Below are positions 1 to 54,496 of a stretch of 54,496 bases of DNA, piece by piece. Every line of letters begins with the position of its first letter. Positions within the stretch are counted from its first letter, which is position 1. The position numbers were made by a program, and so were the translations under genes. Origin of the DNA: Terriglobia bacterium (GTDB taxonomy: Bacteria > Acidobacteriota > Vicinamibacteria > Vicinamibacterales > CAVVIG01); assembly GCA_020073005.1 (NCBI GenBank), contig JAIQFX010000046.1, positions 1 through 54,496 of the forward strand. Reading direction: 5' to 3'. The notes under the pieces were generated by a model. It searched no databases and was not told where the DNA came from. It saw nothing but the letters and a program-made list of their open reading frames with translations.

Positions 1-46
1 CAGTGGTTTTCAAGACCACCGCCATCGACCACTCGGCCATCCCTCC
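1..46 (-). tRNA. tRNA-Ser (anticodon TGA), 5' part only
   Basis: Read on the minus strand from base 46, the sequence gives the 5' half of a serine tRNA: acceptor strand GGAGGGA, TG at positions 8-9, a D-arm beginning GCCGAGTGGTCG, and a 5-bp anticodon stem GTGGT/ACCAC closing the loop CTTGAAA. The loop anticodon is TGA, which reads UCA codons. The variable arm, T-arm and 3' end lie outside the window, so the gene is cut by the window edge, not broken in the genome. Confidence 0.88.
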
Positions 47-123
47 GGCGAACGAAGATCGCGCATCCAGCATTGTATCGCGCCCGTCGTGGTCGTCGCG
101 CACGGATGCTACGATGCGAAGTC

Positions 124-813
124 ATGTCGATGATCGCAACGGTCCGGCAGATCTCGATGACTCTGCTTGATCGCATCACCGCGGATCCCGCACTGATCGA
201 GGCGATCGTCTCTTACCGTCCGCCGGCCGCGACGCCATCGAGCGACCCTGACGCGGTCTTTTCGCTGCTGCCCGCGCACATGCGCGACGCCATCGATCAG
301 ATGCCGGCCGACGCGCGATCGAAGTTCATCGCTGGTTTTGCGGAGGCGCTTTCGGAATTGCCCGGCGATGTGCAGGCGGGACTCGCGCGCCGTGGCCGAG
401 CCCGAACGCGGCACGCAGCGATCGAGCCGGCCGACGTCGGCCGGGAGCTGGATGTTGAAAAGGCCTGGCACGGCGTCCATTTCCTCCTCTGCGGAATCGC
501 CAATGAGGCGCCGCCGCCGCTCGGTGACGTTGTCCTCGGCGGAACGCCGATCGGCGGAGATCTCGGCTACGGACCCGCGCGGTACCTCGACCTCCCGCGC
601 GTGAAGGCCGTCAGCGACGCGCTGCGCGCTCTGCCATCCGCGACGTTCGCGAGCCGCTTCGACGCCGACCGGCTGGAGCAGGCGGGAATCTACCCTCAGG
701 GTTGGTCGGAGGCGGATCGACTGGATTGGCTTGCCGACGCGTATTCGCGGCTGCGCGCGTTCTATAGCGACAGCGCGCAGGGCGGATGGGCCGTGCTGCT
801 CTGCGTGCGCTGA
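124..813 (+). CDS. DUF1877 (YfbM-like) family protein
   Basis: A 229-residue cytoplasmic protein of unknown function. The family signature is visible in the second half: KAWHGVHFLLCG, then LGGTPIGGDLGYGPARYL, a DALRAL helix, AGIYP and a C-terminal LRAFYSDSAQGGWAVLL stretch. These match the DUF1877/YfbM family in order and spacing. The start at 124 was chosen because the resulting N-terminus (MSMIATVRQIS) aligns with the family opening; a TTG at 73 would add 17 Arg-rich residues unlike the family. No biochemical role is known. It stands alone between the tRNA-Ser and the downstream quinoprotein, with 35 bases before the next start. Confidence 0.8.
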   Translation: MSMIATVRQISMTLLDRITADPALIEAIVSYRPPAATPSSDPDAVFSLLPAHMRDAIDQMPADARSKFIAGFAEALSELPGDVQAGLARRGRARTRHAAIEPADVGRELDVEKAWHGVHFLLCGIANEAPPPLGDVVLGGTPIGGDLGYGPARYLDLPRVKAVSDALRALPSATFASRFDADRLEQAGIYPQGWSEADRLDWLADAYSRLRAFYSDSAQGGWAVLLCVR

Positions 814-830
814 CCTATTGTATGGTTGTC
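812..830 (+). promoter_or_regulatory. candidate -10 region before the quinoprotein gene
   Basis: The AT-rich patch CCTATTGTATGGTT lies 22 bases before the quinoprotein start and contains TATGGT (821-826). Almost the same 14 bases (with A for G) occur between serS and galU at 5902-5915. No good -35 hexamer is evident, so this is only a candidate. Confidence 0.3.
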
Positions 831-848
831 CCTCGACTGGAGGGGCTC

Positions 849-2729
849 ATGCGCTCGTGGATGAAGTGGGCGGGCGGCGTCGTGCTGTCGATCCTCCTCG
901 CGCAGTCCGGCGGTGCGCAGTCCGGAACGCCCGCGAGCCGCGGCGACTGGCCGATGTACCGTCACGATCTCGCCGGCACCGGCTACTCGTCGCTCAATCA
1001 AATCAATACGAAGAACGTCGCGACGCTGACGCAGGCGTGGACCTACAGTCTGCTCAGCGATGCGCCTCCGGCCGCGACACCCGGGAGAGGCCGTGGCGGC
1101 GCGGCCGCCGGTCCAAACTCCGAAGCGACGCCGATCATCGTCGACGGCGTCATGTATCTGCCCGCGGCGAACCGCATCGTCGCGATCCAGCCGGAGACGG
1201 GAAAAGAAATCTGGCAGCACCAAATCACCGGCGCCGCGCCGTCACGACGCGGCGTCGCGTACGCGCCGGGCGCGAACGGCCAGCCCGCGCGAATCATCTT
1301 CACGGCAGGACGACGGCTCATCGCGCTGAACGCGAGCACGGGCGCGCCCGCCGCCGGCTTCGGCACCGACGGCGAAGTGGACATGGTCACGCCGTACAAC
1401 TCCGTGCCCCTTATATATAAGGATGTGGTCGTCGTCGGCGCGAACACGCCGCCGGGGGCGATCGGCGGCATCGGCAACCCGCGCGCGTTCGACGCACGGA
1501 CGGGCGCGAAGCTCTGGGAGTTCACCGCCGTGCCGCAGCCGGGTGAAGTCGGTCACGACACCTGGGACGGCGACAGCTGGACAGGCCGTCTCGGCGTGAA
1601 CGCGTGGCCGTTCTACTTCACGCTCGACGAGCAGCGCGGGCTCCTGTTCGTTCCGCTGGCGTCGCCCGTGCCCGGCTCGTACGGCGGCGATCGCAAAGGC
1701 GCGAACCTGTTCGGCAACGCTGTCGTCGCCGTGGACGTCCGCACCGGCAAGTACCGCTGGCACTTCCAGACCATTCATCACGATCTGTGGGACGCGGATC
1801 CACCCGCGCCGCCGGCGCTGTTCGACATCACGCGCAACGGCCGCAGCGTGCCAGCGCTCGCGGTGACGACGAAGTCCGGCTACATGTACATCCTGAATCG
1901 CGAAACCGGCCAGCCGATCTTCGGCGTCGACGAACGTCCGGTCGCGAAGAGCGACGTTCCTGGTGAGTTCGCGTTTCCAACCCAGCCGATTCCCGTGAAG
2001 CCACCGCCGCTGGCGCGCGTCAGTTTCACACCGGAAGATCTCGTCACCGCAGCGGACACGACGCCCGAACACGCGGCCGCGTGCAAGGAGCTCGTCGAGA
2101 AGAACGGCATCTACAACGCGGGGCCGTTCACGCCGTGGGCGTATCGCGCGGAAGGCGCGACGCCGAAAACCGCGCTCGTGTTTCCCGGCGGTCTCGGCGG
2201 GGCCAACTGGGGCGGGCTCGCGTACGATCCGGCGTCGAAGTATCTCTTCGTCGTGTCGCAGGACAACGGCGCGCTCGGATGGATCGAAGAAGGCCGAGAT
2301 GGCGGCTTCGACAAAGCGACGCCCGAGCGGCCGGGACAGGGGCGCGGCACGTTCGATGTGCGGATGGCAGGCTCGGCCTGGCCGTGCCAGCGTCCACCGT
2401 GGGGACGACTGATCGCGGTCAACACATCGACCGGTGACTTCGCGTGGCAGGTGACGCTCGGGATCACCGACGGCCTTCCTGAAATCAAGCAGCGCACTGG
2501 ACGACCGGCGATGGCGGGCGCGATCGTCACCTCCGGCGGCGTCCTGTTCGTCGCGTCGACCGACGACAACCGCTTCCGCGCGTTCGAGGCGGTGAGCGGC
2601 AAGGAACTGTGGGCGACGAGGCTCGAGCGGCGCGGCAACGCGGATCCACTCACGTATCAGGGAAGGAACGGCAAGCAGTACGTAGCGGTGGTCGCGACGG
2701 ACACGCTGTTGGCGTACGCGCTGCCGTAA
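849..2729 (+). CDS. secreted PQQ-dependent dehydrogenase-like quinoprotein
   Basis: A 626-residue beta-propeller protein with an N-terminal signal peptide (hydrophobic GGVVLSILLAQSGGAQS). The mature part starts with a propeller blade of the WPMYRHDLAGTGYSSL type and has repeated quinoprotein elements: IVDGVMYLP...RIVAIQPETGKEIW, LLFVPLASP, GKYRWHFQTIHHDLWDADP, GYMYILNRETG and a C-terminal FRAFEAVSGKELWATRL blade. These are typical of membrane or periplasmic PQQ glucose/alcohol dehydrogenases, which oxidise sugars or alcohols and pass electrons to the respiratory chain. Substrate cannot be told from sequence, and no PQQ biosynthesis genes are nearby. The start at ATG 849 has a strong GGAGGGG ribosome site at 839-845; the open frame upstream is not needed. 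Downstream gene is convergent, five bases away. Confidence 0.85.
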   Translation: MRSWMKWAGGVVLSILLAQSGGAQSGTPASRGDWPMYRHDLAGTGYSSLNQINTKNVATLTQAWTYSLLSDAPPAATPGRGRGGAAAGPNSEATPIIVDGVMYLPAANRIVAIQPETGKEIWQHQITGAAPSRRGVAYAPGANGQPARIIFTAGRRLIALNASTGAPAAGFGTDGEVDMVTPYNSVPLIYKDVVVVGANTPPGAIGGIGNPRAFDARTGAKLWEFTAVPQPGEVGHDTWDGDSWTGRLGVNAWPFYFTLDEQRGLLFVPLASPVPGSYGGDRKGANLFGNAVVAVDVRTGKYRWHFQTIHHDLWDADPPAPPALFDITRNGRSVPALAVTTKSGYMYILNRETGQPIFGVDERPVAKSDVPGEFAFPTQPIPVKPPPLARVSFTPEDLVTAADTTPEHAAACKELVEKNGIYNAGPFTPWAYRAEGATPKTALVFPGGLGGANWGGLAYDPASKYLFVVSQDNGALGWIEEGRDGGFDKATPERPGQGRGTFDVRMAGSAWPCQRPPWGRLIAVNTSTGDFAWQVTLGITDGLPEIKQRTGRPAMAGAIVTSGGVLFVASTDDNRFRAFEAVSGKELWATRLERRGNADPLTYQGRNGKQYVAVVATDTLLAYALP

Positions 2730-2734
2730 GCGCG

Positions 2735-4567
2735 TCAGCGCTTCGCCTTCAGCCACGCGACGACGACGTCGAGATCGTGACGCGCCTGCGCATCGGTGGG
2801 ATCGAGCTGCAGCGCGCGTTCGAACTCCGTCTTCGCCGCTTCGAGTTCACCTCGCTCCGCGAGCGCGCGCGCCAGATTGCGTCTCGTGTTGACGTCGCGC
2901 GGCGCGATCTCCGTCGCGCGACGAAATGACGCCAGCGCTTCGTCGCGTTTGCCGAGCGCCGTCAACGCAATCGCCAGGTTCGTGACAGCGCCGACATCGT
3001 CGCGGCTCGAAGCGAGGTAGGACTCGTAGTACTCGCGCGCCGCGGCCCAGCGGCGCTCCGCGAAGGCCTTGTCGCCGAGCCGTCCCTGCGCGCGGCCCAC
3101 GATCATCTTCGCGCGGACGACTTCGAGCCGCAGCGGGAACCGGCGCACGTATTCCTGCAGCTGATCGATCGCGCCCTCGTAGTCGCCGGCCTCGAACAAC
3201 TCGCCGCCGAGGTAATAGCGGGCCTCGGGATACGATCGCACGGCCTCGCGCAAATGCACCACGGCGTCCGCGTGCTGACCTTCGGCGCCGAGACTCGCGC
3301 CGACCATCGCCTGCGCGTACCCGGTCGGCCAGCGGTCGAGCGCCGTCTGCGCAATCGTGAGCGGCGAGGCGTACTCACGATTGCGCGCCAACGTTCCAGC
3401 GCCGAGCAGCGGCGCGATCAATGCAAGGACCGCGGCCGCGCCACGCGCGAACGATCGCGGCATTCGCCGTTCCCACGCCAGCGAACTCATGGTCACCGCG
3501 GCGGCGATCAGCGCCACGAGCGGCAGGTACATTCGCCGTTCCGCGCCGACTTCAGTGGCGATCGGCACGATGCTGGACGATGGCGCCAGCGTCACGAAGA
3601 ACCACGCGCCGAGGAACCCGAGCGCCGGCACGCGAATGAACGCCACGACAACCGCCACAGCGAGCGCAACGATCGCGATGACGTACGGCAGCGCCTCCAT
3701 CAGCGTCAGCGGCAGCGGCGGACCGTATGCCAGCACGAGGCCGCGCGGCCAGACCGCCAGCCGCAGATAGTGCGTGATCATCCGCGTCTGATTCAGCAGG
3801 TAGGTCCACGGCGCGACACCGGAAGCGAATCCCGCGCTGTGCGCGCGAGGCCCGGACCACATCGATGCGACGAGCACGGCCTCAGTCGCGAGGAGGCCCG
3901 AGTACAGCGGCCAGCGCGCGCGGAACGTGTCCTTCCACGAGGAAAACACGAACGCGCGATCGTAGAGACAGACCGCCAGCGGCGCGCCGGCCATGGATTC
4001 CTTGCACGCCATCCCGAGCGCGCACGCGGAGACCGCCGCGGCCGGCCATCCGATCGATCGTCCAGCCCCCGCCGCGCGAGCGCTCGCATAGATCGTCGAC
4101 AGATAGAACAGCGCGACCATCGACTCGCTGCGTTCGGTGAGGTAGTCGACGACTTCAGTGTTGAGTGGATGCAGCGTCCAGATGAGCGCGACGGCGAACG
4201 CCAGATCAGTCGAGCGGCGCGCGAGCGACGGAGGAACGCGCGGCCACCCGAGCGTCCGCCGGACGATGCCGAAGATCAGCATCGCGCACAGCAGATGCAG
4301 CGCGAGATTGACGAGGTGGTAGCCCTGCACTCGCAGTCCGCCGAACGCGTAGTTGACGGCGAACGACACGTTCACGAGCGGACGACCGGCGGTCGGCACT
4401 TCCTGCGCCGGCGAGAGCGCTTTTGCCAGATCGAAATCGCGAATGCTGACGTTGTCGACGATCGCGACGAGATCGTCGTAGATGAAGGGATGCGAAAGAC
4501 TGTTGGAGTACGCAACCACGCCGGCCAGGACGATGAGCCCGAGACGCCAGAGGCGGGAGGAAGGCAT
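2735..4567 (-). CDS. TMTC/PMT-like multi-pass membrane protein with C-terminal TPRs
   Basis: A 610-residue integral membrane protein. The N-terminus has a first membrane helix (GLIVLAGVVAYSNSL), then HPFIYDDL, the acidic loop typical of TMTC and related GT-C mannosyltransferase-like proteins, followed by many hydrophobic helices to about residue 390. From about residue 420 come tetratricopeptide repeats, for example YYLGGELFEAGDYEGAIDQL, AVTNLAIALTALGKRDEAL and TRRNLARALAERGELEAA. By family it could transfer sugar from a lipid carrier to exported substrates, with TPRs holding partners; the reaction is not established. The start ATG at 4567 is taken at MPSSRLWRLG because upstream codons in frame derive from a heptamer repeat array. 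Downstream of serS, 28 bases away and same strand. Confidence 0.75.
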   Translation of the reverse strand: MPSSRLWRLGLIVLAGVVAYSNSLSHPFIYDDLVAIVDNVSIRDFDLAKALSPAQEVPTAGRPLVNVSFAVNYAFGGLRVQGYHLVNLALHLLCAMLIFGIVRRTLGWPRVPPSLARRSTDLAFAVALIWTLHPLNTEVVDYLTERSESMVALFYLSTIYASARAAGAGRSIGWPAAAVSACALGMACKESMAGAPLAVCLYDRAFVFSSWKDTFRARWPLYSGLLATEAVLVASMWSGPRAHSAGFASGVAPWTYLLNQTRMITHYLRLAVWPRGLVLAYGPPLPLTLMEALPYVIAIVALAVAVVVAFIRVPALGFLGAWFFVTLAPSSSIVPIATEVGAERRMYLPLVALIAAAVTMSSLAWERRMPRSFARGAAAVLALIAPLLGAGTLARNREYASPLTIAQTALDRWPTGYAQAMVGASLGAEGQHADAVVHLREAVRSYPEARYYLGGELFEAGDYEGAIDQLQEYVRRFPLRLEVVRAKMIVGRAQGRLGDKAFAERRWAAAREYYESYLASSRDDVGAVTNLAIALTALGKRDEALASFRRATEIAPRDVNTRRNLARALAERGELEAAKTEFERALQLDPTDAQARHDLDVVVAWLKAKR

Positions 4568-4593
4568 TGCGGATTGAGGATTGCGGAGTGCGG
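4566..4593. repeat. heptamer array, ATTGCGG type (4 units)
   Basis: Four consecutive 7-bp units: ATTGCGG, ATTGAGG, ATTGCGG, AGTGCGG, followed by a partial AGTT. The array fills the gap between the serS stop codon and the start codon of the TPR membrane protein, and its first bases belong to that start codon. Confidence 0.8.
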
Positions 4594-4595
4594 AG

Positions 4596-5888
4596 TTACT
4601 TGCTGATGATTTCCTTTCCATCCATATAGGGACGCAGCGCGGGCGGAATCGCGACGGTGCCATCCTTCTGCTGGCAGTTCTCGAGAATCGCAATCAGCGT
4701 GCGGCCGACCGCGAGGCCTGATCCGTTCAGCGTGTGCACGAACTCCGCCTTGCCCGTCCCGCTCGCGCGGAACTTGATGTTCGCGCGCCGCGCCTGGAAC
4801 GCCTCACAATTGCTGCAGGACGAGATCTCGCGATAGGCCTTCTGACTCGGCAGCCAGACTTCGATGTCGTACGTTTTGGCTGAACCGAAGCCCATGTCGC
4901 CCGTGCACAGGAGCATCGTCCGGTATGGCAGCTCGAGCCGTTTCAGCACTTCCTCCGCGTCACGCGTCAACGCTTCGAGCTCGTCGTACGACTGCTCGGG
5001 CGTCGTCAACTTCACCAGCTCGACTTTGTCGAACTGATGCTGCCGGATGAGTCCGCGCACGTCCTGCCCGTACGATCCGGCTTCGCTCCGGAAGCACGGC
5101 GTGTACGCCGTGTAGCGCAGCGTCAGCTCGCGGCCGTCGAGAATTTCTCCGCGGTGGAGATTTGTCAGCGGCACTTCGGCGGTCGGGATCAAATAAAGGT
5201 CCCACTCCCCAGCAATCTTGAACAAATCCTGCTCGAACTTCGGCAGCTGGCCCGTGCCGGTCAGCGACGCGGCGTTCGCCATGAACGGCGGCTCGACCTC
5301 GCGGTACCCGTGCTCGCGCGTGTGCAGGTCGAGCATGAAGTTGATCAGCGCGCGCGAGAGCCGCGCGCCGGCGCCGCTCAGCACGGAGAACCGCGCGCCC
5401 GCGATGCGCGCCGCGCGCTCGAAATCCAGAATGCCGAGCGCCGCGCCGAGATCCCAGTGCGGCAGCGGCGTGAAATCGAACGTCCGCGGGTCGCCGTGCC
5501 GGCGGACTTCGGCGTTCTCCTCGGCGCTCTTCCCCACCGGCACGCTCGCGTGCGGAAGATTCGGCAGCTGCAGTAGCGCCGCGTTGCGCCGGTACTCGAT
5601 GCCGTCGAGCTGGATGCCGAGCTGCCGGATCTGCGCGCCGCGCGCCTTGTTCGTTTCCTGAAACGACGCGGTGTCCTGGCCCTGCCGCTTCGCGCGCGCG
5701 ATCTGGTCGCCCGCGGTGTTCTGCTCGCGTTTCAGGCCTTCGAGCTCGGGGATGATCCGCCGCCGCGCCGTTTCCAGCGTCGCGATCTCCTCTAGGGCCT
5801 TGTCCGCCTTGTCGGCGTCGAGACCGCGGTTGCGCAGTCCGGCGCGGACCTCTTCGATGTGATCGCGGATGTAGACAGGGTCGAGCAT
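4596..5888 (-). CDS. serS: seryl-tRNA synthetase
   Basis: A 430-residue cytoplasmic class II aminoacyl-tRNA synthetase that charges tRNA-Ser (and, where selenocysteine is used, tRNA-Sec) with serine. The N-terminal tRNA-binding coiled coil is visible at residues 1-110 ([18 protein letters not shown], then the helical arms). Class II motif 2 appears as [24 protein letters not shown], and motif 3 as [18 protein letters not shown] near the C-terminus. The start at 5888 gives the family-typical MLDPV opening; a longer frame upstream has no homology-like content. It is divergent from galU with 34 bases between them. The presence of a selenocysteine-encoding selD in the same window fits a role in Sec-tRNA charging, but that is inference. 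Confidence 0.96.
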
Positions 5889-5901
5889 GCGTCCTCGGCC
5901 A

Positions 5902-5915
5902 CCTATTGTATAGTT
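5902..5915. promoter_or_regulatory. overlapping divergent -10 candidates, serS/galU
   Basis: In the 34-base gap the patch CCTATTGTATAGTT carries TACAAT on the minus strand (5910-5905, 17 bases before serS) and TATAGT on the plus strand (5909-5914, 8 bases before galU). If both are used, galU mRNA would be nearly leaderless. No clear -35 elements are seen. Confidence 0.35.
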
Positions 5916-5922
5916 TGGCGCG

Positions 5923-6822
5923 GTGCCTCTCCACGTCCGCAAAGCCGTCTTCCCCGCCGCCGGGCTCGGCACGCGGTTTCTTCCCGCGACGAAGGCGCAG
6001 CCGAAGGAAATGCTCCCGCTCGTCGACAAGCCGATCATCCAGTACGGCATCGAAGAGGCGGTCGCATCGGGCGTCGACAACATCATTCTCGTGACGGGAC
6101 GCGGCAAGAACGCGATCGAGGATCACTTCGACGTGTCGATGGAACTGGAGACGTTCCTCGAGGCGCGCGGGAAGCGCGAACAGCTCGAAGAGGTCCGGAA
6201 GATCTCCAACCTGATCAATTTCGCGTACGTGCGCCAGGGCGAACCGCTCGGCCTCGGCCACGCGGTGCTGGTGACGCAGGTGCTCGTCGGCGACGAACCG
6301 TTCGCCGTGATCCTCGGCGACGATGTCATCGACGCGAATCCGCCGGCGATCAAGCAGCTGATCAGCGTGTTCGAACGAGTTCAGGGGCCGGTGCTGGCCG
6401 TCGAGCGCGTGCCGCGCGATCAGATCTCGAACTACGGCGTCATCGCAATCGAGCCGAACGCGCATCTCGGCGACGGCATCTATCAGGTGCGCGATCTGGT
6501 CGAGAAGCCGGCGAAGGAGGACGCGCCGTCGGATCTCGCGATCATCGGCCGGTACGTGCTGACGCCGGACATCTTCCCCGCGCTTGCCGCGACCAAGAGC
6601 GATCGCACGGGCGAGATTCAGCTGACGAATGGATTGCGGGAGCTCTTGAAGTCGCGGCCGATCTACGCGTGCGAGGTGAAAGGCGTCCGCCACGACACGG
6701 GCAACAAGATGGGGTATCTGAAAGCCGTCGTCTACTTCGCGCTGCGCCGGCCGGATCTCGGCGATCAGTTCGCCGCCTACCTCGCGTCCCTCGATCTCAA
6801 GACGCCCGCGGGCAAGCGTTAA
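5923..6822 (+). CDS. galU: UTP--glucose-1-phosphate uridylyltransferase
   Basis: A 299-residue nucleotidyltransferase making UDP-glucose from UTP and glucose-1-phosphate, for envelope polysaccharide and sugar nucleotide supply. The nucleotide-binding signature [20 protein letters not shown] is near the N-terminus (residues 12-31), followed by [14 protein letters not shown], the AVILGDDVI metal-site segment, and [20 protein letters not shown]. Length fits the GalU family. The start is GTG at 5923; the preceding 34 bases separate it from divergent serS. Convergent with the FmdB-type gene downstream, 38 bases away, where a small CCGGC/GCCGG hairpin (6827-6840) might help end transcription. Confidence 0.95.
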
Positions 6823-6860
6823 GGGTCCGGCTGACGCCGGCCGCCACCCGCTACGCGCGC

Positions 6861-7235
6861 TTAGTCGGACTTCTTTGTCGACTTGGATTCTGACTTGGCG
6901 TCGGACTTCGACTCGGTCTTGGCTTCCGACTTGCCCTCCGACTTCGTCTCCGGCGTCTTCGTCTTGGACTCGCCGTCGCTCTTCGACTCGGTCTTCTCTT
7001 TCGAGTCGCCGGAGGATTTCGATCCGCTGTCGGACCTGGGCGGCGCGCCTGAATCCTTCTTCGCGTAGTCGGTGGCGTACCAGCCCGTGCCCTTCAGATG
7101 AAACGCCGGCGACGACATCAGTTTGTGCACGGCGCTGCCGCACTTCGGGCATGTGTCGACGAGTGGATCCGAAAACTTCTGAATCACCTCGAAGCGGTGA
7201 CCGCAGCCGTCGCACTCGTATTCGTACAACGGCAT
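6861..7235 (-). CDS. FmdB-type zinc ribbon protein with Lys/Ser-rich tail
   Basis: A 124-residue protein. Residues 1-50 are an FmdB-family putative regulatory zinc ribbon: MPLYEYECDGCGHRFE with CxxC, then DTCPKCGS with the second CxxC and the usual MSSPAFHLKGTGWYATDY. From about residue 60 to the end the sequence is almost only Lys, Ser, Glu, Asp, Thr, Gly and Pro, in repeating KSE/KTES/KSD steps; such a long charged tail is an addition to the small core domain and is probably disordered. The start codon overlaps the stop of the upstream DUF885 gene (TAATG), so the two are translationally coupled. Exact function is unknown. Confidence 0.88.
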   Translation of the reverse strand: MPLYEYECDGCGHRFEVIQKFSDPLVDTCPKCGSAVHKLMSSPAFHLKGTGWYATDYAKKDSGAPPRSDSGSKSSGDSKEKTESKSDGESKTKTPETKSEGKSEAKTESKSDAKSESKSTKKSD

Positions 7236-8890
7236 TACAGCAAATCTCCGTTGTCGTCGCCGAGCAGCATCTGGCGGTGGAGCCAGAACGGCGCCGTGCC
7301 GCACGCCAGCAGCGCATCGTGAAACGCGCGTAGTGAAAACGCCTTGCCTTGCTGCTGCTTGAGATCCTGCCGCAGCTTCAGCAGCATCAGCTTCCCGACG
7401 CTGTAGACGAGATACGTGGGATCGAACGTGCCGCGCTCGGCCTCGCGCCGCGCGCTGGGCTCTTCCATGTACGCCTCGTCGCGGAAAAAGCGCACGCCCT
7501 GCTCCACCGACATGTCTTCGGCGTGCAGCCTGATGCAGACGATGAAGCGCGCGAGGCGAATCAGGGATTCGGCGAGCTGGCCGAGCTGGATGCCGTAGTC
7601 CTGCCGCCCGAATCCCGCTTCGATCATCATCTGCTCGCAGTAATGCGCCCAGCCTTCGACGAACGACGCGGGCGCGAACAAGATCGACTTGCGGGTCTTC
7701 GACTCGACCTTGCGCAGATGCTGATAGTGCAGGAAGTGACCCGGGTACACCTCGTGGATTGAGATCGACCACAGCGTCGGGTAGTTGTAGTCGCGCAGGT
7801 GCTCTTCCTGCCGTTCGGCGGGCCAGGATCGATCGACGTCGGTCAGGTAATAGTACGCGCGCGTCGGCTTCGATTCGAACGGGCCCGGCGTCCACATGCT
7901 GGCGAACGACCAGCGGTAGAAGTCGGGCGTCGGCGCGACGGTGATCTCCTCGCCCGCCGGCAGCGTGATCAGCGAGTGGCGTTCGAGAAACGTGACGAGC
8001 TCGTCGAGCTGCTCGCGTCCAACGCCAACGAGCTCGCCCGGCGCAGGGTGTTTCGCTTTCGTTTTCGTCCACGCGTCGAGCGGATCGCCGCCATTCATCC
8101 GGCCCGCGACGGCCTTGAAGGCTTCCTGCGTCGCCTGAAGCTCCCGCGTGGCGATGGCGAGGAGCCGATCGACGGGAATGCCGAGGCCCTCTTCGAGCCG
8201 CAGCTTCTGCTCGAACTTGTCACGCCCGAGCCGGAACGACGCGCGGGCTTTCGGCGCCACTTCGGTCTCGAGCTCCTGCACGTACGCCGCGACCGCGTGC
8301 GAGGCTTCCGACTGCGCATCGGCGAGATCGCCGAGCAGATGCAAATCGTCTACGTCGGCGAAGGCGCGCGGCAGCTCATCGTCGATCACTTTCTGTGCCC
8401 CGCGCAGCGTCTCGATGCCCACCTTCACGTAGATGCCGGGCGGGTCCTTGACGTTGTCGCGCGCGGCCTGAATCAGCCGCGGCGTCTGGCGCAGCTTCGA
8501 CAGCACGCGGCGCGCGCGCTCCGGCGCCGGCGCGTGCGCGAACAGCGTCTGCCCCATCAGGCTCGACGCGATGAGGTCGGCGTAGGGCTGCGGATTGCGC
8601 TCCCACGTGCGGACCTGCTCGAGCTCGAACATGCGCGCCTGAAGATTCGCGGTCAGCATGCGATGCTCGAGCCGCTCGACGGGCGTCAGGCCATCCGTGT
8701 GAATTTCGCCCAGCCTGCGCAGGTAGCCGGCCAGCGCGTGCGTTTCGTTCTCGATCCCCTGACGGCTGAGGTCTTCGAGCAGGTCGTCGTGCGTGTGCAC
8801 GCCATCGAGCGTGGCGTGCGTCGGATGGGTTTCGTGGAGATAGCTCAGCAGATCGTCGACGAAGTGCGGAAGGGGCTCGGATACAATCAT
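7235..8890 (-). CDS. DUF885 family metallopeptidase-like protein
   Basis: A 551-residue protein of the DUF885 family. The zinc-site signature SIHEVYPGHFLHYQHL (HExxPGH) is in the C-terminal half, with a downstream EGWAHYCEQMM that supplies the likely third ligand. The remainder is mostly helical, as in this family. No signal peptide is seen with the start at 8890 (MIVSEPLPHFVDDLL), chosen because upstream codons look non-coding and the open frame there runs through the rsmI promoter. The family is assumed to be peptidases related to carboxypeptidases of the M32 type; substrate unknown. Coupled by a one-base overlap to the FmdB-type gene downstream and divergent from rsmI, 91 bases apart. Confidence 0.85.
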   Translation of the reverse strand: MIVSEPLPHFVDDLLSYLHETHPTHATLDGVHTHDDLLEDLSRQGIENETHALAGYLRRLGEIHTDGLTPVERLEHRMLTANLQARMFELEQVRTWERNPQPYADLIASSLMGQTLFAHAPAPERARRVLSKLRQTPRLIQAARDNVKDPPGIYVKVGIETLRGAQKVIDDELPRAFADVDDLHLLGDLADAQSEASHAVAAYVQELETEVAPKARASFRLGRDKFEQKLRLEEGLGIPVDRLLAIATRELQATQEAFKAVAGRMNGGDPLDAWTKTKAKHPAPGELVGVGREQLDELVTFLERHSLITLPAGEEITVAPTPDFYRWSFASMWTPGPFESKPTRAYYYLTDVDRSWPAERQEEHLRDYNYPTLWSISIHEVYPGHFLHYQHLRKVESKTRKSILFAPASFVEGWAHYCEQMMIEAGFGRQDYGIQLGQLAESLIRLARFIVCIRLHAEDMSVEQGVRFFRDEAYMEEPSARREAERGTFDPTYLVYSVGKLMLLKLRQDLKQQQGKAFSLRAFHDALLACGTAPFWLHRQMLLGDDNGDLL

Positions 8891-8958
8891 CGTTTGCACG
8901 ACTGAGAGTTCGGGTTGCAGCGCACGATCAGGACCCGGAAACAGCGGTCCGCCAATGG

Positions 8959-8964
8959 TACAAT
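8959..8964 (+). promoter_or_regulatory. candidate -10 of rsmI
   Basis: TACAAT lies 17 bases before the rsmI ATG, the same spacing as the TACAAT before serS. No convincing -35 element is visible. Confidence 0.3.
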
Positions 8965-8981
8965 AAAGCCCGTCCCTTCCA

Positions 8982-9830
8982 ATGCCTGGCACGTTGTTCG
9001 TGGTCGCCACACCGATCGGCAACCTCGAAGACATCACCGTGCGGGCGCTGCGCGTGCTTCGCGAGGTTTCACTCATCGCGGCTGAGGACACACGGCGCAC
9101 CGCGCATCTTCTGGCGCGTCACGCGATTGCCACGCCGACGACGAGTCTGCACGAACACAACGAGGTCCGAAAAACACCGTCGCTGATCGCCCGGCTTCAA
9201 GCAGGTGACGCGATTGCGCTGGTCTCGGACGCGGGCACGCCGACCGTCTCAGATCCCGGCGGCCGTCTCATCCGCGCCGCCATCGACGCCGGCATTCGGG
9301 TCGAATCCATCCCTGGACCGAGCGCAGTCTTGACTGCGCTGGCAGCCTCGGGCCTCCCGACCGACACGTTTCTATTCCTGGGTTTCCCTCCGACGCGGGC
9401 TAAAGACCGAAAACAATGGTTTGCGAGGCTGAGGCAGGTCGGGGGAACGGTCGTTTTCTTCGAGGCTCCCCATCGGATTCGTCGGACTCTCACGGAATTG
9501 CAGGCGTCAGTTGGTGATTGCGAGGTAGCGGTTGGCCGAGAACTGACAAAAGCGCATGAACAATTGGTTAGAGGACCAATTTCTACAGTCATTCTTGAGC
9601 TCAAGGAGGAGCGTGGGGAGTTTACGGTGGTGGCAAATATTGGTCTATCGCCAGAAAATATCAATCTCAAACGTGGCCAAGCGCCATCAGACGAGGATTT
9701 ATTTGGTGAAATAACAGAAATTAGTGGTATCACTAGGCGAGAGGCGATAGCGACACTGGCGAGGAAATACGAGATGCCGCCCAATGAGGTTTATGAGGCC
9801 ATTGAGAGAGCTAAGAAATCTGTCTTGTGA
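8982..9830 (+). CDS. rsmI: 16S rRNA (cytidine-1402-2'-O)-methyltransferase
   Basis: A 282-residue SAM-dependent tetrapyrrole-methylase-fold enzyme that methylates the ribose of C1402 in 16S rRNA at the decoding site. Diagnostic stretches are GTLFVVATPIGNLEDIT at the N-terminus, AEDTRRTAHLL, ALVSDAGTPTVSDPGGRLI and the SIPGPSAVLTALAASGLP segment. Length is normal for RsmI. The first half has the GC-rich codon use of the neighbours, but from about base 9360 the GC content falls clearly and A/T-ending codons become frequent (AATATTGGT, GAAATAACAGAAATT). No frame break is seen, and the C-terminal domain continues to a normal-looking end (TLARKYEMPPNEVYEAIERAKK). Confidence 0.94.
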   Translation: MPGTLFVVATPIGNLEDITVRALRVLREVSLIAAEDTRRTAHLLARHAIATPTTSLHEHNEVRKTPSLIARLQAGDAIALVSDAGTPTVSDPGGRLIRAAIDAGIRVESIPGPSAVLTALAASGLPTDTFLFLGFPPTRAKDRKQWFARLRQVGGTVVFFEAPHRIRRTLTELQASVGDCEVAVGRELTKAHEQLVRGPISTVILELKEERGEFTVVANIGLSPENINLKRGQAPSDEDLFGEITEISGITRREAIATLARKYEMPPNEVYEAIERAKKSVL

Positions 9831-9944
9831 CCAATTTCGAACTGTGAAACCTCTCTTGGAGGTTCGCCCTGCTTGACCCACCGCAGACGTTCTGTTACCT
9901 TACCCCGCCTCCAAGCACGTTCCAAAGCTCTGCACGGCATTTTT

Positions 9945-10634
9945 ATGGCGAAGCGGCCGAATACGCGGTCGACCAAGGCAAACCTGCCGTCTCCGTCTGC
10001 CAGCCGCGCGGCTCGCACGCCTGAGGCCGCCCCAGTGGCTCGGCCGGCACCCAGTGCTCCGCCGCCGGTGCCGCGTCGCTCCACATCGGCGGACGCCGTG
10101 GCGTTGTACGAGCGCGCGCTCGAAGCGCTGCAGCGGCACGAGTACGAGACCGCCGGGAACCTCCTCGAGTCGGTGCTTCGGCAGTATCCGGAAGAAAAAG
10201 AGCTGCACGAGCGCGTACGCCTCTATCTGAACATCTGTCAGCGACAGGCGACGCACCGCGAAACCGCGCCGCAGACCATCGACGAGCGTCTGTACGCCGC
10301 GACGCTCGCAATCAACGGCGCGAAGTACGACCAGGCCATCGCGCACCTGCGACTCGTCCGCGACGAGGACCCAGACAACGATCACGCGCTTTACATGCTC
10401 GCCGTCGCCCACGCCCAGAGGGACGAGCACGCCGAGGCCGTGGCGCATCTCGAGCGCGCGATCGCGTTGAATCCCGAGAACCGCGCCCTGGCGCGCCACG
10501 ACCCGGACCTCGAGCCGTTGCGCGACGACGAGGCGTTTCGCGCCGCGCTCGAAGCCCCGCCGGCGCCGCCGCGCGTGGACCGCGACCGTGACCGCGATCG
10601 CCGGCGCCCGCTGAAGACCCGATCGGCGCGATAA
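9945..10634 (+). CDS. TPR-containing protein
   Basis: A 229-residue protein. After a Pro/Ala-rich N-terminal tail (residues 1-45) come tetratricopeptide-like helices: ALYERALEALQRHEYETAGNLL, then LAINGAKYDQAIAHLRLV, DHALYMLAVAHAQRDEHAEA and HLERAIALNPEN. The C-terminus is a charged DRDRDRDRRR tail. TPRs act as protein-binding scaffolds; no partner can be named. No signal peptide. The start ATG 9945 was chosen over an in-frame upstream ATT-rich stretch lacking coding character. The last 11 bases before glmU suggest co-transcription with it. Confidence 0.75.
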   Translation: MAKRPNTRSTKANLPSPSASRAARTPEAAPVARPAPSAPPPVPRRSTSADAVALYERALEALQRHEYETAGNLLESVLRQYPEEKELHERVRLYLNICQRQATHRETAPQTIDERLYAATLAINGAKYDQAIAHLRLVRDEDPDNDHALYMLAVAHAQRDEHAEAVAHLERAIALNPENRALARHDPDLEPLRDDEAFRAALEAPPAPPRVDRDRDRDRRRPLKTRSAR

Positions 10635-10645
10635 TCAAGTCGTCC

Positions 10646-12046
10646 TTGCGCGACATCCACGTCGTCATTCTCGCCGCGGGCAAAGGCACGCGCATGAAGT
10701 CCGCGCTGCCCAAAGTGCTGCATCGCGTCGCCGGTCTCCCGATGATCGACCACGTGCTGGGCGCCGCGGCCACGCTGAGCCCACGCACGACGACGGTCGT
10801 GATCGGATTCAGTCCGGACGCGATGAGGGCCGCGCTGGCGTCACACCCGGGCCTCAGCGTCGTGGTCCAGGAACCACAACTGGGGACCGGCCACGCCCTC
10901 CTGACGACCGAGCCGTTGCTGCGCCACGCAACCGGTACGCTGGTATTGCTCTCCGGCGACGTCCCCCTTCTCTCGCCCAAGACGCTGCAAACACTGGTGG
11001 ATCGACAGACGGCGAGCGGCGCGGCCGCAACCGTGATCACGGCCGTAGTCGATCAACCGTTCGGGTACGGCCGCGTCATTCGCTCCGGGCAATCCGGCGA
11101 GCAGATTGCAAAGATCGTCGAGGAGAGGGACGCCACGCCGGCCGAACGCGAAATCCGCGAGATCAATTCCGGCATTTACGCCTTTGCACTGGACGGCTTG
11201 TTCGACCTGGCGCGGACGCTCACGGCGAAGACCGCGCAGGGCGAGTACTACGTGACCGATCTCGTCGCGCGGTGCGTCGAACACGGCCGCGTGGTCACGG
11301 CGTTCACGGTTTCCGATCCCGATGAAGTGCGTGGTATCAACAGCCGCGGCCAGCTCGCGGAAGTGAGTCGAATCGTGAGAAACCAGAAAACAGCCGAACT
11401 GATGGCCGCGGGCGTCACGATTGAAGATCCCGCGACCGCGTACATCGACCGCCACGTCACGATCGGCGCCGACACCATCATTCACCCCGGTGTCTTCCTG
11501 GAGGGGCTCACGACCATCGGCGCCGGTTGTGAAATCCACAGCGGCGTCCGCATCGTCGATTCGCAGATCGGGGATCGCGTAACGGTCTTGAATCACTGCG
11601 TGATTACGGACTCGCGCGTCGCGGATGCCGCGCGCGTGGGACCGTTCGCGCACTTGCGCAACGAGGCCGACGTCCGCGAGCAGGCGCGGGTCGGCAACTT
11701 CGTCGAGATCAAGAAGTCCTCGCTGGGAGTGGGATCGAAGGCCAATCATCACGCGTATCTGGGCGACGCGACGATCGGCGCCAACGTCAACATCGGCGCG
11801 GGCACGATCACCTGCAACTACGACGGCGTGAAGAAACACCGGACCGTGATCGAAGACGGCGCCTTCATCGGCAGCGATACGCAACTGGTGGCGCCGGTCA
11901 CGGTGGGGAAGGGCGCGTACGTCGGCAGCGGGTCGACGGTCCGCCACAACGTGCCGCCGGGCGCGCTCGCCGTCAGCGCCGGCAAACAGCGGAATCTCGA
12001 AGGCTGGGCCGATAAGAAGAAGAAGAAACTCAAAACTGAAAACTGA
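10646..12046 (+). CDS. glmU: bifunctional GlcNAc-1-P uridylyltransferase / GlcN-1-P acetyltransferase
   Basis: A 466-residue bifunctional enzyme completing UDP-GlcNAc synthesis. The N-terminal uridylyltransferase opens with [20 protein letters not shown]; the QLGTGHAL and LLSGDVPLL segments follow. The C-terminal half is a left-handed beta-helix acetyltransferase with hexapeptide repeats ([16 protein letters not shown]..., [15 protein letters not shown]) and the loop residues that bind acetyl-CoA. The start is TTG at 10646, the only start codon near the conserved N-terminus. Oddly, the last codons and stop codon lie inside an array of 7-bp repeats, which gives the lysine-rich end KLKTEN. It precedes glmS by 35 bases, so precursor and product steps of one pathway are adjacent. 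Confidence 0.96.
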
Positions 12047-12081
12047 GAAGTCAGCACTCAGAACGCAAAAGGCAAAAAGAA
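12026..12081. repeat. heptamer array, AAACTGA type (8 units)
   Basis: Eight consecutive 7-bp units fill 56 bases exactly up to the glmS ATG: AAACTCA, AAACTGA (twice), GAAGTCA, GCACTCA, GAACGCA, AAAGGCA, AAAAGAA. Every unit ends in A and seven of eight have A in position 2. The glmU stop codon (12044-12046) is inside the third unit. Confidence 0.8.
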
Positions 12082-13923
12082 ATGTGCGGAATCATCGGTT
12101 ACATCGGGCCCAAGGAAGTCGTACCGGTCCTGATCGAGGGGCTGCGACGGCTCGAGTACCGCGGATACGACTCGGCGGGCGTCGCCGTCGTGCACGCCGG
12201 CGCCGTGGATCTTCGCCGCAGCGCGGGCAAGCTGTCGAAGCTCGAGGACGTGATCCGGCTCGAGCCGATTGCCGGCGACTACGGCGTGGGCCACACGCGC
12301 TGGGCGACCCACGGCCGCCCGACCGAGGAGAACGCGCACCCGCACCGCGACTGCACGGGAAAGATCGTCGTCGTCCACAACGGGATTATCGAAAACTACC
12401 TCGAGCTGAAACACGAGCTCCAGCGCCAAGGCCATAAGTTCGTCACCGAGACCGACACGGAGATCGTCGCGCACCTCGTCGAGCGCGAGATGAGGAACGA
12501 CGGGCTCGAGAACGCCGTCCGGCGGGCGCTCTTGCTGATGCGCGGACTGTTCGCGCTGGTACTGATCTCCGCCGACGATCCGGAGAAGATCGTCGCCGTG
12601 CGCAATGGCCCGCCGATCGTCGTCGGCCTGGGCGACGGCGAGTTCTTCGTCGCGTCGGACACGCCTCCGATCCTCGGTCACACGCGTGACGTGGTGTTCC
12701 TCGGCGACGAGGAAATGGCCGTCATCACGAAGTCGGGCGTCGTGTTCACCGACTTCTTCGGCCGGGCGGTCTCCAAGGTCACGCAGCGCGTGCTGTGGGA
12801 TCCGATCATGGCGGAGAAGGCGGGCTTCAAGCATTTCATGCTGAAGGAAATCTTCGAGCAGCCCACGGCCGCGCGCGAGACCATTCTCGGCCGCGTCTCG
12901 CAAGACTCGGGCAAGGTGTTTCTCGAAGAGATGGCGATCAGCGACGCGACGCTGGCCGCCGTCGAGCGCGTGACCATTCTGGCGTGCGGCACGTCGTGGC
13001 ACGCGGGGCTCGTGGGCAAGTTCATGATCGAGCAGATCGCGCGGCTGCCGGTCGAGGTGGATTACGGGTCGGAGTACCGGTACCGCAGTCCGATCGTCCC
13101 GCCGCGCACGCTGGCGGTCGTGATCACGCAGTCTGGTGAAACCGCCGACACGCTGGCGGCGCTCCGCGAGGCGTCGCGCCAGGGCGCATCGAGCATCTCC
13201 ATCTGCAACGTCGTGGGCAGCATGGCCACGCGCGAATCCGGCGGGACCATTTACACGCACGCCGGCCCGGAGATCGGTGTCGCGTCGACCAAGGCGTTCA
13301 CGTCGCAGCTCGTCGCCTTGTATCTGCTCGCGCTGCGGTTGGGGCAGCTGCGCGGCGCGCTCTCGCCAGACGCCTCGAAGCCACACATCGACGCCTTGCT
13401 CCAGCTGCCGTTGCTCCTCGAGCAGACGCTGAAGCTCGCGCCGGAAGTCGAAGAAATCGCGAGCCGGTTCCACACGCGCACGGACTTCCTCTACCTGGGC
13501 CGCGGGATCAACTATCCGATCGCGCTCGAGGGCGCGTTGAAGCTGAAGGAGATTTCCTACATCCACGCCGAAGGCTATCCAGCGGGCGAGATGAAGCACG
13601 GGCCGATCGCGCTCATCGACGAACGCATGCCGGTGGTGGCGCTCGCGCCCCGTGATCAGGTCTTCGAGAAAATGATGGGGAACATGCAGGAGGTCAAGGC
13701 GCGCGGCGGCTCGGTGATCGCGCTGACGACGCAGGGCGACGACCTCAGCTCGATTCTCGATCGATCGCGTGACGTCGTGCTGCAGCTGCCGCACGCGCCC
13801 GCGCTCCTCATGCCGATCCTGATGGCGCTGCCGCTGCAACTGCTCGCATACGACATCGCCGTCCGGCGCGGCTGCGACGTCGACCAGCCGAGAAACCTCG
13901 CCAAGAGCGTGACCGTCGAATAG
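12082..13923 (+). CDS. glmS: glutamine--fructose-6-phosphate aminotransferase (isomerizing)
   Basis: A 613-residue enzyme making glucosamine-6-phosphate from fructose-6-phosphate and glutamine, the entry step of amino-sugar synthesis. The N-terminal glutaminase starts MCGIIGYIG, with Cys2 as nucleophile, followed by [15 protein letters not shown] and TRWATHG. Two SIS isomerase domains follow: [16 protein letters not shown]...[12 protein letters not shown], and [20 protein letters not shown] with the C-terminal loop ending AKSVTVE. Length and order match the family. It is directly downstream of glmU. An array of GGTGGCT units begins three bases after its stop. Confidence 0.97.
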
Positions 13924-13925
13924 TC

Positions 13926-13953
13926 GGTGGCTGGTGGCTGGTGGCTGGTGGCT
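13926..13953. repeat. heptamer array, GGTGGCT type (4 perfect units)
   Basis: Four identical GGTGGCT units directly after the glmS stop codon. On the other strand the unit reads AGCCACC, the same family as the CCAGCCA arrays elsewhere in the window. Further on, 13981-14008 continues with degenerate 7-mers AGCCCCT, GGTCCCA, AGCCTCC, AGCCGCA that run into the pcrA start codon. Confidence 0.85.
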
Positions 13954-13986
13954 GGGGAAAGACGATGCTAGAGTCGTCGTAGCCCC
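13954..13986 (+). terminator. possible hairpin between glmS and pcrA
   Basis: GGGG-AAA-GACGA pairs with TCGTC-GTAG-CCCC around the loop TGCTAGAG, giving a 5-bp inner and a 4-bp outer stem. There is no T-run after it, so a factor-independent terminator is not supported strongly; it may just be structure between repeats. Confidence 0.25.
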
Positions 13987-14007
13987 TGGTCCCAAGCCTC
14001 CAGCCGC

Positions 14008-16299
14008 ATGCACTTCTTAGACGCCCTCAATCCTGAACAACGCGAAGCCGTTCTGCACATCCACGGCCCGCTGCTGATCCTCGCGGGCGCGGGCTCCGGC
14101 AAGACGCGCGTCATCACGAGCCGCATCGCGTACCTCGTCGGCGACGGTCATGCCAAGCCGGAAGAGGTGCTGGCCGTCACGTTCACGAACAAAGCCGCCG
14201 AGGAGATGCGCGCGCGCGTCGAGACGCTGCTCGGGTCCGACTGCGGCCGGATGTGGGTGTCGACGTTCCATTCACTCTGCGCGCGGCTGCTGCGGCGCGA
14301 AGCGCCGGCCATCGGCCTCTCGCGCGACTTCGTCATCTACGATTCGGCGGACCAGTTGAGCGTCGTCAAGCAGGCCCTCAAGGAACTGCACATCGACGAC
14401 AGTTTCGTCCAGCCGCGGGCCGCGCTGTCGCGCATCAGCCAGGCGAAGAACCGGATGGAGGGCCCGGACGCGATCGCCGACGCCGCGGGCTGGAACCGGC
14501 GCGACGAGCACATCGCGAAGGTCTACGCCTACTACGTGAACGCGCTGAAAGAGAGCAGCGCGCTCGACTTCGATGACTTGCTCCTGAAGACCGTCGAGCT
14601 GTTCGAGCAGTCCGAGCGCGTCCGGTCGAAGTACGCCCAGCAGTTCCGGTTCGTCATGGTCGACGAGTATCAGGACACCAATCGCCCGCAGTACATCCTG
14701 ATCCGGCATCTCGCCGGCGTGCATCGCAACCTGTGCGTCGTCGGCGACCCGGACCAGTCGATCTACAAGTGGCGCGGCGCCGATCTGCGGAACATTCTCG
14801 ACTTCGAGCACGATTTCGGCGACGCCGTGATCGTCAAGCTCGAGCGCAACTACCGATCGACGCAGATCATCCTCGACGCCGCGACTGCCGTCATCAGCCA
14901 GAACCGGAACCGGAAAGACAAGCGCCTGTGGACCGATCGCGCCGGCGGCGATCGCATCGTGTACTACCGGGGCGGCGACGAGCTGGAAGAGGCCGACTTC
15001 ATTACACGAACCGCGCGCGAGGCGCTGTCGGACGACACGCTGGAAACGGGCGCGATGGTCGCCATCCTGTATCGCACCAACGCGCAGTCGCGCGCGATTG
15101 AAGACGCGCTGATGCGCGAAGGCGTCGCGTACAAGGTCGTCGGCGGCGTGCGGTTCTACGAGCGCAAGGAGATCAAGGACGCGCTCGCGTACATGCGGCT
15201 GGTCATCAACCCGCACGACGACGTCAGCCTGCGGCGCGTCATCAACGTGCCGGCGCGCGGTATCGGCAAGGGCGTCCTCGATGCCGTGGGCGCGCTGTCG
15301 CTCGGCGATGACGCGCCGAACGAGGCCGACGATCTGCCGCTGCTGTCCGCCGGATTACAGCCGGCGCCTGCGGCGAATTCGATGTGGGCGCGGATCGTGC
15401 GCGGGCTCGAGACGCGCGCGTTTCCAAATCGCGCGGCCGCGTCGCTCGCGACGTTTCGCGATCTGCTGGTCAAGCTGACCGACGTCGCGCGGCAGGAAAC
15501 GGTCTCGATCGCGATCGGCAAGATGCTCGATCAGAGCGGCTATTTGCAGGACCTGCGCGACGAGCGCAGCGAAGACGCGGAAGGGCGCATCGAGAACCTC
15601 GCCGAGCTCGTGTCGGCGGCTCGCGAATACGAGAGCCGCGACACTGAAGCGTCGCTGAATGGCTTCGTGGACCGCCTGTCGCTGCTCTCCGACGTCGACG
15701 AGGAGCAGGGAAGCCGTGATGCCCGCGTCTGGATGATGACGCTGCACAGCGCCAAGGGCCTGGAATTTCCGGTCGTCGTGCTCGCGGGCCTCGAGGAAGG
15801 ACTCTTCCCGCACTCGCGATCGAGCGAGGACGAAGAAGAGCTCGAAGAAGAGCGCCGGCTCTGCTACGTCGGCATGACCCGGGCGCGAACCCGGCTGGTC
15901 CTCACCGGCGCGGCGCGACGACGGATCTTCGGCGAGTATCAGTCGAGCGAACCATCGCGCTTCATCGAAGAGGTGCCGGCGGAGCTGATCGAACGAATTC
16001 AGCCGGCGGTTTCCGCGTCGCCGTACCAGGGCAACTTCTCGCATTACGAGTTCCGGACGAATCCGTACGGGCGCGGACGCCAGGCGCGAGAATCGGCGCC
16101 GACGTACGCGTACGAAGACGAAGATCAGTCGACGGGCATGGCGTTGAAGCTCGGCATGCGCGTCCGCCATCCGCAGTTCGGTGTCGGCACGGTCCTGAGC
16201 GTCGAGCGGCTCGACGACGACACCAAGCTCGTCGTGCGATTCGCCGCGGTGGGGCAGAAGACGCTGCGCGCCAAGTACGCGCGGCTCGAGCCCGCGTAG
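14008..16299 (+). CDS. pcrA: UvrD/PcrA-type ATP-dependent DNA helicase
   Basis: A 763-residue superfamily 1A 3'-to-5' helicase acting in nucleotide excision repair and replication fork maintenance. Walker A is AGAGSGKT (residues 26-33), followed by motif Ia LAVTFTNKAAEEM, motif II VDEYQDTNRPQY, motif III GDPDQSIYKWRGA, motif IV LERNYRST and motif V-VI LHSAKGLEFPVVVLAG...EERRLCYVGMTRAR. The C-terminal tail ends with a Tudor-like FGVGTVLSVERL...LRAKYARLEP segment, as in PcrA. Size matches PcrA/UvrD (about 720-760). Whether it should be named pcrA or uvrD cannot be fixed from sequence alone. Confidence 0.94.
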   Translation: MHFLDALNPEQREAVLHIHGPLLILAGAGSGKTRVITSRIAYLVGDGHAKPEEVLAVTFTNKAAEEMRARVETLLGSDCGRMWVSTFHSLCARLLRREAPAIGLSRDFVIYDSADQLSVVKQALKELHIDDSFVQPRAALSRISQAKNRMEGPDAIADAAGWNRRDEHIAKVYAYYVNALKESSALDFDDLLLKTVELFEQSERVRSKYAQQFRFVMVDEYQDTNRPQYILIRHLAGVHRNLCVVGDPDQSIYKWRGADLRNILDFEHDFGDAVIVKLERNYRSTQIILDAATAVISQNRNRKDKRLWTDRAGGDRIVYYRGGDELEEADFITRTAREALSDDTLETGAMVAILYRTNAQSRAIEDALMREGVAYKVVGGVRFYERKEIKDALAYMRLVINPHDDVSLRRVINVPARGIGKGVLDAVGALSLGDDAPNEADDLPLLSAGLQPAPAANSMWARIVRGLETRAFPNRAAASLATFRDLLVKLTDVARQETVSIAIGKMLDQSGYLQDLRDERSEDAEGRIENLAELVSAAREYESRDTEASLNGFVDRLSLLSDVDEEQGSRDARVWMMTLHSAKGLEFPVVVLAGLEEGLFPHSRSSEDEEELEEERRLCYVGMTRARTRLVLTGAARRRIFGEYQSSEPSRFIEEVPAELIERIQPAVSASPYQGNFSHYEFRTNPYGRGRQARESAPTYAYEDEDQSTGMALKLGMRVRHPQFGVGTVLSVERLDDDTKLVVRFAAVGQKTLRAKYARLEPA

Positions 16300-16316
16300 T
16301 CCGGACTGACCAATTC

Positions 16317-16823
16317 ATGAAACAGAACGGCTCGATCTACGTCTCGCTGGTGATCATCGCGGTCGCGGGCTATTTCACCTACCAGTGGTGGTTCAACCCG
16401 TCACGCGCCATCAAGCGTCAGCTCGGCGAGCTGGCGGCCGCGCTGTCGGTGCCCGACGCAGAAGGTGATGTCGCGCGGGTGGCGCGCTTCGCGCAGCTAC
16501 GACGGTTCTTCGCCGACAACGTCCGCGCGCGTCAGGGACCGCCGCCAGCACCGGAGATCACTTCACGCGACGCGCTGCTCGCGGCCGTGGCCAACTGGGC
16601 TGCGCCGCCAGGCGGCCGCGACGTGCAGTTCGTGGATGTGCAGATTGCCGTGGATTCAGACGCGACCGCTCATGCGTTTCTGACGGTCGAGGTGACGACA
16701 CCCGACGAGCGGACCCGCCAACCCGTCGCGGATTCCCGCGACGCCCGCGTCCAGATGGCGCTGCAGAACGGCGCCTGGGTGATCACCAGCGCCGAGCCGT
16801 ACGACCCTCAAGCCCGGCAGTAA
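16317..16823 (+). CDS. membrane-anchored hypothetical protein
   Basis: A 168-residue protein with one N-terminal membrane helix (ISLVIIAVAG-like segment YVSLVIIAVAGYFTYQWW at residues 8-25) and a soluble domain outside. The alternation of a helical segment (RAIKRQLGELAAALSV) and later beta strands (VQFVDVQIAVDSDATAHAFLTVEV, ARVQMALQNGAWVITSAEP) resembles the NTF2/SnoaL-like fold, but no catalytic residues are visible. It starts 17 bases after pcrA, so probably shares its transcript. Its stop codon directly abuts the gyrA stop codon, tail to tail, with no base between. Confidence 0.6.
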   Translation: MKQNGSIYVSLVIIAVAGYFTYQWWFNPSRAIKRQLGELAAALSVPDAEGDVARVARFAQLRRFFADNVRARQGPPPAPEITSRDALLAAVANWAAPPGGRDVQFVDVQIAVDSDATAHAFLTVEVTTPDERTRQPVADSRDARVQMALQNGAWVITSAEPYDPQARQ

Positions 16824-19349
16824 CTACTCTGCGGGCGGTGCCGGCGGCGCGTCCGGCGGCTCCGCCGCGGTCGCCTCGTCGTCTTCCTTCTCGACAAGAC
16901 GCGCGATCGACACGACCTTGTCGTCACCCTCGATGTTGATCAGCGTGACGCCCTGCGTGGCGCGGCCGATGGCGCGCACGTCGTTGGTCTGCATGCGCAG
17001 GATCATCCCTTGCTGGGTAATGAGCAGGATCTCGTCGCCGGCCTGCACGCAGGCGACGCTGACGACCAGGCCGTTGCGCGTCGTCGTCGCGATGTTGATG
17101 ATGCCCACGCCGCCGCGCGACTGAACGCGGTATTCCTCGATCTCGGTGCGCTTGCCGAAGCCGCGTTCGGTGACGGTAAGCAGCGTCCCGCCGGGCCGCA
17201 CGATTTCCATCGCGACGACGTAGTCGTCGCCGCGCAGCGTGATGCCGCGGACGCCGTACGCCGAGCGGCCCATCGGGCGGACGTCGCTTTCCTCGAAACG
17301 GATCGCCATGCCGTAGCGCGTGCCGATGAACACTTCGCCCTTGCCGTCGGTGACCTGCACGGCGATCACCGCGTCGCCTTCCTCGACGCCCATCGCGATG
17401 ATCCCGCCGGCCCGCGGATTGCTGAACGCCGCGAGCGACGTCTTCTTCACGATGCCGAGACGCGTCCCCATGACGACGTACTTGTCTTCCTCGAATTCCT
17501 TGACGGCGACCATGGCCGCGATCTTCTCGCCGTCTTCCATCGACACGAGGTTCGCGATCGACTTGCCCTTGCCGCCGGGCCCGACGTCTGGAATCTCGTG
17601 GACCTTCAGCCAGTACGCGCGCCCGCGGTCCGAGAAAATCATGATATAGGCGTGCGTCGACGCGACGAACAGATGGCTGACGAAGTCCTCGTCGCGCGTG
17701 CGCATGCCGATGCGGCCCTTGCCGCCGCGCCGCTGGTTGCGGTACGTCGAGATCGCGGTGCGCTTGATGTAGCCGGTGTTGCTGACCGTGATCGCCATGT
17801 CTTCTTCGGCAATCAGGTCCTCGATGCTCAGCTCGCCGGTCTCGTCGATGATGTCCGTGCGCCGGTCGTCGCCGTATTTCTCGCGGACGGCCTTCAGCTC
17901 GTCGACGATGATCTGCATCAGCAATCGCTCGCTGGCGAGAATCGCGCGGAGGCGTTCGATCGTCTTGAGCAGCTCGGCCAGCTCGTCGAGAATCTTCTGC
18001 CGCTCCAGGCCGGTCAGGCGCTGCAGCTGCATGTCCAGGATCGCCTGCGCCTGAATCTGCGAGAGGCCGAACTGCGTCATCAGGCCGGCGCGCGCTTCGG
18101 GCGGGGTCTTCGATCCGCGGATGAGCTTGATCACCGCGTCGAGGTGATCGAGCGCGATCTTCAGCCCTTCGAGAATGTGATAGCGCGCCTCGGCCTTCCT
18201 GAGCTCGAACTCCGTGCGGCGCCGCACGACTTCGCGGCGGAATTCGACGAAGCTCTGGATCATGTCGAGGAGCGTCAGCACCTTCGGCCGGCCGTCGACG
18301 ATCGCCAGCATGATGATGCCGAAGCTCGACTGCAGCGGCGTGTGCTTGTAGAGGTTGTTGAGAATCACCTCCGGCACTTCGCCGCGCTTCAGCTCGATGA
18401 CGATCCGCATGCCGTCTCGATCGGATTCATCGCGCAGATCGGAAATGCCCTCGATCGTCTTCTCGCCGACGAGCTCGGCGATGCGCTCGATGAGCTTCGC
18501 CTTGTTGACCTGGTACGGAATCTCCGTGATGACGATGGAGGTCTTGTCGCCCTTCTTGTTCGTCTCGAGCGACGTCCGCGCGCGCATCATGATCGCGCCG
18601 CGGCCCGTCGTGTACGCCTGGAGGATGCCCGTGCGTCCGACGATGTAGCCGGCGGTGGGGAAGTCGGGGCCAGGGATGAGCTTGATCAGCTGCTTGAGTT
18701 TCTCCCCTCGCGAGAGCGCCGCTGAGGCCGCGGGATCGGCGAGATGCGTGTGCTCGATGACCCAGATGCAGCCGTCGACGACCTCGCGGAGGTTGTGCGG
18801 CGGCACGTTGGTCGCCATGCCGACCGCGATACCCGCGGATCCATTCACCAGCAGGTTCGGAAACGGCGCCGGCAGTACTGTCGGCTCTTCGGTCGTCTCG
18901 TCGTAGTTGGGAACGAAGTCGACGGTCTCCTTGTCGAGATCCGCCATCAGGTCGTCGGCGAGCGCCTGCAGCCGCGCTTCGGTGTACCGCATCGCCGCCG
19001 GCGGATCGCCGTCGATCGATCCGAAATTTCCCTGGCCGTCGACGAGCGGATAGCGCATGTTGAAGTCCTGCGCCATCCGGACGAGCGTGTCGTAGATCGA
19101 GGCGTCGCCGTGGGGATGGAAATTGCCCATCACCTCGCCGACGATCTTCGCGCACTTGCGGTACCCGCGATTCGCCGCCAGCCCCATCGTCTTCATGCCG
19201 TACAGCACGCGGCGGTGCGCCGGCTTGAGGCCGTCGCGGGCATCGGGCAGCGCTCGTCCAATGATCACGCTCATGGCGTAATCCATGTACGACCGCTTCA
19301 TTTCGTCTTCGATGTTGACCGGGTGTTGCTGCGGGACGAGATCGGCCAT
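16824..19349 (-). CDS. gyrA: DNA gyrase subunit A
   Basis: An 841-residue breakage-reunion subunit of gyrase, which introduces negative supercoils with GyrB. The N-terminal domain has the conserved [21 protein letters not shown], the active-site tyrosine at residue 122 (AAMRYTE) and an intact GyrA box QRRGGKG in the C-terminal wrapping domain, which separates it from ParC. In the quinolone-resistance region [10 protein letters not shown], residue 83 is alanine instead of the serine seen in E. coli; Asp87 is kept. The C-terminus is an acidic/Pro-Ala tail. It follows gyrB on the same strand after a 43-base gap made of heptamer repeats. Confidence 0.97.
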
Positions 19350-19391
19350 AAGAAGGAGACTGGAGGCTGGGGGCTAGTGGCTGGAGAAGAA
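19350..19391. repeat. heptamer array between gyrB and gyrA (6 degenerate units)
   Basis: On the plus strand the gap reads AAGAAGG, AGACTGG, AGGCTGG, GGGCTAG, TGGCTGG, AGAAGAA: six 7-bp units covering 42 of the 43 bases between the two genes. The middle units are the reverse complement of the CCAGCCA family. Confidence 0.7.
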
Positions 19392-19392
19392 C

Positions 19393-23039
<3,647 letters not shown>

Positions 23040-23304
23040 GGCTGTGCTGGCCTCGAAAAGAGCGGGGGTTCGGTCGCCCGCGATCCCCTAAGGAGAGGAG
23101 TGATTCGAGAATAAGAAATTATATAAGAAGAGAGGGTGTGTTGAAAAGTAAACCGTCGCCGTTACTGCTTGTTTTTGAGTAATTTAGCTTGTGCAAAAAA
23201 CGTGACTCAAAACCAGGGCTTTCGTTGTCGTTTCGGTACACGGATTAGGCCGTCCACAGGCGTCCACAGACGGCAAAACCTCCATCCGTGGAAAAGCCCA
23301 GCGA
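23040..23304. other. dnaA-dnaN intergenic region, candidate unwinding part of oriC
   Basis: A 265-base gap. The half near dnaN (about 23100-23215) is unusually AT-rich for this genome, with runs such as AAATTATATAAG, TTTTTGAGTAATTTAGC and GCAAAAAACG, and is the best DNA-unwinding candidate. The half near dnaA has two direct TCCACA cores 10 bases apart (23253-23258 and 23263-23268) and a TTTTCCACG on the minus strand (23287-23295), which are weak DnaA-box matches. Together with the strong box cluster on the other side of dnaA this resembles a bipartite origin. Confidence 0.6.
23118..23123 (-). promoter_or_regulatory. candidate -10 of dnaN
   Basis: A perfect TATAAT on the minus strand, within the AT-rich part of the dnaA-dnaN gap, 78 bases before the dnaN start. 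The -35 region (TTTCAA) is poor. Confidence 0.4.
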
Positions 23305-24633
23305 CTACTGGAATCCTTCAAGAAAATTGCCGATCAAGGTGTTGAAATCCGCGTCCTTCTTACGCAGGTCCTCGACCTTCCGGATCGAGTGAATCACGGT
23401 CGAATGGTGCTTGCCGCCGAAGCTGCGTCCGATCTCCGGCAGCGACGCACGCGTCAGCGATTTGCAGAGGTACATGGCGATTTGGCGCGGCGCGGCGACC
23501 GATTTTGAATTGTTCCGCGATTTCAGGTCGACGAGTTTCAGGTTGTAGTAGTCGGCGACGAACTTCTGGATCACTTCGATCGTGATCGCTTTAGGGTCGT
23601 GCTCCAGGATGTTCTTGAGCACTTCCTGCGTCAGCGACAGCGAGATCTCCTGGCCGGTCAGCGAGGCGTACGCGATCAGCCGAATCAACGATCCTTCGAG
23701 CTCGCGGATATTCGACTTGATTTTGCCGGCGATGTACATCGCGACGTTGTCAGGAAGCGGCACCGCCTCCGCTTCAGCCTTCTTCTTCAGAATCGCGACT
23801 TTCGTCTCCAGATCCGGCGACTGAATGTCAGCCGTCAATCCCCACTCGAACCGCGAGCGCAACCGTTCCTCGAGCGAAGGAATCTCGTGGGGAGGGCAGT
23901 CGCTGCTCAATACGATCTGCTTCTGTGAGTCGTACAGCGCATTGAAGGTATGAAAGAACTCTGTCTGTGTTCCTTCTTTGCCCGCGAGAAACTGGATGTC
24001 GTCGACGAGCAGGACGTCGACGGATCGATAGCGCGCGCGGAAATCAAGGACGCGGTCGTACCGCACGGCGTTGATCATCTCGTTCATGAAACGCTCGGAC
24101 GAGATGTACGTCAGCTTCAAGTTTCGATCGTGCTGCAGCACGTACTGACCCACGGCATGCATGAGATGCGTCTTGCCGAGACCCACCCCGCCGTAAATGA
24201 AGAGCGGGTTGTACGAGCGCGACGGCGCTTCGGCGACCGCGCGACAGGCGGCGTGCGCGAACTGATTTGACGAACCCACGATGAACGTGTCGAAGGTGTA
24301 CCGAGGATTCAACCCCGCGGATCCCGAGACGATCGGCGCCGGCTCGTTGTCGAGAACCGCCGCTTCCTCTGGACCGAGCGGAATCGAGGGGACGTCCTGC
24401 GCGTCGACGACGTAGTGAATCACCAGATTCGGCCGCTTCACTTCGGTGAGCGCTTCCGCCATCAGGCCCGAGTAGTGCTTGGGCAGCCAATCCTTGAAGG
24501 CGGTGTTCGGAACGCGGACGGTAATCGAGGCCCGATCGCTGGACACGAAGGACGTCGGCCGGAACCACGTGTAAAACGTGTGCCGGTTCACCTTGGTCTC
24601 GACCCGCGCGAGGATTTCCTCCCAAAGGTTCAT
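23305..24633 (-). CDS. dnaA: chromosomal replication initiator DnaA
   Basis: A 442-residue AAA+ initiator that binds DnaA boxes and melts the origin. Domain I (residues 1-80) has the helicase-loading fold opening MNLWEEILARVETKVNRHTF. A short variable linker precedes domain III with Walker A GGVGLGKTHLMHA, Walker B VLLVDDIQFLAGK and sensor segments. Domain IV ends with the helix-turn-helix signature GRSFGGKHHSTVIHSIRKV. Length is typical. Upstream are three perfect DnaA boxes located between a possible promoter and the start codon, suggesting autoregulation. It runs leftward, divergent from rpmH, the usual origin arrangement. Confidence 0.98.
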   Translation of the reverse strand: MNLWEEILARVETKVNRHTFYTWFRPTSFVSSDRASITVRVPNTAFKDWLPKHYSGLMAEALTEVKRPNLVIHYVVDAQDVPSIPLGPEEAAVLDNEPAPIVSGSAGLNPRYTFDTFIVGSSNQFAHAACRAVAEAPSRSYNPLFIYGGVGLGKTHLMHAVGQYVLQHDRNLKLTYISSERFMNEMINAVRYDRVLDFRARYRSVDVLLVDDIQFLAGKEGTQTEFFHTFNALYDSQKQIVLSSDCPPHEIPSLEERLRSRFEWGLTADIQSPDLETKVAILKKKAEAEAVPLPDNVAMYIAGKIKSNIRELEGSLIRLIAYASLTGQEISLSLTQEVLKNILEHDPKAITIEVIQKFVADYYNLKLVDLKSRNNSKSVAAPRQIAMYLCKSLTRASLPEIGRSFGGKHHSTVIHSIRKVEDLRKKDADFNTLIGNFLEGFQ

Positions 24634-24711
24634 CAGCCCTCGTTAGACAGCTTCGACCAAGTTTCGCCTGCAGAAGGCTGGAAACTGGCTGAAATTACCA
24701 AAACCTCGTGA

Positions 24712-24720
24712 TTTTCCACA
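24712..24720 (+). promoter_or_regulatory. DnaA box 1
   Basis: TTTTCCACA, a one-mismatch variant of the TTATCCACA consensus that is common in GC-rich bacteria. Confidence 0.8.
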
Positions 24721-24723
24721 GTT

Positions 24724-24732
24724 TTTTCCACA
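24724..24732 (+). promoter_or_regulatory. DnaA box 2
   Basis: TTTTCCACA again, 12 bases after box 1 on the same face of the helix within about one turn. Confidence 0.8.
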
Positions 24733-24734
24733 GG

Positions 24735-24743
24735 TGTGGAAAA
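24735..24743 (-). promoter_or_regulatory. DnaA box 3 (inverted)
   Basis: TGTGGAAAA on the plus strand, i.e. TTTTCCACA on the minus strand, separated by two bases from box 2, so boxes 2 and 3 form an inverted pair. Confidence 0.8.
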
Positions 24744-24806
24744 CTCTGGTGAGAGACCAAAGGCACATGGAATTTACATCGCCGGGGCGGCCCGTGAAGG
24801 AGGCCG

Positions 24807-24812
24807 ACTGTA
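24807..24812 (-). promoter_or_regulatory. candidate extended -10 of dnaA
   Basis: TGTGCTACAGT on the minus strand contains a TGn-extended TACAGT about 175 bases upstream of dnaA. The DnaA boxes would lie in its 5' leader. The identical 11-mer occurs before the dus gene. Confidence 0.35.
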
Positions 24813-24819
24813 GCACAGA

Positions 24820-24849
24820 TTGACACCTCATGAACGCGTTCGCTAACAT
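24820..24849 (+). promoter_or_regulatory. candidate sigma-70-type promoter of the rpmH operon
   Basis: A perfect TTGACA (24820-24825), 18-base spacer and TAACAT (24844-24849), about 97 bases before rpmH. Confidence 0.55.
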
Positions 24850-24945
24850 TGACGGTTCGATTCAGATCACAAGTCATCGGCGAAGCGAGGGCACTCGAGG
24901 CCCCGTAACGCCTTCATCCAGGCGTCGGAGCCCCGGAGTCACCGA

Positions 24946-25095
24946 ATGAAGGGAAAGCGCACATTCCAGCCGAATACGCGTCGTCGGAAACGCACCCACG
25001 GCTTCCTCGTGCGGATGAGCACCAAGAACGGTCGCATCGTTCTCAAGCGGCGTCGCGCGAAAGGCCGTAAGCGCCTGACCGTTTCAAGCGAATAA
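24946..25095 (+). CDS. rpmH: 50S ribosomal protein L34
   Basis: A 49-residue very basic ribosomal protein. It reads [20 protein letters not shown], then [20 protein letters not shown] and RKRLTVSSE, an almost ideal L34. A GGAG ribosome site lies at 24935-24938. It starts the rightward origin block and is followed 25 bases later by rnpA, the classic rpmH-rnpA pair that links a ribosomal protein with RNase P protein synthesis. Confidence 0.97.
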
Positions 25096-25120
25096 GACAC
25101 GGGGCTCGTCTCCCCAGGAA

Positions 25121-25462
25121 ATGCCGGGCCTCCGTCCCCAAGAGCGAATTCGCCGCCACGCTGAATTCCAGCGGGTCTACGAGGGCGGTTTCAGGGTGAG
25201 TGGCCGGTATAGCACGGTGTTCCTCATGCCGAATGCCCAGGGCGTGGGCCGGTTGGGGATCGCCGCCACCCGCAAACTCGGCGGAGCGGTTCAAAGAAAC
25301 AAAGCTAAACGATTGATTCGAGAGGTCTTCCGTCGAAACAAGGTCGCACCGGGATTCGATGTCGTCGTGGTCCCAAAGCGCGAGTTGATCGACGCCAGTC
25401 TGATTGTCCTTGAAGCTGATTACCGCACCCTCGTCGAGCGTCGACTCCGCCAACGGCGGTGA
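25121..25462 (+). CDS. rnpA: ribonuclease P protein component
   Basis: A 113-residue basic protein that assists the RNase P RNA in removing 5' leaders from tRNA precursors. The family signature [16 protein letters not shown] is at residues 59-74, with a preceding [14 protein letters not shown] and an [18 protein letters not shown]-terminal helix. Length fits the family. Its 3' end overlaps the predicted start region of yidD. Confidence 0.95.
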
Positions 25463-25685
25463 GCCGTCGCTGGCCGCCCTGGCGCTGCTCGGCCTGTTGA
25501 GGGTCTATAAACTACTTTTCTCTCAATATTTTACCGGCTCCTGCCGCTTCCTCCCTTCATGCGCTGACTATGCGGCTGAGGCGGTGACCCGCCATGGCGC
25601 GTGGCGCGGGGGTTGGTTGGCGGCCAGACGCCTCACGCGGTGCCACCCGTTGTGCACCGCCGGTCACGATCCAGTGCCGCAGTAA
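25404..25685 (+). CDS. yidD: membrane protein insertion efficiency factor YidD
   Basis: A small YidD-family protein. The conserved core is clear: [23 protein letters not shown], then [18 protein letters not shown] and [17 protein letters not shown], with the three characteristic cysteines. The start is uncertain. A TTG at 25404 gives 93 residues and a 59-base overlap with rnpA, while the homologous core begins only near 25470, where the codons are CTG/GTC-type. The stop overlaps the yidC start (TAATG), so translation of the two is coupled. It is thought to help YidC- and Sec-dependent insertion. Confidence 0.88.
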
Positions 25686-27433
25686 TGGAAAGACGCGTTC
25701 TCCTCGCCATCTTCCTGGCCTTTCTGGTCTTGTACGTCTGGCAGGCCCTGTTCGTGAAGCCTGTTCCGAAGCCGGCAAGCGGACCAGCCGTCGCCACCAG
25801 TGCGACCACGTCGCCGGGCCCGGTGACGGCCGCGCAGCCCACCTCAACGGCCGCGCCGAGTGTCGCGCCGCAAAAGCCGTTCACGCCGTCCGCGACGGCG
25901 CTCGTCTCCGCCGAGTCCGAACGCGACGTGCGTGTCGAAACGCGGGACGTCATTGCCGTCTTCACGAATCGCGGCGCGCGCCTGAAGAGCTGGCGCTTGA
26001 AGCACTATCCAAACCAGGAGAGACAGCCGCAGGAGCTTGTCGAGGGCCAGATCGGGATGCAGCAACTGCCGTTCAGTCTGCAGACGCCGGACGAGACCAC
26101 AACGACGACGCTCAACGAGGCGTTGTACGCGGTCACTGGAGCGCCCGCGTCGCCGGGTGCGACGACGTCGCCGGTCGATCTCAAATTCGAGTATCGCGAC
26201 ACCTCCGGACTGCAGGCCGTCAAGGAATTTCACTTCGAGCCGTCGTCGTATCTCGTCGTCGTCCGCGCGGCAATTCAGCGGGGCGATCACGCGATCGCCG
26301 CCGCGATTTCCTGGGGGCCGGCCATCGGCGACATCGGCGAAGTGAGCCGCAACATGACGAAGGCGGAAGGCCTGCTGTTCCAGAACGACAAGGTTCAGCG
26401 CCTCGCGCCGAAGGACCTGGCGAAGCAAGCCGTCTACGACGGTGACTTCCGCTATGCGGGTGTCGACGACAACTACTTCATGACGGCGGCGCTCGCGCCC
26501 GGGCCCGCGAAAGTCAGCTATCAGCCGGTCTCCATCCCGCCGCCTCCGGGCTCGAAGGACCCGGCCCGCGATCTCGTCGCCTACGCGATCGAGCCGCGCG
26601 TGAGCGGTACGCCGATCAAGTTCTTCGCAGGGCCGAAAGACTTCGACGTCCTCTCGACGATCGATCGCGACGTGCCGCGCGCGATCAACTTCGGGATGTT
26701 CGCCGTCATCGTCGTGCCGCTGCTGCGATCGCTGAAGTGGGTGAACGGCTTCGTTGGCAACTACGGCTGGTCGATCATCATCCTGACCGTGATCATCAAC
26801 GGGATCATGTTTCCGCTGCGGCACAAGAGCGTCGTGTCGATGCGGAAGATGCAGGAGATCCAGCCCGAGGTGAAGGCGATTCAGGATCGCTACGCGAAAC
26901 TGAAGGCCACGGATCCGGCGAAGCAGAAGATGAACCAGGAGCTGATGGCGCTGTACAAGGAGAAGGGCGTGAACCCGGCGAGCGGGTGCGTGCCGATGCT
27001 CCTGACGATGCCCTTCATCTTCGCGTTCTACTCGCTGCTGTCGACCGCGATCGAGCTCCGCGGCGCGCCGTTCGTCTGGTGGATTCACGATCTGTCCTCG
27101 CACGACCCGTATTTCGTCACACCGATTCTGATGGGCATCAGCCAGGTCTGGCAGCAGCGTCTCGCGCCGGCGACGGGCATGGATCCCGCGCAGCAGAAGA
27201 TGATGCTCGTGATGCCTGTGTTCTTCACGTTCCTGTTCCTCTGGTATCCGGCGGGCGTCGCACTCTACTGGCTGGTGAACAACCTCTGGGCGATTGGTCA
27301 GCAGTACGCGACGAACTACTTGATTGGCCCGCCGAACATCAGAACGATCAGGCCCGCTGCCGAGCGCCGAATGAAACGCGCCGGGGGCGGTAAGACGGAT
27401 GCGGCAGCCCGCGAGTCGTCAGAGGCGCTATGA
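25685..27433 (+). CDS. yidC: membrane protein insertase YidC
   Basis: A 582-residue inner-membrane insertase of the long (Gram-negative) type. The N-terminal anchor is RRVLLAIFLAFLVLYVWQALF, followed by a Pro/Ala/Thr-rich linker and a large periplasmic beta domain. The catalytic membrane core at residues 330-560 has GWSIIILTVIINGIMFPLRHKS, with the arginine of the hydrophilic groove, and PMLLTMPFIFAFYSLLSTAIELRG in shorter segments plus the final LYWLVNNLWAIGQQY helix. The start overlaps the yidD stop and the stop overlaps the jag start (ATGA), so four genes rnpA-yidD-yidC-jag are tightly coupled. The periplasmic domain supports a diderm envelope. Confidence 0.96.
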   Translation: MERRVLLAIFLAFLVLYVWQALFVKPVPKPASGPAVATSATTSPGPVTAAQPTSTAAPSVAPQKPFTPSATALVSAESERDVRVETRDVIAVFTNRGARLKSWRLKHYPNQERQPQELVEGQIGMQQLPFSLQTPDETTTTTLNEALYAVTGAPASPGATTSPVDLKFEYRDTSGLQAVKEFHFEPSSYLVVVRAAIQRGDHAIAAAISWGPAIGDIGEVSRNMTKAEGLLFQNDKVQRLAPKDLAKQAVYDGDFRYAGVDDNYFMTAALAPGPAKVSYQPVSIPPPPGSKDPARDLVAYAIEPRVSGTPIKFFAGPKDFDVLSTIDRDVPRAINFGMFAVIVVPLLRSLKWVNGFVGNYGWSIIILTVIINGIMFPLRHKSVVSMRKMQEIQPEVKAIQDRYAKLKATDPAKQKMNQELMALYKEKGVNPASGCVPMLLTMPFIFAFYSLLSTAIELRGAPFVWWIHDLSSHDPYFVTPILMGISQVWQQRLAPATGMDPAQQKMMLVMPVFFTFLFLWYPAGVALYWLVNNLWAIGQQYATNYLIGPPNIRTIRPAAERRMKRAGGGKTDAAARESSEAL

Positions 27434-27876
27434 CCACCACTCCTATCGTCGATTTCCTGAAGCGGTTCACGTCCGCGCTCGGCATCACCGCCACCGTGGA
27501 AGTCGAGGAAGCGCCGGACGGCCCGCGCTTCAACCTGGCTGGCGAGGAAGCCGAGCTCCTCGTGCGGCATCGCGGGGAGCCGCTCAAGGCCCTGCAGCAC
27601 GTGGTCGACGTGGCGTACGGCCGGCAGCTCGACGGCGAGCGGCGAGTGTTCGTCGATGCGCTCGAGTACCGGAAGGGCAAGGACATCGAGCTCCGCCGCA
27701 TGGCGCAGCTTCTTGCGACGAAGGCGAAGGACTCCGGCCTCGATCAGCAGCTCGGCCCGCTGAATCCCTACGAGCGCCGCATCGTCCATATGGCGGTTGC
27801 GGAAGTGCCGGGCGTGACGACTGAAAGCGTCGGCGACGCGTTCTCCAAAACCGTTCTAATCTCCGCGCGGAAATAG
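27430..27876 (+). CDS. jag: KH-R3H RNA-binding protein Jag/KhpB
   Basis: A 148-residue single-stranded nucleic-acid-binding protein. A KH domain occupies about residues 20-80 (VEVEEAPDGPRFNLAG...LLVRHRGEPLKALQHVV) and an R3H domain the C-terminus (PYERRIVHMAVAEVPGVTTES). The N-terminal Jag_N domain of Firmicutes proteins is absent, as in many Gram-negative versions. Its start overlaps the yidC stop, matching the conserved yidC-jag pair. The family is linked to RNA regulation and envelope growth; the exact target here is unknown. Confidence 0.88.
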   Translation: MTTTPIVDFLKRFTSALGITATVEVEEAPDGPRFNLAGEEAELLVRHRGEPLKALQHVVDVAYGRQLDGERRVFVDALEYRKGKDIELRRMAQLLATKAKDSGLDQQLGPLNPYERRIVHMAVAEVPGVTTESVGDAFSKTVLISARK

Positions 27877-27889
27877 TGGCGCGCAGGTC

Positions 27890-29299
27890 GTGGCGTTCTC
27901 GACCAACGACACGATCGTTGCCGTGGCGACGCCGCCGGGTCGCGGCGGCATCGGCGTCGTTCGCCTGAGCGGACCTGATGCGCGCAGCGTGGCGCACCGT
28001 CTGATCACGCGGCCCTCTCCGCTGCAACCGCGGCACGCGACGCTGACGAGAATTCGTCGAACAGTCCCGCCGCTCCCGGCGATGCAGCACACGCCTCAGC
28101 CCACATCACCGGCTTCGAGCGCAATTGATCGAGTGGTCGCCACATTCTTTCCCGCGCCGGCGTCCTACACCGGCGAAGACGTCGTGGAGCTGAGCGCGCA
28201 CGGCAGTCCGGTCGTGCTTGGAGCGATCGTGAGCGAAGCGATCCAGGCTGGCGCGCGGCTCGCGGAACCTGGCGAATTCACGCTCCGCGCATTTCTCAAC
28301 GGGCGGATCGATCTGCTGCAGGCGGAAGCCGTCGCCGATCTCATCGATGCGGTGACGCCCATCCAGGCGCGCGCGGCGTTCGATCAACTCGAGGGAACGT
28401 CGACGCGCGCGATCGCGGCCATCGACGCGGCGCTGTTCGATCTGATCGCGCGGCTCGAAGCGTCAGTGGATTTTCCTGAAGAGGGATATCACTTCGTCCA
28501 ACCGGAAACGCTCGCGTCAGCGATCGACGATCTCATCGACCGAACGGCTGCGCTCGTCGCCGATGCGCGTCGAGGCCGGATGATTCGCGAAGGATTTCAA
28601 GTGGCGATCGTCGGCCGGCCAAACGTCGGCAAGTCGAGTTTGTTCAATGCGCTCGCCGGCGCTGCGCGCGCGATCGTGACGTCTGTGCCCGGCACGACGC
28701 GAGATCTCGTGACGGAATTGGTGGACGTGGAAGGACTACCCGTCACGCTGGTTGATACCGCCGGGCTTCGAGAAACGAATGACCCCGTGGAAATCGAGGG
28801 CGTTGACCGAACGCGACGGGCGCTCTCGGTTGTCGATCTCGTCCTCGTCGTGCTGGATCAATCGGAGCCGCTGACGGAAAGCGACGAACATATATTACTG
28901 CAAACATCAGATTATAAACGACTTGTAGTGATTAACAAGACCGATCTTCCGTCCCGCCGCGGACAACGATCATTGCCCTCTCCGGGTTTCGCTGTGTCCT
29001 CGACGACAGGAGATGGCGTGGCGGAACTCAAGCGGCAGATTGGCGCGGCGCTGGACGCCGAGTCCTTCCGCGATCGGCCGGCAACCGCAAACGTGCGGCA
29101 CATCGCGCTCCTGGAGAACGCGCACGAGGCGCTGTCGCGCGCGCGCACTGCGGCGTTGGCCGACGGCCAGTCCCTGTCCGAGGAATTCGTTCTCGTCGAC
29201 CTTCAGAGCGCGCGCGCGGCATTCGAGGAAGTCTCGGGACGTCGCGTCCCCGATGACTTGCTCGCCGAGATTTTTTCCAGATTCTGCATCGGCAAGTAA
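27890..29299 (+). CDS. mnmE: tRNA modification GTPase MnmE
   Basis: A 469-residue GTPase that with MnmG modifies U34 of certain tRNAs. The N-terminal folate-binding domain starts DTIVAVATPPGRGGIGVVRLSG and includes SYTGEDVVELSAHGSPVVL. The inserted G domain has GRPNVGKSSLFN, the TTRD switch (VPGTTRDLV), DTAG and NKTD. The C-terminus is the catalytic FCIGK motif. The start is GTG at 27890. A short AT-rich stretch with rare codons is found around 28888-28935 in the G domain. mnmG follows after 15 bases, so the two partners are co-transcribed. Confidence 0.96.
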   Translation: MAFSTNDTIVAVATPPGRGGIGVVRLSGPDARSVAHRLITRPSPLQPRHATLTRIRRTVPPLPAMQHTPQPTSPASSAIDRVVATFFPAPASYTGEDVVELSAHGSPVVLGAIVSEAIQAGARLAEPGEFTLRAFLNGRIDLLQAEAVADLIDAVTPIQARAAFDQLEGTSTRAIAAIDAALFDLIARLEASVDFPEEGYHFVQPETLASAIDDLIDRTAALVADARRGRMIREGFQVAIVGRPNVGKSSLFNALAGAARAIVTSVPGTTRDLVTELVDVEGLPVTLVDTAGLRETNDPVEIEGVDRTRRALSVVDLVLVVLDQSEPLTESDEHILLQTSDYKRLVVINKTDLPSRRGQRSLPSPGFAVSSTTGDGVAELKRQIGAALDAESFRDRPATANVRHIALLENAHEALSRARTAALADGQSLSEEFVLVDLQSARAAFEEVSGRRVPDDLLAEIFSRFCIGK

Positions 29300-29314
29300 G
29301 ATGGCGCTCGCGGC

Positions 29315-31177
29315 ATGAAGACTTCGTTTGACGTCATCGTGATTGGCGCCGGCCACGCAGGATGCGAAGCGGCGTACGCGGCCGCGCGGCGCGGCGCGCG
29401 CGTCGCTATCTGCACGCTCTCCGCGGACACCGTCGCGCACATGCCGTGCAATCCCGCGATCGGTGGCACGGCGAAGGGCCATCTCGTTCGTGAAATTGAT
29501 GCGCTCGGCGGGCTGATGGGCCGGGCCATTGATGCAACGGGCATTCAATTCAAGCTGCTCAATAGAAGTCGCGGTCCGGCCGTGTGGTCACCGCGCGCGC
29601 AGGCAGACAAGAAGATCTACGGCGCGTGGATGAAAGAAGCGCTCGATGCTGAGCGCAACATCGAATGGCTGATCGGCAAGGCGGGACGAGTTCTCGTCGA
29701 GCACCGCCGCGTCATCGGCCTTGCGCTCGAGGACGGTGACGCGTACGCGTGCCGCGCGCTCGTGATCACGACCGGAACATTTCTGAACGGTCTAATTCAC
29801 ATCGGGCCCGAGCAACATCCCGCCGGTCGCGCCGGCGAACCTCCATCCCACGATCTTGCCGAATCGCTGAAGTCATTCGGGTTCGAGTGGGGAAGATTGA
29901 AGACGGGCACACCGCCGCGACTCGATCGACAGAGCATCGATTTCTCTCGAGCAGTGGCAGCGAATCACTTTGCAGTCGAGCGTGGCGATCCTTCTCCAGT
30001 GCCGTTCTCGTTCCTGTCTACAGCGATCGCCCGTCCACAGATCGAGTGTTATCTCTTACACACCAATGACCGCGTGCGCGATCTCGTTCGCGCCAGCGTT
30101 GCTCAATCACCGTTGTTCAACGGACAGATTCGAGGGATCGGTCCGCGTTACTGCCCGTCACTCGAGGACAAGATCGTTCGCTTCCCGGACAAGGAACGAC
30201 ATCAGCTCTTTCTGGAACCAGAAGGTCTCGACGCGCCGGAAATCTACGTGAACGGTATGTCGATGTCGCTGCCGCGCGACGTTCAGGCGGATTTGGTGCA
30301 TTTGCTGCCTGGACTCGAAGACGCCGTGTTGCTGCGGCCCGGCTATGCGGTCGAGTATGACTTCGTCCAACCGCGAGAACTCACGCGACAACTGGAAGCC
30401 AAGCGGGTATCAGGACTCTTTCATGCGGGGCAGATCAACGGGACGTCCGGCTACGAGGAAGCGGCGGCGCAAGGACTCGTCGCCGGCGCGAACGCGGCCG
30501 CTCGCGCCATTGGCGGCATGGGACTCGCGCTTCAACGCGACGAGGCGTACATCGGGATTCTGATTGACGATCTCGTGACCAAGGGATGTCTTGAACCCTA
30601 TCGCATGTTCACGTCTCGAGCCGAACACCGGCTGCTCTTGAGGATCGACAACGCGGACCTGCGGCTGACGCGTCGGGGGCGCGAAGTCGGGCTCGTCGAT
30701 GATGCTCGCTGGGAGCGTTTCTGCTCGAGGAAATCACGATTCGATCACAATCTCGACGTTATCGAACGCACCTGGGTGCGCACTGACGAGGGAGATCGTG
30801 TTCCCGCCGCGCAGTTGCTCAGACGTCCAGCCGTTCGCCTCGACGAATTGGCAGCCACTGGACAACTGCCTGGGTTGCGAGCCGGAGACGATGGGCAGAC
30901 GTTTGAATGGACAAGTGCCGAGACTTCAGTGAAGTACGCGGGTTATCTGCGTCGCCAGGAGAGTGAGATCGAGCGCGCCCGCAAGATCGAAGGCCGGCGG
31001 ATCCCGGCCGGTTTTCCATTTCACCGAGTTCCTGGTTTGTCCCACGAGGCCGTACAGCGGCTCAATCAAGTCCAGCCGGACACACTCGGGCAAGCCCTCA
31101 GAATTCCTGGGTTGACGCCGGCAGCCGTGGCTGTTCTTGGCGCCTACGTCGGTCGCTTTTCGACTCAGCCGCGTTGA
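29315..31177 (+). CDS. mnmG: tRNA uridine-5-carboxymethylaminomethyl modification enzyme MnmG
   Basis: A 620-residue FAD protein forming the MnmEG complex. The FAD-binding motif [21 protein letters not shown] is at the N-terminus in two halves ([17 protein letters not shown]). Family motifs follow: [24 protein letters not shown] in order, and [22 protein letters not shown] near residue 370, with the [20 protein letters not shown] segment toward the C-terminus. Length matches GidA proteins. It sits between mnmE and rsmG, as in many origin regions. Confidence 0.97.
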
Positions 31178-31191
31178 GATAGTCTCTCGGC

Positions 31192-31860
31192 GTGGCTTCG
31201 GGCGAATTTCGCGAACGGCTTGTCGCACTCGCCGCCGAGGCGAAGATCGCTGTTCCGCCCGCGATTGTCGAACCACTGGAAACCTATCTCGACCTCCTGT
31301 CGCAGTGGAACGCGAAGATCAACCTCACCTCACTGCCTCTTCGGCCGCCTTCCGACGAGACAGTCCGGCGCCTGCTACTTGAGCCGCTCGAAGCGGCCCC
31401 GCACATTTCACGCGGCAGTCAGAACTGGTTCGACATAGGGTCCGGCGGAGGATCGCCGGCAATTCCGCTGAAGCTAGCCCGCCCCGAACTGGATCTATCG
31501 ATGGTGGAGTCGAAGACGAAGAAGGCGGCTTTTCTCCGTGAAGTAATACGCACGCTTGGACTTACAGGTGTGACTGTATTCGGCGAGCGCCTTGACGACG
31601 TCGTCTCGCGCAGTGCCTTGCATCACCGTGCAACGCTGGTGACTCTGCGAGCTGTCAGACTCGATAGCGGTCTTCTCCGGGCCGCTTGGCAGCTGATCGA
31701 CCAGCGAGGGGAGCTGTTGGCTTTCTGCAGCACGACTGAGCTCGAGGTCCCAGAGCTATTGCCGTGGTTTTCACACCGAAACACGGTTCTGCTTCGAGCC
31801 TCCGCTTCGACACGGCTGGCGTGCTACACACCCGTGTTCCACGTGGAACAAACCAGTTGA
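31192..31860 (+). CDS. rsmG: 16S rRNA (guanine-527-N7)-methyltransferase
   Basis: A 222-residue SAM-dependent methyltransferase for G527 of 16S rRNA. The SAM site is FDIGSGGGSPAIPL with the following DLSMVESKTKKAAFLREV. The N-terminal helix LETYLDLLSQWNAKINLTSL is typical of GidB. The start is GTG at 31192. The last codons (VFHVEQTS) overlap a perfect 16-bp parS palindrome, so the C-terminal peptide is partly dictated by a centromere site. It precedes parA by 76 bases. Confidence 0.94.
   Translation: MASGEFRERLVALAAEAKIAVPPAIVEPLETYLDLLSQWNAKINLTSLPLRPPSDETVRRLLLEPLEAAPHISRGSQNWFDIGSGGGSPAIPLKLARPELDLSMVESKTKKAAFLREVIRTLGLTGVTVFGERLDDVVSRSALHHRATLVTLRAVRLDSGLLRAAWQLIDQRGELLAFCSTTELEVPELLPWFSHRNTVLLRASASTRLACYTPVFHVEQTS
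31835..31850. promoter_or_regulatory. parS: parS centromere site
   Basis: TGTTCCACGTGGAACA, a perfect 16-bp palindrome differing from the B. subtilis-type TGTTTCACGTGAAACA only by a matched pair change and identical to parS variants in other phyla. It lies in the last codons of rsmG, 86 bases before parA, where ParB would load and spread to help chromosome segregation. Confidence 0.92.
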
Positions 31861-31936
31861 CGTTGTGACCGCGAGTTCCGTATTCTGAGGCATTACGACA
31901 CGCCACGAATACTGATATCTGGTAAATAACCAATAT

Positions 31937-32725
31937 ATGACGAGAGTTGTCGCAGTCGCCAACCAGAAGGGTGGAGTCGGGAAGACGACGACCACCATCA
32001 ACTTGGCGGCTTCCCTGGCGCTCGGCGAGCAGAAGGTCCTTCTCGTGGACGTGGATCCGCAGGGCAACCTCACGAGCGGCGTCGGGCAAAAAGGCAAGCC
32101 GCCAAGCGCCGGCACCGTGTACGACGCGTTGACCACGCCCGAACCGACACACGATGCGCGCCCGTTCATCATTCCCACGGGCATCGATCACATGCACCTG
32201 ATTCCCGCCGATCGCAACCTCACCGGCGCCGAGATCGAACTGGTCTCCCTCTCGGCGCGCGAGGAGCGACTGCGCACGCTCCTCGCATCAGTGCGGCACG
32301 AGTACGACTACATCTTCATCGATTGCCCGCCGTCGCTCGGTCTGCTGACGCTCAATGCGCTCGTCGCCGCCGACGCGGTGCTGATTCCGCTGCACTGCGA
32401 GTACTTCGCGCTCGAAGGACTCGCGGATCTGGTCGGCACGATGCGCCGCGTGCGCGCGGCGCTCAATCCCGGGCTCGACATCGAGGGCGTGCTCCTGACG
32501 ATGTTCGACGAGCGGACGAATCTCGGTCAGCAGGTCGCGAACGACGTCCGGCAGTTCTTCAAGGAGAAAGTCTTCCGGACCGTGATCCCGCGAAACGTCC
32601 GGCTGGGCGAAGCGCCGAGTCACGGGATGCCGGTCATTCTGTACGACGTGAAGTCGCGCGGCGCGGAAGCGTACCTGGCGCTCGCGCGCGAAGTGCTCGC
32701 GCGATCCGCCGCGCCTGCCGCGTAG
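31937..32725 (+). CDS. parA: chromosome partitioning ATPase ParA/Soj
   Basis: A 262-residue ParA-family ATPase moving ParB-bound origins. The deviant Walker [15 protein letters not shown] is at residues 11-24, followed by [28 protein letters not shown] (Walker B) and [14 protein letters not shown]. The length without an N-terminal helix-turn-helix indicates the chromosomal Soj type. The start is ATG 31937. parB follows after 12 bases, completing a ParABS system with the parS site just upstream. Confidence 0.96.
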
Positions 32726-32737
32726 AAGGCGATTCCC

Positions 32738-33601
32738 ATGGACAAACGACCCGCGCTCGGCAAAGGCCTCAGCGCGCTCATTCCTGATCTCCCGGAACCG
32801 CGCGCGATGCCGCTCGAGGCCGACATCGATCGACTCGCGCCCAACGATTTTCAGCCACGCGGACACGTGGACGAGACGCGGCTGAAGGAGTTGGCCGACT
32901 CGATCAAGACGAACGGCATCATTCAGCCGATCGTGGTCCGGCGCACAGGCGATCGATTCCAGATCATCGCCGGCGAACGCCGGTGGCGCGCCGCGAAACT
33001 CGCCGGTTTGCTTCGCGTGCCGATCGTCGTTCGCGACGTGGCGCCCGGGCGCGAGAAGTCGCTGCTCGAGATGGCGCTCGTCGAAAACATTCAGCGTGAA
33101 AATCTGAATCCGATCGAAGAGGCGCTGGCGTACCGGCGATTGAGCGACGAATTCCAGCTCACGCAGGAGGATATCGCGTCCGCGGTCGGGAAGGATCGCG
33201 CGACCGTCGCCAATTTTCTGCGGTTGCTGAGGCTGCCCGACGAGGTTCGCGCCGAAGTTGCGTCCGGCACACTCTCGATGGGCCATGCGCGAGCGTTGCT
33301 GGCTCTGAGCGATGAAGCGGATCAACGGCGAACGGCACGTGATGTCATCGCGCGACAGCTTTCCGTGCGTGAAACTGAAACGCTCGTCAAAAAGATCGTC
33401 GAGCATGGCCGGCCCGTGAAAGATGTCGCGCGCGCGAAGCCCACGGATGTCCACACACGCGCTGCTGAAGATCGATTGAAGCTGCTCCTCGGAACGCAGG
33501 TCCGCATTGTCAGACGCGGCACGCGCGGCCGAATCGAAATCGATTTCGTCTCGGAAGACGAATTGATTCGCATCTTCGATCTACTCACGGAACGAGGCTA
33601 G
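32738..33601 (+). CDS. parB: chromosome partitioning protein ParB/Spo0J
   Basis: A 287-residue CTP-dependent clamp that loads at parS. It opens KRPALGKGLSALIPD, has the CTP-binding motifs NGIIQPIVVR and GERRWRAAKLAGL, the ENIQRENLNPIEEALAY motif, a helix-turn-helix (LTQEDIASAVGKDRATVANF) and a C-terminal dimerisation domain (EDRLKLLLGTQVRIVRRG). Length is typical of chromosomal ParB. Confidence 0.96.
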   Translation: MDKRPALGKGLSALIPDLPEPRAMPLEADIDRLAPNDFQPRGHVDETRLKELADSIKTNGIIQPIVVRRTGDRFQIIAGERRWRAAKLAGLLRVPIVVRDVAPGREKSLLEMALVENIQRENLNPIEEALAYRRLSDEFQLTQEDIASAVGKDRATVANFLRLLRLPDEVRAEVASGTLSMGHARALLALSDEADQRRTARDVIARQLSVRETETLVKKIVEHGRPVKDVARAKPTDVHTRAAEDRLKLLLGTQVRIVRRGTRGRIEIDFVSEDELIRIFDLLTERG

Positions 33602-33634
33602 AAACCTCGGTTCCCAAGGAGCGAAAGGAGAGAC

Positions 33635-34687
33635 ATGGCCAAGCGGTTGACCCAGATGGTCGCCTGCGCCGGTTGAGCGAGCAAACTCGCCGCAGGCGAG
33701 CTCGCTCAGGTGCTGAGTGACATCCCCCCGCAAACCGACGCCCGTGTCCTTGTCGATTTCAGGACCGCGGACGATGCGGGTGTATTCAAATGGGAAAGCG
33801 GCCCGGCGTTGGTGCAGACGGTCGACTTCTTCACGCCGATCGTTGATGACCCGTATACGTACGGTGAGATTGCCGCGGCCAATGCGTTGAGCGACATCTA
33901 TGCGATGGGCGGCCGACCGTTGACGGCGCTGGCCATCGCGGCATTTCCGAAGGAAGGACTGGACCACGGAGTCATTCGCGCGATCTTTCACGGAGGATTC
34001 GGCAAACTCCGCGAGGCGGGCGTCTCGCTGCTCGGCGGACACACGGTGCAGGACCCGGAGATCAAGTTCGGCTACGCGGTCACCGGCGCGATCGATCCGG
34101 CGCGCGTCGTTTCGAACGCGGGCGCCAACCCCGGCGACGTGCTGTTTCTCACGAAGCCGATCGGCACCGGTCTCTTCGCGACGGCGCTCAAGTTCGACCG
34201 CGTGACCGCGACTGCGGCTGAGGACGCCGTGCAATCGATGCGCACGCTCAATCGCGCGGCGGCCGAGGCCCTGCAATCGCTCCCGGCCGGCGCCGTCCAT
34301 GCGTGCACGGATATCACCGGGTTCGGTTTGGCCGGGCACGCGAGCGAGATGGCTCGCGCCAGCGGAGTGACGCTCGTGGTCGACGCGCACACAGTCCCGA
34401 TCTTTCCGGGCGCGCTGGCGCTGGCGGCGACGAACAAGTCGGGCGGGCTCGGCTCGAACGTGGACTACTTTGGCGGCACGATTCAAGTCGATCCAGGTGT
34501 CGCACCCGACTTGGAAACCGTCCTCTACGACCCACAAACCTCAGGCGGTCTGTTGATTGCGGTGAGTCCGGGGTCTGCCGGCCTGTTGGCCGCTCGACTG
34601 CAGGCCGCCGGTGTCCCGGCGCAGCGCATCGGCGCGGCCGTGACCCGGACAGCCGGGGCGGACGTGGACGTGCAAGTCCGGCCTTGA
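33635..34687 (+). CDS. selD: selenophosphate synthase with in-frame UGA (selenocysteine)
   Basis: A 350-residue enzyme making selenophosphate from selenide and ATP, the selenium donor for selenocysteine and selenouridine. Translating from ATG 33635 (AAGGAG site at 33625-33630) gives MAKRLTQMVACAG, then an in-frame TGA codon at 33674-33676, then ASKLAAGELAQVL. In SelD proteins this position is the catalytic Cys or Sec of the LTQ..GCG/CAAK motif. The TGA is followed immediately by a strong hairpin. The remainder is a full SelD: DFRTADDAGVFKW, GGRPLTALAIAAFP, GVSLLGGHTVQDPEIKFG and an intact C-terminal AIRS domain ending DPQTSGGLLIAV. I read it as a selenoprotein, not a pseudogene. selA, selB and selC are not in the window. 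Confidence 0.9.
33674..33708 (+). promoter_or_regulatory. bacterial SECIS-like hairpin in selD
   Basis: TGAGCGAG (33674-33681, containing the UGA) pairs with CTCGCTCA (33701-33708), and CTCGCC (33686-33691) with GGCGAG (33695-33700), leaving a CAAA bulge at 33682-33685 and a GCA apical loop. The loop lies about 16 bases after the UGA and begins with G, in line with bacterial SECIS structures recognised by SelB. Confidence 0.75.
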
Positions 34688-34696
34688 GCGCCGGCC

Positions 34697-34726
34697 TTGT
34701 CGAGGTTTGTCTGCAAATGGTAAAGT
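34697..34726 (+). promoter_or_regulatory. candidate promoter of the atp operon
   Basis: TTGTCG (34697-34702), 18-base spacer, TAAAGT (34721-34726) in the 95-base gap between selD and atpH. This is a moderate match only. Confidence 0.35.
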
Positions 34727-34782
34727 TTTGGCGGCTTGTGAAAGTCTTCCCAAGCTCCCGCTGGCCCCGAATCTGACGGCAC

Positions 34783-35335
34783 GTGGACAAGGTGACGAAT
34801 AAGACCGCGGCACTTCGTTACGCGCGCGCCCTGATGGACGTCGCGCTCAAGGAAAATACGGATCTCGATCAGATCGATCGCGATCTCGCGGCATTCAGCG
34901 ATCTATTCACGCAGCATCCGACGCTCGCGAAAGTGCTGCTCAATCCGGCCGTGCCCGTGCCGCGCAAACACGACGCGGTCGCTGAGCTCACCAAGCTCAT
35001 CACGCCGCTGCCGATCGTGGCCAAGCTGATGACGTTGCTGGCGGGACGCGATCGCCTGGTGCTCATCCCGGATCTGCTCGCATCGTTCCGCGAACGCGTG
35101 CTCGATCATCGGCATGTCGTTCGCGCTGACGTGACGACGACGACCGCGATTGCGGCGGACCGCGCGACAGCGATCGAACAGAGTCTGGCGCGGGTGACGG
35201 GGCGCACCGTCACCGTTCACACGCACGTCGATCCGTCAATCGTCGGCGGCGTGGTCGTGCAGATCGGCAGCACGGTGTACGACGGCAGCGTGACGCGGCA
35301 GCTCGAACGCATGAAGGAGAAGCTCAGGGATACGC

Positions 35336-35352
<17 letters not shown>
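34783..35352 (+). CDS. atpH: ATP synthase F1 delta subunit
   Basis: A 189-residue subunit linking the catalytic F1 head to the peripheral stalk of ATP synthase. The N-terminal helical bundle opens with [18 protein letters not shown], and the C-terminal domain has [21 protein letters not shown] followed by [10 protein letters not shown], both diagnostic of OSCP/delta. The start is GTG at 34783. Its end overlaps atpA by 17 bases. It heads an F1-only operon: the usual upstream F0 genes atpB, atpE and atpF are not here. Confidence 0.94.
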
Positions 35353-36862
<1,510 letters not shown>

Positions 36863-36863
36863 G

Positions 36864-37739
36864 ATGCCCTCACTCATCGATCTCCGGCGCCGGATCCGCG
36901 CGGTCAAGAACACGCAGCAGATCACGAAGGCCATGAAGATGGTCGCCGCGTCCAAGCTGCGCCGCGCGCAGGACCGCATCCTCAGCGCGCGCCCGTACGC
37001 CGTGCAGATGCAGCGCGTGCTGCGCAGCGTCGCGGCCCGCGTCGATCCGTCGATTCATCCGCTGCTCACCTCACGCGAGCTGCGGCCCGACAGCAAGACG
37101 CTGGTGATCGTCGTGACGGCCGACAAGGGCCTCTGCGGCAGCTTCAACACGAACGTCATCAAGGCCGGCGCGCACTACGTGCTGGACAGCGCGAACCCCT
37201 GCACGCTCGGCCTCGTCGGCCGCAAGGGCCGCGACTTCTTCGGCCGCCGCGGCTTCGAGGTGCTGTTCGATCAGATCGGGATCTTCCAGAAGCTCCGCTA
37301 CGAGGACGCCCGCGTCATCGCGCGGGACTCGATCGACGCCTTCGTTTCCGGCAAGGTCGACCGCGTCGTCCTGATCTACAACGAGTTCAAGTCCGTGATC
37401 TCGCAGAAGGTCGTCGTCGATCAGCTGTTGCCCGTGGCGCGCGCGGACGTCGACAGCGCGTCCGCACCGGCCGCCGGTGATCAGATCGACTATCTGTACG
37501 AACCGTCGCCGCAGGGGATTTTCGACGAGCTGCTGCCGCGTTACGTCGAAGCGCAGGTCTATCGCGCGCTGCTCGAATCGAACGCCGCATTCTTCGCCGC
37601 GCAGATGACGGCGATGGACACGGCGACCAAGAACTCCGCGGACATGATCGGGAGCCTGACGCTCTACATGAACAAGGTGCGGCAGGCGGCCATCACACGT
37701 GAAATCATCGAAGTCGTTTCAGGCGCAGAGGCGCTCTAA
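36864..37739 (+). CDS. atpG: ATP synthase F1 gamma subunit
   Basis: A 291-residue central-shaft subunit. It has the N-terminal coiled-coil helix LIDLRRRIRAVKNTQQITKAMKMV in overlapping parts, the TADKGLCGSFNTNV segment, and the C-terminal helix with NSADMIGSLTLYMNKVRQAAITREI, all diagnostic of AtpG. Length is normal. Three bases separate it from atpD. Confidence 0.96.
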   Translation: MPSLIDLRRRIRAVKNTQQITKAMKMVAASKLRRAQDRILSARPYAVQMQRVLRSVAARVDPSIHPLLTSRELRPDSKTLVIVVTADKGLCGSFNTNVIKAGAHYVLDSANPCTLGLVGRKGRDFFGRRGFEVLFDQIGIFQKLRYEDARVIARDSIDAFVSGKVDRVVLIYNEFKSVISQKVVVDQLLPVARADVDSASAPAAGDQIDYLYEPSPQGIFDELLPRYVEAQVYRALLESNAAFFAAQMTAMDTATKNSADMIGSLTLYMNKVRQAAITREIIEVVSGAEAL

Positions 37740-39199
<1,460 letters not shown>

Positions 39200-39200
<1 letters not shown>

Positions 39201-39604
39201 TGCAGCTTCAGGTCGTCTCGGCGGATCGCTCGCTGGTGAACGAGCAGGTGGACGAAGTCGGGATCCCGGGCGCCGAGGGCTACTTCGGCGTCCTTCCCGG
39301 CCACACGCCGCTGCTCTCCACGCTGCAGGTCGGCACGCTGTGGTACCGGCAGGGGCAGGAGACGCACTACCTGGCGATCGCGTTCGGGTTCGCCGAAGTG
39401 CAGCCGGATCGCGTGACGATCCTCGCGCAGATCGCGGAAAAGCCGGACGAGATCGACGTCGCCCGCGCCGAAGCGGCGAAGAAGCGCGCCGAGGAACGGC
39501 TGGCGGCGCCCGTCATGGACATGGACTTCGAGCGGGCGCGCATCGCGCTGATGAAGTCGCTCGTGCGCCTCCAGGTGGCCAGTCGGGCTAGAATCCGCTC
39601 GTAA
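39200..39604 (+). CDS. atpC: ATP synthase F1 epsilon subunit
   Basis: A 134-residue subunit regulating ATP hydrolysis. The beta-sandwich domain is MQLQVVSADRSLVNEQVDEV, then PGAEGYFGVLPGHTPLLSTL, with the C-terminal helical hairpin RAEAAKKRAEERLAA. An adjacent GTG at 39197 would add one Met; ATG 39200 overlaps the atpD stop and is preferred. The stop TAA is followed without a gap by the next gene in the same frame. Confidence 0.92.
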
Positions 39605-40399
39605 TTGTTTTCCAATCTCGCCAACCTGATTCGCTACCGCGGGCTCATTCAGAGCCTGGTCGCGCGGGAACTGAAGGCGCGCTACCGGGGCTCGGCCCTC
39701 GGCTTCCTCTGGTCGTTCATCAATCCGCTGCTCCTGCTGTCGATCTACTCGTTCGTCTTCGCCGTCGTCATCCCCGGCCTGCACACGAACGACATCGAGC
39801 CGTACGCGCTTTTCATGTTCTGCGGCATCCTGCCGTGGACGTGGTTCTCCTCGTCTTTGCTCGAGTCTTCGGGGTCGCTCATCGCCGGCGGCAACCTTAT
39901 TAAGAAGGTGCTGTTCCCGGCCGAGATCCTGCCCATCACCAGCGTGCTGGCGAACATGGTCCATTTCTTCCTGGGCCTGCCGATTCTCATCGCCTTCCTT
40001 ATCTACTTCCGCCGCTGGCCGGACCCGCTCGATCTCCTCTGGTTCCCGGTCGTCGTCGTCGTGCAGCTCGTGTTTACGACCGCCCTCGCGTTGATCTTCT
40101 CGGCGTTGATGGTGCACTTCCGGGATCTGCGCGACATTCTGTCCAACCTGCTCACGCTCTGGTTCTTCGCGACGCCGATCATCTATTCGATGCGCGAGGC
40201 GCCGGGCCTCGGCAAGCGCGTCCTCGATCTCAATCCGATGACGCACCTGATCGTGAGCTACCAGGAGATCCTGTTCTTCCCCGGCGCCATCGGGCACTGG
40301 AAGTGGCTGCTCGCGCTCGGCGCAGCGTCGATCCTGCTGTTCCTGGCCGGTTACTGGGTGTTCGATCGCCTGCGCGACTCGTTCGCGGAGTCCGTATGA
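39605..40399 (+). CDS. ABC-2 polysaccharide exporter permease (Wzm/TagG type)
   Basis: A 264-residue membrane protein with about six hydrophobic helices, e.g. [39 protein letters not shown] and [15 protein letters not shown] before the last helices. The N-terminal [20 protein letters not shown] is characteristic of ABC-2 permeases exporting O-antigen or teichoic-acid-like polysaccharide. The start is TTG directly after the atpC stop, without a visible ribosome site, but no other start precedes the conserved N-terminus. It overlaps its ATPase partner (ATGA). Confidence 0.9.
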
Positions 40400-41610
40400 C
40401 GCCGGCCATCGAGCTCAATCACGTCACCAAGATTTACCGGAAATACAGCGGCCGGCATTTCGCGACGCTCAAGAGCGCGCTGCTGCAGCGCAGCATCCTT
40501 CGCGATCTGCGCCCGGGCGAGGCCTTCCCGGCGCTGACCGACGTGTCGTTCACCGTCCCGAAAGGCTCGACCTTCGGCGTCATCGGGCGCAACGGTTCCG
40601 GCAAGAGCACGGCGCTGAAGCTCGTCGCGGGCATCACGAAACCGACGAGCGGATTCGTGAAGGTCGACGGCCGCATTTCCGCGCTCATCGAGCTCGGCGC
40701 CGGATTCCATCCCGAGATCTCCGGCCGCGAGAACGTCTTCATCAACGGCATCATGCTCGGGCTCACGAAGCGCGAGATCACGGACCGCTTCGACGAGATC
40801 GTGGACTTCGCCGAGCTGCGCGACTTCATCGACGCGCCCGTCATCCTGCTCATCGACGAAGTTCTCGCCGTCGGAGACGAGGCGTTCACGCACAAGTGTC
40901 TCGACAAGTTCGGCGAGTTCCGCCGTCGCGGCAAGACGATCCTGCTCGTCACGCACTCGCTGCCGCTCGTCGAGCGTTTTTGCGACGAAGCGATCTGGCT
41001 CGACGGCGGCCGCGCGCTCGCGCACGGCGATCCGAAGCGCGTCGTCGACGCCTATCTCACCAAAGTCGAGGAAGGCGAAGGACAACTCCTGGCGGCGACG
41101 ACGGCGAAGGCCGTCGAGACGGCTGTCGTCGAAGCCGCGCCGGCGAACATGTTCGAGGCGACCGAGGGGCGATGGGGATCGCGGGACGTCGAGATCACCG
41201 GCGTCACCCTCGTGGATCGAGAAGGGCAGCCGTCGTTTGTTTTTCACGCCGGCGACCCGATGTCGATCACGCTCGCGGTGCGCGCCGCCCGGCCGATCGA
41301 CGACTTCGCGTTCGGCATCGGCGTCTTCAACGCGGACGGCGTCTGCTGCTTCGGCACCAACACCGATATCGAAGCGCTGCAGTCCGAGCAGTTGTCCGGC
41401 GACGGCGAGGTCACGTTTGCGATCGACAGCCTCGACCTCGTCGAAGGGACGTACAAGCTCGACGTCGCCGTCCACAAGCGCGACGGCGCCCCGTACGATT
41501 ACCATCGTCTGCTGTACACCTTCCGCGTGAAGTCGCGCACGCACGACGTGGGCATCTATCGCCCGCGCCACCACTGGCGCTTTTCGTCGAACGTGCGGTT
41601 CAAGCCGTGA
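40396..41610 (+). CDS. Wzt-type polysaccharide ABC ATPase lacking the signature motif
   Basis: A 404-residue ATPase partner of the permease. The nucleotide-binding domain has Walker [10 protein letters not shown] (64-72), the [17 protein letters not shown] region (98-114), Walker [14 protein letters not shown] (150-162) and the switch histidine in THSLPL (187). The C-terminal domain (about 235-400) resembles the Wzt carbohydrate-binding domain ([20 protein letters not shown]). Oddity: where homologues read FIDxPV followed by K..YSSGM..RL.F....H.DPD, this protein goes from FIDAPV directly into ILLIDE, so about 20-25 residues with the ABC signature loop are missing without a frame break (junction near base 40843). 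It may be inactive, or the window may hold a local deletion error. Confidence 0.85.
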
Positions 41611-42068
41611 CCCGGGCCGACGCCGTCACGCTGGTCGAACGGCTTCGGGCGGCACGCAAGACGGTCGTGTTCACCAACGGCGTGTTCGATCTGCTTCATC
41701 CCGGGCACATCCGGTATCTGCAGCAGGCCAGGGCGCTGGGCGACGCGCTGATCGTCGGCGTGAATTCCGACCGCTCGGTGCGCGCGAACAAGGGACCCGC
41801 GCGCCCGATCACGCCCGAACAGGAACGCGCTGAGATTCTTGCCGCGCTTGCGTGTGTGGATGCCGCGGTCATCTTCGACGAGGAGACGCCGCACGATCTC
41901 ATCGCGGCGCTGCAGCCGGACGTCCTTGTCAAAGGCGCCGACTGGGCCGCGGACGCCATCGTCGGCCGTGATATCGTCGAAGCGCGTGGCGGGCGAGTGG
42001 TCCGCATCGCGATCGAGCGCGGATTCTCGACCACGAGAATCATCGACAACGTGCGGCGCCTCCCGTAG
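41607..42068 (+). CDS. rfaE2: D-glycero-beta-D-manno-heptose 1-phosphate adenylyltransferase
   Basis: A 153-residue nucleotidyltransferase equal to the C-terminal domain of HldE, here as a separate protein. It activates heptose-1-phosphate to ADP-heptose for LPS inner-core or other glycans. Motifs: [20 protein letters not shown], with the HxGH nucleotide site, then [18 protein letters not shown] and [12 protein letters not shown]. The start is GTG at 41607 overlapping the upstream stop (GTGA). Next to the polysaccharide exporter it supports an LPS-type envelope function for this operon. The partner kinase is not in the window. Confidence 0.92.
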
Positions 42069-42101
42069 AATCGCAGAATCCCCCGCTGAAAGGAGCATTA
42101 G

Positions 42102-42677
42102 ATGAGCGTCTCTCGAGTGCTGGTGTTCGGATTGTCTCTTCTCGCGATCTCGGCGTTACCGGCTGCGGCGCAGGGCGTCGCGGGCGGTGTCGAAGCGGGC
42201 ATCTCGCTCTCGAGAGTGAGCCCGGACGCCGCGGGTCAGACCATCTCCATGAGCGAAGGATTCCTGGCCGGCGCGTACGTCGACATCCCGGTCGTCACGC
42301 TCGCCGGTCTCCACATCGAGGCCGTGTACGCGCAGAAGTACTCATCCCTCGGGAACAGCACGGACTTGAAGCTCGATTACTTCGAGATTCCGGTGCTCGC
42401 CAAACTGAAGCTCTTCAAAGGCATCTACATGCTCGAAGGCATCGGCATCGGCATTCCCGTCCGCGCGCGGGTGCAACCGTCCAGCGGCGCGGAGCGGGAC
42501 ATTTCGAGCCAGGTCAGCAAGCCCGACGTCGGCCTGATTATCGCGGGCGATGTGCCCGTGTCCGGCCGTGTCGCCGTTGAACTCCGCTACGACGGCGGAT
42601 TTAACGACGTGAGCGCGACCGCGGGAGCCGTTCAGCGCAATCGTTCGTGGTCGGCCCTGGCGCGCATACATTTCTGA
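42102..42677 (+). CDS. outer-membrane beta-barrel protein
   Basis: A 191-residue secreted protein. A signal peptide (VLVFGLSLLAISALPAAAQG) is cleaved after AAAQ-type residues, and the mature part alternates short beta strands and loops (VEAGISLSRV, GFLAGAYVDIPVV, LHIEAVYAQKYSSL, YMLEGIGIGIPVRARV) ending in aromatic WSALARIHF, typical of small outer-membrane barrels of the OMP_b-brl (PorT-like) type. A GAAAGGAG ribosome site precedes the ATG. Function unknown; lies between the heptose gene and mfd. Confidence 0.8.
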   Translation: MSVSRVLVFGLSLLAISALPAAAQGVAGGVEAGISLSRVSPDAAGQTISMSEGFLAGAYVDIPVVTLAGLHIEAVYAQKYSSLGNSTDLKLDYFEIPVLAKLKLFKGIYMLEGIGIGIPVRARVQPSSGAERDISSQVSKPDVGLIIAGDVPVSGRVAVELRYDGGFNDVSATAGAVQRNRSWSALARIHF

Positions 42678-45600
42678 CGAGCACCTCGACATCCCTCAAC
42701 CTCCGCGCCGTACTGAAGACCGCTGCCACGCGCAGCGGCATGGAAGTACCCGCGCGCGAGGTGTCAGGACTCACGCCGCCCGCGAAGGCGCTGTTCGTCG
42801 CCGCTGCTGCCCACGCACATCCCCAGGCCGTCGTGTTGTACGTCGTGCCGAGCGACGCGGACCTCGAGCAGACGGTCGCCGACGTCTCGTTCTTCGTGGC
42901 TGCGGTGGAAGGTCTCTCGGCCGGCGCCGCGGAGCACGCGGTCCTGCCGTTTCCGTCGCACGAAGTGGATCCGTACCGCGGTCTCGCCCCGCACGTGGGC
43001 GTGACGTCGGCGCGGGCGCGCGCTCTTCATGCGATCGCGCGCGGTACGGCGCGCGTCGTCGTTGCGTCCGCGGCCGCATTGCTTCCGCGCGTTTCCGCCC
43101 CCGACCGCCTGCTGGCGGCCTCGCTCGAGCTCAAACCCGGACAGGACATCGCGCCGACTGATCTCGCGGAACTGCTCGTCGACGCCGGGCTCACGCGCGA
43201 GGATCCGGCCGACGAGCACGGCGAGTTCGCCGTCCGCGGCGGCATCGTGGACATCTTTCCCGCCAGCGAGACCCATCCCGTCCGGCTGGAGTTCATCGGC
43301 GACACGATCGAGACGCTGCGCACCTACGATCCGGCGACGCAGCGCTCGATTGCCGCGATCGATCAGGTGGCGATCGTTCCGCTCAAGGATGTCCTGTCGG
43401 AGGATCGCCGCTCCACGCTGTTCGACTATCTCTCACGCGCGAAAGAAACGCACATCATCGTGTCCGAGCGCGATGAAGTCGATGCGCAGGCGACGAAGCA
43501 GCTCGAGCAGATGCAGCGCAGCTTCGAAGAGAAGAAGACCGCCGCGCCGCAGCTCCCGCCGCCCGGGCTGCTGTTCGCGGACTGGAACGTCGTCGACGCC
43601 ACACTGGCCACGGCGACGAACCTCTCGTACCTCGGACTGAGCGACGATGCGGCCGAACCGGCCGCGAAGGACCTGAAGGCGCTGCCCGCGCGGCACGTGC
43701 GCTGTCAGCCGACGGCGGAGATGAGGGGTCGCGTCGCGGACTGGGTGGCCGACATCCGCAGGCAGCGCGATGAGGGCGGCGTGACGCTGTTCGTCGCCGC
43801 CACGCAGGGGCGCGCGGACCGGACGATCGAATTGCTCAAAGAGTACGACGTGTTCGCGATTCCCGTGGAGCGCGCGGAGGACGCGCGCTACGCGGCCGTC
43901 CTCGTCGCGATCGGCGGGTTGTCGCGCGGATTCCGTCTGCCCGACGCCGGCCTGCAGATCTACGCCGAAGCGGACGTCTTCGAGGAAGAGCGCCGCGCCG
44001 CGGATCGCCGCCGATCGTCGACGCGCGCGTTCCGATCGGATCTCCGCGATCTGAAAGTCGGCGACTTCGTCGTGCACGTCGATCACGGCATCGGCATGTT
44101 CGTCGGCCTCAAGCAGATCGGCATCGGCGACGCCATGCAGGAATTTCTCGAGCTGCGCTACGCCGGCGACGACAAGCTCTTCGTACCGGTCGAGCGGCTC
44201 GACCTCGTCCAGAAGTACACGGGCGCGACGAAGCCGCCGGTCGATCGGCTCGGCGGCACGTCGTGGGAGCGGGCGAAGACGAAGGTCAAGAAAGCGATGC
44301 GCGACATGGCGGAAGAGCTGCTCAAGCTCTACGCCGCGCGCAAGGCCGTGGCCGGCCACGCCTTCGCACCGGATTCACACTGGCAGCAGGAGTTCGAAGA
44401 CGCGTTCGAGTACGAGCTCACGCCCGATCAGAAGACCGCGATCAGGGACATCAAAGGCGATATGGAGTCGCCGACGCCCATGGATCGTCTGCTGTGCGGC
44501 GACGTCGGGTACGGCAAGACCGAAGTCGCGATGCGCGCCGCGTTCAAGGCGGTGATGGACGGCAAGCAGGTCGCGTTCCTCGCGCCGACGACGGTGCTCG
44601 CGTTTCAGCATCAGAAGACGTTGAAGGAACGCTTCGCCGGCTTTCCGGTGCGCGTCGAGATGGTCAGCCGTTTCCGCAGCAAGGCCGAGCAGAAAGAAGT
44701 CATCGCCGATCTTGCCGCCGGCAAAGTGGACATCATCGTCGGCACGCACCGGCTGCTCTCGAAGGACGTCCAGTTCCGCGACCTCGGTCTGCTGGTGGTG
44801 GACGAGGAGCAGCGGTTCGGCGTCGCGCACAAAGAGAAGATCAAGCAGCTGAAGAAGAAGGTCGACGTGCTCACGATGAGCGCGACGCCGATTCCGCGCA
44901 CGCTGAACATGTCGCTCGTCGGCATCCGCGACATGTCGATCATCGAGACGCCGCCGAAAGATCGGCTGTCGATTCAGACCAACGTCGTGAAGTTCGATCA
45001 GCAGGTCATCAGCCGCGCCATCCGCAACGAACTGGCGCGCGGGGGCCAGGTGTACTTCGTCCACAACCGCGTCGAATCGATCTTTTCGATCGGCAACCTG
45101 ATTCAGCGGCTCGTGCCGGAGGCGCGCGTGGTGATCGGCCACGGCCAGATGGGCGAAGACACGCTCGAGCGCGCGATGCTCGACTTCGTCGCGCGCAAGT
45201 TCGACGTCCTGCTGGCCACGACGATCGTCGAGAACGGCCTCGACATTCCCAACGCGAACACGATCATCATCAACCGCGCCGATCGGTACGGGCTGTCGCA
45301 GCTCTATCAGTTGCGCGGCCGCGTCGGACGATCCGATCGTCCCGCGTACGCCTACCTGCTCATTCCGCCCGAGGACAACTTGTCTCCTGTCGCGAAGAAA
45401 CGGCTGGCGGCGATCAAGGAATTCAGCGATCTCGGCAGCGGCTTCCGCGTCGCGGCGCTCGATCTCGAGATTCGCGGCGCCGGCAACCTGCTCGGCGGCG
45501 AACAGAGCGGGCAGATCGACACGGTCGGCTTCGAGATGTACATGAAGCTGCTCGAGCAGACCGTAAAGGAACTCAAAGGCGAAGAGATCGAAGATGACGT

Positions 45601-46189
45601 CCGCGCGACCGTCAATTTGCGCGTCGACGTGCGGATCGACGAATCCTACGTGCCCGACATGAATCAGCGGCTCATGCTGTACCGCAAAGTCGCGGCGGCG
45701 CGGCACGAGGAGGAGATCGACCGCGTGCTCGAGGAGGCGATCGATCGCTACGGACCGCTGCCGGACTCGCTCCTCAACCTGGCGGACTATGGGCGGATTC
45801 GTGTCATGGCCGATCGGCTCGGCGTCGATTCCATCGACCGTGAGGGGCGCATCGTCGTCTTAAAGTTCAGACCGCAGGCCAAGGTCGATCCCGTGCGGCT
45901 CGTGGCGCTGGTGCGGCGGCGTCCGGAGCTCACGCTCGTCCCGCCTGCGGCCTTGAAGTTGTCGTTGGAGGGCCCCAGCCACCAGCCACCAGCCACCACT
46001 CCCCGGCGAACCGGCGGCCGTCAATCCACGGCGCCGTCGTGGTGGACCGCCCGCGCGCGCGCCGGCGAAGTGAAACCCGGCTTCACGAAAGCGGATATCC
46101 TCAGATCGGCGAAGGAAGATCCGCGGGCGCCCGGCGGCGTCTTCGAGCGCGTCGGCGGTTTGTTGAGCGACCTCCTCGATCAAGGGTAA
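42647..46189 (+). CDS. mfd: transcription-repair coupling factor Mfd
   Basis: A 1180-residue translocase that removes stalled RNA polymerase and recruits UvrA. The UvrB-like N-terminal module, the RNAP-interaction domain ([20 protein letters not shown]) and the RecG-like helicase are all present: [19 protein letters not shown] (Walker A), [10 protein letters not shown] (DEEQ box), [15 protein letters not shown] and [18 protein letters not shown]. The GTG at 42647 overlaps the previous gene by 31 bases but is needed to include the conserved NLRAVL...[11 protein letters not shown] region; ATG 42740 would cut it. Near residue 1110 three 7-bp repeat units are translated in frame, inserting SHQPPATT-like residues before the UvrA-contact domain end. 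Confidence 0.95.
45975..45995. repeat. heptamer array CCAGCCA (3 units) inside mfd
   Basis: Three perfect CCAGCCA units inside the mfd reading frame, followed by CCACTCC. 21 bases keep the frame; the encoded stretch is PSHQPPAT. Confidence 0.85.
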
Positions 46190-46214
46190 AATTAGTGTTT
46201 CCAAGAATTTAGCT

Positions 46215-47285
46215 ATGACTTACAAAACCGCTGTCCGCGCGGCCCTTCTGTGCAGCCTCGCGATGCCGATCGCCATCGGTCTCGCCCGCGCTGAAATCAT
46301 CGAGCAGATCCTCGTCAAGGTGAACGGGGAGATCTTCACCAAGACCGACCTCGAGCAGCGGCAGGTGCTGATGCTCCGCCAGAAGGGTCAGCAAATCGAT
46401 CTCAAGAGCGATCCGAACAACGTCCAGCTGCGCAAGGCGCTCGACGAAATCACGCCGCAGATCATGGTCGACGCGATCGACGAGATGCTGATGGTCCAGC
46501 GCGGCCGCGAGCTCGGCTACAAGCTCGGCGACGATCAGTTCAAGACCGTGCTGGACAACATCCGGAAGGAAAACAAGCTCGAGACTGACGAACAACTCCA
46601 GGCCGCGCTGAAGGCCGAGAACATGACGATGACCGAGCTGCGGAAGAACCTGGAGAAGTCGATGATCGTGCAGCGCGTGCAGCAGAACGAGGTCATGGGG
46701 AAGATCGGCGTGACCGAGGACGAAGCGAAGAAGTACTACGACTCGCACATGAACGAATTCACGACGCAGCCGACCGTCACGCTGCGCGAAATCCTCGTCA
46801 GCGTTCCGGCGGACGGTCGCGGCGTGAACGTCGGCGCGGACGAAGCGGCGAAAGCGAGAGCTGATGCGATCCGCGCGCGCGTGACTGGCGGCGAAGCCTT
46901 CGACAAGCTGGCAGCCGACGTGTCCGACTCGCCGTCGAAGGCGAATGCGGGCCTCATCGGGCCGCTGAGCCTCACCGAGGTGTCCGCGGATCTGCGGGCG
47001 CGCATCGACAAGATGAAGGTCGGCGACGTCAGCGAGGTCATGCGCACGAATCGCGGCTATCAGATCCTGAAGCTCGAAACGAAGACCGCGACGCAGGTCA
47101 TGTCGCTCGAGCAGGCGCGCGAGCAGATCGGCGAGCGCGTCTTCACCGACAAACGCAAGGTGGAATTCCTGAAGTACCTCGAAAAGCTCCGCAGCCAGGC
47201 GATCATCGAGTGGAAGAATCCTGACGTGCACAAGGCGTTCGATGAGGGATTGAAGCAACAGCAGGCGGCGCCGACGCTTCAGTGA
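46215..47285 (+). CDS. SurA-like periplasmic peptidyl-prolyl isomerase/chaperone
   Basis: A 356-residue secreted protein with signal peptide (VRAALLCSLAMPIAIGLARA). The N-terminal chaperone region has IIEQILVKVNGEIFTKTDLEQR, the SurA-type start, and the parvulin domain includes LREILVSVPADGRG..., the ARIRAR helix, AADVSDSPSKANAGLIG and MRTNRGYQILKLETK. SurA proteins help outer-membrane barrels fold, consistent with the barrel protein and TonB-family protein nearby. 25 bases after mfd, same strand. Confidence 0.88.
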   Translation: MTYKTAVRAALLCSLAMPIAIGLARAEIIEQILVKVNGEIFTKTDLEQRQVLMLRQKGQQIDLKSDPNNVQLRKALDEITPQIMVDAIDEMLMVQRGRELGYKLGDDQFKTVLDNIRKENKLETDEQLQAALKAENMTMTELRKNLEKSMIVQRVQQNEVMGKIGVTEDEAKKYYDSHMNEFTTQPTVTLREILVSVPADGRGVNVGADEAAKARADAIRARVTGGEAFDKLAADVSDSPSKANAGLIGPLSLTEVSADLRARIDKMKVGDVSEVMRTNRGYQILKLETKTATQVMSLEQAREQIGERVFTDKRKVEFLKYLEKLRSQAIIEWKNPDVHKAFDEGLKQQQAAPTLQ

Positions 47286-47288
47286 TTT

Positions 47289-47822
47289 GTGGAGTCACCA
47301 GCCACCAGCCACCAGCCACGGGTCATTGAGGCCGCCCAGTGGTTCGCCATCTGGACGCGGTCGCGCCACGAGCAGACCGTGCGCGAGCAGCTCGAGCGCA
47401 AGCGCATCGACGCCTTCCTGCCGACGATTCCGAAGTGGAGCCGCTGGAAGGACCGCAAGAAGAAGATCGACTGGCCGCTCTTCCCCGGCTACTGCTTCGC
47501 GCGCTTCGATCCCGCCGACGCGCTGCCGATCCTCAAGTGCACCGGCGTCGTGAACATCGTCTCGTTCGAGGGAAAACCGGCGGCGATTCCCGAGTACGAG
47601 CTCGAGAGCATCCGCGTCCTCGTCGGCAGCGAACTGCAGTTCGATCCGTGCCCGTTAATACATCAAGGGATGATGGTCGAGGTCGTCCACGGACCGCTGC
47701 GCGGCGTCGTCGGCCGGCTCCTCCGCAAGGACGCACCCAAGGCGCGCCTGATTCTGTCCGTGGATCTTATCGGACAAGCCGTCAGCGTCGAAGTCGACGC
47801 GGCTGACGTGAAAGCGTACTAG
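47289..47822 (+). CDS. NusG-like (RfaH/UpxY-type) antitermination factor
   Basis: A 177-residue specialised NusG paralogue. The NGN domain is WFAIWTRSRHEQTVREQLERK, then FPGYCFARFDP, and the KOW motif MVEVVHGPLRGVVGRLLRK is near the C-terminus. Such factors promote transcription of long polysaccharide or envelope operons. The only normal start before the NGN domain is GTG 47289, so the first residues MESPATSHQPR are encoded by a CCAGCCA repeat array. It begins three bases after the isomerase gene and is convergent with the M48-like gene. Confidence 0.85.
   Translation: MESPATSHQPRVIEAAQWFAIWTRSRHEQTVREQLERKRIDAFLPTIPKWSRWKDRKKKIDWPLFPGYCFARFDPADALPILKCTGVVNIVSFEGKPAAIPEYELESIRVLVGSELQFDPCPLIHQGMMVEVVHGPLRGVVGRLLRKDAPKARLILSVDLIGQAVSVEVDAADVKAY
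47291..47325. repeat. heptamer array CCAGCCA (5 units) at the start of the NusG-like gene
   Basis: GGAGTCA, CCAGCCA three times, CGGGTCA: five 7-bp units starting in the GTG start codon of the NusG-like gene. Confidence 0.85.
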
Positions 47823-47829
47823 ACCGCGA

Positions 47830-49515
47830 TCAATCCTGCTGAGCCGTGGTCCGCGCCGGCGCTTCCGCGTAGCGGATGTACGGCATGAGCGGCGTGATGG
47901 CGAGCGGCACTTTCTCGCGCGCCGACGTCAGGGGCACCGACGGCGTGCGGAGCAACTCCAGCCGATCGCTCCACGGATCCACCACCAGCCGCGCGCCCAG
48001 CGGCAGCGCCGCGATCTGATCGAGCTTCTCAGGCGCCAGCTCGGGCGCCTTCTGCATCAGGACTCCCAGCGGCTGTCCACCCTCGATGATGAAGTCGCCC
48101 ATGTGCGGCTGAATGAGATTGGTCAGCGCCTTCGCGTTGGCGGCGACGGCGCGGAGGAACAGGCCGGCGTCGGCGAGCTTGTCTTTGTACGGCGACTTGC
48201 TCAGCAGCTCGACGACTTTCGTGTCGGCCGCCGATTCCTCCGATGATGGATGACGGAAGCGCAGCGTGCCCAGGAGCTCGCTGTCCGGAACCATCAGCCG
48301 ATCGGCGAACGCGAACTTGGTGTCGATGAGCTGATGGCCCAGCAAGGCGTGACTCAGCTCGTGGCCCAGCACCATCGCGAGACTGGCTTCGTCCGGCAAG
48401 ACGTCGATGAGTCCGCGGCTGAGCACGATCGTGTGCCCGACGGTGAACGACTCCAGCGGCGCCGTCAGCAGGACGCGGCACTTCAGCGGCGGATCGATCG
48501 TGAGGTTGTTCGTCACCTCGAGATTGTTGAGCACGGTTTCGAGAACGGCGTCCACGCGCCCCGCGGGCGCCAGAAACCCGGCGCGCGACAGGCGGTCGAG
48601 GACGTTGTCCTCCGCCTGCTGCTCCCATCGCCGCTGACTCTGCACCGGCGAGAGCTGTTTGGTCTGATCGCTGCTGTCCTGCACGGTCGGCGCATCGAGC
48701 AGGATCGACGTGAACTCGGACTGCACGGCCGTCCCTTTCAGCTCGTAGCCCCACAGCCGCACCTGGCTCTTGATGCGCGGCATGCGCGGGAGCGCCGGCC
48801 TGTCGCTGAGATCGGTTTCCTCGCAGTACACGTACGCCGGCAGCCACAACCCGGGCAGCACGTTCACGCGCCAGCTGTCGACGTGAAACGAGAGCTTCTT
48901 GCGGAAGAAGCTCGACAGCGTGTGGTCGATGTTGCGGCTGATGCCGTTGAACCGGACGATGTTGAAGTCGCGGTCTTCGACCCAGATGCGTCCGGTGAAC
49001 CCGTCGGCGCTTCCACTCTTGGGATGGATGTCGAGCACGATCGTGCGCGCTTCGCCAAGAAATTCACGGCGAATGAACGCGAACTCGTACCGCTCGCGAT
49101 CGATCAGCCGCCAATCGGGAACGGTCGTCGCCGCGAAACCGGCGGGGAGGTACTGCACGTTGAACGGACGCGCCAGCAGACTGGCCGGATGGAACGATCC
49201 TTTGCTCGGGCTGAGCGGGATGAGATTCGGGCCGTCCTTGCCCTCGAACTGCCCGAGGAAATAATCGTCGTGGGTCGGCACCGTACCGAGCTTCGGATCC
49301 GGCGCGAGATTCTGGATGTACACCTCGACGAGCGGGTGGTACGCGCGCATCCGCGCGGTCAGCGCCGCTTCAGCTTTCGTGATGCGATCGACGACTTCGT
49401 CGGCGCTCATCGTGGCGCCGGCGGGTGCCGGCTGCTGCGCGCGCGGCGCCGACGCCAGCGACGTCGCGACGATCAAACCCATCAGCATGAGACAGACGCG
49501 AGCCGGTGACTGCAT
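47830..49515 (-). CDS. secreted M48-like zinc metalloprotease
   Basis: A 561-residue protein with a signal peptide (MLMGLIVATSLASAPRAQ). The N-terminal ~330 residues are a family-specific domain with many beta strands. The protease part has HELSHALLGHQL (HExxH) and the downstream EESAAD that supplies the third ligand, as in M48 peptidases, followed by a helical stretch. Substrate unknown; M48 members in this position often act on envelope proteins. It follows the TonB-family gene on the same strand, nine bases after it. Confidence 0.82.
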   Translation of the reverse strand: MQSPARVCLMLMGLIVATSLASAPRAQQPAPAGATMSADEVVDRITKAEAALTARMRAYHPLVEVYIQNLAPDPKLGTVPTHDDYFLGQFEGKDGPNLIPLSPSKGSFHPASLLARPFNVQYLPAGFAATTVPDWRLIDRERYEFAFIRREFLGEARTIVLDIHPKSGSADGFTGRIWVEDRDFNIVRFNGISRNIDHTLSSFFRKKLSFHVDSWRVNVLPGLWLPAYVYCEETDLSDRPALPRMPRIKSQVRLWGYELKGTAVQSEFTSILLDAPTVQDSSDQTKQLSPVQSQRRWEQQAEDNVLDRLSRAGFLAPAGRVDAVLETVLNNLEVTNNLTIDPPLKCRVLLTAPLESFTVGHTIVLSRGLIDVLPDEASLAMVLGHELSHALLGHQLIDTKFAFADRLMVPDSELLGTLRFRHPSSEESAADTKVVELLSKSPYKDKLADAGLFLRAVAANAKALTNLIQPHMGDFIIEGGQPLGVLMQKAPELAPEKLDQIAALPLGARLVVDPWSDRLELLRTPSVPLTSAREKVPLAITPLMPYIRYAEAPARTTAQQD

Positions 49516-49524
49516 GATTCGCCT

Positions 49525-50583
49525 TTATGCGAGACGGAAGACGATGTGAACGGTTGTGCGGAAATCGATGGGGTGTCCGCCGCTCTGCGCCGGCTTGAAG
49601 CGGATCCCCTGCGCGGCTCGCGTGGCGGACTCGTCGAGGCCGTGGCCGAGACCGCGAACCACGCCGAGCACGCGAAGCTCGCCGCTTGCCGCGAACTGCA
49701 CGTCGAGCACGACATCGCCCTCGATCTTGAGCGTCCGCGCTTCGTCGGTGTACGCGGGCGTCGGCTTCGACAGAATCTCGAGGGGCACGTCGATGCGCGG
49801 CTCGCGCAGCGCCGCGGCCGTCGCTTTCGGCTCGGGCTTCGCGTCGAAGTCGGTGGTCTGAACTTCCTGGCGCGGTCGCGACGCAGGCGGCGTGTCACCG
49901 CGGCCGCCGCTGAATCCCGCGTCGGCGAGGACGCGCGGCCGGGATTGCGCGAGCGCGGACGCTGGCGCCGCGCCGAACCCGGCATCGGCGACGACTCTGG
50001 ATCGGGCGGCGCCCGAGGCCGTCGCGCCGGAGCCGGCCGAATCGAAGGCGCCGACGCTGGCCGAACGGGTCTTGATTCCTGATCCCGTCGCCAATGGCGC
50101 ATCGAAGCCGGCGTTCTCGACTCCGTGTGCCGGCTCGGTCGTGCGCGCGACCGTCGCTCCGCTGTCGAACGCGCCGACGGTGACCGCCGGCTTCGCCGGC
50201 TCGATCTTGGCGGGCGTCTCACGTTTCGGCTCCGGCGCCGGCGGCTTGGGTTCAACGGGCGTCTCGATCGGACGACGCTCCGGAATCGGCGGTGGTTCGA
50301 GCCGCGAGAGTTCGACTTCGGCGGCTTTCGGCGGCTCCTTGATCAGCACCGGCACCGGGAGCGGCTTCAGCACAAGCGCCGGATCCGGCGCGGTCAACAC
50401 TCTGACGAACGTCAGGCTGCCAGCGGCGTGCGGCAACGGCGTGGACATCGCGTGTCGTGCCGCCACCACGCCCAACACGATCGCGGCCGCGTGCAGCAGG
50501 GCGCTGACCGTGACCGCGCCCCACGATCGTCGCGGCCGTCGCGCCGTGGCAAACAGAAGTTCTCCAGAGAACGAGGGGTTCAC
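49525..50583 (-). CDS. TonB-family protein
   Basis: A 352-residue protein. A single N-terminal helix (AVTVSALLHAAAIVLGVVA) anchors it; a Pro/Lys/Glu-rich region spans the periplasm; the C-terminal TonB domain shows LEILSKPTPAYTDEARTLKIEG, VVLDVQFAASGELRVLGVV and IRFKPAQSGGHPID. In the middle a motif of the form (V/A)xAGFxxA or VGAFDSG recurs about every 20-25 residues six times. The start is taken at GTG 50583 (VNPSFSGELLFAT); a TTG at 50613 is possible. It may energise outer-membrane transport. Divergent from dus. Confidence 0.85.
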   Translation of the reverse strand: MNPSFSGELLFATARRPRRSWGAVTVSALLHAAAIVLGVVAARHAMSTPLPHAAGSLTFVRVLTAPDPALVLKPLPVPVLIKEPPKAAEVELSRLEPPPIPERRPIETPVEPKPPAPEPKRETPAKIEPAKPAVTVGAFDSGATVARTTEPAHGVENAGFDAPLATGSGIKTRSASVGAFDSAGSGATASGAARSRVVADAGFGAAPASALAQSRPRVLADAGFSGGRGDTPPASRPRQEVQTTDFDAKPEPKATAAALREPRIDVPLEILSKPTPAYTDEARTLKIEGDVVLDVQFAASGELRVLGVVRGLGHGLDESATRAAQGIRFKPAQSGGHPIDFRTTVHIVFRLA

Positions 50584-50683
50584 TGAAGCACGTATCGGCC
50601 GGTGAACCCACAATCCTGCACAAGGATCAGGCGTGGCGTCCCGGCGGGTGCCGGCATGTGCAATGACGTAAAAGCCGGTGTGC

Positions 50684-50689
50684 TACAGT
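50684..50689 (+). promoter_or_regulatory. candidate extended -10 of dus
   Basis: TGTGCTACAGT contains TGn-extended TACAGT; the same 11-mer lies upstream of dnaA. No clear -35. Confidence 0.35.
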
Positions 50690-50703
50690 TCGAGAGCGGT
50701 CTC

Positions 50704-50745
50704 GACTCTTCGCTTTTCACTTTTCTCTTTTAAGTTTCAACTTTG
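50704..50745. repeat. heptamer array before dus (6 degenerate units)
   Basis: GACTCTT, CGCTTTT, CACTTTT, CTCTTTT, AAGTTTC, AACTTTG: six 7-bp units. Reverse complemented they resemble the AAACTGA/AAAGGCA units before glmS. The last unit contains the TTG start codon of dus. Confidence 0.7.
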
Positions 50746-51774
50746 AACATAGGCTCTGTCTCCTTACCGTCGCCGTTCGCCATCGCCCCCATGGCGGGCA
50801 TGACCGATACCGCGTTCCGCCGCCTCGTGAAGCGGCAGGGCGGCTGCGGCCTGGTCGTGACCGAGATGGTCAGCGCGGAGGGTCTCGTGCGCGGCATCGA
50901 CCGCACGCTCGAGTACACCGAATACACCCAGGAAGAGCGGCCGATCGCCATTCAGATTTTCGGCGGCGATCCCGAGAAGATGGCCGCCGCCGCGCAAATC
51001 GTCGAAGGCATGGGCGCGGACATCGTCGACGTGAACATGGGATGCCCGGTGCCGAAGATCGCGAAGCACAACGCGGGATGCAGCCTGATGCGCGAGCCGG
51101 CGCACGCGGCGAGCGTGATCGCGGCGATGTCGAAAGCCGTGAAGATTCCGGTGACCGTGAAGATGCGCGCCGGGTGGAACGATGACGAGCGCACCGCGCC
51201 GGCGCTGGCGCGGATGGTCGAGGACGCCGGCGCCGCCGCGATCGCCGTTCACGGCCGCACCGCGGCGCAGAGCTACAGCGGTTCCGCCGACTGGGATCTC
51301 GTCGCGAGCATTGCCGGGGCGCTCACGATCCCGGTTTTCGGGAGCGGCGATTGCATCGAAGCCTCTCAGATAATTGACAAGCTGCACGCGGGCGTCGAGG
51401 GCGTGCTGGTCGGTCGCGGCGTGCTGCGCAACCCGTGGATTCTCGCTCAGGCGGCGGACATCGCCGCCGGGCGTCAGCCGCGCGAAATCACGCTCGAGGA
51501 TCGTGGCAGGTTTCTAATCGACTACATCGATCTCCTGCGTGAGGAGCGAGTGCGTCCCAGCCACCAGCCACCAGCCACCAGTCACGCATCGTCAGCCAAC
51601 AGCCACGACCGTTGGGTCATCAACAAGCTCCGAGCTCTTGGTTCCTGGTACACCAAGGGGCTCGACAACGGCTCGCATCTGAGGACCGCCATCAACCGCG
51701 CCGACTCGATCGCGGCGCTTCGCGAAACAATCACCGACTTTTTCTTCGCCGGCGCGCGCGTTTTCAGCCAGTAA
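50743..51774 (+). CDS. dusB: tRNA-dihydrouridine synthase
   Basis: A 343-residue FMN enzyme reducing uridines in tRNA D-loops. TIM-barrel motifs: PFAIAPMAGMTDTAFRRL, then GADIVDVNMGCPVPKI with the catalytic Cys101, VKMRAGWNDDERTA, IAVHGRTAAQSYSG and VLVGRGVLRNPWIL. The TTG start at 50743 lies in a heptamer array and is the only start before the conserved N-terminus. Between the barrel and the C-terminal helical domain (residues 272-288) seven 7-bp repeat units are translated as [17 protein letters not shown], an insertion without family counterpart. B-type is likely from the nifR3-like pattern, but the symbol is not certain. Confidence 0.92.
   Translation: MNIGSVSLPSPFAIAPMAGMTDTAFRRLVKRQGGCGLVVTEMVSAEGLVRGIDRTLEYTEYTQEERPIAIQIFGGDPEKMAAAAQIVEGMGADIVDVNMGCPVPKIAKHNAGCSLMREPAHAASVIAAMSKAVKIPVTVKMRAGWNDDERTAPALARMVEDAGAAAIAVHGRTAAQSYSGSADWDLVASIAGALTIPVFGSGDCIEASQIIDKLHAGVEGVLVGRGVLRNPWILAQAADIAAGRQPREITLEDRGRFLIDYIDLLREERVRPSHQPPATSHASSANSHDRWVINKLRALGSWYTKGLDNGSHLRTAINRADSIAALRETITDFFFAGARVFSQ
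51557..51605. repeat. heptamer array CCAGCCA (7 units) inside dus
   Basis: CCAGCCA three times, CCAGTCA, CGCATCG, TCAGCCA, ACAGCCA: seven units (49 bases) read through in the dus frame. Confidence 0.85.
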
Positions 51775-51815
51775 CAATTCTGTCAGTATCGTTTTTGACC
51801 CATTCTGTATTTCCA

Positions 51816-51843
51816 TTGACACGCTCCTTCACCTGAGTAGAAT
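51816..51843 (+). promoter_or_regulatory. sigma-70-type promoter before the lipoprotein gene
   Basis: TTGACA (51816-51821), 16-base spacer, TAGAAT (51838-51843). This is the best promoter match in the window and implies a leader of about 140 bases. Confidence 0.65.
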
Positions 51844-51889
51844 CGCTGCCTCAGCTTTTCACGAATTATTCTTGGACTTCGACACTTAC

Positions 51890-51922
51890 GAACGTCGATT
51901 CTGCTCGCTACCGCCGACGTTC
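51890..51922 (+). promoter_or_regulatory. hairpin in the long leader of the lipoprotein gene
   Basis: GAACGTCG pairs perfectly with CGACGTTC around a 17-base loop, in the 5' leader downstream of the promoter. Its role is unknown; there is no T-run for a terminator. Confidence 0.35.
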
Positions 51923-51988
51923 TCCTCGAAGGAAGTGAAGAGCACGCTGTAACTCACGGGGCGGAGCACTGCCAGCCAAGAGCACGAT

Positions 51989-52660
51989 TTGGCTAAATAC
52001 CAGAAAAACTGCAACCCACAACTAATTGTAGGAATGTATGTTCTGGCGATAGCCCTATCATTTGGCGCCTGCGGCGGCAGCAGTCAGGACGCACGGAAAG
52101 TCATCACGCCCGAGTACGACAAGAAGACCGGCAAGCTGCAGCTGTTGAAGTACGACGCGAACGGCAACGGCAAGATCGACACCTGGAGCTACATGGACGG
52201 CGCGCGCGTCGTCCGCATCGAGATCGACAAGGACGAGGACGGCAAGATCGACCGCTGGGAGTACTACGACGCGAATCAGAAACTCGAGAAGGTCGGCTTC
52301 TCGCGCTTGAGCGACGGCAAGGAAGATGCGTGGTCGTACACCGGGCCGGACGGGTCGCTTCTCCGCATCGACGTGTCGACGAAGCGCGACGGCAAGGTCA
52401 CGCGTATCGAGCACTACCAGCAGAATCGGCTCGTCACGGCGGAAGAAGACACCGACGAGGACGGCAAGATCGACAAGTGGGAGACCTACGAAGGCGATCG
52501 TCTCGCGTCGATCGCCTTCGACACGCTGCATCGCGGCACGCCCGATCGACGTCTGACCTACGGTGCCGACGGGACAGCGAAGCTCGAAATCGATCGCGCC
52601 GGAGACGGGCATTTCGTCGCGGCGGAAGAACGTCCGGCAGCGCCGCGCCCTCGGCGCTAG
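51989..52660 (+). CDS. putative lipoprotein with DxDxDG calcium-binding-like repeats
   Basis: A 223-residue protein. A signal-like N-terminus (QLIVGMYVLAIALSFGACGG) ends in a possible lipobox with Cys28. The mature part contains three loops of the EF-hand or dockerin kind: DANGNGKIDTWSY, DKDEDGKIDRWEYY and DTDEDGKIDKWETY, each followed by a beta strand with aromatic residues, and shorter related copies. Such loops could bind calcium. The start is TTG 51989; an ATG at 52034 would shorten the signal. The coding start is AT-rich relative to the rest. Preceded by a strong promoter and followed by a heptamer array. Confidence 0.7.
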   Translation: MAKYQKNCNPQLIVGMYVLAIALSFGACGGSSQDARKVITPEYDKKTGKLQLLKYDANGNGKIDTWSYMDGARVVRIEIDKDEDGKIDRWEYYDANQKLEKVGFSRLSDGKEDAWSYTGPDGSLLRIDVSTKRDGKVTRIEHYQQNRLVTAEEDTDEDGKIDKWETYEGDRLASIAFDTLHRGTPDRRLTYGADGTAKLEIDRAGDGHFVAAEERPAAPRPRR

Positions 52661-52662
52661 CA

Positions 52663-52728
52663 GCACCCGGCACCCAGCACCCGGCACCCAGCACGGCACT
52701 CGGCACCCCGCACCAGGCACCCAGCACC
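52663..52728. repeat. heptamer array GCACCCA/G (9 units plus one 5-mer)
   Basis: GCACCCG and GCACCCA alternate twice, then a 5-base unit, then GCACTCG, GCACCCC, GCACCAG, GCACCCA and a partial GCACC. The array fills the gap between the lipoprotein stop and the GTG start of the regulator. Confidence 0.85.
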
Positions 52729-52733
52729 ATTTA

Positions 52734-54110
52734 GTGAAGTCCGTCCTCTACCTCGGCTGTCCCGTCTCCGAACGGGCGGACGCTGAACGGCAGCTCGGCT
52801 CGGCCGACGTGTCGGTCGTATGGGCTGACACCGCCGCCTACGCGCTCGGCGAGCTGCAGCGGCGCGATCTGCCCGTGCTGCTCGACCTGTCGCGCGGCGC
52901 GACGGCGCTGCAGCACGCGCGCGAAATTCGCGCGCACCGTGCCTCGACGCTGATGTTCGCCGTCGTCGACGCGCGGCGGCCGGAGCTCACGATCGAAGCG
53001 CTCCTCACCGGCATGGCCGACGTGTTCGCGCGTCCGCTCGGCGGGCGCCGCGTGGCGAACGCCATCGATCGCGAGCTGGAATACGAGTCGTGCCAGCAGG
53101 GGCAGGGCGCGGGCGTCGCGCGGAAGAGCGGCGTGGATCTGTACGGGCACTCGATCGCGATGCGCGACGTCCTGGCGCTCATCGCGCGCGCCGCGACGAT
53201 GCGCGCGGGCGTGCTGATTCGGGGCGAGAAGGGCACGGGCCGGCAACTCGCCGCGCGCGCGATTCATGATCAGCAGGCGGGACCGGGCGGGGCGTTTCTC
53301 GTGATTGACTGCGCGACCATCGATCCCGCGCAGATGGACGTCGAGCTCTTCGGCGTGCCCGGCCGGGCCGCGACTGACAGCGGTGTGGACGTCCTGGAGT
53401 TCGTCGGCCGCAAGAGCCGCGTGTATGAGGCGCGCGGCGGCACGGTGTACCTCAAGCACGTGGCCGAATTGCCGGCGCGGGTGCAGCGGCGCCTCGCGCG
53501 CGTGCTGCGCGATCGCGAGGTCCTGCTCGTCGAGACCGGCCAGGCGGTCAGCCTCGACGTGCGTCCGGTGGCCGGCGTCGAGCCGGGCTTCGATGCCGTG
53601 GTCGCCGACGGCCGTGTCCGCGACGATTTGTTCCGGCGCCTCTCGGTGATCACGATCGACATGCCCCCGCTGCGCAGCCGTCGCGAGGATATTCCGGCGC
53701 TGGCCAATCACTTCCTGCGCGAAACCTGCGCCTCCCTGCGCGTCCCGCCACGGACGTTGTCGCGGGCGGCGCTCCTGCTGATCGCCGCGCTGCCGTGGCA
53801 CGGCAATGCCATGGAGTTGCGCGTCCTGCTCGAGAGTCTTGTCACCGGGCTGCCGGCCGGACGAGGCATCGGCATCGAGGACGTGCTCGCGCACGTGCGT
53901 CTCGACGGCGGGTCCGCGGCGTTCTCGGGAGGCGGATCGCTGAAGCAGGCGCGGGCCAGGTTCGAGCGCGAGTACATCACCGCGGTCCTGGAGCAGCATC
54001 AGGGCCGGATCAGCGAGGCGGCCAAGACCCTCGGGATCCAGCGGACTAACCTTTATAGAAAGCTGCGATCTCTCCCCGTGGCCCGGATTCGCCGCCAGGC
54101 ACGTTCGTAG
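52734..54110 (+). CDS. NtrC-like regulator with degenerate ATPase and receiver
   Basis: A 458-residue protein with the architecture of sigma-54 activators: an N-terminal receiver-like domain (1-115), a central AAA+ domain (138-375) and a C-terminal Fis-type helix-turn-helix (ISEAAKTLGIQRTNLYRKL, 426-444). Key residues are altered. The receiver lacks the N-terminal acidic pair and has Arg100 in place of the conserved Lys (FARPL). Walker A is GEKGTGRQ, with Arg170 in place of Lys. After ELFG (204-207) the GAFTGA loop is absent. Walker B GGTVYLKH has Lys-His for Asp-Glu. The RDDLFRRLSV arginine segment is kept. It probably binds DNA but does not activate sigma-54 polymerase. The GTG start has a heptamer array directly upstream. 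Confidence 0.82.
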   Translation: MKSVLYLGCPVSERADAERQLGSADVSVVWADTAAYALGELQRRDLPVLLDLSRGATALQHAREIRAHRASTLMFAVVDARRPELTIEALLTGMADVFARPLGGRRVANAIDRELEYESCQQGQGAGVARKSGVDLYGHSIAMRDVLALIARAATMRAGVLIRGEKGTGRQLAARAIHDQQAGPGGAFLVIDCATIDPAQMDVELFGVPGRAATDSGVDVLEFVGRKSRVYEARGGTVYLKHVAELPARVQRRLARVLRDREVLLVETGQAVSLDVRPVAGVEPGFDAVVADGRVRDDLFRRLSVITIDMPPLRSRREDIPALANHFLRETCASLRVPPRTLSRAALLLIAALPWHGNAMELRVLLESLVTGLPAGRGIGIEDVLAHVRLDGGSAAFSGGGSLKQARARFEREYITAVLEQHQGRISEAAKTLGIQRTNLYRKLRSLPVARIRRQARS

Positions 54111-54170
54111 GAGCTTCGCCCTTGACGGAATCGGGCCAAAGGGCAGATATTTGACGTGAGGTTGACCGCC

Positions 54171-54496
54171 ATGAGACGTTTTGCCGCCATCGCGCTGGCT
54201 TCCGCGTTGTCGCTGTCTGCCACGCCGATCTTCGCCGCGCGCGCCGCCCAGGCGCAGGGCGCGTCCCTCGCCGGCACGGCAACGAGCAACGCCGGTCAAA
54301 CGCTCGCGAACGTCACTGTGCAATTGCGCGACCTGGCCACGGGGCAACTCGTCGGAACGACGACGAGCAGCGCGACTGGCACTTTCAGTTTCGCCGGCCT
54401 ATCGGCTGGCAGCTACACCGTTGAAGTCGTGAACGCCGCGGGACAGATCATCGGCGCGAGCGCCGCCGTTTCCGTCGCGGCGGGCGCCGCGATCAC
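54171..54496 (+). CDS. secreted carboxypeptidase-regulatory-like protein (5' part)
   Basis: The gene runs off the window; 108 codons are seen. A signal peptide (FAAIALASALSLSATPIFAA) is followed by a beta-sandwich opening GASLAGTATSNAGQTLANVTVQLRDL..., GTTTSSATGTFSFAGLSAGSYTVEV, the usual pattern of carboxypeptidase regulatory-like or CnaB-type domains on secreted or outer-membrane proteins. A GTGAGG site precedes ATG 54171 by ten bases. Function cannot be told from this part. Confidence 0.7.
   Translation, partial: MRRFAAIALASALSLSATPIFAARAAQAQGASLAGTATSNAGQTLANVTVQLRDLATGQLVGTTTSSATGTFSFAGLSAGSYTVEVVNAAGQIIGASAAVSVAAGAAI

Follow-up and report, generated by a model that had tools for sequence, protein, structure and literature searches.

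A Vicinamibacterales clade of NtrC-family proteins with degenerate AAA+ motifs, probably regulators of polysaccharide export at sigma-70-type promoters

Near the end of a 54,496-nucleotide stretch of Vicinamibacterales DNA (the window), a gene encodes a pseudo-enhancer-binding protein, pEBP-A, that belongs to a clade of NtrC-family proteins with shared losses in the AAA+ domain, an invariant DNA-binding helix, and a common place at polysaccharide-export loci. We consider pEBP-A to be probably a DNA-binding regulator of exopolysaccharide export that needs no ATP and is autoregulated, acting at sigma-70-type promoters and presumably as an activator. The features discussed below are collected in Table 1.

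Table 1. Features of the window, with the basis of each assignment or remarks on it
Feature	Coordinates	Strand	Basis or remarks
UpxY-family NusG paralogue (antiterminator)	47289..47822	+	114.2 bits vs cut-off 100; same neighborhood in relatives
dusB (tRNA-dihydrouridine synthase), flanking gene	50743..51774	+	Pfam, gene order
Putative tandem operator half-sites GTATC (51786) and TGTATT (51806)	51786..51815	+	Centered near −63 and −42 relative to the predicted start
Sigma-70-type promoter TTGACA-N16-TAGAAT of the lipoprotein/pEBP genes	51816..51843	+	Promoter scan
Conserved leader element, consensus TGTAAGTCACGGGGCGAAGC	51948..51967	+	Ahead of the first gene; possible ops-like site for UpxY recruitment
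Lipoprotein with EF-hand/dockerin-like DxDGDGKxD repeats	51989..52660	+	Conserved upstream partner
pEBP-A	52734..54110	+	458 aa, GTG start; frame, Pfam, orthologues, tree
Pseudo-receiver domain, residues 1-120	52734..53093	+	C9-P10 at the acidic-pair position, R100 at that of Lys; D51 retained
AAA+ domain and lid, residues 134-388	53133..53897	+	Fold retained
Degenerate Walker A, GEKGTGRQ	53223..53246	+	R170 codon 53241-53243; sequence, alignment
Stretch replacing the GAFTGA loop 1, residues 207-228	53352..53417	+	Variable; model confidence partly low
K241-H242 instead of Walker B DE	53454..53459	+	Sequence, alignment
Fis-type HTH, residues 403-446	53940..54071	+	Invariant R-x-N-L-Y-R-K recognition helix; HTH dN/dS 0.12
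Small secreted CarboxypepD_reg protein, truncated by the contig end	54171..54494	+	Conserved downstream partner

Pfam places Sigma54_activat (104.8 bits), the AAA lid, and the Fis-type HTH_8 on pEBP-A above their cut-offs, and no receiver model matches at E ≤ 0.1. The AlphaFold2 model (pLDDT 88.9, pTM 0.80, from a 27-row alignment) shows a receiver, an AAA+ domain with its lid, and a C-terminal helical HTH; residues 1–121 adopt the (beta-alpha)5 receiver fold, with block pLDDT values of about 90–97. Structure prediction of the AAA+ pocket had been proposed as a check, and the fold is indeed kept: the domain superposes on FleQ, NtrC1, and VpsR with Z scores of about 22, at 2.5–2.9 Å over 238 residues. 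The architecture is thus that of the NtrC family by descent, with a receiver, a Sigma54_activat-family AAA+ domain, and a Fis-type HTH in a protein that is nested among enhancer-binding proteins (EBPs) in the tree described below.

The original prediction had described a GAFTGA-less protein with Arg for the Walker A Lys, KH for the Walker B DE, and a receiver lacking its acidic pair and Lys, in which domain order, arginine segment, and Fis-type helix remain. All of this stands: the Walker A lysine is replaced by R170 (GEKGTGRQ) and the Walker B DE by K241 and H242 (YLKHV), there is no GAFTGA loop, and in the receiver C9-P10 occupies the place of the acidic pair and R100 that of the lysine. The alignment adds E283 for the sensor I N/S and M360 for the sensor II R. 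Omitted from that prediction was the aspartate equivalent to the phospho-acceptor, D51, which is present here and in 18 of the 20 relatives that have a receiver; the aligned acidic pair, Thr, and Lys are each kept in none of the 20. Judged by its sequence, pEBP-A would not qualify as a sigma-54 enhancer-binding activator, with GAFTGA, the Walker A Lys, and the Walker B Asp-Glu all gone. Members of the family are likely to be annotated as sigma-54 activators, to go by their Pfam and NCBIfam matches.

A homologue search covering 27 genomes of the family, 162 of the order, and 193 of the class returned two sets: orthologues that share these losses (group A), and shorter proteins that have no receiver (group B). 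The set analyzed here comprises 29 group A and 19 group B proteins from 40 genomes of one order, seven of which, including the window's own, carry both groups. Fragments below 230 aa and duplicates were excluded from the tree, and group B matches such as that on G012:C229 were not all taken into the set. A scan of genome contigs gave four loci, with L050 (a Vicinamibacterales MAG, 49%) as the one good relative. We found no description of such a regulator family in Vicinamibacterales in the open-access papers searched.

The phylogeny, likewise proposed at the outset, places all 48 pEBPs in a single clade (support 100/100) of an 84-protein tree built after the columns for Walker motifs, loop 1, and sensors had been removed. 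Closest to them are ten intact proteins with GAFTGA that come from a different order within the class (99/95), group B forms one branch inside group A (100/98), and a single change from intact to pseudo suffices to label the tree. GAFTGA is present in none of the 48 homologues vs all 36 intact paralogues. The Walker A lysine is retained by 2 of 29 group A proteins (L142 and L077) and none of the 19 in group B; the Walker B Asp by none of group A and 2 of 19 in group B, and the Glu by none and one, respectively. Group B also lacks the Walker A glycine at 164 and, in 17 of 19 proteins, that at 169. By comparison, R302 and the HTH residues R437, N439, Y441, and K443 are found in 48 of 48 homologues, and the arginine segment is mostly kept. 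Loss of loop 1 and Walker B appears to have preceded loss of Walker A, because the deepest-branching pair, L142 and L078, lacks both GAFTGA and Walker B while L142 still has the Walker A Lys; this order is to be read with caution, since L077, nested deeper, also has the Lys.

The eight closest members of the clade are under purifying selection: over 28 pairs the median dN/dS is 0.29 overall, and by domain 0.26 for the receiver, 0.30 for the AAA+ domain, and 0.12 for the HTH, with 1.8 in the linker between receiver and AAA+ domain. Conservation and selection rule out decay and favor the repurposed regulator that had been proposed, one that would bind DNA without ATP. Two individual proteins deserve mention. 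L080, the group B paralogue of the window's own genome (contig C119), has kept the Walker B DE and lost the P-loop (GSDAD), the reverse of the window protein's pattern; it stands at the head of another Wza operon, which also carries the composite site described below. The pEBP-A homologue L210 (G016) aligns over the AAA+ domain alone, the R.NLYRK helix was not found in that stretch, and it is possibly a truncated or frameshifted copy.

The majority of loci share one gene order: Ca-repeat lipoprotein, regulator, small secreted protein, outer-membrane barrel, Wza, and Wzc. The lipoprotein was matched in 20 of 27 group A loci (L054–L079 plus L142). Downstream of the regulator, among 23 oriented loci (L057, L064, and L067 were left out), the small secreted CarboxypepD_reg protein is found in 13, a BBP2_2/EpsL-like barrel in 20, and a Wza-type export protein and a Wzc-type chain-length kinase in 17 each; Wza and Wzc do not follow the regulator in L054, L055, L056, and L059. 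For group B, Wza lies immediately downstream in eight of nine loci, and the ninth is at a contig end. The lipoprotein and the secreted protein, named from the start as candidate targets, therefore adjoin the regulator in many genomes, and the former also has a locus-specific tandem site in front of its promoter; the original prediction missed the polysaccharide-export identity of the cluster and the receiver-less paralogue with the same site.

The window probably forms the left border of a large cluster of polysaccharide genes, because its contig ends in the small secreted-protein gene and contig C130 of the same genome opens inside a Wza gene, followed by Wzc and, by eye, further frames resembling glycan-synthesis genes. 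The barrel gene was not found in a search of this genome and probably falls in the gap between contigs C133 and C130. Elsewhere in the window, positions 40303–42068 hold a Wzt_C-type ABC transporter ATPase and a cytidylyltransferase-like gene, possibly further surface-polysaccharide genes. The gap between lipoprotein and regulator (52660–52733) consists of short CAGCACCCGGCACC-type repeats, and similar ones lie 5′ of the lipoprotein in L069. In G007, two adjacent divergent frames with NtrC-like AAA+ starts (VHLVGRS.., VQLIGAS..; L087, 11159–13920) stand 5′ of what looks by eye like another polysaccharide locus. Rfam gave no match at the gathering score in eight loci; a single weak match in the window, under that score, was judged to be chance.

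Upstream of a sigma-70-type promoter, pEBP loci carry the tandem site GTATC-N14-17-GTAT. Among 41 intergenic regions (13 downstream and 13 upstream of group A, 13 upstream of group B, and two from the window), GATACA/TGTATC tops all 6-mers for enrichment, being present in 22 vs 3.0 expected; the half-site had been spotted by eye in the same regions before counting, and the count ranked all 6-mers. As an inverted repeat with a spacer of 6 it occurs 13 times vs 0.12 expected; across 200 shuffles, no spacer gave more than three dyads. Sigma-70-type promoters were found in 18 of the 41 regions (2.1 in shuffled sequence, maximum 6; none on the reverse strand). Half-sites near −63 and −42 of the promoter are present in the window, L055, L080, L081, L145, and L149; counted near all 18 promoters they accompany 13, a modest enrichment over mononucleotide shuffles (mean 4.6, maximum 13). 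In the window's own export promoter (54122–54151), no half-site was found.

The operator–promoter composite as a whole is specific to pEBP loci. Searching 161 whole genomes for GTATC-N14-17-GTAT-N5-8-TTGACA gave 16 sites in 14 genomes and none with the reversed control, and all 16, including 51786–51821 of the window, are at pEBP-locus promoters: seven 5′ of the lipoprotein, seven 5′ of pEBP-B, one 5′ of a pEBP-A without lipoprotein, and one 3′ of dusB, where the contig ends ahead of the expected lipoprotein. Seven of the 16 lie outside the 41 discovery regions. The window's genome has exactly two composite sites, one before each pEBP operon, so that the receiver-less paralogue has the same site. 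The exact dyad alone occurs at 12 sites in the 161 genomes; four are at pEBP loci, and no pEBP was found in the surrounding stretch fetched for the other eight.

Most group A and B loci also have a 20–21 bp leader element between promoter and first gene. Genome-wide it occurs at 76 sites in 60 of the 161 genomes (control, 1). At 26 of 30 fetched loci it adjoins a pEBP, lipoprotein, or dusB/UpxY gene in the expected order; L233 has a pEBP-like match on the other side of the element, and three of the 30 have none of these genes. It occurs in genomes with no detected pEBP as well, which makes an ops-like element for UpxY likelier than a site for pEBP. RfaH is reported to be recruited at leader ops sites, and UpxY proteins to work on capsule operons (PMC7593976); we found no paper on this element in the open-access papers searched. 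In the form TGTRASYSRVRGGGCGRAGC it precedes polysaccharide-locus genes, with a UpxY-family gene nearby.

In our favored mechanism, pEBP-A descends from an NtrX-like sigma-54 activator and has lost loop 1 and the catalytic AAA+ residues. The retained AAA+ and receiver folds would probably serve as an assembly scaffold, possibly as a ligand sensor. The Fis-type helix would recognize GTATC half-sites in tandem, or TGTATC-N6-GATACA dyads, that lie near −42 and −63 in sigma-70-type promoters. In this way pEBP-A would control its own lipoprotein–regulator genes together with the adjoining genes for the secreted protein, barrel, Wza, and Wzc. Because the −42/−63 spacing suggests contact with RNA polymerase, we infer activation, with autoregulation; the signal could be a polysaccharide or cell-envelope cue, a nucleotide messenger, or simply concentration. 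A more far-reaching version is conceivable, if on balance doubtful: an order-wide family that has switched completely from sigma-54 activation to sigma-70-type regulation, losing loop 1 and Walker B before Walker A and, within a single branch, also the receiver and P-loop glycines, with the AAA+ fold surviving as a scaffold or sensor that works without ATP and is devoted to polysaccharide export, a private operator common to two paralogues, and a coupled UpxY antiterminator and leader element adding control of elongation to that of initiation in two steps.

Several other readings have to be weighed against this one. With the catalytic residues of both receiver and AAA+ domain gone, a pseudogene or recent functionless decay might be suspected, but the dN/dS of 0.29 over 28 pairs, the same losses across 40 genomes, the invariant HTH residues, and the conserved gene order contradict this and leave it extremely improbable. 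That the same protein at the same sites is a repressor, its −42 occupancy abutting the −35 element and blocking RNA polymerase until a signal arrives, we think rather unlikely: the tandem −42/−63 spacing, which we take to be like that of class I/II activator sites, counts against it, as do the mapped half-sites in the window, which overlap neither the −10 element nor the start. In favor of repression, the −42 half-site stops 4 bp short of TTGACA, and the GAFTGA-less Caulobacter NtrC is reported to repress EPS genes (PMC10274813). An emptied AAA+ pocket could alternatively bind a nucleotide messenger, for example c-di-GMP, and so switch DNA binding, as for VpsR and FleQ. The arginine after Walker A that VfmH is reported to require for c-di-GMP (PMC10714721) corresponds to R175, present in 44 of 48 homologues, with E361 in 47 of 48, and FleQ and VpsR are reported to control polysaccharide genes with c-di-GMP (PMC12564702). 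Both residues are, however, common in intact paralogues too, and hence not diagnostic, and the glycine losses in group B argue against a common nucleotide pocket; we regard a messenger sensor as unlikely.

Two further readings concern where the protein acts. The link between pEBP and GTATC is drawn from sequence, so a different regulator could read the site while pEBP acts elsewhere in the genome, and 8 of the 12 exact dyads do lie away from pEBP genes; the confinement of the composite to pEBP loci of both groups, though their downstream genes differ, makes this distinctly unlikely. As a modulator, pEBP could instead form mixed rings or compete for sites with an active NtrX-like paralogue, tuning sigma-54 promoters. 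Retention of R302 and most of the arginine segment, and the presence of RpoN and many EBP paralogues in the genome, would suit such a role. We nevertheless consider it very unlikely: the promoters at pEBP loci are of sigma-70 type, no dyad within one mismatch was found at ten intact-sister loci, and no −24/−12 match (at least 10 of 12 with GG and GC) was found on the operon strand at 23 loci, in a scan run without a positive control (genome-wide, its pattern gave 29 matches vs 95 in the control, i.e. the scan had no power).

Because an intact sister group exists and the early-branching L142 still has the Walker A Lys, the clade lets one trace the steps by which an ATP-driven sigma-54 activator was converted to the regulation of ordinary promoters. 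The composite supplies a testable DNA site for the family and points to possible control of surface polysaccharide export in Vicinamibacterales.

Among known systems, the nearest by profile and structure is NtrX. Its profile (NF051870) is the best NCBIfam match of pEBP-A, at 208.4 bits vs a cut-off of 600, and Brucella abortus NtrX (PDB 5m7n) is the best PDB match by both sequence and Foldseek E-value; the domain order is the same, and linker and HTH are similar in sequence. The solved Brucella NtrX also lacks GAFTGA but has the Walker A Lys and Walker B Asp-Glu, and has been solved with ATP and ADP; unlike NtrX, pEBP-A lies in a polysaccharide locus. In mode of action, pEBP-A comes closest to VpsR and to those NtrC proteins, in Rhodobacter and Caulobacter, that lack GAFTGA. 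VpsR of Vibrio cholerae is described as a GAFTGA-less NtrC-family regulator of polysaccharide that works at sigma-70 promoters with no requirement for ATP (PMC3162934, PMC10274813, PMC12564702). The pEBP clade shares this mode insofar as GAFTGA is absent and the HTH kept, and the AAA+ folds match (Z 22.1) at an identity of only 21% in the Foldseek alignment; c-di-GMP binding is reported for VpsR and is for pEBP-A a candidate property only. The NtrC proteins of Rhodobacter capsulatus and Caulobacter, in which loop 1 is deleted, are reported to regulate sigma-70 promoters, the latter influencing envelope polysaccharide; R. capsulatus NtrC is said there to require ATP binding and Caulobacter NtrC both Walker A and B (PMC10274813), unlike pEBP-A, which has neither motif. 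TyrR, DhaR, and HupR are described as sigma-70-dependent EBP homologues with GAFTGA altered or deleted (PMC3162934); they serve other pathways, and the TyrR profile scores lower on pEBP-A (130.7 bits). FleQ of Pseudomonas aeruginosa, with a divergent receiver, AAA+ domain, and HTH, is reported to activate the pel polysaccharide genes in a sigma-70-dependent manner, and is set apart by its reported ATPase activity and sigma-54 interaction domain (PMC12564702). What distinguishes the pEBPs from all of these is the joint, clade-wide loss of both Walker motifs and the receiver's catalytic set, in association with one operon type and one control site.
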